Part shown: piece after piece, positions 1 through 64,000 of the stretch
Position numbering within the stretch: the stretch's first letter is position 1
Layout of the letters: each line of letters begins with the position of its first letter
NCBI RefSeq assembly: GCF_002939885.1
Contig: NZ_MDED01000001.1
Span: forward strand, 124,001-188,000
Direction: 5' to 3'
Origin: Xanthomonas cucurbitae
Lineage (GTDB): Bacteria; Pseudomonadota; Gammaproteobacteria; Xanthomonadales; Xanthomonadaceae
DNA: 64,000 nt
Position numbers and translations under genes: made by a program
Notes under the pieces: model-generated
What the model was told of the DNA's origin: nothing
Databases searched by the model: none
Seen by the model: only the letters and a program-made list of their open reading frames with translations

Positions 1-239
1 TTGCAGGTCGCGCACCGGCCGCAGCCTAGCAGGTTTGCCGTTCAGAGCGGCCATCGACCTCACCACACCGGCGCGGCGGTGGCCAGTGCGTGTCGATGAT
101 GCGCCGTGCAGGCAGCCATCCCTGAGCCTTGCGACTATTCGAAGCATCCGCTGGCGAGGCGCCATGTACCGCCGCACTTGGAGCCGGGCGCGTGCATGCG
201 CACAATGCGCGCCTACGTTCCGTCTCACCCAGGCCGCTC

Positions 240-515
240 ATGTCCAGCATCGATCTCCGCCACGACCATTCCCTGACGCCGGCACAGGCCCGCGCGGCGA
301 TCGACGAGGCGGCGCGCAAGCTCACCGATCGCTACGGCGTGGCCTCGCACTGGGAAGGCGACACCTTGCGTATTTCACGGTCCGGCGTGGAGGGCGCGAT
401 CGCCTTGCTGCCGCAGCAGGTGCACGTAACGGCCGAGCTCGGCTTCCCGCTGTCGGCGATGCAGCCGATGGTGGAATCGGAAATCCGTCGGCTATTGTCG
501 GAAAAGCTGGCCTGA
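240..515 (+). CDS. Polyhydroxyalkanoic acid system (PHA granule region) family protein
   Basis: A 91-residue protein. It resembles the small family found beside phasins, which is thought to act at polyhydroxyalkanoate granules; its biochemical role is unknown. It is hydrophilic and mixed alpha/beta, with no signal peptide or membrane segment, and begins MSSIDLRHDHSL. I chose ATG 240 because the family similarity starts there; an in-frame start at 129 would add a low-complexity leader. The ribosome site is weak. The phasin gene follows 159 bp downstream on the same strand, which supports a granule role. Confidence 0.75.
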   Translation: MSSIDLRHDHSLTPAQARAAIDEAARKLTDRYGVASHWEGDTLRISRSGVEGAIALLPQQVHVTAELGFPLSAMQPMVESEIRRLLSEKLA

Positions 516-674
516 GCACGTCGTCGCTGCCGCTGCTTCAGCGCCAAGTCACCCGCCCCTCGCCGGATGGGCGGATGCTTGGATAGGCTTGCCCGCGCCA
601 CGTTTCACTTGCCCGATGCAGGGCCGGCACTAGGGTGAACCCAACGTCACTTCGGCAATCGACAGGAGCATCGC

Positions 675-1238
675 ATGACGACCGGATACGATCAGAACGG
701 TAACCGCGACACCGCCGCTTCGGGCTTCCAGGCCCAGGCGGAGCAGATTTCGCGCCGGCTCGGCGAATCGGCGCAAACCGTGTGGCTGGCCGGGCTAGGT
801 GCACTCGGGCGCGTGCAAAGCGAGGGCGGCAAGTTGTTCGACTCGCTGGTGCGCGAAGGCGCCGCCTACGAGCGTACCGGCCAGCGCAAGGCAGCCGAGA
901 GCGTGGACGAGCTGCGCGAAGAGGTGGAAACCCAGTTCGAACAGGCCCGCGACACCGCGGTGCGTGGCTGGGACAAGCTGGGCAAGGCCTTCGACGAGCG
1001 CGTCAAGGGCGTGCTGCGCACGCTCAATATCCCCGAGCAGGAGGAGCTGGAAAACCTGCGCCGCGAGGTCGAATCGCTGAAGGCCCAGGTGCGCGCCAAT
1101 ACCGCGGCGACCAAGCGGGCCAACCGCACCGCCAACCAGGCCGCGCAGGCCGCCGGTGGTGATTCCGCAGGCAGTGGCCCGGCCGGTCCCAGCGGTGCCT
1201 CCACGTCCGGCAATGCGGCGGCTTTCGACGGGGAATAA
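675..1238 (+). CDS. Phasin family (PhaI/PhaF-type) granule-associated protein
   Basis: A 187-residue protein with phasin character: an amphipathic helical core (about residues 20-130) that would coat polyhydroxyalkanoate granules, and a Gly/Ala/Ser-rich tail (about 140-187). Typical features are the VWLAGLGALGR segment near residue 37, the conserved FDSLVREG stretch and a heptad-like coiled coil (residues 115-135). AGGAG at 663-667 precedes the ATG at good spacing. It pairs with the granule-region gene upstream. Phasins control granule size and can also act as general stress proteins. No PHA synthase lies in the window, so linkage to polymer synthesis is inferred. Confidence 0.88.
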   Translation: MTTGYDQNGNRDTAASGFQAQAEQISRRLGESAQTVWLAGLGALGRVQSEGGKLFDSLVREGAAYERTGQRKAAESVDELREEVETQFEQARDTAVRGWDKLGKAFDERVKGVLRTLNIPEQEELENLRREVESLKAQVRANTAATKRANRTANQAAQAAGGDSAGSGPAGPSGASTSGNAAAFDGE

Positions 1239-1275
1239 GGCCTGCTTGGTACCGGAGGCGGTGCGAGCGTTCGCT

Positions 1276-1309
1276 CCGCCGCCGCGCCTGGAACCGGGCG
1301 CGGCGGCGG
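1276..1309 (+). terminator. GC-rich hairpin downstream of phasin gene
   Basis: The arms CCGCCGCCGCGCC (1276-1288) and GGCGCGGCGGCGG (1297-1309) are perfect complements with an 8-nt loop. There is no T run, so it may block RNA decay rather than terminate transcription by itself. Confidence 0.45.
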
Positions 1310-1355
1310 GTGCTGCCGTCTTCATGGAACAGCGGAGGCAGCGCCACCGCCTTTG

Positions 1356-1380
1356 ATGTTGCAAAGCAACATGGTTTTTT
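1356..1380 (+). terminator. Rho-independent terminator
   Basis: ATGTTGC (1356-1362), a 3-nt AAA loop and GCAACAT (1366-1372) are followed by GG and six T (1375-1380). This is a classical intrinsic terminator for plus-strand transcription from the phasin gene. Confidence 0.65.
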
Positions 1381-1570
1381 GGACAATCGGGCACGGCCCG
1401 CCAGTCCTGCTTCACGAAGTCCGTTTGCTCCCCTCCCCTCACGGCTTCGGACTGGCGGGTCTTTCGCTGCCTGGGTCACGGCGCGTGATATCGCCGCTCG
1501 CGATCCATTGACGAATCCCGCCTGAAGGATTCTTCTAAGAGCATCGACTCGTAATACGCGTCATACCTTG

Positions 1571-2548
1571 ATGCTTATGCCTTCCTGGATTCTGGCGCTG
1601 ATCGCTGCATTGCTGCTCTGGCTGGCGGTGTGCGCCTATGTGTGGTTGGTGCGGCGCCGCGCCGACGAAACCACCGAAGGCATCCGCGCCCTGGCGGCCA
1701 TGCATTGGCGCGACTTTTCCGCCGTGGTGCTGCGTGTCCTGCAGGACCAGCGCGGCTGGCAGCCGACCCATGTACCGCAGGACGGCCTGCCGACCGCCGA
1801 CTTCATGATGCAAACCGACCATGGCACCCGCCTGGTGGCCTGCAAGCACGGCCGCGGTTACCGCATTGGCGTGGCCGCGGTGAATGAGCTGGGCGCGATG
1901 GCCCGCCTGGCCGGCGCCAGTGGTGGCGTGATGGTGACCGAAGGGCGCATGGAGCGCGAAGGCCTGGCGGCGGCCGAAAAGCAGTCCATCGAAGTGCTGG
2001 ACGGCACGCGTCTATGGCCCTTGCTCAAGCCTTATCTGCCGGGCGATGTGGAAACCGGCGTGGTGGGCAAGGCCAGGCGCCGCGCCATCCGCCACAGCAG
2101 CATCGCCGGTGCCGCACTGGCGATGCTGGCGCTGGCGGCAGTGCTGGGACTACGCGCGCCGCAGCCCACCTCGACAGCGATGCCCAGGGCGGCGGCGGGC
2201 AAGACACCACCTGCGCAGGCAGCTGCGCCCACCGCGCAAGCTGTTCCGGCCACACCGGCTCTAACCACCCTGCCGGCAGCGGCCGCCGGCGAACCGGATG
2301 CGGCAACGTTGCAAGGCTACCGGCGCGACGTCTCCAGGACGCTGGCGCAGACACCTGGCCTGGTGCGCGGCATCTGGATCACGCAGGCCACGCTGGCGGT
2401 GGATCGCACTGTCGAGGACAGCGCGGCCTGGCCACTGATCTGCGAGGAACTCAAGCGTTACCCGTATCTGCGCACCGTGCGCGTGCAGCTCAATCCCCGC
2501 GCAGGGGTGGCCGAACCGGTGCGCTGGCGGCAGTGCACGACGATTTGA
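1571..2548 (+). CDS. Membrane protein with degenerate Mrr-like restriction endonuclease domain
   Basis: About 325 residues. An N-terminal membrane helix (about 5-27) is followed by a domain resembling Mrr_cat (about 35-150) with the typical HWRDF entry motif. A second hydrophobic helix (about 178-196) leads into a Pro/Ala-rich linker and a C-terminal domain of unknown function. Asp77 and Lys92 match the PD-(D/E)xK pattern, but the residue normally Glu or Gln before xK is Ala (Ala-Cys-Lys), so nuclease activity is doubtful. No methyltransferase or specificity subunit is nearby, so this is not a normal restriction system. ATG 1571 was chosen over TTG 1568; ATG 1577 is also possible. Confidence 0.6.
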   Translation: MLMPSWILALIAALLLWLAVCAYVWLVRRRADETTEGIRALAAMHWRDFSAVVLRVLQDQRGWQPTHVPQDGLPTADFMMQTDHGTRLVACKHGRGYRIGVAAVNELGAMARLAGASGGVMVTEGRMEREGLAAAEKQSIEVLDGTRLWPLLKPYLPGDVETGVVGKARRRAIRHSSIAGAALAMLALAAVLGLRAPQPTSTAMPRAAAGKTPPAQAAAPTAQAVPATPALTTLPAAAAGEPDAATLQGYRRDVSRTLAQTPGLVRGIWITQATLAVDRTVEDSAAWPLICEELKRYPYLRTVRVQLNPRAGVAEPVRWRQCTTI

Positions 2549-2574
2549 ATCGGGAATCGGGAATCGGGAATCGG
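2547..2574. repeat. Heptamer tandem repeat, 4 copies
   Basis: Four perfect copies of GAATCGG start inside the stop codon of the preceding gene. The same 7-bp unit, in either orientation, recurs at 26978-27005, 43130-43157 (variant) and 55154-55195. The locus lies between convergent genes. Confidence 0.9.
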
Positions 2575-2614
2575 TGCAGTCGGACACAGCTGGCGCCAGT
2601 GCCTGGTACTGGCC

Positions 2615-3352
2615 TCAGCGCATTCCCGGCGCGAACCGCGCCACCAGGTCGTAGGAGCCGCCCAGGAACCACTGCCGCACGTAGGTTACCGGCTGTTCGC
2701 CGCGCCAGGTGTGGCGGTCGATGACCAGGCAGGCGGCGCCTTCGTCCACCTGCAATTGCCTGGCCTGTTCGGCATCGGCGCCGACGGCGCTGATGCGGTG
2801 TTCGGCGCGCGTCCACGGCACGTTGCGCAGCAGCCAGCTGCCTGGCGCCACCTCGGTGAACGGCTGCGCCAGGGCATCGGGCACGGTGGTGATATCGATC
2901 ACGCGCTGCTCCAGTGCGAACGGGCTGCCATCGGCCAGATGCACGCTTTCCAGCGCCAGCAGCTTGCCGGTGCTGCCCAATGCACGCTCTTGCGGCACGC
3001 GCTGGCGCACGCTGCGCAGCCGCCGCGAGAGCAGCGAAAACCGGTAGGCGTGACCGCGCGTGGTCATTTCCACCTCGATGTCCGGGATCGACAGCGCCAC
3101 CTGTTCCAGATGCGGATGCGGCCGCGCCACGAACGAGCCGGTGCGGCGGCGGCGTTCGATCATGCCGGCGTCGGCCAGCAGGCCGAGCACCTTGTTGACC
3201 GTCATGCGCGAGCAGCCGTAGTGCGCCATCAACTCATGCTCCGGCGGAATACGGTGCCCGGGCGGCCAGTCGCCACTGTGAATCCGCTGCTCAAGATCCT
3301 GCCGGATGCGTTGGTGCAAGGTGCCGGGCGCGGCGATGGGGATGGCGGTCAA
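2615..3352 (-). CDS. hutC: Histidine utilisation repressor HutC (GntR family)
   Basis: A 245-residue GntR/HutC-type repressor. The N-terminal winged helix-turn-helix (about residues 10-75, including the PPEHELMAHYGCSRMTVNKVL segment) binds DNA; the C-terminal UTRA domain (about 95-240) senses an effector, urocanate in characterised HutC proteins. It ends the minus-strand arm of the hut cluster, 188 bp downstream of hutF. The likely target is the TGTATATACA palindrome in the hutF/hutI promoter region. Because hutC probably shares transcripts with hutF, it may be autoregulated; I see no second palindrome in the hutF-hutC gap. Confidence 0.92.
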   Translation of the reverse strand: MTAIPIAAPGTLHQRIRQDLEQRIHSGDWPPGHRIPPEHELMAHYGCSRMTVNKVLGLLADAGMIERRRRTGSFVARPHPHLEQVALSIPDIEVEMTTRGHAYRFSLLSRRLRSVRQRVPQERALGSTGKLLALESVHLADGSPFALEQRVIDITTVPDALAQPFTEVAPGSWLLRNVPWTRAEHRISAVGADAEQARQLQVDEGAACLVIDRHTWRGEQPVTYVRQWFLGGSYDLVARFAPGMR

Positions 3353-3540
3353 AGCGGAGGTCTCCAGTCAGGCCTGCATTGTGCGCGCATCCGCTTAGAG
3401 CAGCTAACAGAACGACGGCGCTCACCGCCAGGCGGGTGCGGCCGGTGCCCGGAATCGGCATTGACCACTCGTAACACTCCGGTTCCTGCGCGCCGTCCGC
3501 ATCCAGCTGACGACTGCTCGCTACGGTGTGTTAGCCGCGC

Positions 3541-4917
3541 TCATTGACCCAGCACGGTGCGCAGGATTTGCGCAAAACGCGCGGCGATCCGCGCACGGTC
3601 CACATGCCGTCCGTCGCGTACCACAGGCTGGCCGTTGCGCCAGACGTTGCGCACCGCCGTGCCGCGCGCGGCAAACAGCCAACTGTCCAATAGGGCATCG
3701 TCACTGCGCGCCAGCAAGGCCGGGTGCGTCAGATCCAGTTCCACCAGATCGGCCGCCGCACCGACCCGTATCCCTTGCTGCGCGACACCCAACGCCTGCG
3801 CTGCGCCGTTACCTGCGCGCTCGTACAACCAGCGGCCGCTGGAAACCTCCGCCGGCGCCAGCACATTGCGCGCCTGCAGCGTCAAGCGCTGGCCGTATTC
3901 GAGCAGGCGCAGCTCTTCGGCGGCATCGATCAACACGTTCGAATCCGAGCCGACGCCGAAGCGACCACCGGCCGCGGCAAAGGCCTGCATCGGAAAGATC
4001 CCGTCGCCCAGGTTGGCCTCGGTGATCGGGCACAGCCCGACCACCGCGCCGCGTTGCGCCATCGCCTGCACCTCGCTGGCGGTGACATGCGTGGCATGCA
4101 CCAGACACCAGCGCGTATCCACCGGTGCATTGGCCAGCAGCCACTCCACCGGCCGCTGGCCCGACCACGCCAGGCAGGCGTCCACCTCGCGCTGCTGCTC
4201 GGCGATATGGATGTGGATCGGCCCATCGGTGAGCGGCATCAACTCCGCCAGTTGCTGCGGCGTGACCGCGCGCAGGCTGTGCGGCGCCAGTCCGAGCACG
4301 GCATCCGGTAGCGTCTTGAGGCTGTGGCGGCAGTCGTCGAGCAGGCGCGCGAAACCGTCGATGTCGTGGATCAACCGCCGCTGCGCGACGTTCGGTGCGG
4401 CACCGCCGAAGTCCGAATGCGCGTAGAACACCGGCAACAGGGTCAGTCCGATCCCGGTATTGGCGGCGGCCGCTGCGATGCGCCCGGACATTTCCCCGGC
4501 CTGCGCGTAGGGCGTGCCGCCGGGGCTGTGGTGCAGGTAATGGAATTCGCCCACCCGGGTGAAGCCGCTCTCCAGCATTTCCACGTAGGCCTGCTCGGCG
4601 ATCGCCTGCAGGCTGTCCGGGTCCAGCTGGTCGACGAAGCGGTACATCAGCTCGCGCCAGCTCCAGAAACTGTCGCCGCTGCGCCCGCCGACTTCGGTCA
4701 GCCCCGCCATGCCACGCTGGAAGGCATGACTGTGCAGGTTGCCCAGGCCGGGCAGCAGCACCTCGCAGCGGAGGTCGGCACCGCCGGGCGCGGCCTCCGG
4801 CTGCACCGCGACGATGCGCCCTTGCGCCAGCGTGATCCGCACCTGGCTGGCCCAGCCTTCCGGCAGCAAGGCCCGGGCGGCCCAAAACACCTGCGCATGT
4901 GCCTGCTCGTCTGCCAC
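3541..4917 (-). CDS. hutF: Formimidoylglutamate deiminase HutF
   Basis: A 458-residue amidohydrolase that converts N-formimidoyl-L-glutamate to N-formyl-L-glutamate plus ammonia, step four of the five-step histidine pathway. The metal-binding HxH is at His62/His64 (LHSHAFQRG), with further ligands in the HIHIAEQ region and in GSDSN near the C-terminus. The start is GTG 4917, preceded at 5 nt by a strong GGAGGT site; the frame stays open far upstream, but that extension lies antisense to hutI and is not real. It diverges from hutI across only 60 bp. Confidence 0.94.
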   Translation of the reverse strand: MADEQAHAQVFWAARALLPEGWASQVRITLAQGRIVAVQPEAAPGGADLRCEVLLPGLGNLHSHAFQRGMAGLTEVGGRSGDSFWSWRELMYRFVDQLDPDSLQAIAEQAYVEMLESGFTRVGEFHYLHHSPGGTPYAQAGEMSGRIAAAAANTGIGLTLLPVFYAHSDFGGAAPNVAQRRLIHDIDGFARLLDDCRHSLKTLPDAVLGLAPHSLRAVTPQQLAELMPLTDGPIHIHIAEQQREVDACLAWSGQRPVEWLLANAPVDTRWCLVHATHVTASEVQAMAQRGAVVGLCPITEANLGDGIFPMQAFAAAGGRFGVGSDSNVLIDAAEELRLLEYGQRLTLQARNVLAPAEVSSGRWLYERAGNGAAQALGVAQQGIRVGAAADLVELDLTHPALLARSDDALLDSWLFAARGTAVRNVWRNGQPVVRDGRHVDRARIAARFAQILRTVLGQ

Positions 4918-4977
4918 TGGACACCTCCGATCGACGACTCTATTGTATATACATATCAGACACCCTGAGCCTGCGCC
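4918..4977. promoter_or_regulatory. Compact divergent hutF/hutI promoter region
   Basis: Just 60 bp separate the GTG of hutF and the ATG of hutI. They hold an AT-rich core (4941-4956) in otherwise GC-rich DNA and the hutF ribosome site (ACCTCC on the plus strand, 4923-4928). Both promoters must overlap here, so one bound repressor could silence both arms. The untranslated leader of hutI must be very short. Confidence 0.7.
4944..4953. promoter_or_regulatory. Putative HutC operator
   Basis: The perfect 10-bp palindrome TGTATATACA sits in the centre of the hutF/hutI divergent promoter. It matches the core type reported for HutC of Pseudomonas and related GntR repressors (TGTAnnTACA). Assignment to the hutC product encoded here is inferred. 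Confidence 0.7.
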
Positions 4978-6177
4978 ATGCATTGCGACGTTCTCTGGCA
5001 CAACGCGCAACTGATGACCCTGGACGCCGCCGATGGTGGCCTGGGCATCGTGGACGACGGCGTGGTCGCCTGCCAGGACGGTGGCATCGTCTACGCCGGC
5101 CCGGCCGCGCAGGCGCCGGCATTGACCGCCGGCATCGCGCACGACTGCCAGCGGCGCTGGATCAGCCCGGGCCTGATCGATTGCCATACCCACCTGGTCC
5201 ATGCCGGCAACCGCGCCAACGAGTTCGAGCAACGCCTGCGCGGCGCCAGCTATGCGCAGATCGCCGCGGCCGGTGGCGGCATCGTGGCAACCGTGCGCGC
5301 CACCCGCGCTGCCGACGATGCGGCGCTGCTCGCATCCAGCCTGCCGCGCCTGGATGCGCTGCTCGCCGAAGGCGTGACCACGCTGGAGATCAAGTCCGGC
5401 TACGGGCTCACCCTGGAAGACGAAATCAAACAGCTGCGCGTGGCACGCCAGCTCGCCAGCTTGCGCCGGGTCGAGGTGGTGCCCACCTTTCTGGGTGCGC
5501 ATGCGGTGCCGCCGGGCAGCGATGCACAGGCATATATCGATGTGGTCTGCACGCAGATGATTCCCGCCGTGGCCGCGCAAGGGCTGGCCGAGGCGGTGGA
5601 TGTGTTCTGCGAGCATCTGGCGTTCTCGACCACGCAAGCCGAACAGGTGTTCGTCGCCGCGCAGGCGCACGGCCTGCAGGTCAAGATCCACGCCGAACAA
5701 TTGAGCAACCAGCACGGCGCAGCGCTGGCCGCACGCCATGGCGCCTTGTCGGCTGACCATATCGAATACCTGGACCAGGCCGGCATCGAAGCGATGGCCG
5801 CCGCCGGCACGGTCGCGGTGCTGCTGCCGGGCGCGTTCTACTTCACCCGCGATACGCAACTGCCGCCGATCGCCGCGCTGCGTGCGGCCGGCGTGCCGCT
5901 GGCCTTGGCCACCGACTGCAACCCGGGAACCTCCCCGCTCACCAGCCCGTTGCTGGCGATGAACATGGCCGCCACCTTGTTCCGCATGACGGTGGACGAA
6001 TGCATCGCCGGCTTCACCCGCGAAGCGGCGCGCGCGCTCGGCCGCAGTGCGCGGCTGGGACGGCTGCGCGCCGGCATGGACTGCGACCTGGCGATCTGGG
6101 ACATCGAGGCGCCGGCTGACCTGGTGTATCGCATGGGCTTCAACCCGCTGCATGCCCGCGTCTGGCGCGGGCATTGA
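4978..6177 (+). CDS. hutI: Imidazolonepropionase HutI
   Basis: A 399-residue amidohydrolase that opens 4-imidazolone-5-propanoate to N-formimidoyl-L-glutamate, step three of histidine breakdown. Metal ligands His70 and His72 lie in [10 protein letters not shown], followed by the NEFEQRL signature. [12 protein letters not shown] and the late [10 protein letters not shown] motif complete the active site. Length is normal for the family. It is the first gene of the plus-strand hut arm and ends 23 bp before the hutH start. The start lies 24 bp from the putative HutC operator. Confidence 0.96.
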
Positions 6178-6200
6178 ACCTGTTTACCTCTGGAGTTGTC

Positions 6201-7748
6201 ATGAGTGCTTCTGTTGTTCTGCACCCCGGCGCTGTCACGCTGGCACAGTGGCGTGCGCTGTATCGCGGCGCCGAGGCGGCGCTGGATCCGGCCTGCGCGG
6301 CGGCGGTCTTGCGCAGCGCGCAGACGGTGGAAGCGATCGTCGCGCGCGGCGAACCGGTCTACGGCGTCAACACCGGCTTCGGCAAGCTGGCCAGCGTGCG
6401 CATCGAGCGCGACGACCTGGCGACCCTGCAGCGCAATATCGTGCTCTCGCATGCCGCCGGCGTCGGCGAGCCCACGCCGGTGCCGGTGGTGCGGCTGATG
6501 ATGGCGCTCAAGCTCACCAGCCTGGCCCAGGGCGCCTCGGGTGTGCAGCCGGACACGCTGGCCCTGCTCGAGGCGATGCTGCGCGCCGGGATCACCCCGG
6601 TGGTGCCATGCCAGGGCTCGGTGGGCGCATCAGGCGATCTGGCGCCGTTGTCGCATCTGGCTGCGGTGATGATCGGCGTGGGCGAAGCCTTCGTCGGTGG
6701 TCAACGGCTGCCGGCGGCCGACGCCCTGGCGCAGGCGCAGCTGCAACCGCGCGTACTCGGCGCCAAGGAAGGCTTGGCATTGCTCAACGGCACCCAGTTC
6801 TCCACCGCCTGCGCGCTGGCCGGCCTGTTCGAGATCGAGACCGTGTTGCAGGCGGCACTGGTCACCGGGGCATTGTCGGTGGAAGCGGCCAAGGGTTCGG
6901 ATACGCCGTTCGATGCGCGCATCCATGCCCTGCGCGGGCAGCCGGGGCAGATCGCCACCGCTGCCGCGCTGCGCGCCCTGATGGCCGATTCGGCCATCCG
7001 CGAATCGCACCGGCTTGGCGATGTGCGCGTGCAGGACCCGTACTGCCTGCGCTGCCAACCGCAGGTGATGGGCGCGGCGCTGGATGTGATGCGCCAGGCT
7101 GCGCGCACGCTGGAAATCGAAGCCAATGGTGTCTCCGATAATCCGCTGGTCTTCAGCGACACCGGCGAAGCCTTGTCTGGCGGCAACTTCCACGCCGAGC
7201 CGGTGGCGTTTGCCGCCGACATGCTGGCAATGGCGGTGTGCGAGATCGGCTCGATCAGCGAACGCCGCACCGCGATGCTGGTGGACCCGGCCTTGTCCGG
7301 ATTGCCGGCGTTTCTCACCCCGCGCCCGGGCCTGAACTCGGGCTTCATGATTCCGCAGGTCACTGCGGCGGCATTGGTATCGGAAAACAAGCAGCGCGCC
7401 TATCCGGCCAGCGTCGATTCGATTCCCACCTCTGCCAACCAGGAAGATCATGTGTCGATGGCCGCGCACGGCGCGCGCCGCCTGCTGGCGATGGCAGAGA
7501 ACGCCGCGCATGTGATCGGCATCGAGTTGCTGGCTGCCGTGCAGGGCTGCGATTTCCATGCGCCGCTGCGCTCCAGCACCGCGCTGGAAGCCGCACGCGC
7601 CCTGCTGCGCGCACAGGTGCCGACGCTGCAGGACGACCGCTACTTCCATCCGGACATGCTGGCCGCCAGCGCCTTGGTGCGTTCCAATGCGCTGGCCTCG
7701 GCGGTGGCGGTGGCGGTGGCCTTGCCCGGCGTGGAGCAGGACGCATGA
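6201..7748 (+). CDS. hutH: Histidine ammonia-lyase HutH
   Basis: A 515-residue lyase that deaminates L-histidine to urocanate, the first step of the pathway. The triad that forms the MIO electrophile is Ala143-Ser144-Gly145 in [14 protein letters not shown]. Tyr54 in the [11 protein letters not shown] motif matches a conserved catalytic position. I chose ATG 6201, which has a TGGAG site just upstream and gives the usual length; an earlier in-frame ATG at 6174 overlaps the hutI stop codon. The last codons overlap the start of a 62-codon ORF. Confidence 0.96.
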
Positions 7749-7933
7749 GCCCGCGACGTGCCCCGTGGTTGCCGATCGTCACGCCACGGCATGGCGCGAC
7801 GTCGGTGGGTGCCGCACGCGCGTGCGTGCCCACAGCAGCTCTTGCTGCCGAATGCCTAGAGCGCGCTGACGGCGCACACGCGCATCGCCGGCGCAGGTCA
7901 ACCCGCCGTCCCGCACGCAGAGCCCAGCCATGA
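7745..7933 (+). CDS. Candidate small coupled ORF between hutH and hutG
   Basis: A 62-codon open frame. Its ATG overlaps the hutH stop (ATGA at 7745-7748) and its TGA overlaps the hutG ATG (ATGA at 7930-7933), so it fills the gap exactly. GGAG at 7733-7736 is correctly spaced. The product is basic, ending in an Arg-rich tail, and matches nothing I recognise. It may be a real small protein or a device that passes ribosomes from hutH to hutG, which has no clear ribosome site of its own. High GC makes chance open frames common, so confidence is low. Confidence 0.35.
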
Positions 7934-8787
7934 GCGCCCTGCCCGACTGGCTGGAGATTCACCGTGGGCAGGCGCCGTTGCTCATCAGCTTCCCGCACAC
8001 CGGCACCGAGCTGCCCGATGACGTGGCCGATCGTTTCGTGTCGCCGTGGCTGGCGCGGCGCGATGCCGATTGGTGGGTGCATCACATGTACGACTTCGCC
8101 CAATTGCTGGGCGCCACCACGGTGCGCACCGCGATCTCGCGCTCGGTCATCGACGTCAATCGCGACCCCAGCGGCGCATCGCTGTACCCCGGCCAGAACA
8201 CCACCGGCCTGTGCCCGCTGACCACCTTCGACAACCAGCCGCTGTATGCCGACGGCCTGGCGCCGGACCAGGCGCAGATCGATCAGCGCCGCGCGCGTTG
8301 GTTCGACCCGTATCACGCCGCGCTTGCCGAAGAGATTGCGCGCCTGCGCCAGCTGCACTCCAGCATCGTGGTGTACGACGCGCACTCGATCCGCTCGGTG
8401 ATTCCGCATCTGTTCGACGGCGAGCTGCCGCAGTTCAACATCGGCAGCAACGACGACCGCAGTTGCGACCCGGTGCTGGTCGAGGCCGTAGAACAGCTCT
8501 GCCGCAGCAGCGGCTCCAGCACGGTGCGCAACGGGCGCTTCAAGGGCGGCTGGATCACCCGCCACTACGCGCACCCCGAGCACGGTGTGCACACGCTGCA
8601 GATGGAGCTGGCCTGTCGCGGCTACATGCGCGAACCGGACACCCTCACTCCGGACAACTGGCCCACGCCGTGGCAGCCGGTGCACGCGGCCGCATTGCGC
8701 GCAGTGCTGCGGCATGTGCTGCTGGCCTGCCTGCAGTTTGCCAACGCGCCCTCACCCGATACCGCGCCACCCGCGGCCCACCGTTGA
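7930..8787 (+). CDS. hutG: N-formylglutamate deformylase HutG
   Basis: A 285-residue amidohydrolase that cleaves N-formyl-L-glutamate to formate and L-glutamate, the last step of the HutF route. It shows N-formylglutamate amidohydrolase signatures: [12 protein letters not shown] near the N-terminus, [10 protein letters not shown], the DAHSI motif and late [21 protein letters not shown]. Having both HutF and HutG means the formimino group is removed in two steps rather than transferred directly as formamide. No clear ribosome site precedes the ATG; translation may be coupled to the small ORF upstream. Confidence 0.94.
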
Positions 8788-8803
8788 TTGCAAGGAACCC
8801 GGC

Positions 8804-10465
8804 ATGACCCGTCACGATGCAACCCGCGTCATCCGCGCCGCCACCGGCAGCACGCTCACCGCCAGGAGCTGGCTGACCGAAGCGCCGTTGCGCATGCTGA
8901 TGAACAACCTGGACCCGGACGTGGCCGAACGCCCGCAGGAACTGGTGGTCTACGGTGGCATCGGCCGCGCCGCGCGCGACTGGGAATCCTTCGATGCGAT
9001 CGTCGCCGCACTTACCCGCCTGGAGGACGACCAGACCCTGCTCGTGCAGTCCGGCAAGCCGGTCGGCGTGTTCCGCACCCACGCCGATGCGCCGCGCGTG
9101 CTGATCGCCAATTCCAACCTGGTGCCACGCTGGGCCAATTGGGACCACTTCAACGCACTGGATAAGAAGGGCCTGGCGATGTACGGCCAGATGACCGCCG
9201 GCAGCTGGATCTACATCGGTGCGCAAGGCATCGTGCAGGGCACCTACGAAACCTTCGTGGAGATGGGCCGCCAGCATTACGGCGGCAACCTGGCCGGCAA
9301 GTGGTTGTTCACCGGCGGCCTCGGCGGCATGGGCGGCGCGCAGCCGCTGGCCGCGGTGATGGCCGGTGCGTCCTGCCTGGCGGTGGAATGCCGCCGTTCC
9401 AGCATCGACATGCGCCTGCGCACCGGCTACCTGGATACCTGGACCGACTCGCTGGACGAGGCGTTGCGCCTGATCGAGGAGTCATGCACGGCGAAGAAGC
9501 CGCTGTCGGTCGGCCTGCTCGGCAATGTGGCCGACGTGCTGGACGAACTGCTGGTGCGCGGGATCAAACCGGACCTGCTGACCGACCAGACCTCCGCGCA
9601 CGACCCGGTCAACGGCTACCTGCCGCAAGGTTGGAGCGTGGAGCAATGGGACGACAAGCGCGTGAGCGCGCCGCAGGAGGTGGAAGCCGCCGCACGCGAG
9701 TCCATGGCCAACCACATCCGCGCCATGCTCACCTTCCACGCGCTCGGCGTGCCCACCGTGGATTACGGCAACAACCTGCGCCAGATGGCACTGGAACACG
9801 GCGTCGCCGATGCGTTCGACTTCCCCGGCTTCGTGCCCGCCTACATCCGCCCGCTGTTCTGTCGCGGTATCGGCCCGTTCCGCTGGGTGGCGCTGAGCGG
9901 CGATCCGGAAGACATTGCCAAGACCGACGCCAAGGTCAAGGAACTCATTCCCGACGATGCACACCTGCATCGCTGGCTGGACATGGCTGCGGAAAAAATC
10001 GCCTTCCAGGGCCTGCCGGCGCGGATCTGCTGGGTCGGGCTGGGCGACCGCCATCGGCTGGGCCTGGCTTTCAACGCGATGGTGCGCAGCGGCGAATTGA
10101 AGGCGCCGGTCGTCATCGGCCGCGATCACCTGGACAGCGGCAGCGTGGCCTCGCCCAACCGCGAAACCGAAGCCATGGCCGACGGCTCCGATGCGGTGTC
10201 CGACTGGCCGTTGCTCAATGCCCTGCTCAACACCGCATCGGGCGCCACCTGGGTCTCGCTGCATCATGGCGGCGGCGTCGGCATGGGCTTCTCGCAGCAC
10301 GCCGGCATGGTCATCGTCTGCGACGGCAGCGAAGCGGCCGACAGGCGTCTGGAGCGCGTGCTCTGGAACGATCCGGCCACCGGGGTGATGCGGCACGCCG
10401 ATGCCGGGTATGCCATTGCCATCGATTGCGCCAGAGCGCAGGCGTTGGATCTGCCGAGCCTCTGA
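8804..10465 (+). CDS. hutU: Urocanate hydratase (urocanase) HutU
   Basis: A 553-residue NAD-dependent hydratase that converts urocanate to 4-imidazolone-5-propanoate, step two. The glycine-rich [11 protein letters not shown] segment fits the NAD-binding region, and the C-terminal part carries the [15 protein letters not shown] stretch typical of urocanases. I chose ATG 8804 because it follows AAGGAA at good spacing and gives the usual length; an in-frame start at 8585 lies inside hutG. It is the last gene of the plus-strand hut arm, 16 bp after hutG. No histidine or urocanate transporter gene follows. Confidence 0.96.
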
Positions 10466-10706
10466 ACAACCGCACCCAGTGGCCTGGCGCCTTCCACCGG
10501 CCCGACACTACATGACCTCGTCACCCGGGCCGCACTCGGCCCGGTCCATTGCCAGGTGAACACCCACGCCGAGATCGCGCGGCCGCAGCCCTGCCACACC
10601 ATCCAGTGCGCCGACCAACGACGGCCGGGCCCAGCGTTTCCATCGGTTGCCCTCAAGACTGGCCGCTGCAGGCCGACAAGGTATGCAACGTTTCGGGGAA
10701 ACCTCC

Positions 10707-11432
10707 ATGGGCATCTTGATCTACCTGGTGCCTGCCTGCGCACTCTGGGCGCTGATCGCCACCACACTGGCGTTCGTGCGCGGCCGGCAACTGCGTGCCG
10801 AATCCGGGCAGCTGGCCAGCACCCAGGACAGCCTGAGTCGCTACCAGGCAGCGGTGTCGCAGTTGAAGGCACGCGCAGCGGCCAGCGCGCTGGAGCTGGA
10901 ATCCTTGCAGCGCAGCTATACCGTGCTCAAGCAATCACTGGAGCAGCACGAACACAACGCCGCCGAGCAGCAGGATGCGGGCAACGGCCAGGTGATTCCC
11001 ACGGCGATGGTGCAGCAGCTGGATATCGCCAACGAGATCGGCACGCTGTTCACGCATGTGGCACGGGTGGCGCGCAGCCTGCGCCGCTACAGCGCCTACA
11101 GCCGCGGACACAACGCGCCCGAGCCCGCCACCGCCCGCTACGACCTGCATTGGCTGGCCGACTGCCTGCACAGCTTCGATCAGGTGGGCCACGCGCTGTT
11201 GCGCGGAAACATCGCCGCGCTAATCACCGCCTGCCAGGATCTGCTGTCGATGTACGACCACTATCTGAAGGACGGCTCCGGCTACAACAGCCGCGACACC
11301 TTCCAGCGCCTGAGCAGCGATGTCCCGTTGGCCGAAGCCACCGATGCCATCCGCTCGATCATCGTCAAGGCCACCCTGGCGCAGGATGTGCGGGATGCAG
11401 TGCAGGACGAGGCGGCGGCGGTGGCGCCGTGA
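10707..11432 (+). CDS. Hypothetical membrane-anchored coiled-coil protein
   Basis: About 241 residues, unrecognised. One N-terminal membrane helix (about 3-22) is followed by a coiled coil (about 30-92, with repeated Leu/Ala heptads) and a soluble helical domain. This resembles membrane-tethered signalling or structural proteins, but I see no enzymatic motif. I chose ATG 10707, preceded by GGGGAA; ATG 10683 is an alternative. The gene stands alone between hutU and gyrA, and a hairpin terminator follows. Confidence 0.65.
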   Translation: MGILIYLVPACALWALIATTLAFVRGRQLRAESGQLASTQDSLSRYQAAVSQLKARAAASALELESLQRSYTVLKQSLEQHEHNAAEQQDAGNGQVIPTAMVQQLDIANEIGTLFTHVARVARSLRRYSAYSRGHNAPEPATARYDLHWLADCLHSFDQVGHALLRGNIAALITACQDLLSMYDHYLKDGSGYNSRDTFQRLSSDVPLAEATDAIRSIIVKATLAQDVRDAVQDEAAAVAP

Positions 11433-11513
11433 TTCGGGATGGGTCACCGTCATTGCGCTGCGGCGGGTACACGGTGCCGTGCTGAGCCGTAACGAACCTG
11501 GCAGGCGACCATG

Positions 11514-11541
11514 AAGAACGCCGGCTTGCGCCGGCGTTCTT
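11514..11541. terminator. Bidirectional hairpin terminator between convergent genes
   Basis: AAGAACGCCGGC (11514-11525) pairs perfectly with GCCGGCGTTCTT (11530-11541) over a 4-nt loop. It lies between the plus-strand coiled-coil gene and minus-strand gyrA, whose stop is at 11570. Flanking A/T bases allow it to serve both directions. Confidence 0.7.
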
Positions 11542-11569
11542 GTTCAACGGCAGCGATGACACCGCTTGC

Positions 11570-14266
<2,697 letters not shown>

Positions 14267-14475
14267 TCGGGTTCCGTAAGTGAGGTGGCGGGCGAGCCGG
14301 AAAGCCGCGTCGGGGGCGCCCTGGTGACAGGCTGCCGACCCCACGCTCCCGCCGATCGATTCAAGCGCCGGATTGTACCATGAAGGGCCACCCGGATGCC
14401 GCCGGTTTAGCGGCCAGAAACAAGCACTTGCGGGACTTTACGCGACGTTTGCGGCGCCCCGCCCCGACGCCGGGC

Positions 14476-15540
14476 TCAGCGGCCGAACGCGGCCTGCATG
14501 CGCCCCTGGTCGGGCTGCTCGATCACCCCGCGCTCGGTGACGATGGCATCGATCAGGCTGCCCGGGGTGACGTCGAACACCGGGTTCCAGGCATGAATGC
14601 CCTCGGCCACGGTGAGCACCCCGCCCACGCCGAACAATTCGCCCGGATCGCGCTGCTCGATCTCGATCTGGTCGCCGCTGGCGGTGGCCATGTCCACCGT
14701 GGACGAGGGCGCCACCACCATGAACCTGACCCCGTGGTGGCGGGCGGCAATGGCCAGCTGGTAGGTGCCGATCTTGTTGGCGGTATCGCCATTGGCGCAG
14801 ATCCGGTCGGCACCCACGATCACCCACTGCACCAGGCCGGACTTCATCAGGTGGGCGGCGGCCGAGTCGGCGATCAGGGTGGCATCGATGCCGTCCTGCT
14901 GCAGCTCCCACACGGTCAACCGTGCGCCCTGCAGCCACGGCCGGGTTTCGCCGGCAAACACCTTGGCGATGCGCTGCTGCGCCACGCCGGCGCGGATCAC
15001 GCCCAATGCAGTACCGAAGCCGGCGGTGGCCAGCGAGCCGGTGTTGCAGTGGGTCAGCACGCCGCTGCCCCGCGCGATCAGGCCGGCGCCCAGCGCGCCC
15101 ATCTGGCGATTGGCGGCCAGGTCTTCATCGGCGATGGCCTGCGCCTCGCGCGCGATCACCTCGCGCCAGTCGGCGCCGGCCGCACCCAGCACCCGGCGCA
15201 TGCGCATCAATGCCCAGGCCAGGTTCACCGCGGTCGGGCGCGCGGCGTTGAGCCGCAGCAGCGCCGGTTCGAGCTTCTGCAAGGCCGCACTGCCGTCGTC
15301 GGCCTGCACATCGCGTGCGGCCAGCAGCACGCCCCACCCGGCCGCAATGCCGATCGCCGGCGCACCGCGCACCGCCAGCGCATGGATGGCCTCGGCCACC
15401 GCATCGCTGGTCTGACAACGCAGGTGCTCCACCACGAAGGGCAGCTTGCGTTGATCGAGCAATTCCAGGGCATCGCCGGTCCACAGCAGCGGACGGATAT
15501 GGTCGTAGCGGGCGTAATCGATGTGGGCGCTGTCGTTCAT
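14476..15540 (-). CDS. mtnA: Methylthioribose-1-phosphate isomerase MtnA
   Basis: A 354-residue isomerase that converts 5-methylthioribose 1-phosphate to methylthioribulose 1-phosphate in the methionine salvage pathway. The conserved Cys is in [14 protein letters not shown] and the Asp in [19 protein letters not shown], the catalytic pair known for this family; [10 protein letters not shown] is also typical. It belongs to the eIF2B-alpha-like fold, but these motifs favour MtnA. No other mtn gene lies in the window. I chose ATG 15540 because family similarity begins with the residues just after it. Confidence 0.93.
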
Positions 15541-15596
15541 GCCGCCATTGTAAGGCGCGCGTACCGCGCCTGCGCCGGCACGCAGGCGGCGCGGCG

Positions 15597-16277
15597 TCAG
15601 TCGACGATGAATTCGGCCCGGCAGCCGTCGTTGACCCACACCCCATCGCGGCTCCAGCCCCAGGTCTGGCCTTCCACGCAGGGATTCCTGGAGATCTGCC
15701 GGCTCATCCGCACGCTGCGCTCCACCGAGACGCCGCAGGTGCGGCGTGCGCTCTTCTTGGATTCGCAGGTGACCAGCCGCGGCACCGCCACGAAGCCGGA
15801 ACCATCCTCGGCGCCCACTTCGAATTCACCATCGCAACCGCGCGACACCCAGATCTCGTTGCGGCGCGTGCCCCAGGTAAATCCCTCCTTGCACGGCCAC
15901 ATAGAGCGCTGGCGCAACAGCCGTACCGGCGCACCACGCAGCACCACCGGGCACACCACCTTGCCGCCATTGGAATCGCAGCGCACCACCCGGCGCATCA
16001 CGGTGGCCGCCGGTGCGGCGGTGGCGAACTCGGCACGGCAGCCCTGCTGGACCCACACGCCATCGTGGTCCACATCCCACTCGCTGCCACGGATGCAGTT
16101 GGTCTCGGACAGTTGGCGCACCAGCTGGACGCCATCGGCAGTCTCCATTGCACAATGCATGCGCGCCATGTCCCTGGACTCGCAGCGCACCACGGCAGTG
16201 CCGCGCTCGGCGCGCGCGTCGGCGACCATCAGCAGCGGCAAGCACCACAGACCGCAAAAGCCGATCAGCCATTTCAT
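15597..16277 (-). CDS. Secreted DUF3011 family protein with three repeats
   Basis: A 226-residue protein of unknown function. A signal peptide (about 1-24, cleavage near ADARA) is followed by three units of about 65 residues. Each ends with a Cys-x-x-Gly-x-x-Trp ... (G/E)(V/I)WV..GC..EF motif, at about residues 60-85, 130-155 and 200-223. Regularly spaced cysteines suggest disulfides in the periplasm or outside the cell. GAGGAT precedes the ATG on the minus strand. An inverted and direct repeat of GAAGAT lies about 50 bp upstream. Confidence 0.8.
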
Positions 16278-16512
16278 GCCGACAATCCTCACCCCGAAAC
16301 GATCTAACGTCGCGCCCCCGTGGACGTGAAGATGAGAACATCTTCGATGTGAAGATCGCAATACGGCGGTTATGACAAGGCCATGGCAACCCAGCGTGGC
16401 CGGCCTGCTGCATCGCCAGGTATCAACTGCGGTAGGCGTGCGAGGCAACCGTCGCGGCGTGCGCACACTGCGCAGCAGCGCGAGCGTTCGCGCTGACTGC
16501 TGCCGGCACGGC

Positions 16513-20141
<3,629 letters not shown>

Positions 20142-20168
20142 TCACCGCGCCCTGCTCTGGAGTTCATC

Positions 20169-21293
20169 GTGTCGCTGCCCGTTTCGCGCCGTTCGTTTCT
20201 TGGTCTTGCCAGCTCCGGGCTGGCGGTGTCCGCACTCGGGTTGAGTTCGCCTGCCGAGGCCGCCCGCAAGCGCGCCGCCGCGCCCGCTGCCCCCGGCGTG
20301 GCGCCTGCCGCCGGTACCGTGTACCTCAACTACAACGAACATCCGCTGGGGCCCTCCCCGGCCGCGCTGGACGCGGCCACGCGGTCGCTGGCGCGTGCTG
20401 GCCGCTATCAGTTCGAGATGGAGCAGGATCTGCGCAACCTGATGGCCGGCGAATTGCAGCTGCCGAACGATCACATGGCGTTTTTCCCAGGCTCCAGCGA
20501 CCCGTTGAATCGCACCGGCACCCTGTTCACCTCGCCGCGCGCAGGTCTGGTCATCGCCGACCCGACCTTCGAAGCGCTGGCCGATGTCGCTATCGCACAT
20601 GGCGCACCGGTACGTCGCGTGCCCTTGCGGGCCGATGGCGCGCACGACGTCAAGGCAATGGCCAAGGCCGATCCGACCGCTGGCCTGATTTACGTGTGCA
20701 ACCCCAACAATCCCACCGGTTCGATCACGCCGCGCGCAGACATCGAATGGCTGTTGGCAAACAAACCGGCCAGTGCGGTGCTGGTGGTCGACGAGGCCTA
20801 TATTCAGTACAGCAACGAGACCTCGGTGGTGGACCTGGTGCGCCAACGCCAGGACCTGATCGTGCTGCGCACGTTTTCCAAGTTGTACGGCATGGCCGGG
20901 CTGCGACTGGGCGCGGCCATCGCCCCGCCGGGCCTGTTGACCAAGCTCGCCACGCTGGGCGGTAACCCGCTGCCGGTACCCGCCATGGCGGCCGGCATCG
21001 CCAGCCTGCGCGATCCCTTGCTGGTACCGACACGTCGCGCCGAGAACGCGCGCGTGCGCGAGGACACCATCGCCTGGCTCAAGGGCAAGGGCTACACCTG
21101 CCTGCCATCGCAGGCCAATTGCTTCATGGTGGACATCAAGCGCGATGCCAAGGTGTTTGCCGACTCGATGCAGAAGCAGGGTGTCATGGTTGGCCGCAGC
21201 TGGCCGATCTGACCCAAGCGCGTCCGCGTGACCGTGGGCACCGAGGCGGAAATGCTGCGCTTCCGCGAGGCGTTCACCAAAGCCAAACGCTAA
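20169..21293 (+). pseudogene. Tat-exported HisC-like aminotransferase, interrupted by an in-frame TGA
   Basis: A class I/II PLP-dependent aminotransferase resembling histidinol-phosphate aminotransferases. A twin-arginine signal (SRRSFLGLASSG, residues 6-17) suggests periplasmic export. NPNNPTG (178-184), VVDEAYI and the PLP lysine Lys238 (TFSKLYG) are intact. After GRSWPI a TGA (21210-21212) stops the frame at residue 347. The same frame then continues for 26 codons with family-typical sequence (RVRVTVGTEAEMLRF) to a TAA at 21291. The TGA stands where TGG (Trp) is expected. The lost tail carries the arginine that binds the substrate carboxylate in HisC enzymes. The start is GTG 20169, after TGGAG. 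Confidence 0.8.
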
Positions 21294-21324
21294 CTCGCGA
21301 AGCGTTCGATAAAGCCGACGCGGA

Positions 21325-21368
21325 CCCTTCTCCCATCGGGACATTGTCCCCCTTTATGGGGGAGAAGG
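21325..21368. repeat. Mosaic intergenic repeat, copy A (hairpin part)
   Basis: CCTTCTCCC (21326-21334) pairs with GGGAGAAGG (21360-21368), enclosing a second palindrome GGGACATTGTCCC. It is followed by a GC-rich block ending GGATGAGGG. The same modules, in opposite order and strand, occur at 27961-28086. The site is between convergent genes. Confidence 0.75.
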
Positions 21369-21477
21369 TGCCCCGAAGGGGCGGATGAGGGGGCGCCTCG
21401 GGAATCTGCCAGCATCTGTAATGACAAACGCATCGCCACGCGCCGTCAGAATTGAATCACCGACTGCTCCGCTTCCA

Positions 21478-21503
21478 CGCCCCGTACCCTCACCCCAACC
21501 CCT
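21478..21503. repeat. Mosaic intergenic repeat, 26-nt block (copy A)
   Basis: A 26-nt block beginning CGCCCCGTACCCTCACC. Its exact reverse complement is at 27975-28000. Adjacent sequence up to about 21600 also resembles repeat material and reaches into the 3' end of the minus-strand membrane protein gene. Confidence 0.8.
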
Positions 21504-21550
21504 GCTCCGTGCCCCGCGCTTGCGGCGCGGGCGCTCCAAGGCCCGCGCGC

Positions 21551-21955
21551 CTACGGCACGAGAGCCGTGCCTTCTCGCCCCGCAGGGAGAGGGGCTTTCG
21601 TGCGCAACGTGCGCCGGATCCACAGATAGCTGATGACGAAGGTCAGCACCATCGAGCCGGCATTCCACAGCAGCAGCTCGCGCAGCATCGGCGCGCCCTG
21701 CAAGATGTGGGCGTAATAGCGGGAATCGATCAGCGCGATCGCATGCGGCATGAACACGCTGATGAACGGTGTTGGCACCGGCGCAACCAGCAAGGTGATC
21801 GCGACCGCAAAGCCAGCCACCACCCTGGGTGAGTTGCGCGGGCGTGCGCGCAGACGCGCGGCGACCCGTGTAACGATCCACAACAACGGCATCGCCAGGA
21901 TTGCCCACAGCATCAACAGCAATGCCACCGCCAACATGCCCTGCAGGCTCAGCAT
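21551..21955 (-). CDS. Hypothetical small integral membrane protein
   Basis: A 134-residue protein with three or four predicted membrane helices (about 5-28, 45-65 and 93-113) and a short basic C-terminus. No family is recognised. It starts 9 bp after the zipA stop on the same strand, so it probably shares that transcript. The last dozen or so codons (…PLPAGREG…) read through mosaic-repeat DNA, so the natural C-terminus may have been altered by the repeat. Its membrane nature and position after zipA allow, but do not prove, an envelope role. Confidence 0.6.
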   Translation of the reverse strand: MLSLQGMLAVALLLMLWAILAMPLLWIVTRVAARLRARPRNSPRVVAGFAVAITLLVAPVPTPFISVFMPHAIALIDSRYYAHILQGAPMLRELLLWNAGSMVLTFVISYLWIRRTLRTKAPLPAGREGTALVP

Positions 21956-21964
21956 GGGCTCAAC

Positions 21965-22690
21965 TCACCAGCGCGGCGGTTTGGTCAGTGGCGGGGCCTG
22001 GTGCTGGCGGTCGTAGGCGCGCAGTTCGTCGCGGATATGCGCCACCCGCTGCCGACCCAATGCATTGCGGCTGTCGTCCAGCACCACACCATCCAGCAAC
22101 TCGGCGATGCGCTGCACGGTGGGCAGCATCTTTTCCCAGGCATCGAGCGCGGTCATCGGCGCCGGCAAGGTCAGGAAGAAAGCGATCGCCGGCGTCTGCA
22201 TCTCGCGGATGTTGGCCATGTCGAAGCTGCCCGGCTTGAGGATGCTGGCCATGCTGAAGATCGGCCCGCGCTCGGGGTGGCCCTCGACCAGGCGATGGAA
22301 CACATTCATATGGCCGAATACCAGGCCGGTCTTTTCGGCCGCCACCACCACGTCTTCGCCGCGCAGGATCTGGCCCGCCTTGGCCGCGACGAACAGCGAC
22401 ACGATCTTGTCGAAATCCTGGTTCGGGCGCTTGCCAACATCGCTGCCGCCGGTGCTGTCCTGCGCATCCAGCTCAAGTTCGCTCTGTTCGGCACTGCGCT
22501 CGAACACCTCGCCCTGCACATCGGCATCGCCGGAAATCGACGGCTCGCGGCGCTCGCGCGGTTGCCCCTCGTCCTTGTCCACCCGGCGCCCCTGCGGCGA
22601 CTTTTTCGGGCGGCCGAACAGGAAAATGGCCGCGACCAGCAGCAGCCCGGCGATCAGGATTCCGATCCGGATCATGGCCATGTCGGACAT
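21965..22690 (-). CDS. zipA: Cell division protein ZipA
   Basis: A 241-residue inner-membrane anchor for FtsZ at the division site. One N-terminal membrane helix (about 6-26) is followed by a charged linker (about 28-85) and the C-terminal ZipA globular domain (about 90-225), with FVAAKAGQILRGEDV, the FGHMNVFHR stretch and the SMASILKPGSFDM stretch. It is shorter than E. coli ZipA because the Pro/Gln linker is reduced. GGAGG sits 8 nt before ATG 22690; the second ATG four codons on is an alternative. It lies just downstream of smc, an order known in many gammaproteobacteria. Confidence 0.9.
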   Translation of the reverse strand: MSDMAMIRIGILIAGLLLVAAIFLFGRPKKSPQGRRVDKDEGQPRERREPSISGDADVQGEVFERSAEQSELELDAQDSTGGSDVGKRPNQDFDKIVSLFVAAKAGQILRGEDVVVAAEKTGLVFGHMNVFHRLVEGHPERGPIFSMASILKPGSFDMANIREMQTPAIAFFLTLPAPMTALDAWEKMLPTVQRIAELLDGVVLDDSRNALGRQRVAHIRDELRAYDRQHQAPPLTKPPRW

Positions 22691-22746
22691 TCAGCGTGCC
22701 TCCGCAATAAAGTGACAGGTGTCGTCATTCTGACAAGCATGGCACG

Positions 22747-25700
22747 TCATGCCGCACCCGCCAAACGGGCGGCCTCTTCCAGGTCCACGCTGACCAGGCG
22801 GCTGACGCCCGGCTCGCGCATGGTCACGCCAGACAGCTGCCGCGCGGCTTCCATGGTGGCCTTGTTATGGCTGACGAACAGGAACTGCACCTTCTCGCTC
22901 ATCTCGCGGACCATGTTGGCCAGCCGGCCGACGTTGGCCTCGTCCAGCGGCGCATCCACCTCGTCCAGCAGGCAGAACGGCGCCGGATTGAGCTGGAAGA
23001 TCGCAAACACCAGCGCCACCGCAGTCATCGCCTTCTCGCCGCCGGACAGCAGCGAAATGCTGGATACACGCTTGCCGGGCGGACGCGCCATGATGGTCAC
23101 GCCGGTATCGAGCAGGTCCTCGCCGGTGAGTTCCAGATATGCGTGACCGCCGCCGAACAGGCGCGGATACAGCGCCTGCACACCGGAATTGACGCGATCG
23201 AAGGTGTCCTTGAAGCGGCCGCGGGTTTCGCGGTCGATCTTGCGGATGGCTTCTTCCAGCGTTTCCAGCGCGGTATTGAGGTCCAGGTTCTGCGCATCCA
23301 GATATTCCGAGCGCTGCGCGGCCTCGCCGTATTCCTGGATCGCGGCCAGGTTCACCGGCTCCAGGCGCCGCATGCGGCCATCGATCTGGTTCACCGCCGC
23401 CTCCCACTCGGCGCTATTGGCCGCCTCGGGCAGCCCGTTGACCACGTCCTCGAGCACGAAGCCGGCCTTGACCACGGCAGCAGAAAGTTGCTCGGCGTTG
23501 AGCACCAGCGCCTGCTGATCGAGCTTGCGCTGGTTGATGCGCTCGCGCTGCGCCAGCGCCTGCTCGTCGCGCTGCTGGCGGGTCTGCTCGAAGCTGCGCA
23601 GCTCGCCGTCGATGCTGTCCAGCAGCGTGCGCGTCTCGCCAAGCACGCGCTCGGTCCGTACGCGCTCGCTCAGCGCGGCCTGGTGTTCGTGCTCCAGCGT
23701 TTCCACCGGGGAATCGCCTTCACTGAGCTGGGCCACCAGGTCTTCCAGGCGCGTATCCAGCTGGCCGCGCTGGCTGTCCATGCGCTCCAGGGTCTGGCTG
23801 AGCGAAGTGATCTGGGTGCGCTGCGATTCCAGCGTGAGCGCCAGCGCATGCATCGCATCTCGCACGCCGCGTGCAGCATCGCGCGCCTGATCGCGGGCAT
23901 CGGTGAGCTGGCGGCGCTCGTTTTCCAGCGCCTGCCGCGTGCCCTGCAGGTCGCCCATCAGGGTGATGGCGTCTTCGAGTTTTGCACGTGCCTCGCGGGC
24001 TTGTTCGCGGCTGGTGTCCAGGGTTTCCAGCAGCTGCGACAACTCGGTTTCGATGCGCTCGATGCGCGTGCGCGCCGCATCGACCTTGCCCTGCTGGCTC
24101 TGCAACTGGCCGGCCAGTTCGGAGACGCTGCGGTGGGCCATGTACAACTGGCGCTGCGCATCTTCGCGCTGCTGCTCGGCCGCCAGCGACTGCTCGCGGA
24201 AGCCGGCAAGCCGATGTTCGAGATCGGCCTCGCGCTCCTGCAGGGTTTCGATCTGGGTGCGTAGCTCCTGGATCTCGCGCTCGCGCAGCAGCGCGCCTTG
24301 CTTGGCCGCGCCCGAGCGCGACACGCGCACCCAGCCTTCGCCCAGGCGTTCGCCGTTGCGGGTGATGACTGAATCGCCTTCGGGCAGGCTAGGTTGCAAC
24401 GCGCGCGCGGCGTCCAGATCCTCGGCGGTGTGCAGGCGCGCCAGCAGGCGACGGATCGCCATCGGTCCCTGCACCTTGGCGGCCAGCGAGGTCGGCGCGA
24501 AGTGCGCGCCGTCGATAGCATTGGACACCAGCGCGATGCGGCCCTCGCCCAGCTCGCCCAGCGCATCGACCAGTTGCTCGGGCGCGTCCACCAACACGCC
24601 TTCGATCAACTGCCCCAGCGCGCTTTCGACCGTGTTTTCCCAGCCGCCTTCCACCGTGATGCGTTCGCCCACGCGCGCCGCCGAATCCAGCCGGCGCGCC
24701 TTCAACCATGCCACCGCTGCGCCCTGCTCCTGGCCCAGCGCCGCCTGCTGCAGGGTTTCCAGCGAAGACAGCCGGCCACGCGCGGCCTGGGCCTGCTTGC
24801 GCACCTCGGCCAGCTCGCCCTGGCTGGCGCGTTGCTGGTCCTGCAGCGCGGCCAGCGCGTGCTTGCGCGCCTCCACCTGCTCGTTCAATCCGTCCAGCGA
24901 GGTCTTCTGCGTTTCATGCCGCAGCTCGATCTGTTCGAACGCCTCGGCCAGCGCGTCCAGATCCAGCCCGGCACGTTCGTTGACCAGCGCTTCGCGGCGG
25001 CGCTCGGCCTCCAGCGACTGGCGGTCCAGATAATCGACGCGGGTACGCTCCACTTCGCCGGCACGCGAGGCTTCGCCGGTGTCGCGGTTGTGGGTTTCCC
25101 AGCGCTGCTGCCAGTCGGCCAGCCGCGCTTCGGCCTCGCGCAGCGCTTCCTGGCGGAATTCGTGGTCTTCGCGCAATTGCTCCAGTTGCGGTTCGGCATC
25201 GGCCACGGCCTCGCGCAGGACGCTCAACTTCGCCGAGTCACCACTGATGTGCTGGGTCAGCTCCTGCAGCTGGCTGTGCGCCTCGTCGCGCGCCTTGTGC
25301 AGGCGATGCGAGAGTTCGCGTTGATGCTGGATCTGCTGTTCGATGCGCGCCAGCGCGCTACCCACCTGGTAGACATCGGCCTGCGCCTTGGCCACCGCCT
25401 CGGCCGCCTCTTCGCGGCGCACGCGTCCGGTTTCGATGCGCGCTTCGGCATCGCGCTGGTCGGCGATCAGTTGCTGCAGGCGTGTCTCTTCCTGATTCAA
25501 TTTTTCGCGCAGGCCTTGCAGCTGCCCGTCCAGGCCACGGTATTCCAGCGCCTTCCACTCGGCATCCTTGATCCTGCGCTCTTCCTGCAACGCCTGGTAC
25601 TGCTCGGCCTGGCGCGCCTGGCGCTGCAGATGCGCCAGCTGCTTGGTGATTTCCTCGCGCAGGTCGCCCAGTCGGTCGAGGTTTTCGCGGGTGTGGCGGA

Positions 25701-26250
25701 TGCGGGTTTCGGTTTCCTTGCGGCGTTCCTTGTACTTGGAGATGCCGGCGGCCTCTTCCAGATACACACGCAGATCTTCCGGGCGCGCCTCGATGATCTG
25801 ACTAATCATGCCCTGCTCGATGATCGAGTAGCTGCGCGGCCCCAGGCCGGTGCCCAGGAACAGGTCGGTGATGTCGCGGCGGCGGCACTTGGTGCCGTTG
25901 AGGTAATAGGCGCTGTTGCCGTCGCGGCTGACCAGGCGCTTGACCGAGATTTCGTTGAACGAGGCGAACTCGCCGCTGATGGTGTGATCGGAGTTGTCGA
26001 AGATCAGCTCCACCGTTGCCTGCGACACCGGCTTGCGCGCCGAGGAGCCGGAGAAGATCACGTCGGTCAGCGAGTCACCGCGCAGGCGGCTGGCCGAGCT
26101 CTCGCCCATGACCCAGCGCACCGCATCAATGATGTTGGACTTGCCGCAACCATTGGGACCGACGATGCCGGTCATGTTGGTGGGCAGGTGCAAGGTCGTC
26201 GGGTCGACGAACGACTTGAAACCGGACAGCTTGATCGTGGACAGGCGCAT
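22747..26250 (-). CDS. smc: Chromosome partition protein SMC
   Basis: A 1167-residue condensin ATPase that organises and segregates the chromosome. Walker A GPNGCGKS is at residues 31-38. Two long coiled coils (about 170-480 and 670-1000) flank a hinge (about 510-660). The ABC signature LLSGGEKAMTA and Walker B FCLLDEVDAPLDEAN are near the C-terminus. Length is normal. I chose ATG 26250 (MRLSTIKLSGFKSF), the canonical start; the frame is open further upstream only in non-homologous sequence. ScpA and ScpB partners are not in the window. zipA follows 56 bp downstream. Confidence 0.97.
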   Translation of the reverse strand: MRLSTIKLSGFKSFVDPTTLHLPTNMTGIVGPNGCGKSNIIDAVRWVMGESSASRLRGDSLTDVIFSGSSARKPVSQATVELIFDNSDHTISGEFASFNEISVKRLVSRDGNSAYYLNGTKCRRRDITDLFLGTGLGPRSYSIIEQGMISQIIEARPEDLRVYLEEAAGISKYKERRKETETRIRHTRENLDRLGDLREEITKQLAHLQRQARQAEQYQALQEERRIKDAEWKALEYRGLDGQLQGLREKLNQEETRLQQLIADQRDAEARIETGRVRREEAAEAVAKAQADVYQVGSALARIEQQIQHQRELSHRLHKARDEAHSQLQELTQHISGDSAKLSVLREAVADAEPQLEQLREDHEFRQEALREAEARLADWQQRWETHNRDTGEASRAGEVERTRVDYLDRQSLEAERRREALVNERAGLDLDALAEAFEQIELRHETQKTSLDGLNEQVEARKHALAALQDQQRASQGELAEVRKQAQAARGRLSSLETLQQAALGQEQGAAVAWLKARRLDSAARVGERITVEGGWENTVESALGQLIEGVLVDAPEQLVDALGELGEGRIALVSNAIDGAHFAPTSLAAKVQGPMAIRRLLARLHTAEDLDAARALQPSLPEGDSVITRNGERLGEGWVRVSRSGAAKQGALLREREIQELRTQIETLQEREADLEHRLAGFREQSLAAEQQREDAQRQLYMAHRSVSELAGQLQSQQGKVDAARTRIERIETELSQLLETLDTSREQAREARAKLEDAITLMGDLQGTRQALENERRQLTDARDQARDAARGVRDAMHALALTLESQRTQITSLSQTLERMDSQRGQLDTRLEDLVAQLSEGDSPVETLEHEHQAALSERVRTERVLGETRTLLDSIDGELRSFEQTRQQRDEQALAQRERINQRKLDQQALVLNAEQLSAAVVKAGFVLEDVVNGLPEAANSAEWEAAVNQIDGRMRRLEPVNLAAIQEYGEAAQRSEYLDAQNLDLNTALETLEEAIRKIDRETRGRFKDTFDRVNSGVQALYPRLFGGGHAYLELTGEDLLDTGVTIMARPPGKRVSSISLLSGGEKAMTAVALVFAIFQLNPAPFCLLDEVDAPLDEANVGRLANMVREMSEKVQFLFVSHNKATMEAARQLSGVTMREPGVSRLVSVDLEEAARLAGAA

Positions 26251-26414
26251 GGGACGGGCGGGTTCCGGGCACTGCGCGGACACGTCCGGCAGGCGCTTTT
26301 CCTGTGAAGCCAGCGCCCAAGCCCTTGATCGACAAGATCTGCGGGCCCTGGAACCGACAATGGGGCATGAGTATAACGGGCGCCGTCGCCGCCCTGCGGC
26401 TGGGCTTAAAAGAC

Positions 26415-26440
26415 GAAGGGCGCCTAACCAGGCGCCCTTC
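26415..26440 (-). terminator. Rho-independent terminator after rplI
   Basis: GAAGGGCGCCT (26415-26425) and AGGCGCCCTTC (26430-26440) form a perfect 11-bp stem with a 4-nt loop. Reading the minus strand, the stem is followed by GTCTTTTAAG, which contains a T run. It lies 21 bp beyond the rplI stop and ends the rpsF-rpsR-rplI operon. Confidence 0.82.
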
Positions 26441-26461
26441 GGGTACTGCGTGTTGCGGCAA

Positions 26462-26911
26462 TCAGGCGTCGGATTCGACGATGACCTTGACCGAGGTTTC
26501 CACATCGGCGTGCAGGTGCAACACGACGTCGTACTCGCCGACGTTGCGGAATGCGCCTTCGCCCAGGATGACTTCGCTCTTTTCCAGCGGCAGGCCGGCG
26601 GCGGTGAAGGCCTCGGCGATGTCGCGCGGGCCAACCGAGCCGTACAGCTTGCCTTCCGTGGATGCATGCGCACCGATGGTGACGCTGGCGCCTTCGAACT
26701 TGGTCGCGCGGCCCTGCGCGTCGGCCAGGATGGTGTTGGCCTTGGCTTCGTACTCGGCGCGCTTGGTCTCGAACGCTTCGACGTTGGCAGCGGTGGCCGG
26801 CACAGCCTTGCCCTGCGGCACGAGGAAGTTGCGGCCGTAACCCGGCTTGACGCTGACCTTGTCACCCAGGTTGCCCAAGTTGGTCACTTTCTGCAGAAGA
26901 ATCAGATCCAT
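26462..26911 (-). CDS. rplI: 50S ribosomal protein L9
   Basis: A 149-residue large-subunit ribosomal protein that binds 23S rRNA and limits frameshifting. The N-terminal domain begins [17 protein letters not shown] and has the [17 protein letters not shown] signature; a long central helix (about 42-75) leads to the C-terminal domain. It is third in the rpsF-rpsR-rplI operon. The 187-bp gap after rpsR holds a hairpin and a heptamer repeat, so rplI output may be partly uncoupled from S6 and S18. Confidence 0.98.
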
Positions 26912-26977
26912 GGTGGTACTCCGTTATTCGTTAGCGCCGGCACGATGGCGGGCGCAACGGGTGCTGTCCGAAAAGAC

Positions 26978-27005
26978 GGGAATCGGGAATCGGGATTTGG
27001 GAATC
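26978..27005. repeat. Heptamer tandem repeat, 4 copies
   Basis: Four units of GGGAATC; the third is degenerate (GGGATTT). The array lies inside the rpsR-rplI gap, that is, within an operon. Confidence 0.88.
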
Positions 27006-27059
27006 GTAACAGCACGATCAACACCGCATCTCGAATGACCGACCTCTATCTGTTAACAA

Positions 27060-27079
27060 CCCGCACATGAATGTGCGGG
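27060..27079 (-). terminator. Hairpin after rpsR (terminator or attenuator)
   Basis: CCCGCACAT and ATGTGCGGG (27060-27068 and 27071-27079) form a strong stem. On the minus strand it is followed by TTGTTAAC. It lies about 20 bp past the rpsR stop, before rplI, so it may reduce read-through into rplI. Confidence 0.6.
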
Positions 27080-27098
27080 CTCTTCCGAGGGACTCGGA

Positions 27099-27329
27099 TT
27101 AAACGTCGTGGTTGTCCGTGTACGGGATCAGCGCCAGGAAACGTGCGCGCTTGACGGCCGTGGCCAGCTGGCGCTGGTACTTGGACTTGGTACCGGTCAC
27201 GCGGCTCGGCACGATCTTGCCGTTCTCGGTGAGGTACTGACGCAGGGTGTTGAGATCCTTGTAGTCGATCTCCTTGACGCCCTCGGCGGTGAACTTGCAG
27301 AACTTGCGACGACGGAAGAACTTGGACAT
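27099..27329 (-). CDS. rpsR: 30S ribosomal protein S18
   Basis: A 76-residue small-subunit protein that forms a heterodimer with S6 on the platform of the 30S subunit. It begins [18 protein letters not shown] and contains the conserved [19 protein letters not shown] and [20 protein letters not shown] segments. The gene follows rpsF by 11 bp, matching the need for equal amounts of S6 and S18. Confidence 0.98.
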
Positions 27330-27340
27330 GACAGCGCTCC

Positions 27341-27772
27341 TTAAGCGGCTTCGGCGTTGTCGCCGTCGGTATCGTTGGCGGCCGGGGTTTCACCCTCTTC
27401 GTCATCACGACGACGACGATCGCTACGCTCGGGGCGGTCGCCCTTCTCGTCCTTGCTCTTCATGATGAGCGACTGCTCGGTGTCGGCGCCATCGCGCTTG
27501 ACGACCAGGTGACGCAGCACCGCATCGTTGAAGCGGAAGCTTTCCACCAGCTCGCTCAGCACGGCCTGGTCCACTTCGATGTTGAGCAGCACGTAGTGCG
27601 CCTTCACCAGGTTCTGGATCGGGTAGGCCAGCTGGCGACGGCCCCAGTCTTCCAGACGGTGGATGGTGCCGTTACCGCCTTCGATCAGCGACTTGTAGCG
27701 CTCGATCATGGCCGGAACCTGCTCGCTCTGGTCCGGGTGGACCAGGAACACGACTTCGTAATGACGACTCAT
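27341..27772 (-). CDS. rpsF: 30S ribosomal protein S6
   Basis: A 143-residue small-subunit protein that binds S18 and 16S rRNA. The core (about 1-95) begins [19 protein letters not shown] and has the [12 protein letters not shown] motif. A long charged C-terminal tail (about 100-143) alternates basic and acidic runs, longer than the tail in many species. It is the first gene of the rpsF-rpsR-rplI operon. Upstream lies a 332-bp gap rich in repeats. Confidence 0.97.
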
Positions 27773-28104
27773 GTTGTTTTACCTTTCGGATGTGGCCACG
27801 TGGGCCGGACAGCTCCCCGGTGGTCCGCGCAAGCGGCCGGTGGAGCAAGGGATCCCACCCGGAATCGGGCAGGAAGCAGGAAAGTATGGCAGTTCAGGGG
27901 CTTAGCTGCAACTGGGCCGAGCCTATGAACAGGACATCTGCGCGGCACCGCTTGAGCCCCTCTCCCGCCGGGAGAGGGGTTGGGGTGAGGGTACGGGGCG
28001 AAGCCTCTCGCGTCGTTCAACTCCACGAGGCTTCGCCCCGTACCCTCATCCGCCCTTCGGGCACCTTCTCCCGATGGGAGAAGGAATAACGCGCGCCGAC
28101 CGGC
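27773..28104. other. Intergenic region (332 bp) dominated by mosaic repeats
   Basis: No gene is supported here. About 27961-28086 is repeat DNA (see that entry). The segment nearest rpsF (27773-27950) probably holds the rpsF promoter, but I see no certain -35/-10 pair. Confidence 0.5.
27961..28086. repeat. Mosaic intergenic repeat, copy B, with 21-bp inverted repeat
   Basis: Two 21-bp arms (27987-28007 and 28027-28047; first arm starts GAGGGTACGGGG) are exact reverse complements with a 19-nt loop. They are flanked by TCTCCCGCCGGGAGA on one side and CTTCTCCCGATGGGAGAAG on the other. The block 27975-28000 is the exact reverse complement of 21478-21503. The transcript would form a cruciform-like fold between the IscA-type gene and rpsF. 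Confidence 0.88.
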
Positions 28105-28443
28105 TCAGCGATGCTCTGCTGCAGTCGTGAAGCTCTCCCCGCAACCACACTCGGCGGTCGCGTTGGGGTTATTGAAGGTGAACGTCTCGCTCAGGCCGTG
28201 CTTGCCGAAGTCGATGCAGGTGCCATCGACCAGGGGCAAGCTGACCGGGTCGACGAAGATATGCACCCCGCCCTGCTCGAACACCGCATCGTCGTCGCGC
28301 TGTTCGCGCGCCAGGTCGGTGATATGGCCCCAGCCGGAGCACCCGGTCTTGGTCACGCCAAAGCGCAGGCCCAGCGCACCCGGGGTCTGCTGCACGAAAC
28401 GCTGCACGCGCTCCAGCGCGGCGGGGGTGAGACTGATGGCCAT
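28105..28443 (-). CDS. HesB/IscA family iron-sulfur cluster assembly protein
   Basis: A 112-residue A-type carrier. The three cysteines that bind iron or a cluster are Cys35 (KTGCSGWG) and Cys99/Cys101 (ECGCGESF), the canonical C-x(n)-CGC arrangement. Such proteins accept Fe-S clusters from a scaffold and pass them to target enzymes. There are no isc or suf genes around it, so it may be an ErpA- or IscA-like stand-alone carrier; I cannot separate these by sequence alone. It precedes the ribosomal protein operon on the same strand, with repeat DNA between. Confidence 0.9.
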   Translation of the reverse strand: MAISLTPAALERVQRFVQQTPGALGLRFGVTKTGCSGWGHITDLAREQRDDDAVFEQGGVHIFVDPVSLPLVDGTCIDFGKHGLSETFTFNNPNATAECGCGESFTTAAEHR

Positions 28444-28633
28444 GCAGGCACTCCACGATCAATAGCGGCAAGTATACCGACGCAACCATGCGCAATCGGC
28501 GTCAATGGCAGATGGGGGTTACCACGCCGTCACACAAGCCAGACCACCTGGCGACCGGCCAGAACGCTCGCACCGGCGCGGCCGCAGCCAGTAAACTCGC
28601 AGGTCATCAAGGTCGCAATGGCGGGGAACAGGT

Positions 28634-30028
<1,395 letters not shown>

Positions 30029-30029
30029 G

Positions 30030-30287
30030 ATGCCCGTGCCGGCCGCCGTCCCCATGCTGCAAGCGCTGGCCTTCGGGCTGGCGGCGATCATGGGCGGGCT
30101 GACAGCGACACGTAGCGTGTTGCTGGCGCGGCCGGCGTCGCGCCAGCAACACCCGCAACGCTGGTGGCAGACCTACACCGCGCGTGCCGCAATCCGGCAT
30201 GCCACGGCTCCAATGCGCTGGACCATCGCGGCGTTGCTCCTTGGCATGGCACTCCCCAAACTCGCACTGATGCTGGCGGCCACATGA
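30030..30287 (+). CDS. Hypothetical two-helix membrane protein
   Basis: An 85-residue protein with two predicted membrane helices (about 8-27 and 63-83) joined by a basic loop. No family is recognised. Its ATG is 1 bp after the asnS stop and its own stop overlaps the next start (ATGA at 30284-30287), so it sits in one transcription unit with asnS and the next two small genes. Confidence 0.65.
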   Translation: MPVPAAVPMLQALAFGLAAIMGGLTATRSVLLARPASRQQHPQRWWQTYTARAAIRHATAPMRWTIAALLLGMALPKLALMLAAT

Positions 30288-30589
30288 CCTTGTTCTTTGC
30301 ACTGTGTTTTGTCGGTGTTGCCGTCGCCGGCCTGACCGCGCTCCTGATCTTCTGGCCGCTGACCCTGGTGCACCTGCACGACCGCCATCCGGAGGCGCTG
30401 GCCAGCTTTGGCGACCCGGCCTTTATCAGCCCCGTTGCGTTGCGCTGGTTGCTGGCGCGCCGCTACCGCAGCTTCCGCGACAGTGCGCTGTCGGGTCTGG
30501 CCACGCCTGCCTGGCTCTCGCTGCTGACCATCTTCTTCGGCCTGGGCATGGCGGCCCTGCTCGGCCTGCTTTCCAAGGTTCTGACATGA
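30284..30589 (+). CDS. Hypothetical two-helix membrane protein (UspB-like layout)
   Basis: A 101-residue protein with membrane helices at about 3-28 and 74-97 and a cytosolic, Arg-rich middle (LLARRYRSFRDSAL). The helix-loop-helix layout and the ARRYR segment recall UspB, but similarity is too weak to name it. Stop/start overlaps link it to both neighbours. Confidence 0.65.
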   Translation: MTLFFALCFVGVAVAGLTALLIFWPLTLVHLHDRHPEALASFGDPAFISPVALRWLLARRYRSFRDSALSGLATPAWLSLLTIFFGLGMAALLGLLSKVLT

Positions 30590-30912
30590 CGCACGCTGCT
30601 CCCGAGACCGACCTCGATCGCGACCAATGGTGGCTGGCCACCATCGGCCTCACCCTGATCTGGGCACGCCTGCGCATCAAGGCCGCCGGCACCGCCGAAG
30701 TGCTGGACAGCGACGGCAAGACGCTGCCCTACGACAGCGAAGACAGTGCCCGCGCCGCATTGTTCGATGCGGAATTCGTCGCACTGGACGGGCTGGACGA
30801 AGAAGACGCACTGATCCGTGGGTTTTCGCTGCACGAGATTTCACCGCCGCAGGGCGATGACGATGCCGACCTGCGCGAACGCATGGTCATCCGCATGGGC
30901 GGCCGCGCCTGA
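30586..30912 (+). CDS. Hypothetical acidic protein
   Basis: A 108-residue soluble acidic protein, unrecognised. It has a Trp-rich start (DRDQWWLATIGLTLIWARLR) and many Asp/Glu residues towards the end. There is no membrane segment strong enough to call. Its ATG overlaps the preceding stop (ATGA at 30586-30589) and the PaiB-like gene starts 1 bp after its stop. The chain asnS to PaiB-like gene is thus one tightly packed unit. Confidence 0.6.
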   Translation: MTHAAPETDLDRDQWWLATIGLTLIWARLRIKAAGTAEVLDSDGKTLPYDSEDSARAALFDAEFVALDGLDEEDALIRGFSLHEISPPQGDDDADLRERMVIRMGGRA

Positions 30913-30913
30913 G

Positions 30914-31549
30914 ATGTACGCACCGCGCGCCTTCGCCCAGACCGATCTGGCGCTGTTGGACCGGCTGTTCGCACACGATCCATTCGTCACGCTCATCACC
31001 CAGGGCCAGGACGGCCCACCGCTGGTGTCGCATCTGCCAGTACTGTACCGGCGCGACGCGCAGGTGGTGACGATCGAAGGCCATTGGGCACGCCCCAATC
31101 CGCAGGCGCGCGGCGCCGGCGATGCGTTGCTGATTGCGCATGGGCCGCATGCCTATGTCTCGCCCAGCTGGTATCCGGACAAGGAGGCTGCTGCGCGCGT
31201 ACCGACCTGGAACTACGCCGTCGCCCACCTGCACGGCCACTGCGAGAGGATCGACGACGAGCAGGCGCTGGGCGATCTGATCGCCCGAATGAGCCAGCAG
31301 TTCGAGCAGGGCGTTGGCAGCGACTGGCAGTTCGAGATGCAACGCGACAGCCATCGCCGCCAGTTGCGCGGGCTGGTGGGGTTTCGCTTCGTGCCCAGCC
31401 GCATCGAACTCACCTTCAAGTTGAGCCAGAACCACCCACCTGCCAATCGCCGCAGCGTCAGTCAGGCGCTGGCGCAACAACCGGGCGAGAACGCGCGCGC
31501 GGTTGCGGCATGGATGCGCGACACGCAGGACGACCACGGCACGCCTTGA
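30914..31549 (+). CDS. PaiB-like FMN-binding negative transcriptional regulator family protein
   Basis: A 211-residue protein with a split-barrel flavin-binding fold. It begins MYAPRAFAQTD and carries the family patterns LVSHLPVLY, HWARPNPQ, HAYVSPSWYPDK, VPTWNYAVAHLHG and QLRGLVGFR. In Bacillus, PaiB was described with PaiA as a regulator of sporulation and protease genes; in most bacteria the role is unknown and flavin binding is the safer statement. It ends the packed run that starts at asnS. Confidence 0.88.
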   Translation: MYAPRAFAQTDLALLDRLFAHDPFVTLITQGQDGPPLVSHLPVLYRRDAQVVTIEGHWARPNPQARGAGDALLIAHGPHAYVSPSWYPDKEAAARVPTWNYAVAHLHGHCERIDDEQALGDLIARMSQQFEQGVGSDWQFEMQRDSHRRQLRGLVGFRFVPSRIELTFKLSQNHPPANRRSVSQALAQQPGENARAVAAWMRDTQDDHGTP

Positions 31550-31640
31550 CACGGCACCGCAGGCCGGTGGCGATGCATGCGCCATACCGCGCCCGATTGC
31601 AGCGCTGCGATGGCGCGCCCCTGCCCGAGCGGCATGGCAG

Positions 31641-31949
31641 TCAGTCGATGCCGTCGAGCCAATGCGGCTTGCGCCGGAATCCTACGTGGTAGCACACCCA
31701 CTGCTGCACCACCTGCTCGGTTCCCGCCGCCTGCACAGCGACGTGTTTTTCCACGGCGATGATGCGCCCTTTGGGGCTGTCTGCCAGGCAGCGATTGAGC
31801 AGGGCCAGCGCCTGCGCATCCCGCTCGTCGGCAGCCAGCCGGTCGCCGCCGGCATGGCCGACCGCGATTCGCTTGACAAAGGCAATATCGCTCAAGTCGC
31901 TCATGGCGTTACCCGTCGCTTGCTGCGTCGATGAGGGCTCCAGGGTCAT
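31641..31949 (-). CDS. Hypothetical protein coupled to the GH108-like gene
   Basis: About 102 residues, soluble, unrecognised. ATG 31949 overlaps the stop of the upstream GH108-like gene (ATGA at 31946-31949), indicating translational coupling and a likely functional partnership. An alternative start at 31904 would shorten it. Clustered aromatic and basic residues at the end (WVCYHVGFRRKPHW) are its most distinctive part. Confidence 0.6.
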   Translation of the reverse strand: MTLEPSSTQQATGNAMSDLSDIAFVKRIAVGHAGGDRLAADERDAQALALLNRCLADSPKGRIIAVEKHVAVQAAGTEQVVQQWVCYHVGFRRKPHWLDGID

Positions 31950-32479
31950 GACAGTTCCGGGAAACTGGCGATGCGGGTGAGCCATCCTTTCAGAAAACGT
32001 TGCAGGAAGGGGCGCGCTGCAACCAACCGGGTGTAGTAATCCACGCAACCCTGCTTGTAGCGCAGGTAGAGCTGGGTCTGGTCCACCTGTTGCAGCGCCG
32101 CCAGCGTCTGCGCGGAGAATGTGCCGTCGATGGGAACCTGCTGCCCCATCTCACCCAACAGCGTCTGCAACAGCTTCGCCGCCGCGGAGCCCGCTTCGGT
32201 ATAGAAATAGAACAGGATGTCGGCCAAGGGTTGCAACTGGATCGCATCGCCCTGCAGCTTGTCCCAGTACAAGGTCTTGTAGAACGTGGCGGCCTGGGCG
32301 ACCGTCAACTGCTGCAAGGTTTCCAGCGACGGCTGCACACCAAGCGTGGCCTGGGCAGACTGGCTGAACGCCGCCAGGCTGATCCCCATGTTGGTTGCCC
32401 CACCGGGGTCGTCGGGCGCATCGACGAATCCGCCCTGGAAGCGCAGGAACGTGGGGAGGAACTGCATGAAGTCGGCCAT
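31946..32479 (-). CDS. GH108-like (lysozyme-fold) protein with catalytic Glu replaced by Gln
   Basis: A 177-residue protein matching the glycoside hydrolase 108 / secretion-activator pattern: [13 protein letters not shown] (about 23-35), then [13 protein letters not shown]. The C-terminal half looks like the associated peptidoglycan-binding domain ([13 protein letters not shown]). GH108 enzymes have EGG(Y/F) before the DPGG segment; here it reads FQGGF, so the catalytic Glu is Gln15. There is no signal peptide. Loss of hydrolysis and retention of glycan binding is the simplest reading. Its stop overlaps the start of the 102-aa partner. Confidence 0.72.
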
Positions 32480-32619
32480 GGAATGGGATCTGTCCGGGGT
32501 TGGCACACTGTACTGCCGCAGCCGTATCCCAACCTCGGCGCCGGTTCCAGTTTCAACCTGGCAAGGCCCTGGCCGCGGCCATGACACCCGCTGCACAGGC
32601 TTCTGGGATAATCCAGGCC

Positions 32620-33282
32620 ATGAACGAACTCAACCATTTGCTGGACAACAACCGCGCCTGGTCCGAGCGCATCCGCCGCGAAGATCCGGAATTCTTCTCC
32701 AAACTATCGACCCAGCAGACGCCCGAATACTTGTGGATCGGCTGCTCGGATTCGCGCGTGCCGGCCAACCAGATCATCGATATGGCGCCGGGCGAGGTGT
32801 TCGTCCACCGCAACATCGCCAACGTGGTGGTGCACACCGATCTGAACTGCCTGTCGGTGATCCAGTTCGCGGTCGACGTGCTCAAGGTCAAGCACGTCCT
32901 GGTGGTGGGCCATTACGGGTGCGGTGGCGTGTTCGCCAGCCTTACCCAGAAGCGCATGGGCCTGGTGGACAACTGGATCCGCCACGTCACCGACGTGGCC
33001 GACAAGCACGAAACCTGCCTGCACGAGGCCGGCGACCTGCCGGTGCAGCACGCGCGCCTGTGCGAGCTCAACGTGCTGGAACAGGTGGTCAACGTCTGCC
33101 GCACCACCATCGTGCGCGATGCCTGGGACCGCGGCCAGCCGCTGTGCGTGCATGGTTGGGTGTACAGCCTGCGCGATGGCCATGCGCACGACCTGGGCAT
33201 GTCGATCGATCGTCCCGAGGTGTTGCAGGAACGCTACGACGCCGCGCTGGCAAAAATCCAGGCCGACCACGCCGAACGCTGA
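32620..33282 (+). CDS. can: Beta-class carbonic anhydrase (Can type)
   Basis: A 220-residue enzyme that interconverts CO2 and bicarbonate in the cytoplasm. Zinc ligands Cys42 and Asp44 (CSDSR) with His98 and Cys101 (GHYGCGG) match E. coli Can in position. Its start, [11 protein letters not shown], also resembles Can; I chose ATG 32620 over in-frame upstream starts for that reason. A second, different beta-carbonic anhydrase is encoded at 56872-57552 with a SulP transporter; this copy stands alone and is the better candidate for the housekeeping enzyme. Confidence 0.95.
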
Positions 33283-33368
33283 GTCGCCGCCGCGCGCGCA
33301 AGCCACGGCGACGCCCACCGGCGCCGCTGGTTGGCTATGCTGGGCGCCTTATCTGCCAAGGAACGTCG

Positions 33369-33899
33369 ATGCTGGTCCCGCCGATCAATCTGCACGCCTG
33401 GATCGCGCAGCACCGCCACCTGCTCAAGCCGCCGGTGGGCAATAAATGCATCCAGCAGGACGGCTTCATCATCATGATCGTCGGCGGCCCGAATGCGCGC
33501 ACCGACTATCACTACGACGAAGGCCCGGAGTGGTTCTTCCAGCTGGAAGGCGAGATGGTACTGAAGGTGCAGGACGACGGCGTGGCACGTGACATCCCGA
33601 TCCGCGCCGGCGAGATCTTCCTGCTGCCGCCGAAAGTGCCGCATTCGCCACAGCGCGCCGCCGGCTCGGTCGGCCTGGTGATCGAGCGCGAGCGCCTGCC
33701 ACACGAACGCGACGGGCTGCAGTGGTATTGCCCGCACTGCAACCACAAGCTGTACGAGGCGCTGTTTCCGCTGCGTAATATCGAAACCGATTTTCCGCCG
33801 GTGTTCGATCACTTCTATCGCTCGCTCGCACTGCGCACCTGCACGCAGTGCGGGCAGGTCCATCCGGCGCCCGAACGCTATGCCGCGGCCGGCGACTGA
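33369..33899 (+). CDS. nbaC: 3-Hydroxyanthranilate 3,4-dioxygenase
   Basis: A 176-residue cupin dioxygenase that opens 3-hydroxyanthranilate to 2-amino-3-carboxymuconate semialdehyde, which cyclises to quinolinate for NAD synthesis. The catalytic iron ligands are in [17 protein letters not shown] and in VPHSPQR. The C-terminal CPHC and CTQC pairs form the rubredoxin-like second iron site of the bacterial enzyme. AAGGAA precedes ATG 33369. It lies upstream of kynU and kmo with an exporter gene between. The gene is also called haaO. Confidence 0.95.
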
Positions 33900-34055
33900 G
33901 TGGACGAGGGCATGCGCCGGCTGCAGGCAGGTCTGGCGCGATGCGGTGGGTCGCCCGTGCGCGAGGGCAAGACGCGCAAACGCCATCCCCATGCCGCACG
34001 CTGATCCCTGCATGAAGCCACCCAAGCCCGCTCGCCCACCGGCATCATCGCCGAC

Positions 34056-36185
34056 ATGCTGCGCACACTGATCGACCTCAAGCCGCGCGACGTGCCGCTG
34101 CGCGTTGCCTTGCGCAACACCGCTGCGGTGGTGCTGCCACTGGCGGTGGGCGTGGCCACCGGGCATGTCGCCGCCGGACTGGCGGTGTGCAGCGGCGCGC
34201 TCAACACCATGTTTACCGACCAGCCCGGCCCGTACCGCGCGCGTCTGCAGCGCATGCTGATGGCCGCACTGACGGCGGGCCTTGCGGCCTTGCTCGGCAT
34301 CTGGGTTGGCCAAGACACCCCGGCGTTGGTAATCGCCGGGCTGCTGCTCGGCCTGGGTGGCGGCCTGTTGGTCGCGCTGGGCCCGGTGGCGGCGCGGGTC
34401 GGTCTGACCAGCATGATCCTGCTGGTGGTCAGCGCCGACATGCGGTTGCCGGTGGAGCAGGCGCCCGGCGTGGCGGCGTTGATCTTTGCCGGCGGCCTGT
34501 TGCAGGTGCTGCTGGCACTGGCGGCGTGGCCGTTGCAACGCTATCGCCCGGAGCGGTTTGCACTGGCCGAGCTGATGCGCCAACTGGCCGGCATCGCCCG
34601 GCAACGTCCGGAAGCCAGCGCCGCACCACCGGCCACCCAGGAAGTGCTGGACGCGATGGTGATGCTGCACGGCGAGCATCGCTCGCGCGCGATCGCGGTG
34701 CAGAGCTTTCGTATCATCGCCGAGCTCTGCGACCGCGTGCGGCTGGAGCTGCTGTCGCTGTCCGACGCCGACACCCGATTGAGCGATTCCCAGGCGCGCC
34801 CGGCGATCGAGCGCGTGCTGGAACGCAGTGCCATCGTGCTGGAACAGCTGGCGCACGCCATGACGGTGGGCGAAGACCCGAACGCAGCCGATGCATCGAT
34901 GACCGGCTTCGACGATCTGATCGCCGCACTGGCGCAGTTTCAGCACGACAACGCCGACACCCGCGAGCGCCGGCTGGTGCGCGTGGCAGTGGCCCGTGCG
35001 CAAGGCCTGGGCGGGCAGTTGCGCGCCCTGGTCCGCAATGCGCACTGGGCCAGCAGCCGCGGCGAGATCCAGGCGCAGCTGGCCGAAGCACGGCTGCCTG
35101 CGGCACTGCGACCGGCCGCGACCTGGGCCACCCTGCGTGCGAATCTGGATCTGTCCTCGGTGGCATTCCGGCATGCGTTGCGCTGCGGGGTGTGCCTGGC
35201 TCTGGCGATCGCCTTCCAACGTTGGCAGCAGATTCCGCACGGTTTCTGGATCCCGATGACCACCGCCATCGTGCTCAAACCGGATTTCGGCGGCACCTTC
35301 AGCTTCGGCGCGCTGCGCGTGGCGGGCACCTTCGTCGGCCTGCTGCTGGCCACCTTGCTGGCGCACCTGGCGATGGATGGCGCCAGCATCCGCCTGGCCC
35401 TGCTGGCCCTGTTTTGCCTGGGCTTCCGCTTGCTGACCCAGGTCAACTACGGCATCGGCGTGGCCTTCCTCACCGGCATGCTGGTGCTGCTGCTGTCCTT
35501 CGAAGGCGTCACGCCCGGCGAAGCGGTCGGTGCGCGCCTGCAGGCCACCGTGGCCGGCAGCGCCTTGGCGTTGATCGCCTATGCGCTGTGGCCCACGCGC
35601 GAACGCCGGCATATCCGCAGCGCGCTGGCGCAATTACTCGGCGCCTACCGCGAGCATCTGCACAACCTGCTGCTTGGGCAGATGGACCGCCTGAGCGACA
35701 GCCGCGCTGCGGCGCGCGTGGCGCGCACCAACACCCAGGCCTCGATCGAGCGCCTGCGTGGCGAGCCGCGCAGCCGGCGCAACCTGCAGGAACTCAAACT
35801 GGCCGAGTCGCTGCTGGCCAACGGCAACCGACTGATCCGCGCGACCTTGCTGCTGGAAGCGGTATTGCGCGATGGTCACCCCTTGCCCACGCTGGACGCG
35901 CTGCCGGCATTTGCCGAACGCGCCGACCAGGCAATGGCCGAGCTCATCACCTGCCTGGCCAACGGCGGCACACCGGCGGCGGCCACCCTGCGCAGTGCCG
36001 AGCGCACGCTCTCCGATGCGCTGGCCGCCTTGTCCGACAGCTCGCCGACCACTGCCGCGCTGGCCGACACCATCGACCGCGTCACCGACAGCATCGACAC
36101 GCTCACCCATCTGCTACGCCCCGCCCGAGCGACCTCGACCGACGCCGCGCTAGCGCATGACGGCGCCCGTGGAGCCGGCGGGTAA
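34056..36185 (+). CDS. YccS/FusC family inner-membrane protein (putative aromatic-acid exporter)
   Basis: A 709-residue membrane protein with two blocks of about five to six helices each (about 20-160 and 370-510), each followed by a cytosolic helical domain. This is the architecture of the FUSC/YccS family, which includes fusaric-acid resistance and p-hydroxybenzoate efflux proteins. The two blocks look like an internal duplication. Its place between nbaC and kynU suggests it may relieve build-up of anthranilate-type acids, but the substrate is not shown by sequence. kynU starts 33 bp after its stop, so co-transcription is likely. Confidence 0.8.
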   Translation: MLRTLIDLKPRDVPLRVALRNTAAVVLPLAVGVATGHVAAGLAVCSGALNTMFTDQPGPYRARLQRMLMAALTAGLAALLGIWVGQDTPALVIAGLLLGLGGGLLVALGPVAARVGLTSMILLVVSADMRLPVEQAPGVAALIFAGGLLQVLLALAAWPLQRYRPERFALAELMRQLAGIARQRPEASAAPPATQEVLDAMVMLHGEHRSRAIAVQSFRIIAELCDRVRLELLSLSDADTRLSDSQARPAIERVLERSAIVLEQLAHAMTVGEDPNAADASMTGFDDLIAALAQFQHDNADTRERRLVRVAVARAQGLGGQLRALVRNAHWASSRGEIQAQLAEARLPAALRPAATWATLRANLDLSSVAFRHALRCGVCLALAIAFQRWQQIPHGFWIPMTTAIVLKPDFGGTFSFGALRVAGTFVGLLLATLLAHLAMDGASIRLALLALFCLGFRLLTQVNYGIGVAFLTGMLVLLLSFEGVTPGEAVGARLQATVAGSALALIAYALWPTRERRHIRSALAQLLGAYREHLHNLLLGQMDRLSDSRAAARVARTNTQASIERLRGEPRSRRNLQELKLAESLLANGNRLIRATLLLEAVLRDGHPLPTLDALPAFAERADQAMAELITCLANGGTPAAATLRSAERTLSDALAALSDSSPTTAALADTIDRVTDSIDTLTHLLRPARATSTDAALAHDGARGAGG

Positions 36186-36218
36186 ACTGGCGCATCGATT
36201 CAGACCACTGCGAGCCCG

Positions 36219-37493
36219 ATGACCACCGACTCCCTGTCCCGCTCCCACGCCGCAGCACTGGATGCCGCCGACCCGCTACGCGCGCTGCGCGAGGCCTTCG
36301 TGTTCCCGCAGCATGCCGGCGCGGACCAGACCTACTTCGTCGGTAATTCGCTAGGCCTGCAGCCGCGCAGCGCACGCGCGATGGTGAGCGAAGTGCTCGA
36401 CCAGTGGGGCGCATTGGCGGTGGAGGGCCACTTCACCGGCCCCACCCAGTGGCTGACCTATCACCAGCTGGTACGCGACGGGCTGGCGCGCGTGGTCGGC
36501 GCGCAGCCTGGCGAAGTGGTGGCGATGAACACCCTCAGCGTCAACCTGCATCTGATGATGGCGAGCTTCTATCGCCCCACCGCCGAGCGGGGCGCGATCC
36601 TGATCGAAGCCGGCGCGTTTCCCTCCGACCGCCATGCGGTGGAGTCGCAGCTGCGGCTGCACGGGCTGGATCCGGCCACCCACTTGATCGAGGTGCAGGC
36701 CGACCAGGCCGATGGCACCCTGTCGATGGCCGCCATTGCGCAGGCCATTGCCAGCCATGGTCCACGGCTGGCAATGGTGCTGTGGCCCGGCATCCAGTAC
36801 CGCTCCGGCCAGGCCTTCGATCTGGCCGAGATCGTGCGGCTGGCGCGTGCGCAAGGCGCGGCGGTGGGCTTCGACCTGGCGCATGCGGTGGGCAACCTCC
36901 CGCTGTCCCTGCACGACGATGGCGCCGATTTTGCGGTGTGGTGCCACTACAAATATCTCAACGCCGGCCCCGGTGCGGTGGGTGGCTGCTTCGTGCATGC
37001 GCGTCACGCCAGCAGCGATCTGCCACGCATGGCCGGCTGGTGGGGACACGAGCAGCAGACCCGTTTCCGCATGGACCCGCAGTTCGTGCCCTCCCCCGGC
37101 GCCGAAGGCTGGCAGCTGAGCAACCCACCGGTGCTGGCGCTGGCGCCGCTGCGCGCGTCGCTGGAGTTGTTCGACCAGGCCGGCATGGCCGCATTGCGCG
37201 CCAAGTCCGAACAGCTCACCGGCCATCTGGAACAGCTGATCCACGCGCGCCTGCCGCAAGTGCTGCAAATCGTCACCCCGGCCGAACCGGCGCGGCGCGG
37301 CTGCCAGCTGTCGCTGCGGGTGGCCGGCGGGCGCGCACAGGGACGCGCACTGTTCGAACATCTGCGGGCAGCCGGCGTGCTTGGCGACTGGCGCGAACCG
37401 GACGTGATCCGCATTGCGCCGGTGCCGCTGTACAACCGCTTCACCGATCTGCATACCTTTGTAGAGCAGGTGGAAGCCTGGGCCGCCACCTGA
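36219..37493 (+). CDS. kynU: Kynureninase
   Basis: A 424-residue PLP enzyme that cleaves 3-hydroxykynurenine to 3-hydroxyanthranilate and alanine (or kynurenine to anthranilate). It shows FVGNSLGLQPR near the N-terminus, VMNTLSVNLH-like sequence (VVAMNTLSVNLHLMM) and the PLP lysine in WCHYKYLNAGPG. Length is normal for bacterial and eukaryotic kynureninases. It sits between the exporter and kmo on one strand and supplies the NbaC substrate. No tryptophan dioxygenase gene is in this window. Confidence 0.96.
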   Translation: MTTDSLSRSHAAALDAADPLRALREAFVFPQHAGADQTYFVGNSLGLQPRSARAMVSEVLDQWGALAVEGHFTGPTQWLTYHQLVRDGLARVVGAQPGEVVAMNTLSVNLHLMMASFYRPTAERGAILIEAGAFPSDRHAVESQLRLHGLDPATHLIEVQADQADGTLSMAAIAQAIASHGPRLAMVLWPGIQYRSGQAFDLAEIVRLARAQGAAVGFDLAHAVGNLPLSLHDDGADFAVWCHYKYLNAGPGAVGGCFVHARHASSDLPRMAGWWGHEQQTRFRMDPQFVPSPGAEGWQLSNPPVLALAPLRASLELFDQAGMAALRAKSEQLTGHLEQLIHARLPQVLQIVTPAEPARRGCQLSLRVAGGRAQGRALFEHLRAAGVLGDWREPDVIRIAPVPLYNRFTDLHTFVEQVEAWAAT

Positions 37494-37665
37494 GCGCGGC
37501 AGGCTGACTAAAGCACCACCAGGCCGCGATGCCGGCACGCGGAATCACGGCATGCCCACGTACACTCCGAACCCCGCCCCTGGCTGATGCCAGGGCGGCC
37601 GCCATTGCCAGTGGCTGCCTCCCCCTTCTCGCCGGCACTGCGTCCGGCTGCTGCCGGACATTGCA

Positions 37666-39033
37666 TTGAGCCCAGTCTCCCCTCGCTCCCTGACCCTGAT
37701 CGGCGCCGGACTGGCCGGTAGCCTGCTGGCCATCCTGTTGTCGCAGCGCGGTTGGCAGGTCACCGTCTACGAACGCCGTGGCGACCCGCGCATCAAGGGC
37801 TACGAGTCCGGGCGCTCGATCAACCTGGCGCTGGCCGAACGCGGCCGCCACGCGCTGCGCCAGGCCGGTGCCGAAGACGCGGTGATGGCCAAGGCGGTGA
37901 TGATGCGCGGGCGCATGGTGCACCCGGTCAGCGGACAGCCACAGCTGCAGCGCTACGGCCGCGACGACAGCGAGGTGATCTGGTCGATCCACCGCGCCGC
38001 CTTGAACGTTGCGCTGCTGGATCTGGCCGAACAGGCCGGCGCACGCGTGCACTTCTATCGTCGCCTGCACACGGTGGACTTCGATGCCGGCTACGCGCGC
38101 TTCATCGACGACCGCGACGACCAGCCGCACGAAATCCATTTCCAGAGCCTGATCGGCAGCGACGGGGCCGGCTCGGCGCTGCGCGCGGCGATGCAGCGCA
38201 AATCGCCGCTGGGCGAGCGCATCGAATTCCTGGATCACTCCTACAAGGAGCTGGAAATTCCGCCGCTGCCCGATGGCGGCTTCCGCATCGAACGCAACGC
38301 GCTGCACCTCTGGCCGCGCGGGCGCTACATGTGCATCGCGCTGCCCAACGATGGCGGCACCTTTACCGTCACCCTGTTCCTGCCCAACGCCGGCGAGCCC
38401 AGCTTCGCCACCACCCGCACCGGCGAAGAAGCGCATGCCCTGTTCGCCCGCGACTTCCCCGATGCGCTGCCGCTGATTCCGCAGCTGGAAGAACACTGGG
38501 AAGAACATCCGCCGGGCCTGCTCGGCACCCTGACCCTGGAGCGCTGGCATCTGGACAGCCGCGCATTGCTGATCGGCGATGCTGCGCATGCGATGGTGCC
38601 CTTCCACGGCCAGGGCATGAACTGCGCGTTCGAAGATTGCGTGGCGCTGGCCGAGCAGATGGATGCGCACGACGACATCGGCAGCGCGTTCGCTGCGTTC
38701 GAGGCCGCGCGCCGCGACGATGCCGCCGCGATCCAGCAGATGGCGCTGGAGAACTACCTGGAAATGCGCGACCGCGTGGGCGATGCCAACTTCCTGCTGC
38801 AACGCGCACTCGAACAGCAATTGCAGGCGCGCTGGCCTACTCGCTTCGTGCCGCACTACACCATGGTGACCTTCCTGCGCACGCGTTATTCGATCGCGTT
38901 GGCGCGCAGCGAGATCCAGCGCGAAATCCTGGTCGAGGCCACGCGTGGGCACAACGACCTGTCGCGGATCGACTGGGCCGCGCTGGAGACGGTGGTGCAT
39001 GCACGCCTGCAGCCGCTGGACGGCGCGCACTGA
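37666..39033 (+). CDS. kmo: Kynurenine 3-monooxygenase
   Basis: A 455-residue flavin hydroxylase that converts kynurenine to 3-hydroxykynurenine. The N-terminal FAD motif is LTLIGAGLAGSLLA, with the ERRGDPR segment, the RSINLALAERG stretch, and the second FAD motif LIGDAAHAMVPFHGQGMN. Two hydrophobic stretches typical of the mitochondrial C-terminus are absent. The start is TTG 37666; no nearby ATG fits the family N-terminus. With kynU and nbaC it makes the quinolinate precursor, a de novo NAD route known in Xanthomonas. Confidence 0.94.
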   Translation: MSPVSPRSLTLIGAGLAGSLLAILLSQRGWQVTVYERRGDPRIKGYESGRSINLALAERGRHALRQAGAEDAVMAKAVMMRGRMVHPVSGQPQLQRYGRDDSEVIWSIHRAALNVALLDLAEQAGARVHFYRRLHTVDFDAGYARFIDDRDDQPHEIHFQSLIGSDGAGSALRAAMQRKSPLGERIEFLDHSYKELEIPPLPDGGFRIERNALHLWPRGRYMCIALPNDGGTFTVTLFLPNAGEPSFATTRTGEEAHALFARDFPDALPLIPQLEEHWEEHPPGLLGTLTLERWHLDSRALLIGDAAHAMVPFHGQGMNCAFEDCVALAEQMDAHDDIGSAFAAFEAARRDDAAAIQQMALENYLEMRDRVGDANFLLQRALEQQLQARWPTRFVPHYTMVTFLRTRYSIALARSEIQREILVEATRGHNDLSRIDWAALETVVHARLQPLDGAH

Positions 39034-39174
39034 GGCTAGCCGGGAACTGCAAGCCGGCGCGCAGCGACAGCCCGCGCACTGCCGCGCCTCAGCGTGCGGG
39101 CACGGCGATGAGGGATACTAGCGGCCACTGGCGGCGCATACGCCGTGCGCCGCGGATCCGGAGATCGCCACCGC

Positions 39175-40620
39175 ATGCCTGACAGCTTTCTCTTCTACGA
39201 CCTGGAAACCTTCGGCCAGGACCCGCGCCGCACCCGCATTGCGCAGTTCGCGGCCGTGCGTACCGATGCGCAGCTGCGCGTGATCGAAGAGCCGATCAGC
39301 TTCTTCGTGCAGCCCGCCGACGACCTGCTGCCCTCGCCCTACGCCACCATGGTCACCGGCATCACGCCGCAGCATGCGCTGCGCGAAGGCGTGACCGAAG
39401 CCGAAGCGTTCGCCCGGATCGCCGAGCAGATGAGCCGCCCGCAGACCTGCACGCTGGGCTACAACTCGATCCGCTTCGACGATGAGTTCGTGCGTTGCGG
39501 TCTGTTTCGCAATTTCTACGACCCGTACGAGCGCGAGTGGCGCGGCGGCAATTCGCGCTGGGACCTGCTGGATGTGCTGCGCCTGGTGCATGCCTTGCGC
39601 CCGGACGGCATCGTCTGGCCGCAGCGCGAGGACGGCGCCACCTCGTTCAGGCTGGAACATCTGGCCAATGCCAACGACGTGCGCCAGGGCGATGCGCATG
39701 AAGCCTTATCCGACGTGTACGCCACCATCGGCATGGCGCGCAGGTTCCAGCAGCACCAGCCGAAGTTGTGGGACTACGCGCTGCGCCTGCGCGACAAGCG
39801 CTTTGCCGCCACGCTGCTGGATGTGATCGCCATGCAGCCGGTGCTGCACATCTCCCAGCGTTATCCGGCCTCGCGCCTGTGTGCGGCCGTGGTGTTGCCG
39901 CTGACCCGCCATCCACGCATCGACAGCCGGGTGATCGTGTTCGATCTGGACGGCGACCCGGAAGTGCTGTTGCGGCTGAGCCCCGACGAGATTGCCGACC
40001 GGCTGTATATCCGCGCTGCCGACCTGCCCGAGGGCGAACAACGCATTCCGCTGAAAGAAGTGCATTTGAACAAATCGCCCGCGCTGGTGGCCTGGCAACA
40101 CCTGCGCGCGGCGGATTTTCAGCGCCTGGGTGTCGATCACGACGCGGTCGTGGCCAAGGCAGCGCGGTTGCGTGAACTTGGCCCGGCGCTGGCCGAGAAA
40201 GTGCGCCAGGTCTACGGTAACGAGCGCGCGGCAGCAGCGGCGGTCAACGATGCCGACGCCTCGCTTTACGATGGATTCCTGGCCGAAGGCGACAAGCGTC
40301 TATTGGCCCAGGTGCGCGCCAGCGCGCCCGCCGAATTGGGCGCGCTGGAAGCGCGGTTCCGCGACCCGCGCCTGGTCGAGCTGCTGTTCCGCTACCGCGC
40401 GCGCAACTGGCCGCAGACGCTGTCGTTCGCCGAACTCGACCGCTGGAATACCTACCGCCGCCAGCGCCTGCTCGAAGACCACGGCCTGGGCGAGGTGACG
40501 CTGGCGCAGTACCACGCGCAGATCGCGGATTTACGGCTTGCTCACCCCGACGATGCTACCAAGCAAGCCCTACTCGACCAGCTCGCCGCCTGGGGTTCGG
40601 ACCTCCAACGCACGCTATGA
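39175..40620 (+). CDS. sbcB: Exodeoxyribonuclease I
   Basis: A 481-residue 3'-5' exonuclease that degrades single-stranded DNA. The DEDDh motif I is FYDLETFGQDPRRTRIAQFA, followed by the LGYNSIRFDDEFVR segment (motif II) and HEALSDVYATIGMAR (motif III). SH3-like and helical domains follow. Roles in family members are recombination and mismatch repair. I chose ATG 39175, which follows a GGAG site and begins MPDSFLFYDLE. The stop overlaps the next start (ATGA at 40617-40620). Confidence 0.95.
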   Translation: MPDSFLFYDLETFGQDPRRTRIAQFAAVRTDAQLRVIEEPISFFVQPADDLLPSPYATMVTGITPQHALREGVTEAEAFARIAEQMSRPQTCTLGYNSIRFDDEFVRCGLFRNFYDPYEREWRGGNSRWDLLDVLRLVHALRPDGIVWPQREDGATSFRLEHLANANDVRQGDAHEALSDVYATIGMARRFQQHQPKLWDYALRLRDKRFAATLLDVIAMQPVLHISQRYPASRLCAAVVLPLTRHPRIDSRVIVFDLDGDPEVLLRLSPDEIADRLYIRAADLPEGEQRIPLKEVHLNKSPALVAWQHLRAADFQRLGVDHDAVVAKAARLRELGPALAEKVRQVYGNERAAAAAVNDADASLYDGFLAEGDKRLLAQVRASAPAELGALEARFRDPRLVELLFRYRARNWPQTLSFAELDRWNTYRRQRLLEDHGLGEVTLAQYHAQIADLRLAHPDDATKQALLDQLAAWGSDLQRTL

Positions 40621-41303
40621 CCAGCTATTTTTCCGACGCCAGTTTCAAGTTCCTGCGCGCCCTGGCCCGCCACAACGACAAGACCTGGTTCAACGACCAC
40701 CGGCACCAGTACGAGGCGCATGTGCGCCAGCCGTTCCTGCAGCTGATTACGGACCTGCAACCGGCCCTGGCGCAGGTCAGCGACCATTATCGTGCCGACC
40801 CCAGGACTCAGGGCGGCTCGCTGTTTCGCATCTACCGCGATGCGCGCTTTTCCAACGACAAATCGCCGTACAAGAACTGGCAGGGCGCGCGGCTGTTCCA
40901 TGCGCGGCGGCGCGAAGTCCCAGCGCCCTCGTTCTACATCCATCTGCAGCCGGGCGAGAGCTTCGTCGGCGCAGGCCTGTGGCATCCGGAACCGGACACC
41001 CAGCGCAAGCTGCGGCAGTTCATCTTCGACAACCCTGGTAGCTGGAAAGCGGCCGCGCACGACCCCAAGCTGCGCCGCAAGTTCGCGCTGGACGACAGCG
41101 AAAAGCTGGTGCGCGCACCGCGTGGCTTTCCCAACGATTTCGAGTTCATCGACGATCTCAAGCATCGCAACTGGGCCTATCTGCGCCACCTGGACGACGC
41201 CGTCATGACCGGGCCACGCCTGCGCCAGACCATCGAGGCGGACCTGGTGACCCTGGCGCCGTTCGTCGATTACCTGTGTGCGGCGCTGGATCTGGAATTC
41301 TGA
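40617..41303 (+). CDS. DUF2461 family protein
   Basis: A 228-residue soluble protein of the DUF2461 / TIGR02453 family, function unknown. Family patterns are FLRALARHNDKTWFNDHRHQYE near the start, the GSLFRIYRDARFSNDKSPYK segment, the SFYIHLQPGESFVGAGLWHPE stretch and PRGFP. It is translationally coupled to sbcB by ATGA overlap, which hints at a DNA-related job but does not show one. Confidence 0.9.
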   Translation: MTSYFSDASFKFLRALARHNDKTWFNDHRHQYEAHVRQPFLQLITDLQPALAQVSDHYRADPRTQGGSLFRIYRDARFSNDKSPYKNWQGARLFHARRREVPAPSFYIHLQPGESFVGAGLWHPEPDTQRKLRQFIFDNPGSWKAAAHDPKLRRKFALDDSEKLVRAPRGFPNDFEFIDDLKHRNWAYLRHLDDAVMTGPRLRQTIEADLVTLAPFVDYLCAALDLEF

Positions 41304-41365
41304 GGTGGCAGGCGAGACGAACAGTCGCTCGCCTGCACCTGCGACGCGTTATCGGCAACGCCCAT

Positions 41366-41415
41366 CGCGCCCGGGTGCGCTCCTACATCCTCCCGTAGGA
41401 GCGCACCCGGGCGCG
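41366..41415. repeat. REP pair: two GTAG-headed 21-bp palindromic arms
   Basis: Two 21-bp arms (41366-41386 and 41395-41415) are perfect reverse complements separated by 8 nt. The right arm begins GTAGGAGCGCACCCGGG. The GTAG head and GC palindrome match REP elements of Stenotrophomonas, Xanthomonas and Pseudomonas that are mobilised by RAYT-type TnpA_REP transposases. No such transposase gene is in the window. It lies in a 215-bp gap downstream of the DUF2461 gene. Confidence 0.88.
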
Positions 41416-41518
41416 ACCAGGCATTCCCGGTGAGGCAGGATGACCTGCGCGATTCATCCCACGCCAACATCGGCCGGCTGCGCGCTGGCACCTCCCACAT
41501 GGCAACCGAGTGCGAACG

Positions 41519-42085
41519 ATGAAACAGCGTTGGTGGTTAGTGCCCTTGGCAATGGTGGTCCTGCTGGCCAGCTATGTGGTGGCCGGACCGTATCTGGCCA
41601 TCCGTGGCATCAGCCAGGCCATTGCCGAGCGCGATGCCGCACAGCTGGACCGCTACGTGGACTTTCCCAGCCTGCGCGTGAACCTCAAGGCGCAGCTGGA
41701 CGATTACCTGGTGCGCCAGGCCGGTAGCGGGCTGCAAGCGAGCCTGCTCGGCGGCTTCGCTCTGCAACTGGCCAGCGGCATCAGCAGCGCTGGCGTGGAT
41801 ACCCTGGTGACCCCGCTGGGCATCGGCGCACTGCTGCAAGGCCATAGTGTGTGGAATCGCATGATCGGCGAGACCGTCAGCGCCGATACCTATGCGGCGC
41901 CGGCACCGGCGCGCCCGCTGCAGGGCGCCAGCCAACGCTTCGAATCCACCCGCCGCTTCACCGCCACCACGCAGACCGCAGCCGGGGCACCGGTCGTGTT
42001 CGTGCTGACCCGCCAGGGCCTGCGCTGGCGGCTGACCGATATCCAGCTGCCGCTGACCGACGCCACCTCACCGCCAGCGCGGTGA
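41519..42085 (+). CDS. DUF2939 family membrane-anchored protein
   Basis: A 188-residue protein with a signal anchor (about 6-24) and a periplasmic domain of the DUF2939 family. The GPYLAIRGISQAIAERDAAQLDRYVDFPSLRVNLK stretch (about 23-58) is typical. A central hydrophobic region (about 75-105) may be membrane-associated. The function is unknown. I chose ATG 41519; an in-frame GTG lies three codons upstream. It is followed by a convergent 5'-nucleotidase gene. Confidence 0.82.
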   Translation: MKQRWWLVPLAMVVLLASYVVAGPYLAIRGISQAIAERDAAQLDRYVDFPSLRVNLKAQLDDYLVRQAGSGLQASLLGGFALQLASGISSAGVDTLVTPLGIGALLQGHSVWNRMIGETVSADTYAAPAPARPLQGASQRFESTRRFTATTQTAAGAPVVFVLTRQGLRWRLTDIQLPLTDATSPPAR

Positions 42086-42157
42086 TGCGTGGCGTGACCC
42101 GCCGTCACCGGTTGCGCACAAGGCACGCGGCGCAGTGATAGCGGCCCTACAGGCGCA

Positions 42158-43120
42158 TCAACCCGGCGGATCGTTGGCCACGCCATGCGGCACATGACCG
42201 GCCGCCACATGCTGATGCTGACGTGCGCTGTCGATGTTGTGCTGCGAATCGTCGAAGAAGATATCCGCGCCGAAGGCTTCCAGGAACGGGCCCTTGTGGC
42301 GGCCGCCGAGAAACAGTGCTTCGTCCAGGCGCACGCCCCACTCGCGCAAGGTACGGATCACCCGCTCGTGTGCCGGCGCCGAACGCGCGGTGACCAGCGC
42401 GGTGCGGATCGGCGAGGCTTCGCCGGGTGGGAACGCGGCCTGCAGCGTATGCAGTGCCGCGAGAAAATTGCGGAACGGGCCCACCGACAACGGCTCGCGC
42501 GCACGTTCGCGCTCATGCCGCCCGAAGGCTTCCACGCCCTGCTCGCGCGAGATGCGTTCGCTCTCGTCGCCAAAGATCACCGCGTCACCGTCGAAAGCGA
42601 TGCGCAACTGCGTGGACAGCCGGCTTTCGTCGTTGTCCACGATCGCTGCAGCCGCCTCCGCGCGTTCGCCCGGCGCACGCGGCATGATGGTGGCTGCGGC
42701 AATGCCATGGGTGAGCGCGCGTCGCACCGAGTCCGGGTTGGCCGACAGGAACAGGTCGGTACCGAACGGTTTGACGTATGGCCAGGTCGGCTCGCCGGAG
42801 GTGAAGGTGGCGCGCACGATGCCCAGGTTGTAATGCTGAATCGAATTGAAGATGCGCAAGCCGGTGTCGGCCGAATTGCGCGACAGCAGGATCACCTCCA
42901 CGCGCGGGGTTTCTTCGGGCACGTCGTGGTTGAGCGCCAGTAGCTTGCGCACCACCGGAAACGCCACGCCCGGCTGCAGGATGTCGTCTTCGTGCTCGCG
43001 CTGGAACGCCGAATACGCCTCCACCCCGCTGGATTCGAACAAGGCATGGCCCTCTTCGAGATCGAACAGCGCGCGCGAGGTCACTGCGATGGTCAATAGC
43101 CTGGGGGAGTTGTCAGCCAT
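42158..43120 (-). CDS. 5'-Nucleotidase (cytosolic 5'-nucleotidase I-like family)
   Basis: A 320-residue protein of the 5-nucleotidase family related to animal cN-I. It begins with the characteristic LTIAVTSRALFDLEEGHALF region and has LLSRNSADTGLRIFNSI, GTDLFLSA, IAFDGDAVIFGDESE and FFDDSQHN. The DGD and DDS segments fit HAD-type catalysis, in which a nucleoside monophosphate is dephosphorylated. Substrate preference is not readable from the sequence. A heptamer tandem array sits 10 bp upstream of the start codon, between it and nadK. Confidence 0.87.
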   Translation of the reverse strand: MADNSPRLLTIAVTSRALFDLEEGHALFESSGVEAYSAFQREHEDDILQPGVAFPVVRKLLALNHDVPEETPRVEVILLSRNSADTGLRIFNSIQHYNLGIVRATFTSGEPTWPYVKPFGTDLFLSANPDSVRRALTHGIAAATIMPRAPGERAEAAAAIVDNDESRLSTQLRIAFDGDAVIFGDESERISREQGVEAFGRHERERAREPLSVGPFRNFLAALHTLQAAFPPGEASPIRTALVTARSAPAHERVIRTLREWGVRLDEALFLGGRHKGPFLEAFGADIFFDDSQHNIDSARQHQHVAAGHVPHGVANDPPG

Positions 43121-43129
43121 TTTGGTGCC

Positions 43130-43157
43130 GGGAATGGGGAATGGGGAATGGGGAATC
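43130..43157. repeat. Heptamer tandem repeat, 4 copies (variant)
   Basis: Three copies of GGGAATG and one of GGGAATC, just upstream of the 5'-nucleotidase start (43120, minus strand), so it occupies the leader or promoter of that gene. Copy-number change here could affect its expression. Confidence 0.9.
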
Positions 43158-43294
43158 GGTAGAAGCAGTAACGCGAGATCGGGATTGCATCGGACATCCG
43201 TGCAGCATCGTAGTGTGTGCGTACACGTCTAACGCGCGCGTGCGGTGCCCGTGCCGTTGCCAATCGCCCATCTCCAGAGCCCCATCCCGGCCCC

Positions 43295-44071
43295 TCACAC
43301 TGCAAACTGCTCGCTGAAGATGCGTTCTTCCAGGTTATGTTCCGGGTCGAACAGCAAGGTCACGCGGCGTTGCGTGGATTCGCGGATGGTCACTTCCACC
43401 ACGTCACGGATCTCGTGCGAATCGGCGGTGACGCTGACCGGGCGCTTGTAGGGATCGAGCACGCGGAAGCGCACTTCGGTATCGGCCTTGAGGATGGCGC
43501 CGCGCCAGCGCCGCGGGCGATACGGCGCGATCGGCGTCAGCGCCAGCGTGTGCGAGCCCAACGGCAGGATCGGGCCATGCGCCGAATAGTTGTAGGCGGT
43601 GCTGCCAGCCGGGGTGGCCACCATCACGCCGTCGCCGATCAGCTCGGCAATGCGGGTCTGGCCGTTGAGGTCCACGCTCAGGTGCGCGGCCTGGCGGGTC
43701 TGCCGCAGCAGCGAGACCTCGTTGTAGGCCAGCGAGCCGGCACTGGTGCCCGATTCGGTCTGCACCTGCATTTCCAGCGGCCGCAGGTGGGCGGGTTCGG
43801 CGCGTTGCAGACGGGCCAGTAGATCGTCTTCGTTGTCGCGGTACTGGTTCATCAGGAACCCGACCGACCCCAGCTTCATGCCGAATACCGGTTTGTCGGC
43901 CGCACCGTGGCGATGCAGGGTCTGCAGCATGAAGCCGTCCCCGCCCAGGGCGCAGACCACCTCGGCCGTCTCCAGCGGATGATCGCCGTAGCGCTGCACC
44001 AGGCGCGCGCGCGCATTGGCTGCGGGCTCGGTCGGGCTGGCCAGGAAAGCGATACGGGGCGGTGCGGTCAT
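43295..44071 (-). CDS. nadK: NAD kinase
   Basis: A 258-residue ATP-NAD kinase that makes NADP. The GGDG motif is at residues 43-46 ([11 protein letters not shown]), followed by GSVGFLMN, the conserved NE in AYNEVSLL, and [17 protein letters not shown]. It is shorter at the N-terminus than E. coli NadK (292 residues), as in related bacteria. I chose ATG 44071 ([12 protein letters not shown]) because the family fold begins there. The NADP theme fits loosely with the kynurenine NAD route upstream, but the genes are on opposite strands. Confidence 0.93.
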
Positions 44072-44225
44072 CGTCGACTCCAGAACATGCGAATCAGCAT
44101 ACCGCAGCCCCGTGGCGGGCTTGGTGCCGCTGCGCCCTGCCCTCGCCTGCGCGGCCGTGATTGCGTGTTGGCAAACGATGCCGGCCAGCAACCTGCAACA
44201 GGCCGCACGACGGGCTGGCCTCGCC

Positions 44226-46692
<2,467 letters not shown>

Positions 46693-47643
46693 TCAGCCGT
46701 GGGCAGGCTTGTGCGCGATGACGGTGGGAAAGAGGCTGGCGCGATCCTCGATGAAACGGATGTCGGTAAAGCCCGCGCTCTCCAGTTGCGCTCGCGTTTG
46801 CGCGTGTGTACGGAACGATGCCCAGCGCGCCTGCACGATGTCGACGAAGATCTGGCTCTGCAGTGCCAACGCCGCCGGGTCGATCAATGCCATCTGCCAT
46901 GGCGACTGCGCGCACAGGCTGGGGGGTGGCGTCAGGAAACTGGTCAGCAACGTGCCGCCCGGCCGCAACTTGTGGAAGAACGCGCCATACAGCGCGATCA
47001 CGCGCGCGTCGTCCGGTTCGTAGAGATTGAGCCCGTTACTGGTCAGCACGTCCACGCTATTGGCATCGCCCTGCGTCCATGCGTCTTCCAGCCGTAGCGA
47101 CAGCTGCCCCTCCAGCCCGTGCCGGCGCGCCAGTTGCAATGCACCTTCCAGCGCCTGCGGGTCCAGGTCGATGCCGAGCAACTGCACCTCCGGACAGTGC
47201 CGGTAATCCAGGCTCAGCACGTCACCCATCCAGCCGCAGGGGACCGAGGCCAGCGTCATGCCAGGCCGCAGCAGGGCCTGCAACTGCGCACGGAAAATGC
47301 CGAACCGCTCACGCGTGGCGAGCACGGCCGGGAGTGTCTCGAACAGGGCGTATTCCAGTGCCGGCGTGGTGTCCGGCGCCAGACTGCCTGGCGGGTGCGT
47401 CACCAGACGATGGGTCCAGGCCGCGTCCAGCCCGCGGTTGCGGAGCAGGAACCGGCCCAGCTCCACCGCCCATAGCGCATCGAGCAACTGCAGCAGGCGC
47501 TCCACGTCCGCCGCGGACCGCGCCGGGTCCTGGCCGAGTCGCGCCTTGATCGAGGCGAGCAGGGTCGCATCGTCGTGCGGCAGGTCGCCCGCGTGCGAAA
47601 TCAGGCGCGCCTGCGGCGGCACCGCTTGCTGGTCATGTTGCAT
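46693..47643 (-). CDS. Class I SAM-dependent methyltransferase, substrate unknown
   Basis: A 316-residue protein. The N-terminal third is helical and unrecognised. The Rossmann methyltransferase core (about 120-300) shows motif I as LASVPCGWMGDVLSLDY, the acidic ribose-binding residue in LLGIDLDPQAL, LRLEDAW, and VLTSNGLNLYEPDD in the motif IV position. A GAGGTGA site precedes the ATG on the minus strand. It stands alone. Substrate could be a small molecule; I see nothing that decides it. Confidence 0.75.
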   Translation of the reverse strand: MQHDQQAVPPQARLISHAGDLPHDDATLLASIKARLGQDPARSAADVERLLQLLDALWAVELGRFLLRNRGLDAAWTHRLVTHPPGSLAPDTTPALEYALFETLPAVLATRERFGIFRAQLQALLRPGMTLASVPCGWMGDVLSLDYRHCPEVQLLGIDLDPQALEGALQLARRHGLEGQLSLRLEDAWTQGDANSVDVLTSNGLNLYEPDDARVIALYGAFFHKLRPGGTLLTSFLTPPPSLCAQSPWQMALIDPAALALQSQIFVDIVQARWASFRTHAQTRAQLESAGFTDIRFIEDRASLFPTVIAHKPAHG

Positions 47644-47793
47644 CGTTCACCTCGTCTAGCGTTCATCGCGATCGATTGACCATGATGACGGCTGACGCAA
47701 GCCGCGACGGTGCCCAGGGCGATGCAGGATGCCGGCGAACGAACGCGAACGACAGGCTGCGCGGAAAGGCCCCGGGCAAGCCACGCGCACGGC

Positions 47794-48345
47794 TCAACCC
47801 AGCCCGAATGCCGGGTGGTAGGTCACATCGGCCAGTGGCACCAGCCGGTCGCCGAACGCCAGCGCCTGCACCGTCGATGCCGGCACATCCGGCATGCCCA
47901 GGCCCGGCTCGACGGCGAATCCGAAACGGCGGAAGAAGCCGGGCTCGCCATCGACCACGCAGCCGGCCGCGCCACGCTCGCGCAAGCTCGCCAGGGCCGC
48001 GCGCACCAGGCGCGTGCCCAGTCCCTGATGCTGATGGCCCGGGCCAACGGCCAGTGGCCCCAGCGCGAACCAGCCGGAGGATCCATCGGACAAGGCCACC
48101 GGCGACACCGCCAGATGCCCCACCACATAGCCGTCGTGGTCGGCCACCAGCGACAACGCCAGCGCCGCCGCGTTGCGCAACTCGGCGATCACCTGATGCT
48201 CGTCGTGACGGCTGTGCTCGGCGCGCATGAAGGCCACCATGGTCAGCACTTCGATGGCCGCCGCGTCGTCCGCGCTCGCCTCGCGGATCAGCACCGCCAG
48301 TGGTGCTGCTGCCTGCGCAGGCGGCAGGTCGTCGGCGTCGTGCAT
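47794..48345 (-). CDS. GNAT family N-acetyltransferase
   Basis: A 183-residue acetyltransferase with the GNAT fold. The acetyl-CoA loop is GPGHQHQGLGTRLVRAAL (motif A, Q/RxxGxG/A), preceded by FALGPLAVGP, and GFFRRFGF matches a late family motif common in the YhbS-like subgroup. It is coupled to the hydrolase upstream: ATG 48345 overlaps that gene's stop, and GTG 48348 is an alternative start. Third in the MOSC-hydrolase-GNAT run. Substrate unknown. Confidence 0.85.
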   Translation of the reverse strand: MHDADDLPPAQAAAPLAVLIREASADDAAAIEVLTMVAFMRAEHSRHDEHQVIAELRNAAALALSLVADHDGYVVGHLAVSPVALSDGSSGWFALGPLAVGPGHQHQGLGTRLVRAALASLRERGAAGCVVDGEPGFFRRFGFAVEPGLGMPDVPASTVQALAFGDRLVPLADVTYHPAFGLG

Positions 48346-48868
48346 CACAGGTCCTGCAGCAGGTCGGCAAACGCGCGCGTCGCGGTCTCCACGTGCGCGC
48401 CAAGGCGATGCCCGTCGTCGACCAGCAACAGCCGCGCCGCACGCGCCTGTGCCCAGGCGATCACCTCAGCCGCAGGAATGAGTTCGTCATGCCAGGCATG
48501 CACGATCGAGATCGGCACTGCCGCGGCATCCAGCGCCGGCAACGGTCCCATTCGGGTCGGTGGCACCATCAGGAACAGCCCGCGCACCGGCACCTGCAAG
48601 GATACTTGCGCGGCGATGTAGGCCCCCAGGCTGGAACCGGCCAATACCAATGGCCCCTTGGCGGCGGCGGCGCGCGCCACCTCCAGCAATCGCTGCAGCC
48701 GCCCACGCACGTCGCCCAACTGGCCCAGATCGCGGCGTGCATCCAGATCGGTGAAATCGGGCCGCTCGTGCGTCCAGCCCAGCCGCTGTGCCGCCTCGGC
48801 CAGGGCGGTGACCTTCAAGGCCTCCGGACCGCTCTCGAACCCGTGCGCCAGGATGCAGTGACCGCGGC

Positions 48869-48872
<4 letters not shown>
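48345..48872 (-). CDS. Alpha/beta-hydrolase (YqiA/YcfP-like esterase)
   Basis: A 175-residue small alpha/beta hydrolase. It begins with the strand and oxyanion pattern CILAHGFESGP. The nucleophile serine is in LAGSSLGAYIAAQ (GxSxG), Asp in IVHAWHDELIP and His in DDGHRLG, which completes the triad. Small size suggests a short-chain esterase. ATG 48872 overlaps the stop of the MOSC gene (ATGA), and its own stop overlaps the GNAT start. Confidence 0.85.
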
Positions 48873-49360
<488 letters not shown>

Positions 49361-49383
49361 CGTCGAATGCTAGCATTCGCTGC

Positions 49384-49959
49384 ATGTCCGATGCCGTCCT
49401 GCCGTCGCCCCCGATCACCTACGCGCCGTTGCCCTATGAATCTCGACTGGCCCGCCGCGCGCTCGACCGGATCGACATGGTGGTCATCCATTGCACCGAA
49501 CTACCGGACATGGCCATGGCGCGCGAATACGGCGAGCGCGTGCTCTACGACAGCGGCACCGGCAACAGCGGGCATTACTACATCGACCGCAATGGCAGCA
49601 TCCAGCAGTACGTGGCGCTGGAGCGCGTGGCGCACCATGTGCGCGGCCACAATCCGCATACGCTGGGCATCGAACTGGTCAACCGTGGCCGTTATCCGCA
49701 CTGGCTGGATTCGCGTCATCAGCTCATGCACGAAGCCTACCCGGATGCACAGATCGCCACGCTGGTCACGCTGCTGCAGTGGTTGCAGCAACAGCTGCCC
49801 TCGGTGCGCTGCATTGCCGGCCATCAGGAGCTGGATACCACGCTGGAAGCGGCCAGCGACGATCCGGCCTGCAAGATCCAGCGCAAGCTCGACCCCGGCC
49901 CGTTGTTCCCGTGGTCGCGCATCGAAGCGGCGGTGGCTTGGTCGCATCGCACGCGCTGA
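49384..49959 (+). CDS. N-acetylmuramoyl-L-alanine amidase (AmpD/Amidase_2 family)
   Basis: A 191-residue zinc amidase that cleaves the bond between N-acetylmuramate and L-alanine in muropeptides. Zinc ligands are expected at His in VVIHCTEL, His in IAGHQELD and Asp in KLDPGPLFPW; SGHYYIDRNG and HTLGIELVN are typical. There is no signal peptide, so it probably acts in the cytoplasm on recycled muropeptides like AmpD. ATG 49384 was chosen; the open frame upstream overlaps the divergent MOSC gene. No ampE or ampC is adjacent. Confidence 0.88.
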   Translation: MSDAVLPSPPITYAPLPYESRLARRALDRIDMVVIHCTELPDMAMAREYGERVLYDSGTGNSGHYYIDRNGSIQQYVALERVAHHVRGHNPHTLGIELVNRGRYPHWLDSRHQLMHEAYPDAQIATLVTLLQWLQQQLPSVRCIAGHQELDTTLEAASDDPACKIQRKLDPGPLFPWSRIEAAVAWSHRTR

Positions 49960-50139
49960 GGCTGGCGCTGCCGCAACGCCGACGTGGCTGGCGGGTACCG
50001 GATGCCTGCACGCACTTGCGCTGCATCGTGCACGCGGCAACCTTGCCGTCCCGGGTGCCATTCGGCCGACGCGCGACCGCGCTGCCGATGATGCCCGCGC
50101 GATGAGCCGGCAGCCCGCGTGAACCGCCTTGGTGGCCGC

Positions 50140-51084
50140 TCAGGGTTCAGCCGGGCGGTAGGTGGTTTCGCCCGCACTCACCGCAACCGCCAGGCGATTT
50201 TCCAGTGGCGCGATCGGGCACACCACATGCGGGGTGAAGGCGCAGGGCGGGTTTTCGGCCAGATTGAAATCCAGCACCACCTCACCATCGCGCGGCAGTG
50301 CGGTGGTCAGATAACGTGCGCCGCCGTAGCTGTCCTTGCCGCTGGTGCGGTCGGCGAACAGGAACACCAACCCGCCACCGTCCTGCGCGATCGGCTGCAG
50401 CCGGTAGTGGCGGCCGTCGCGCGCGAACACCGCTTCACCCGGCACCTGCACCGTCAGCGTGGTCCCGATCGAGGTCAGCAAGGTGGTGGTGCGCGCAGGC
50501 ACATATGGCTGCCAGTGCGCGCGCACGCGCCAACGCGGGTCGGTCGGAAAATACTCCAGCCCGTCGAACCGGCTCAATGCCGGCGCCCGTGGATCGCGCA
50601 ACCGCCAACCGAACGCGTTGCCGGTCTGCACCAGGAAGAACTGCCGTTGCTCCAGATCCAGCCGATCGCCGCGTTGCCCCGCCCGCTCCGGCCGCAATCC
50701 GGCAACCTGCACCGGCTGCCCATTGAGTGCCACCACCGCGCCGGGCGCCACCCGAAAGCGCGCGTGGCCATGCGCGTCTAGGGTCAGTTGCCCCAGCTGC
50801 GCGGGCCCGGCCGGCAGCACGATGTCGTTGCCCGCATCGCTGCCCACCCGGTAGCGGCCCGGCTGCACGCGACCGGATCCCACCAGGCTCAGCCAGCCAT
50901 CGGGTGTGCGCAGCCGCTCCACGCGCTGCGCGCGGGCAACGTGCAGTGCCTGCTGGTAACCGGAGGGCACGTCGCGGAGCCGGCTCTGCGGCGGGTTGCC
51001 AGCGTCCGCCGTCGACCCGGCCGTGCATGCCGCCATCGACCACAGCGCTCCCCACACGACGCATGCCCGCCATTGCAGCCACAT
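50140..51084 (-). CDS. DUF1684 family lipoprotein
   Basis: A 314-residue protein. The N-terminal signal ends in a lipobox (SMAAC, Cys20 as lipid site), so it is probably anchored in the membrane facing the periplasm. The DUF1684 domain fills the rest; conserved parts are VFARDGRHYRLQPI, FLFADRTSGKDSYGGARYL, and VVLDFNLAENPPCAFTPHVVCPIAPLENRL near the end. The family function is unknown. I chose ATG 51084, the only start that gives a signal peptide. It is the last gene of a minus-strand group after sseA. Confidence 0.85.
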   Translation of the reverse strand: MWLQWRACVVWGALWSMAACTAGSTADAGNPPQSRLRDVPSGYQQALHVARAQRVERLRTPDGWLSLVGSGRVQPGRYRVGSDAGNDIVLPAGPAQLGQLTLDAHGHARFRVAPGAVVALNGQPVQVAGLRPERAGQRGDRLDLEQRQFFLVQTGNAFGWRLRDPRAPALSRFDGLEYFPTDPRWRVRAHWQPYVPARTTTLLTSIGTTLTVQVPGEAVFARDGRHYRLQPIAQDGGGLVFLFADRTSGKDSYGGARYLTTALPRDGEVVLDFNLAENPPCAFTPHVVCPIAPLENRLAVAVSAGETTYRPAEP

Positions 51085-51169
51085 GTGCTTTACCACCGCA
51101 AGAAACCGCGCTGCGCGCAGTGCACCCACCGTTGGGCAGGCCACCGTCCCGGCGGCCATTGTGCACGGC

Positions 51170-52042
51170 TCAGCCCGCCATTTCGACCGGGCGCGATGGC
51201 TCCTGCAGCCAACCGCTCCACGAACCGGCATACACGCGGGCACCGGGCAGGCCGGCCACCTCCAGCGCCAGCAACAGATGGCAGGCGGTCACGCCCGACC
51301 CGCACATCACCACCACCTGACCGGGCCGGTAGTGGCCCAGCAGCGCCGACAGCTCGGCGCGCAACGCATCGGCCGGCTTGAAGCGGCCATTGTCGATGCT
51401 CAGCCCCAGCGGACGATTGAGCGCGCCGGGCACGTGCCCGGCGACCGGATCGATCGGCTCTACCTCGCCGCGGAAGCGCTCGGCGGCCCGCGCATCCAGC
51501 AGCCAGCCTGGCGCCTGCTGCAGCCGTGCCTGGACCTGCTCGGCCGTCACCACCGCATCGGCATCGAAACTGCCCGGATAGGCGGGAGCCTGGCGCAACG
51601 CCGGCGGCTCGGTGGTCTCCGCCAGGCCTGCGGCGCGCCAAGCGGCCAGCCCACCATCCAGTACCGCCACGCGGCGGTGGCCCATCAGCCGTAGCATCCA
51701 CCAGGCGCGCGCGGCGGCCATGCTGCCATCGCCCGCGTCGTAGACCACCACCTGGCTCTCCGGATCGATGCCCCATGCGCCCAGGCGGCTGGCGAAGTCG
51801 GCACTGTGCGGCAACGGATGCCGCCCCTGCCCGGGCCGCGACAGATCGGCCAGGTCATGGTCCAGATCCACGTAGTGCGCACCGGGCAGATGCCCCTGCG
51901 CGTAGGCCTTGCGGGCGGCTCCCGGGTCCGGCGCGGTCGGCGGCGCGGCGCGCGCGTCCAGCAAACGCAGCTGCGGATGCGACAAGGCGTCCGCCAGCGT
52001 GGCGCCGTCCACCAACGTGGTCCAGTTCGGCTCTGAATTCAT
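51170..52042 (-). CDS. sseA: 3-Mercaptopyruvate sulfurtransferase
   Basis: A 290-residue two-domain rhodanese. The C-terminal active Cys247 is in CGSGVTA, the loop typical of 3-mercaptopyruvate sulfurtransferase (thiosulfate sulfurtransferases have CRKGVTA). The N-terminal domain is inactive, with DAGDGSMAAARAWW in the loop position. It moves sulfur from 3-mercaptopyruvate to thiol acceptors. ATG 52042 overlaps the stop of the NUDIX gene (ATGA at 52039-52042), so the two are co-translated. Confidence 0.92.
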   Translation of the reverse strand: MNSEPNWTTLVDGATLADALSHPQLRLLDARAAPPTAPDPGAARKAYAQGHLPGAHYVDLDHDLADLSRPGQGRHPLPHSADFASRLGAWGIDPESQVVVYDAGDGSMAAARAWWMLRLMGHRRVAVLDGGLAAWRAAGLAETTEPPALRQAPAYPGSFDADAVVTAEQVQARLQQAPGWLLDARAAERFRGEVEPIDPVAGHVPGALNRPLGLSIDNGRFKPADALRAELSALLGHYRPGQVVVMCGSGVTACHLLLALEVAGLPGARVYAGSWSGWLQEPSRPVEMAG

Positions 52043-52836
52043 GCAACCTGCTCCAGGCGACGACGAAGATTGAGAAGAATGGCGGCGGTGGCGCCCCAGA
52101 TGCGTTGCCCGGGCCAATCGTATTCGAGCACGCGCCGCGGCCGCCCGCGGAATTCCAGCTCCACGCTGCGCAGGTTGTCTGCATCCATCAGGTAGGCCAG
52201 CGGCACTTCGAACACCTCGGCCACTTCGTCCGGCTGCGGCACCGCCACGAACGCGGGGTCGATCACCGCCACCACCGGCGTCACCCGAAACCCGCTGACG
52301 GTCAGGAACGGGTCCAGATAGCCCAGCGCGTGCGCCTGCCGGGCACCCAGCGCGATCTCCTCGCAACTCTCGCGTAACGCGGCGCCGGCCGCATCGGCGT
52401 CGGAGGGTTCGATCCTGCCACCCGGAAAGCTGACCTGCCCGGCATGATGGCGCAGGCTGTCGGTGCGCCGGGTCAGCAACACCGTGGTGCCCTGCGCACG
52501 CGGTACCAGGCCGCACAGCACCGCCGCTTCGGCGCAGGCGCCGCCTTCGCTCAGGTCGATCAGTTCGGCATGGTTCCAGCCAGGCCCGTCGGGTGCGGTG
52601 TCCAGCGGGTACAGCGCGCGCCGCAGGTGCGCGTATTCGGCCAGCGACGCCACCAGGGCACGCGCGGGCAGCACGGTGTGCAACAACTCATGGCGTTCGG
52701 TGTCGCTCATGCTCATCCAGCGGGCAATTTCATCCAGGCTGCGCAGGCAGCCGACGCAGTGCGACTGCGCGTCTAATGAACATACACCGATACAGGGGCT
52801 GGGCAGCTGCGCACTGGCCGAATCGGTGTCGCTCAT
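52039..52836 (-). CDS. DUF1289-NUDIX fusion, putative CoA pyrophosphatase
   Basis: A 265-residue fusion. Residues about 12-60 form a DUF1289 domain with four cysteines (Cys15, Cys19, Cys27, Cys30) followed by RSLDEIARW, the classic small metal-binding pattern. Residues about 115-255 form a NUDIX domain with the NudL/CoA pyrophosphatase marker RTDSLRHHAGQVSFPGGR and box residues ALRESCEEIAL. The NUDIX part would cut CoA to 4'-phosphopantetheine and 3',5'-ADP. DUF1289 is usually a separate small protein. sseA is coupled downstream. Confidence 0.88.
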   Translation of the reverse strand: MSDTDSASAQLPSPCIGVCSLDAQSHCVGCLRSLDEIARWMSMSDTERHELLHTVLPARALVASLAEYAHLRRALYPLDTAPDGPGWNHAELIDLSEGGACAEAAVLCGLVPRAQGTTVLLTRRTDSLRHHAGQVSFPGGRIEPSDADAAGAALRESCEEIALGARQAHALGYLDPFLTVSGFRVTPVVAVIDPAFVAVPQPDEVAEVFEVPLAYLMDADNLRSVELEFRGRPRRVLEYDWPGQRIWGATAAILLNLRRRLEQVA

Positions 52837-52904
52837 CGCTCGCTCCTGCCAGCCTGGTTCGGGTTGTGCATCGCTCTGCTCGCGTTTGTCTGCCGGACTG
52901 AAAC

Positions 52905-52934
52905 GACAACGCCGGCCTGGTGGCCGGCGTTGTC
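52905..52934. terminator. Hairpin terminator after FKBP-like gene
   Basis: GACAACGCCGGCC (52905-52917) and GGCCGGCGTTGTC (52922-52934) form a perfect 13-bp stem with a 4-nt loop. It lies 20 bp past the stop of the minus-strand FKBP-like gene. Confidence 0.72.
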
Positions 52935-52953
52935 ACTGCAACAACAAACGCGA

Positions 52954-53655
52954 TTACTTCACGCTGACCAGCTTGATCTCGAACTGCACGGCCACGTTCG
53001 GCGGGAACGGCGTGCGCGGGTCGGCGCCATAGGCCTGTTCCGGCGGCAAGGTCACTTCCCACTTGGAGCCGGCCGGCATCTGCAGCAGGGTTTCGCGCAT
53101 CGCCTTCATTTCGACTTCGCTGACCTTGATGGCCGGGATCTGCTGAGCCGGACGCGCCTTCTCACGGTCGCCGAAGGGGAACGGACCAGCCACTTCCAGC
53201 TGCACGGTGCTCGCCTGGGTCGGCTTGGCACCCTTGCCGGCTTCGATCACGCGGTACTGCACGCCGCTGGGCAGGCTCTGCACACCAGCGGTGCCCTTGT
53301 TCTTGGCCAGGAACGCATCGCTCTTGGTCTTGTTGGCGGCGGCGGCCTTGTCGTACTCGGCCTTGGCTTGCTGGGCACGGCCCTGCTCGCGCTTCTGGAA
53401 CGCTTCGACGGCCGGCTTCAGCTGGTCGGCGGTGATGGCCGGCTGCTTCTTGGCGTAGGCGTCCTGCAGGCCCTTGACCACCGAATTGATGTCCAGCTGC
53501 TCGCCGCGACCGGTGAGTTCGGCAAGGTTGTTGCCGTAGTCGTAACCGAAGTAATAGCTCAGCTTGCCCTTTTCGGACGTCGTGTCCTGGGCCACTGCAT
53601 TGCCCGTCAGGGCCAGGGCCGCCACGGCGACCGCGATAGAACGCAACTTCATCAA
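52954..53655 (-). CDS. FKBP-type peptidyl-prolyl isomerase-like protein (Mip-like, divergent)
   Basis: A 233-residue secreted protein. A signal peptide (about 1-22, ending AVAQ) is followed by the FKBP N-terminal dimerisation domain (about 28-120, with YYFGYDYGNNLAEL and long helices) and an FKBP-like C-terminal domain starting near LPSGVQYRVIEAGKG. The end (WEVTLPPEQAYG...PFPPNVAVQFEIKLV) is family-typical. The middle of the C-terminal domain lacks the usual VxYxGxxxDGxxFDSS segment that carries active-site residues, so it may be a chaperone rather than an active isomerase. Two adjacent Met codons make the start 53655 or 53652. Confidence 0.82.
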   Translation of the reverse strand: MMKLRSIAVAVAALALTGNAVAQDTTSEKGKLSYYFGYDYGNNLAELTGRGEQLDINSVVKGLQDAYAKKQPAITADQLKPAVEAFQKREQGRAQQAKAEYDKAAAANKTKSDAFLAKNKGTAGVQSLPSGVQYRVIEAGKGAKPTQASTVQLEVAGPFPFGDREKARPAQQIPAIKVSEVEMKAMRETLLQMPAGSKWEVTLPPEQAYGADPRTPFPPNVAVQFEIKLVSVK

Positions 53656-53816
53656 ACAATTCTCCAGGGTGGTGGCACAGGACGGGGCTGCCGCCTGAGA
53701 TGACGCGCTAGGATAGCGGCCGCGATAGCGAACCGCTACTGATCGCGAAAGCTAGGACCAGCAAGGCTTTCAGAAGTTCCGTATTTACTATTTTTTTACG
53801 TTTGCAAGAGGTTTCG

Positions 53817-53966
53817 ATGTCCACCGACGCCATGTTGACCGCCGACCACGCCACTGTCCGGACCAGCACGGTCAATCGGCCATACACATTGGATGCCTGC
53901 TCCAGCCACACTACGCGGGCGCGGGACCAGATCGCAAAGCGTCTTGCGCAGTTCCGCCCCCAGTGA
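53817..53966 (+). CDS. Small protein (49 aa), coupled to the next gene
   Basis: A 49-codon ORF starting at ATG 53817, preceded by an AAGAGGT ribosome site and an AT-rich stretch (about 53788-53800) that could hold a promoter. The product begins MSTDAMLTADHATVRTS and ends RDQIAKRLAQFRPQ. It is polar, with no membrane segment and one Cys, and is unrecognised. Its TGA overlaps the GTG start of the next gene (GTGA at 53963-53966). Third codon positions are mostly G/C, as in real genes here. Confidence 0.6.
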   Translation: MSTDAMLTADHATVRTSTVNRPYTLDACSSHTTRARDQIAKRLAQFRPQ

Positions 53967-54355
53967 GCGCCGCCATGCTGCCCGACCCCACCCCCTCACC
54001 GCATCCGCTGTGCCTGCAGTTGTTCGACTGCGTGCAGGCCGATGACCTCGATCGCGCCCTGGCGCTCGGCTTGATGGAGTACCGGCCCGAGCCGCCGGAC
54101 GACGCCTGCGATCCGGCGGCCATGCAGAGGGTGGCGGCCGTGCTGGCGGCGCAGCAACGCCTGCGCGATGCCTGGGCGGCGCGTGAGCGCTACCGCGCGC
54201 GCGCCGTGCGCCTGCAGCGGCGTGCCGCAGAACGCGACGCCCGCCGCGCACCGCCGCCGCTTGCCAGCCAGCCGGCCGCCCCTGCGCTGCCGCCGTTGGC
54301 GGCGGCGATCCTGGCGCGCGCCAAGGCCAGGGCAGCCGGCGGGACCCGGTCATGA
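53963..54355 (+). CDS. Hypothetical protein upstream of nth
   Basis: About 130 residues from GTG 53963 (ATG 53975 is also possible). The N-terminal half is acidic-helical (LCLQLFDCVQADDLDRALALGLMEY); the rest is an Arg-rich helical stretch followed by a Pro/Ala-rich C-terminus. No family is recognised. The start overlaps the stop of the 49-aa gene and the stop overlaps the nth start (ATGA at 54352-54355), giving a three-gene coupled unit. Confidence 0.7.
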   Translation: MSAAMLPDPTPSPHPLCLQLFDCVQADDLDRALALGLMEYRPEPPDDACDPAAMQRVAAVLAAQQRLRDAWAARERYRARAVRLQRRAAERDARRAPPPLASQPAAPALPPLAAAILARAKARAAGGTRS

Positions 54356-55044
54356 GCGCCGCGCGCCCGCTCGCTCCGGCACGCCGCCGCATGCGCAAGC
54401 CCGAGATCCAGGAAATGTTCGTGCGGCTGCGCGAGCTCAATCCGCACCCCACCACCGAGCTGGAATACACCACGCCGTTCGAATTGTTGATCGCCGTGTT
54501 GCTCTCGGCGCAGGCCACCGATGTTGGCGTCAACAAGGCCACGCGCAAGCTGTATCCGGTCGCCAATACCCCACGCGACATCCTGGATCTGGGCGAAGAA
54601 GGCCTGAAGCGCTACATCTCCACCATCGGGCTGTTCAACGCCAAGGCCAAGAACGCCATCGCCACCTGCCGCATCCTGCTGGAGCACTACGACGGCGAGG
54701 TGCCGCACGATCGTGCAGCGCTGGAGGCATTGCCCGGGGTCGGCCGCAAGACCGCCAACGTGGTGCTCAACACCGCCTTCGGCGAACCCACCATGGCGGT
54801 GGATACGCATATCTTCCGAGTCGCCAACCGTACCGGCCTTGCGCCTGGCAAGGACGTGCGCGTGGTGGAAGACCAGCTGGTCAAGGTCATCCCCGCAGAA
54901 TTCCTGCACGACGCCCACCATTGGCTGATCCTGCACGGCCGCTATGTCTGCAAGGCGCGCAAGCCCGATTGCCCGGGCTGTGTGATCCACGACCTGTGCT
55001 GCTATCGCGACAAGACCCCGCCGGCCCCAGAGCGGCAGACATAA
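54352..55044 (+). CDS. nth: Endonuclease III (DNA glycosylase/AP lyase)
   Basis: A 230-residue base-excision repair enzyme that removes oxidised pyrimidines and nicks abasic sites. Catalytic Lys133 is in LPGVGRKTANVVLN (helix-hairpin-helix) and Asp151 in AVDTHIFRVANR. Four cysteines (200, 207, 210, 216) bind a [4Fe-4S] cluster. It is slightly longer than E. coli Nth because of an N-terminal extension; ATG 54391 (MRKPEIQEMF) is an alternative start, but overlap with the previous gene favours 54352. The two genes upstream have no known link to repair. Confidence 0.95.
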   Translation: MSAARPLAPARRRMRKPEIQEMFVRLRELNPHPTTELEYTTPFELLIAVLLSAQATDVGVNKATRKLYPVANTPRDILDLGEEGLKRYISTIGLFNAKAKNAIATCRILLEHYDGEVPHDRAALEALPGVGRKTANVVLNTAFGEPTMAVDTHIFRVANRTGLAPGKDVRVVEDQLVKVIPAEFLHDAHHWLILHGRYVCKARKPDCPGCVIHDLCCYRDKTPPAPERQT

Positions 55045-55153
55045 AAACCGAGGCGTGATGCAGCTACGGCGTCAGAACAAGCCCGCAGCAAGAAGACGGA
55101 GCAATAGAGACCCCCGATCCACATCCAGCAAACGCACGGCCGCATGCTTTTGC

Positions 55154-55195
55154 GATTCCCGATTCCCGATTCCCGATTCCCGATTCCCGATTCCC
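55154..55195. repeat. Heptamer tandem repeat, 6 copies
   Basis: Six perfect copies of GATTCCC (the complement of GGGAATC), the longest array of the family in this window, between convergent nth and the SulP transporter gene. Confidence 0.93.
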
Positions 55196-55300
55196 GGCCC
55201 AAAAAAAATCGCGACCGGATGATGCGTCTTACGGCGCCATGCATCATCCGGTCGCGACACACTGGACCCCGGCGCGTACGCCGGGGCTACAACAACAGCG

Positions 55301-56860
55301 TCAGGCCGCCTTGCGCGGCGCGTCCACCACCGCGCCTGCGGTCTTGGCCGTGCCTTCGACGCGGCGATCCAGCTCGTTCCAGTCCACCACCAGCTCGCAT
55401 CCACGCGAGGCTGCATTCCGGCTCCAGTCGCGCAACAACTCGATGCAGGCGTGGTCCACGTGGTGCAACTTGGCCACATCCAGATGCAGTGCGGTGTTCG
55501 GCGGCACGCTTTCCAGCGTCCGCGCCATCGCCGGCACCTTCAGGAAGGTGGCCGAACCCTGCAGGGTCAGATGCATTTCGTCCTTCTTGTCGGCGTGCTC
55601 GCGCACTTCAACCTTCAGACGCGAAGAATGCAGCGCCAGGCGGAACAGCGACAGACCAAAGCCGATCAACACGCCGGTCAGCAGGTCGGTCGCCACGATC
55701 GCGAAGGTGGTGGCCAGGTAGATCGCCGCCGTTCCGCGGCCGTAGGTCGCCAGCTCCTTGACCTGCCCGATCTTGATCATCTTCACGCCCGTGTAGACCA
55801 AGATGCCGGCCAGACACGCCACCGGGGTCATCCGCAACAGCCACGGCAGCAGCATCGCGAACACCAGCAGCCAGCTGCCGTGCAGGATGGTCGAGGTGCG
55901 TGTGGCGGCACCGGCCTGCACGTTGGCGGCACTACGCACGATCACGCCGGTCATCGGCAACGCACCCAGGAAACCGCACAGCATATTGCCCACGCCCTGC
56001 GCCGCCAGCTCGCGGTCGTACTGCGTGCGAGCGCCCTGGTGCATGCGGTCCACCGCTGCCGCCGAGAGCAGGGTCTCGGCGCTGGCGATGAAGGCAAAGG
56101 TCACCGCCGACACCAGCAGGGTGTGATTGAACACCCCGAAGATGTCGGAGACGCTCGGGATGCTGATCGCGGAGAACAGGTTGCTCGGCACGTCGACACG
56201 ATTGACGTTCAGACCCTGCAGCTGCGCCGTGGCGGTCACCGCAACCACCGCGATCAACGCACCGGGCAGGAAGCGCAGACGCTGCGGACGCAGCTTCTCC
56301 CACGCCAGGATGATGCCGATCGTCGCCAACCCCACGAACAGCGCGGTGCGCCCGGTACCTTCGCTGATGGCCTGCCACAGCACCGCAGGCAGCGCCGCGA
56401 AGTTTTCCAGACCACGCGCCTTGGGTGCCGCATCCATCAGCACATGCGCCTGCGAGGCCACGATCAGGATGCCGATACCCGACAACATGCCGGCCACCAC
56501 GGCCGGCGAGGTCATCCGGAACCACACCCCTGCACGGCACAGACCGGCAATCAGCTGGATCGCACCGGCGACCAGGATCACCGGCCCCAGCGCCGCGGCG
56601 CCATGCTCACGGACCAGTTCGAACACCAACACAGCCAGGCCGGCGGCCGGCCCGCTCACCTGCAGAGGAGAGCCCGCCAGAAAGCCGACGACCAGACCAC
56701 CGATGATGCCGGTAATCAAGCCGGCGGCCGGCGGCATGCCGGAGGCGATCGCGATGCCCATGCACAAGGGCAACGCGACCAGGAAGACCACGACCGACGC
56801 CAGCAAATCGCGCCCGAACAGTCCCTGGCGGAAATATCCGCCGATACCTGATGTGCTCAT
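55301..56860 (-). CDS. SulP family anion transporter (putative bicarbonate transporter)
   Basis: A 519-residue inner-membrane transporter. About eleven to fourteen helices fill residues 15-405, with the SulP signature region GLVVGFLAGSPLQVSGPAAGL and the later GLTG-like helix pairs. A C-terminal STAS domain (about 415-495) ends in LDVAKLHHVDHACIELLRDW. SulP proteins move sulfate, bicarbonate or dicarboxylates. Because a carbonic anhydrase gene starts immediately upstream, bicarbonate is the likeliest substrate. The gap between the two genes is 11 bp. Confidence 0.9.
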   Translation of the reverse strand: MSTSGIGGYFRQGLFGRDLLASVVVFLVALPLCMGIAIASGMPPAAGLITGIIGGLVVGFLAGSPLQVSGPAAGLAVLVFELVREHGAAALGPVILVAGAIQLIAGLCRAGVWFRMTSPAVVAGMLSGIGILIVASQAHVLMDAAPKARGLENFAALPAVLWQAISEGTGRTALFVGLATIGIILAWEKLRPQRLRFLPGALIAVVAVTATAQLQGLNVNRVDVPSNLFSAISIPSVSDIFGVFNHTLLVSAVTFAFIASAETLLSAAAVDRMHQGARTQYDRELAAQGVGNMLCGFLGALPMTGVIVRSAANVQAGAATRTSTILHGSWLLVFAMLLPWLLRMTPVACLAGILVYTGVKMIKIGQVKELATYGRGTAAIYLATTFAIVATDLLTGVLIGFGLSLFRLALHSSRLKVEVREHADKKDEMHLTLQGSATFLKVPAMARTLESVPPNTALHLDVAKLHHVDHACIELLRDWSRNAASRGCELVVDWNELDRRVEGTAKTAGAVVDAPRKAA

Positions 56861-56871
56861 GATCGGCTCCG

Positions 56872-57552
56872 TCAGGCGAGTTCGGCGCGAACGACTTGCT
56901 GCAGTCGCGGACGCGGGGTGGCTTCAGGCGTGCTGTCGGCCAGCAACGGACGGAAGCCGCCCTTCTCGGCATCGAACGCGCGGATGTCGCCGTGCGCGAT
57001 GTCGTAGATCCAGCCGTGGATGCGCAAGGTGCCGGCAGCCAGGCGTGCGGCAACCACCGGCTGCGTACGCAAATGGTCCAGCTGCGAGACCACGTTTTCC
57101 TCGGTCATGCAGCTCAGCGCATCCTGGCTGTGCGGATCGTGCCCGTGGTGGGCGGTGACGTGCCGCGCCGCATCGGTGTGCTTGAGCCACGCCGCCACGG
57201 ACGGCACGTCCTCCAGCGATTCCGGCTTGAGCACGGCCTTCATGGCGCCGCAGTCGGTGTGGCCGCAGATCACGATGTGACGCACGCCCAATACCGCGAT
57301 GGCGTACTCGATGGCGGCAACCACGCCGCTGACGTGCTGTGAATACGGCGGCACCACATTGCCGATGTTGCGGTAGACGAACAGTTCACCGGGCTGCGCG
57401 GAAAAAATCAGCTCCGGCATGACGCGCGAGTCGGCGCAGGTGATGAACAGCGTATGCGGGCTCTGGCCGCCGGCCAGCTCCTGAAAACGCGCGCTCTGGC
57501 GCGGATACACTTCCTTGCGGAAATGACGAAACCCTTCAAGCAGACTTTCCAT
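56872..57552 (-). CDS. Beta-class carbonic anhydrase paired with SulP transporter
   Basis: A 226-residue zinc enzyme. Ligands Cys39 and Asp41 (CADSRVMPEL) and His98/Cys101 (CGHTDCGAMK) are intact. It is of a different subtype from the Can-like enzyme at 32620-33282 (GHTDCG against GHYGCG). As the first gene of a two-gene unit with the SulP transporter it should feed or consume the bicarbonate carried. I chose ATG 57552 (MESLLEGFRHF), the family-typical N-terminus; upstream in-frame codons are not homologous. Confidence 0.93.
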   Translation of the reverse strand: MESLLEGFRHFRKEVYPRQSARFQELAGGQSPHTLFITCADSRVMPELIFSAQPGELFVYRNIGNVVPPYSQHVSGVVAAIEYAIAVLGVRHIVICGHTDCGAMKAVLKPESLEDVPSVAAWLKHTDAARHVTAHHGHDPHSQDALSCMTEENVVSQLDHLRTQPVVAARLAAGTLRIHGWIYDIAHGDIRAFDAEKGGFRPLLADSTPEATPRPRLQQVVRAELA

Positions 57553-57669
57553 GGGAGATTCCTCTAGGCAACGGATAGCAATCCCCGGCGCAAGCCGCGG
57601 ATTGAAAAAGACAATCAAGTCAAACGAAAGAGCAGGCGCGTGGCGCACCGGGTACAGCGACAGCCGGGA

Positions 57670-58011
57670 TCAGCCAAGCAACGCGTTTGGAGGACGCAGC
57701 TGTGGGATCAGGTCGCGTTTTTGATGTGCAGGCGCGTGGTGCGCGTGCCAGGAGGGTGAGTACCGCGCCAGCATCAGCCATGCCTGGGAGGGCAATGGAA
57801 TATCGTCTGCGGGGTGGGTATCGACCTGGCTCTGTGTTTCCCCGTCGTCCTGCAGAAGGTCGGCGCTGTCGCGCTGCTCGCCTGCATCGGCCGTCACCGC
57901 CACGCCGTCGCCCAGCAACGCGCCTTCAGCGCGGCCGTGCGCACTGGCCGCCGACCACGCACCGAGCGCGAGCAGACAAACCAGTAGCAAATGGAGGAAT
58001 CGGGGAAACAT
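57670..58011 (-). CDS. Hypothetical secreted protein
   Basis: A 113-residue protein with a clear signal peptide (about 1-24, ending ASAHG). The mature part is acidic in the middle and His-rich near the end (SWHAHHAPAHQKRD), which might bind metal. No family is recognised. It lies upstream of the carbonic anhydrase-SulP pair on the same strand with a 117-bp gap, and diverges from the phosphate porin gene. Confidence 0.6.
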   Translation of the reverse strand: MFPRFLHLLLVCLLALGAWSAASAHGRAEGALLGDGVAVTADAGEQRDSADLLQDDGETQSQVDTHPADDIPLPSQAWLMLARYSPSWHAHHAPAHQKRDLIPQLRPPNALLG

Positions 58012-58326
58012 GTGTCCGAAATTAACAATTTAGAACAGGTATACGCAAGTGGTGCGTTGCACAAGCTGGCATCGGCGTTCAGGGTGCGATGTCTCAGGTT
58101 GAGCCTGCTCGCCGGACGAGCCTGGCCACAGTGACTTTGGCAGGCGTGCAGCGGGCTGTCGTGGCACAGTCACATTCAGTTACATGACATACGATGACAC
58201 AGTTGAAACGCGTGTAAAACCTTGTCTTTATTGGAAAAAAATAAATGTGACGGCTCCACTGATTTGTCACATTAACGCAACTTTCACACCATAGCCTGCG
58301 CCCAATTTCCCGCCAGGTCGCATGTC
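58012..58326. other. Intergenic region (315 bp) upstream of the phosphate porin gene
   Basis: A divergent control region, unusually AT-rich from about 58180. It contains several TGTCA/TGACA half-sites (around 58180-58200, 58244-58251 and 58264-58270), consistent with PhoB control of the porin gene. Nothing coding is supported here. Confidence 0.55.
58244..58295 (+). promoter_or_regulatory. Putative PhoB-controlled promoter of the porin gene
   Basis: AATGTGAC (58244-58251) and GTCACATT (58266-58273) form an 8-bp inverted repeat. A TTGTCAC half-site lies at 58264-58270 and CATAGC at 58290-58295 could serve as the -10. A weak two-repeat Pho box may be CTGATTT-GTCA-CATTAAC (58259-58276), placed the same distance from CATAGC as the box of the second pstS. 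The exact PhoB site is uncertain. Confidence 0.45.
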
Positions 58327-59577
58327 ATGAAACCCGCTTCCACCCTGCTCTACTCCGCATTGTTCTTCGCGCTTGCTGCGCCCACGGCGCACGCCGAGAT
58401 CGCCATCGATGCCATCGCCGGCTCGGAGATCTCGCTGGAAGGCCTGGTCCAGGCCGACGGCAACTGGTTTCACAACGACGTGCAGGACCTCAACGGCCCG
58501 ATCGGCGCCAATGGCGACAACTCCGAATTCAGCATCCGCCGTGCGGAGCTGGTGCTCAAGGGCAAGGGCCCGGGCAACGTTGAATGGGTGGCCGGCTACG
58601 ACCCCAGCGTCCTGAAGGAAGTCACCATCCGCGGCACCACCATCCGCAGCACCGGGCGCTTCCTGGACAACAACATCAAGTACAAGTTCGGCGGCAATGC
58701 GAACAACTTCGTGCAGATCGGCCAGTTCAAGCAGCCCAACAGCCTGGAAGAGCTGTCCAGTACCAGGTACAACGATTTCATCTCCAAGGCGGCGGTGACC
58801 AACACCTACGGCATTTCGCGCCGGCTGGGCGTGGAATCGGGCATGGGCGACAACAACTGGAGCGTCACCGCCAGTGCCTTCAGCCGCGAGCTGACCCGCA
58901 ACCAGGCCCACGGCAACGGCTACGGCGCACGCGGCACCTGGGCGCCGATCAACGAGACCGGCAACGTCCTGCATATCGGCCTGAGCTACCTGAACTTCGA
59001 CACCGACGACGACACCCTGCGCCTGCGCGCGCGGCCGGACGCAGACCTCACCACCATCCGCCTGATCGACAGCGGCGCACTCACCAATGTGGACCGCGTG
59101 GGCGTGGCCGGTGCCGAGGCGATGTGGATCGGCGGCCCGTTCAAGCTGCAGAGCGAGTACTTCCTTGAGAACGCCAAGCGCATCGGCAACAACGCGCAGG
59201 ACTACAAGAGCAATGGCTGGTACGTCAGCGGCGTGTGGAACCTGACCGGCGAAACCTGGGGCTACAAGGCCGGCGTGCCGACCAACCCGCTCCCCAATGC
59301 GCCGGCCTCGGGCATGTGGCAGCTGGCACTGCGCTACGACTCCCTGGACCTCAACGACGGTCACCTGGTGTCCAACGGCAACACGCCGTTCGTCGACGGC
59401 GTGCTGGGCGGCAAGATGGACGTGTGGACGGTTGGCGCCAACTGGTACTGGCGCTCCAACTTCAAGTTCGCGCTGAACTACGCCAAGGTCGAGAGCACCC
59501 GCTACAACAGCGCCACGCGTGGCCTGGTGGACGACAACCCGTCGATCGTCGAGGCACGCGCGCAGTTCTACTGGTAA
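58327..59577 (+). CDS. Phosphate-selective porin OprO/OprP family
   Basis: A 416-residue outer-membrane beta-barrel. A signal peptide (about 1-23, ending AHAE) is followed by a series of amphipathic strands and the family parts FSIRRAELVLKGKGPGNVEW, VQIGQFKQPNSLEELSS and the C-terminal ARAQFYW ending in Trp, usual for barrel insertion. OprP/OprO porins take up phosphate or polyphosphate under starvation. It heads the pst region, and its upstream DNA has PhoB-like half-sites. Whether it prefers phosphate or pyrophosphate cannot be read here. Confidence 0.92.
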   Translation: MKPASTLLYSALFFALAAPTAHAEIAIDAIAGSEISLEGLVQADGNWFHNDVQDLNGPIGANGDNSEFSIRRAELVLKGKGPGNVEWVAGYDPSVLKEVTIRGTTIRSTGRFLDNNIKYKFGGNANNFVQIGQFKQPNSLEELSSTRYNDFISKAAVTNTYGISRRLGVESGMGDNNWSVTASAFSRELTRNQAHGNGYGARGTWAPINETGNVLHIGLSYLNFDTDDDTLRLRARPDADLTTIRLIDSGALTNVDRVGVAGAEAMWIGGPFKLQSEYFLENAKRIGNNAQDYKSNGWYVSGVWNLTGETWGYKAGVPTNPLPNAPASGMWQLALRYDSLDLNDGHLVSNGNTPFVDGVLGGKMDVWTVGANWYWRSNFKFALNYAKVESTRYNSATRGLVDDNPSIVEARAQFYW

Positions 59578-59676
59578 GCGCGCGTCGCTGCTGCGGCCGC
59601 CGTGGCGCATCTGCCCGGGCGCGGTATGGCGACCGCAGCGGCGCCCGGCAGTGCTGGAGAACGCCTCGGCACCACG

Positions 59677-59694
59677 CTGTCACCCTGCCGTCAT
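59677..59694 (+). promoter_or_regulatory. Pho box upstream of the first pstS
   Basis: CTGTCAC-CCTG-CCGTCAT: two TGTCA-type 7-mers 11 bp apart, matching the PhoB consensus layout. It lies 87 bp before the GTG of the first pstS, so this gene probably has its own PhoB-driven promoter. Confidence 0.78.
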
Positions 59695-59780
59695 TTCTGC
59701 GACACCGCACGGTCATGCCACTGCCCTGCAATGGCGCCACTGCGGAAGCGTCGCATCCCTTCGCTACAAGGAGCTGTTCC

Positions 59781-60800
59781 GTGATCCATTCCCTCAAGAC
59801 CCGCCTGGCCATCGGCGTACTCGCCGCCTCGCTGGCACTGTGCGCCCAGGCCGCCGATGTCACCGGCGCCGGTGCGTCGTTCATCTATCCGGTGATGTCC
59901 AAGTGGTCGGCCGACTACAACACCGCCACCAAGAAGCAGGTGAATTACCAGTCCATCGGTTCGGGTGGCGGCATTGCCCAGATCAAGGCCGCCAGCGTGG
60001 ACTTCGGCTCCTCCGATGCCCCGCTCAAGCCGGAAGAACTGGCTGCCGCCGGGCTGGCGCAGTTCCCGTCGGTGATCGGCGGCGTGGTGCCGGTGGTCAA
60101 CGTGCCCGGCATCGCCGCCGGCACGCTCAAGCTCGATGGCAAGACCCTGGGCGACATCTTCCTGGGCAAGGTCAGCACCTGGAACGATGCGGCCATTGCC
60201 GCGCTCAACCCGGGCGTGAAGCTCCCCGACGGCAAGATCACCGTGGTGCATCGCTCCGATGGTTCGGGCACCAGCTTCAACTTCACCAACTACCTGTCCA
60301 AGGTCAATCCGGACTGGAAGAGCAAGGTCGGCGAAGGCACTGCCGTGCAGTGGCCGACCGGCATCGGCGGCAAGGGCAACGAAGGCGTCGCCGCCTATGT
60401 GAAGCAGATCAAGGGCGGCATCGGCTACGTGGAGCTGTCCTACGCGCTGCAGAACAAGATGGCCTACACCGCGATGAAGAACGCGGCCGGCAAGTTCGTG
60501 CAGCCGTCCGACGAGACCTTCGCCGCGGCCGCCAACAGCGCCGACTGGGGCACCACCAAGGACTTTTACCTGGTGATGACCAATGCCGCCGGCGACAATG
60601 CCTGGCCGATCACTGCCACCAATTTCATCCTCGTGCAGAAGAAGCCCAAGAACCCGGCCGGCCTCAAGAACACGCTGGACTTCTTCCGCTGGGTCTATAC
60701 CAAGGGCGATGCGCAGGCCAAGCAGCTGGACTACGTGCCACTGCCAGACAGTCTGGTGACGCAGATCGAAGCCTACTGGGCCAAGAACCTTCCCAAGTAA
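59781..60800 (+). CDS. pstS: Phosphate ABC transporter substrate-binding protein PstS (periplasmic)
   Basis: A 339-residue phosphate-binding protein. A signal peptide (about 1-24, ending AQAAD) is cleaved to give a free periplasmic protein. Binding loops are TGAGASFIYPVM, SIGSGGGIAQIKA, DFGSSDAPL and HRSDGSGTSFNFTNYLS. The start is GTG 59781, behind an AAGGAG site. A strong terminator (60856-60885) follows, so this gene is likely its own transcription unit. It is closely similar throughout to the lipoprotein paralogue downstream. Confidence 0.95.
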   Translation: MIHSLKTRLAIGVLAASLALCAQAADVTGAGASFIYPVMSKWSADYNTATKKQVNYQSIGSGGGIAQIKAASVDFGSSDAPLKPEELAAAGLAQFPSVIGGVVPVVNVPGIAAGTLKLDGKTLGDIFLGKVSTWNDAAIAALNPGVKLPDGKITVVHRSDGSGTSFNFTNYLSKVNPDWKSKVGEGTAVQWPTGIGGKGNEGVAAYVKQIKGGIGYVELSYALQNKMAYTAMKNAAGKFVQPSDETFAAAANSADWGTTKDFYLVMTNAAGDNAWPITATNFILVQKKPKNPAGLKNTLDFFRWVYTKGDAQAKQLDYVPLPDSLVTQIEAYWAKNLPK

Positions 60801-60855
60801 GGCACCGCACAACGTGCAGGATCGACGCCGTCTCTCTCCCCGGCGTCGGGACCGG

Positions 60856-60885
60856 GACGCGGCCTCACGGGGCCGCGTCTTTTTT
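60856..60885 (+). terminator. Rho-independent terminator after the first pstS
   Basis: GACGCGGCC (60856-60864) pairs with GGCCGCGTC (60871-60879), followed by six T (60880-60885). It separates the two pstS genes transcriptionally. Confidence 0.85.
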
Positions 60886-60907
60886 GTGATGCCTATCGCG
60901 CCAGTCG

Positions 60908-60925
60908 CTGTCATGCACATGTAAC
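60908..60925 (+). promoter_or_regulatory. Pho box upstream of the second pstS
   Basis: CTGTCAT-GCAC-ATGTAAC: the first 7-mer matches the PhoB consensus perfectly and the second is close, at 11-bp spacing. CATAGC (60939-60944) is a candidate -10. It lies 62 bp before the ATG. Confidence 0.75.
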
Positions 60926-60986
60926 AAAAACATCATTTCATAGCGTGGTCTGCCGGATACCCGGCCCATCCAGCCTCGGAGCTTCC

Positions 60987-62078
60987 ATGAAATTGCAGTC
61001 GGCCAGCCTGACCGCCCTGTCCCTCACCATCGCACTCGCCCTGGCGGCATGCTCGCCCGGCAAGGACGCGCAGTCCGGCGATGCCGCCAAGGGTGCGCCC
61101 GGTGCAGGCGTTGCGGCCAGCGACAGCAAGAGTGCCGAGATCTCCGGCGCGGGGGCCTCCTTCATCTATCCATTGGTGTCCAAGTGGTCGGCCGACTACA
61201 ACGCCGCCACCGGCAACAAGGTGAACTACCAGTCGATCGGTTCCGGTGGCGGCATTGCGCAGATCAAGGCCGGCACGGTGGATTTCGGCTCGACCGACAA
61301 GCCGCTGGATAGCGCCGAATTGGCGCAGGCCGGCCTGGGTCAGTTCCCGTCGGCGATTGGCGGCGTGGTGCCGGTGGTGAACATCGAAGGCATGGCACCG
61401 GGCAAGCTGCGCCTGACCGGCGCGCTGCTGGGCGACATCTTCCTGGGCAAGGTCACGATGTGGAACGACGCGGCGATCGTGGCGGCCAACCCGGGCATGA
61501 CCCTGCCGGCGACCAAGATCAATCTGGTGCACCGCTCGGATGGTTCGGGCACCACCTTCAACTTCTCCAACTACCTGTCCAAGGTCAGCCCGGAGTGGAA
61601 GAGCAAGGTTGGCGAAGGCACCTCCGTACAGTGGCCAGGCGGCGTGGGCGGCAAGGGCAACGAAGGCGTGGCGTCGTACGTGCAACAGATCAAGGGCTCG
61701 ATCGGCTATGTCGAACTGGCCTACGCACTGCAGAACAAGATGCCCTACACCTCGCTGCAGAACGCGGCTGGCCAGTGGGTCGAGCCGAACGCCGACAGCT
61801 TCGCCGCCGCAGCCGCCAGCGCCGACTGGGCCAACGCCCGTGACTTCAACCTGGTGATTACCAATGCACCGGGCGAGAAGGCCTGGCCGATCACCGCCAC
61901 CAACTTCATGCTGATGCACAAGCAGGCCAAGGACGCTGCGCGCAGCAAGGCGACCCTGGACTTCTTCAAGTGGGCACTGGAAAACGGCCAGGCCCAGGCC
62001 AGCGAGCTGCATTACGTGCCGCTGCCGCCGGAACTGGTGAAGCAGATCCAGGCCTATTGGGGCAGCGAGTTCAAGTAA
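60987..62078 (+). CDS. pstS: Phosphate-binding lipoprotein PstS paralogue
   Basis: A 363-residue phosphate-binding protein with a lipoprotein signal (LAAC, Cys22 as lipid site), so membrane-anchored unlike the first PstS. After a Ser/Ala/Lys-rich linker (about 23-50) it repeats the same binding loops: SGAGASFIYPLVS, GSGGGIAQIKAGTVDFGSTDKPL and HRSDGSGTTFNFSNYLS. It is the gene closest to pstC and pstA and probably the partner of this ABC transporter; both copies may serve it. It has its own Pho box. Confidence 0.94.
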   Translation: MKLQSASLTALSLTIALALAACSPGKDAQSGDAAKGAPGAGVAASDSKSAEISGAGASFIYPLVSKWSADYNAATGNKVNYQSIGSGGGIAQIKAGTVDFGSTDKPLDSAELAQAGLGQFPSAIGGVVPVVNIEGMAPGKLRLTGALLGDIFLGKVTMWNDAAIVAANPGMTLPATKINLVHRSDGSGTTFNFSNYLSKVSPEWKSKVGEGTSVQWPGGVGGKGNEGVASYVQQIKGSIGYVELAYALQNKMPYTSLQNAAGQWVEPNADSFAAAAASADWANARDFNLVITNAPGEKAWPITATNFMLMHKQAKDAARSKATLDFFKWALENGQAQASELHYVPLPPELVKQIQAYWGSEFK

Positions 62079-62190
62079 TGCCTGCAGCCCGCCGGCCAGG
62101 CGGGCTGCGCGGCGGCGAGGTGCTTGAGGGCGCCTCGCCGTTCCTGATGTCTCACGCTCCCGCCATTGCGCGGGTGACGGGTTCAATCGA

Positions 62191-63165
62191 ATGAATGCCA
62201 CTGCCATTCCCGAAGCGATGACCGCTCCCCGCGGCCGTGACCTGCGCGATGCGCGCGCCGATCGGCTGTTCAAGCTGGTATTGGCCGCCACCGTGGTGTT
62301 CGTGCTGCTCGCACTGGGCAGCGCAGCACTGTCGATGCTGTGGGGTGGGCGACATGCGCTGCAGATGCAGGGCCTGAGCTTCTTCTATTCCGCCGACTGG
62401 AATCCGGTAGAGAACAAATATGGTGCGCTGGCGCCGATCTACGGCACCCTGGTCACCGCGCTGATCGCGATGCTGATCGCGGTGCCGGTGAGCTTCGGCA
62501 TCGCGTTCTTCCTCACCGAAGTGGCACCGCGCTGGCTGCGTGGGCCGGTCGGTACCGCCATCGAACTGCTGGCCGGCATTCCGTCGATCATCTACGGCAT
62601 GTGGGGCCTGTTCGTGCTGGTCCCGGTGATGACCGAGCACGTGACGCCCTGGCTCAACGACCATCTGGGCACGTTGCCGCTGATCGGCCCGCTGTTCCAG
62701 GGCCCACCGCTGGGCATCGGCCTGCTCACCGCCGGCTTCGTGTTGGCGATCATGGTGATTCCCTTCATTTCTTCGGTGATGCGCGAAGTATTCCTGACCG
62801 TGCCCACGCGCCTGAAGGAATCGGCCTACGCACTGGGTTCCACCAAGTGGGAAGTGAGCTGGGACATCGTTCTGCCCTACACCCGCTCGGCGGTGATCGG
62901 CGGTGTGTTCCTGGGCCTGGGACGCGCGCTGGGCGAAACCATGGCGGTGGCCTTCGTGGTGGGCAACACGGTGCGGCTGTCGCCATCGCTGCTGGAGCCG
63001 GGCACCACCATTGCCGCATTGATCGCCAATGACTTCGGCGAGGCCACCGAAACCTATCGCTCGGCCCTGTTGCTGCTGGGTTTTGTGCTGTTCATCGTGA
63101 CCTTCATCGTGCTGGCGATCGCGCGCTTGATGCTGATGCAGCTCTCGCGCCGGGAGGGCAACTGA
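62191..63165 (+). CDS. pstC: Phosphate ABC transporter permease PstC
   Basis: A 324-residue inner-membrane permease with about six helices. The EAA-type loop that meets the ATPase is in VFLTVPTRLKESAYALGSTKWEVSWDIVLPYTRSAVIGG, near residues 205-243. The first 90 residues contain a helix (about 28-52) and a periplasmic loop. It couples phosphate passage to PstB. The stop overlaps the pstA start (TGATG at 63163-63167), and GGGAGG upstream serves as the pstA ribosome site. Confidence 0.95.
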   Translation: MNATAIPEAMTAPRGRDLRDARADRLFKLVLAATVVFVLLALGSAALSMLWGGRHALQMQGLSFFYSADWNPVENKYGALAPIYGTLVTALIAMLIAVPVSFGIAFFLTEVAPRWLRGPVGTAIELLAGIPSIIYGMWGLFVLVPVMTEHVTPWLNDHLGTLPLIGPLFQGPPLGIGLLTAGFVLAIMVIPFISSVMREVFLTVPTRLKESAYALGSTKWEVSWDIVLPYTRSAVIGGVFLGLGRALGETMAVAFVVGNTVRLSPSLLEPGTTIAALIANDFGEATETYRSALLLLGFVLFIVTFIVLAIARLMLMQLSRREGN

Positions 63166-64000
63166 TGTCCGCCGCTTCGGTCTCGCAATCGCTCTACACC
63201 CGGCGCCGCATCACCAATGCGGTGGCGCTGCTGCTGTCGTGCATCACCGCCCTGTTCGGGCTGTGCTTTCTGGCCTGGATCCTGTGGACGCTGTTGTCCA
63301 AGGGTCTGCCTGGCATCGATCTCAAGCTGTTTACCCAGATGACCCCGCCGCCGATGCAGGAAGGTGGCCTGCTCAATGCCTTCTACGGCAGCGCGGTGAT
63401 GTGCGGGCTGGCGTTGGCAATCGGCACCCCGCTGGGCGTGGCCGCCGGCACCTGGCTGGCCGAATACGGCAATGCGCGCAAGGCCGGCGAGGTGGTGCGC
63501 TTCGTCAACGACATCCTGCTGTCGGCGCCGTCGATCGTGCTGGGCCTGTTCGTCTACACCTTGTACGTGATGCAGACCGGTGGGCGCTTCTCGGCGTTCG
63601 CCGGTGCGTTGTCGCTGGCCTTCATCGTGCTGCCGGTGGTGGTGCGCACCACCGACGAGATGCTGCGGCTGGTGCCGGCGCAGATGCGCGAGGCCGCGTT
63701 GTCGCTGGGTATTCCGCAGTGGAAGGTGACGGTGCAGGTGCTTTACCGCAGCGCCTCGGCCGGCATCGTCACCGGCGTGCTGCTGGCGCTGGCGCGCATC
63801 AGCGGCGAAACCGCGCCACTGTTGTTCACCGCCTTCGGCAATCAGTACTGGAACAGCAACATCTTCCAGCCGATGGCCAGCGTGCCGATCATCATGAACC
63901 AGTTCGCCGGCAGCCCCTACGAATCCTGGCAGACGCTGGCCTGGGCCGGCGCACTGGTACTGACCGTCTTCGTGTTGCTGGTGAGCCTGGGCGCACGCGC
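63165..64000 (+). CDS. pstA: Phosphate ABC transporter permease PstA (partial, runs off the window)
   Basis: The first 278 codons of a permease, cut by the window edge. It begins MSAASVSQSLYTRRRITN and shows six hydrophobic helices so far, with the ATPase-contact loop in LVPAQMREAALSLGIPQWKVTVQVLYRSASAGIVTGVLLALAR. It pairs with PstC in the membrane. ATG 63165 overlaps the pstC stop. The ATPase gene pstB and the regulator phoU are expected beyond the edge. Confidence 0.95.
   Translation, partial: MSAASVSQSLYTRRRITNAVALLLSCITALFGLCFLAWILWTLLSKGLPGIDLKLFTQMTPPPMQEGGLLNAFYGSAVMCGLALAIGTPLGVAAGTWLAEYGNARKAGEVVRFVNDILLSAPSIVLGLFVYTLYVMQTGGRFSAFAGALSLAFIVLPVVVRTTDEMLRLVPAQMREAALSLGIPQWKVTVQVLYRSASAGIVTGVLLALARISGETAPLLFTAFGNQYWNSNIFQPMASVPIIMNQFAGSPYESWQTLAWAGALVLTVFVLLVSLGAR

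What the first reader, a model, noticed from the sequence alone, without database searches (positions are those of the whole stretch)
20169..21293. In-frame TGA removes the substrate-binding tail of a Tat-exported aminotransferase
The frame is intact and family-typical up to GRSWPI, then TGA (21210-21212), then 26 more codons of clear family sequence (RVRVTVGTEAEMLRF...) to TAA. TGA differs by one base from TGG, and Trp fits that spot. The lost tail contains the Arg known to bind the substrate carboxylate in HisC-type enzymes, so the product is probably inactive. It may be a strain-specific nonsense mutation, a sequencing error, or read-through. The rest shows no decay, which implies a recent event.
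Basis: partly seen in the sequence, partly recalled or inferred. Interest (0 to 1): 0.7.

Follow-up and report, generated by a model that had tools for sequence, protein, structure and literature searches.

The report
Recently broken periplasmic aminotransferase gene
A Xanthomonas gene for an exported enzyme has been cut short by a stop signal that its relatives lack, so the enzyme is probably dead; it looks like an ordinary recent gene loss, in a gene that other small-genome Xanthomonas have also lost.

Summary
The frame opens with GTG at 20169, meets TGA at 21210-21212, and 26 family-typical codons then lead to TAA at 21291-21293. In 80 of 80 named loci the frame continues past this place and keeps the C-terminal Arg. 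The protein belongs to NCBIfam NF006580 (PRK09105), a HisC-like exported aminotransferase family near PtaA; it is not true HisC. The lost part is the last strand and helix of the fold, with an invariant Arg that matches the carboxylate-anchoring Arg of a solved relative. The window's branch has 17 silent and 2 amino-acid private changes, so the stop is recent. Read-through has no support: no selA, and no UCA-anticodon tRNA among 49 found. Among 34 Xanthomonas genomes at least 90% complete, the five with a broken or missing orthologue are the five smallest, probably in three lineages. Likeliest reading: a recent loss-of-function mutation in a gene shed repeatedly during genome reduction. A base error in this draft cannot be excluded without reads.

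The parts
20169..21209 (+). open part of the aminotransferase gene, 347 codons, GTG start
   Evidence: NF006580 550 bits against a cut-off of 444; Aminotran_1_2
20184..20204 (+). twin-arginine motif SRRSFLG at residues 6-12, start of a probable Tat export signal
   Evidence: sequence; S6, R7, R8, F10, L11 invariant in 16 aligned relatives; the motif rule is recalled, no signal predictor was run
20880..20882 (+). codon of Lys238, the expected PLP lysine
   Evidence: invariant F-S-K-x-Y-G-x-A-G motif, aligned with the lysine of solved chains
21195..21197 (+). codon of Arg343, the first C-terminal arginine, still encoded
   Evidence: Arg in 80 of 80 named loci; aligned with Arg 323 of chain 4r2n
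21210..21212 (+). in-frame TGA stop
21213..21290 (+). 26 codons of family sequence beyond the stop: last strand and last helix; the second, invariant Arg (position 353) lies at 21225-21227
21291..21293 (+). TAA, the family-typical end of the frame
17472..19973 (-). DNA ligase (ligA-like) gene, upstream neighbour on the other strand
   Evidence: frame; conserved beside the gene; the name is recalled, no family search was run on it
21551..21955 (-). small membrane-protein-like frame, downstream neighbour
   Evidence: match in 20 of 80 named loci
21965..22690 (-). zipA-like gene, downstream flank of the conserved slot
   Evidence: the name is recalled, no family search was run on it

Best explanation
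A recent nonsense mutation has inactivated the only PRK09105/PtaA-like Tat-exported aminotransferase gene of this Xanthomonas. Translation ends after residue 347. [quoted passage not shown] Shown: the stop, its absence in the relatives examined, the lost residues, the lack of other decay, and the absence of a second copy over the family cut-off. Inferred: export, loss of activity, and that the loss belongs to the gene shedding seen in small-genome members of the genus.
For: No internal stop, and Arg343 and Arg353 kept, in 80 of 80 named loci. One of 89 family matches has an internal stop. Arg353 is invariant in 16 aligned sequences and aligns with the Arg of chain 4r2n that fits Arg330 of M. 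tuberculosis ArAT, described as anchoring ligand carboxylate (passages of PMC4703992). The lost part is strand 351-355 and helix 359-373 of a model of the intact relative L033, mean pLDDT 84.3. Private changes on the window's branch are 2 amino-acid and 17 silent; a wholly neutral branch would give so few amino-acid changes with probability 2.4e-7 or less. One family member over the cut-off in the genome, this one. The five genus genomes with a broken, remnant or missing gene are the five smallest of 34. One of 81 compared genes has a stop deep inside.
Against: No raw reads and no second strain of this species could be examined. The assembly is a draft in 181 contigs. The lack of other decay is also what a base error would leave. 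The genome-size link counts related species as independent: three of the five form one group in the zipA tree. One intact genome of 4.3 Mb (G028, 81% complete) was left out of that count.
Confidence: 0.8

Rival explanations
1. A base-calling or assembly error in a draft genome; the gene is intact in the living strain.
For: A single stop in an otherwise constrained frame is what an error would look like; the draft has 181 contigs.
Against: No other deep internal stop among 81 compared genes; completeness 100 and contamination 0.39. The same gene is damaged, a remnant or missing in four other small-genome species, which raises the prior for true loss; G008 and G029 among them are drafts too.
Confidence: 0.13
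2. The TGA is read through, at least in part, and a full-length enzyme is still made.
For: The tail has not decayed: against its three close named relatives it shows 1 amino-acid change each time and 1 to 6 silent ones. Natural leakage at UGA is known (recalled).
Against: No named locus has a stop here, so nothing is conserved as a recoding site. No selA match. The one tRNA-Sec model hit over the cut-off is a tRNA-Ser. None of the 49 tRNA genes found has a UCA anticodon, though no tRNA-Ile with anticodon GAT was seen either, so the draft's tRNA set is incomplete. A recent stop explains the undecayed tail equally well.
Confidence: 0.04
3. The 347-residue protein keeps a function, catalytic or not, and the shortening is tolerated or selected.
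For: The body is under strong constraint on the window's branch (1 amino-acid and 16 silent private changes); the PLP lysine and Arg343 remain.
Against: The constraint can predate the stop. The tail holds an invariant Arg and the last strand of the domain. No other matched family member ends at this place; two matches end earlier, G008 at 317 and G310 at 318 of 374, the latter in a genome 57% complete.
Confidence: 0.03

Closest known systems
NCBIfam NF006580 / PRK09105, pyridoxal phosphate-dependent aminotransferase subfamily
   Same: 550 bits against a cut-off of 444 for the open part alone, matched from residue 2 on
   Different: This copy ends 27 residues before the end of its intact relatives
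PtaA, periplasmic transaminase A of Pseudomonas fluorescens
   Same: Next-best model (388 bits). PtaA is Tat-exported with its PLP and also occurs in species without pyoverdine (passages of the review PMC6206403; the original paper was not held)
   Different: Below the PtaA cut-off of 500, for the window protein and also for the intact relative (427 bits). Substrate in Xanthomonas unknown
HisC, histidinol-phosphate aminotransferase (TIGR01141; solved 1fg3 and others)
   Same: Related sequence and active-site pattern
   Different: 201 bits against a cut-off of 276.55. The genome has a separate HisC over the cut-off

Membership tests
NF006580 / PRK09105 exported aminotransferase | model score over the curated cut-off | tested here: met
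   550 bits against 444 for residues 1-347
NF006580 / PRK09105 exported aminotransferase | complete C-terminal strand and helix with the invariant Arg | tested here: not met
   the frame ends before them; it is a broken member
NF006580 / PRK09105 exported aminotransferase | Tat export signal | tested here: inconclusive
   SRRSFLG motif present, its S, RR, F and L invariant in 16 relatives; no predictor or experiment
PtaA (NF051461) | score over the equivalog cut-off of 500 | tested here: not met
   387.9 bits; the intact relative scores 427
HisC (TIGR01141) | score over the cut-off of 276.55 | tested here: not met
   201 bits; the HisC at G000:C26 scores 357.4
UGA recoding (selenoprotein or suppressor) | selA, tRNA-Sec or UCA-anticodon tRNA in the genome | tested here: not met
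   the draft may lack some tRNA genes
recent pseudogene | lesion absent in orthologues, rest of the frame without decay | tested here: met
recent pseudogene | lesion confirmed in reads or other strains | not testable with these tools
   no reads and no second strain held

The most novel reading that the evidence does not exclude
Loss of this periplasmic aminotransferase is repeatedly favoured, not merely tolerated, when xanthomonads narrow their niche. Probably three lineages have lost it by different lesions at different stages, and the five affected genomes are the five smallest of 34 in the genus. An exported product or cell-envelope modification made by the enzyme could then be a liability in those lineages.
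Probability: 0.08. Interest if true: 0.5.

Novelty: new member of a known kind. Interest (0 to 1): 0.25.

Why it matters
It is one more case of gene decay caught early. The added value is comparative: the same gene is freshly broken, frame-broken, partly deleted or missing in five small-genome members of the genus, in a slot that is otherwise conserved. This gives a tractable marker of genome reduction and a hint that the unknown periplasmic reaction is dispensable in some plant-associated lifestyles.

Tried and rejected
Selenocysteine or suppressor read-through: rejected for lack of machinery. A second copy that would cover the loss: none over the family cut-off. Widespread sequencing error: 7 of 81 conserved genes were flagged when frames of G011 were sought in the own contig. 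Five of the 7 have, in their best alignment, a stop only within the first 31 aligned codons, which fits over-long start calls in the relative. One of these five (own contig 156924-160182, window 32924-36182) has a second, 70% alignment with four stops; another frame there matches at 85%, so I read it as a shadow, without further test. One is a split alignment of an overlapping frame without a stop. One is this gene. The reverse comparison, own frames sought in G011, flagged 8 of 81; five of these stops were placed or its input, at residues 9, 22, 185 of 190, 67 of 694 and 6, and the rest were not looked at. The first gene comparison was too crude: it flagged 54 of 115 and 53 of 119 frames, mostly low-identity or shadow frames, and was replaced. 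The antisense frame 20142-21344 was taken as a shadow of GC-rich coding sequence and not tested. Paper searches listed nothing on this gene in Xanthomonas; only the listings were seen.

Full report
What is there. The window lies in a Xanthomonas draft genome of 4.42 Mb in 181 contigs (the genus follows from 91% DNA identity to X. floridensis). A frame opens with GTG at 20169 and runs 347 codons to TGA at 21210-21212. Another 26 sense codons in the same frame lead to TAA at 21291-21293. The open part scores 550 bits with NCBIfam NF006580 (PRK09105; cut-off 444), 388 with PtaA (cut-off 500) and 201 with HisC (cut-off 276.55). It is therefore a PRK09105-type aminotransferase with a twin-arginine start, near PtaA, and not HisC proper. 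A HisC over its cut-off is intact at G000:C26.

Relatives. One search found 507 relatives and kept the best 80, paralogues included. Of these 80 named loci, 80 have no stop in the matched frame, reach at least residue 365 of 374, and keep arginines 343 and 353 (52 of them were also listed). In the genus survey of 35 genomes, 30 have an orthologue that runs to the end. This genome has the TGA. G008 has a frame change near residue 317. G019 has a partly deleted remnant with a stop. G018 has no match, and G029 has only a 52% match with a stop outside the slot, which looks like the paralogue. A survey of 297 genomes of the family, drawn from a larger group, gave 89 matches in 65 genomes at E up to 1e-60; this one alone has an internal stop. 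Two others end early: G008 at 317 and G310 at 318 of 374, the latter in a genome 57% complete. That E limit leaves weak remnants out.

The slot. The gene sits between a ligA-like and a zipA-like gene. Of the 80 named loci, 72 have a ligA match and 68 a zipA match; loci are at most about 7 kb, so some flanks are cut, and the three paralogue loci printed (L109, L111, L112) have neither. In G018 and G029 the two flanking genes lie about 180 and 330 bases apart, with no aminotransferase match between them. G019 has the remnant there.

What is lost. In an alignment of 16 intact relatives P349, R353, V356, G357, E361, M362, F365 and A368 of the tail are invariant. Against solved chains the tail aligns with the C-terminal strand of HisC-like aminotransferases. 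In 4r2n the aligned Arg is number 331 of the chain and the PLP lysine number 218. The paper on M. tuberculosis HspAT and ArAT names Lys217 and Arg330 in ArAT, the latter involved in anchoring the phosphate, sulphate and carboxylate of ligands (passages of PMC4703992). I take the offset of one as numbering; that 4r2n is that enzyme is my inference. Arg322 of that enzyme, the 'arginine switch', then matches Arg343 here, which is still encoded. A model of the intact relative L033 (mean pLDDT 84.3, 16-sequence alignment) has a strand at 351-355 and a helix at 359-373 as its last elements. Loss of activity is inferred; no assay exists.

How recent. With four close relatives as reference, the window branch has 1 amino-acid and 16 silent private codon changes in the body, and 1 and 1 in the tail; the other four branches together have 17 and 58 in the body, and 0 and 5 in the tail. 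With three relatives the window has 2 and 17 in the body, and 1 and 1 in the tail. These counts use only codons at which the other relatives agree. If the whole branch had been neutral, 2 or fewer amino-acid changes of 19 would have probability 2e-8 to 2.4e-7; if a tenth of it had been neutral, 0.02 to 0.03; if a twentieth, 0.07 to 0.08. So the stop is younger than roughly a tenth of the branch, or an error. The gene tree joins the window with X. melonis (support 84/92), the zipA tree with X. floridensis (98/90), so the branch itself is uncertain.

Error or mutation. I compared 248 kb of contig C1 with 288 kb of G011. By a rule of at least 100 residues, 55% identity and mostly silent changes, 81 genes were kept. 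Seven were flagged: this gene, five with a stop within the first 31 aligned codons, and one split alignment without a stop. This is the only deep internal stop in a best alignment. The reverse comparison flagged 8 of 81 frames in G011, so flags of this sort are common and mostly reflect start calls; not all were resolved. The result argues against a poor draft, but not against a single wrong base.

Read-through. The genome has no selA match. Eleven matches to the tRNA-Sec model were found, one over the cut-off; ARAGORN names that one tRNA-Ser. RF00005 found 49 tRNA genes. ARAGORN was run on loci that cover all 49, and no UCA anticodon appeared. No tRNA-Ile with anticodon GAT appeared either, so the draft's set is incomplete.

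Genome size. Among the 34 genus genomes at least 90% complete, the five with a broken, remnant or missing orthologue have 4.1, 4.3, 4.3, 4.42 and 4.5 Mb, and the other 29 have 4.6 Mb or more (sizes of the other genomes are rounded by the tool). G028 (4.3 Mb, 81% complete, intact) was left out of this count. Five smallest of 34 by chance is 1 in 278,256 (1/C(34,5)), and a rank test gives p = 0.0004, but both treat species as independent. In a zipA tree of 33 rows the window, G008 and the group of G018, G019 and G029 fall apart, each nearest to species with an intact gene (support of the last group 86/85), so three losses are likely. The paralogue, about 51% identical, is also missing at E up to 1e-40 from this genome, G013, G025, G018 and G019, and only partial in G009, G011 and G029.

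Verdict. This is most likely a recent loss-of-function lesion in the sole PRK09105-type gene of this genome, in line with gene shedding in small-genome xanthomonads. It is ordinary in kind. The recurrence is mildly interesting.

Noticed in passing
L026 (G008:C253), gene from locus position 1501: The orthologue of another small-genome species has a frame change near residue 317, so its C-terminal end is also lost.
   Followed up: partly
L198 (G029) and L199 (G018): The conserved ligA-zipA slot has no aminotransferase match; the two flanks lie within a few hundred bases of each other.
   Followed up: partly
L197 (G019): A partly deleted aminotransferase remnant; the neighbouring ligA-like gene is only 73% identical to the window's over residues 1-583 (the locus ends there), against 89-92% in the three other genomes compared.
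   Followed up: no
window genome G000: The second PRK09105-type gene (about 51% identical) present in most Xanthomonas genomes surveyed is missing here and in G013 and G025.
   Followed up: partly
G011 zipA (L130-L131): G011 groups with the window's close kin in the aminotransferase tree but with X. pisi in the zipA tree, a hint of recombination near this slot.
   Followed up: no
L079: A contig titled Bacillus subtilis SK7B5 encodes a 58% identical homologue, otherwise seen in Xanthomonas and its kin; possibly a contaminated record.
   Followed up: no
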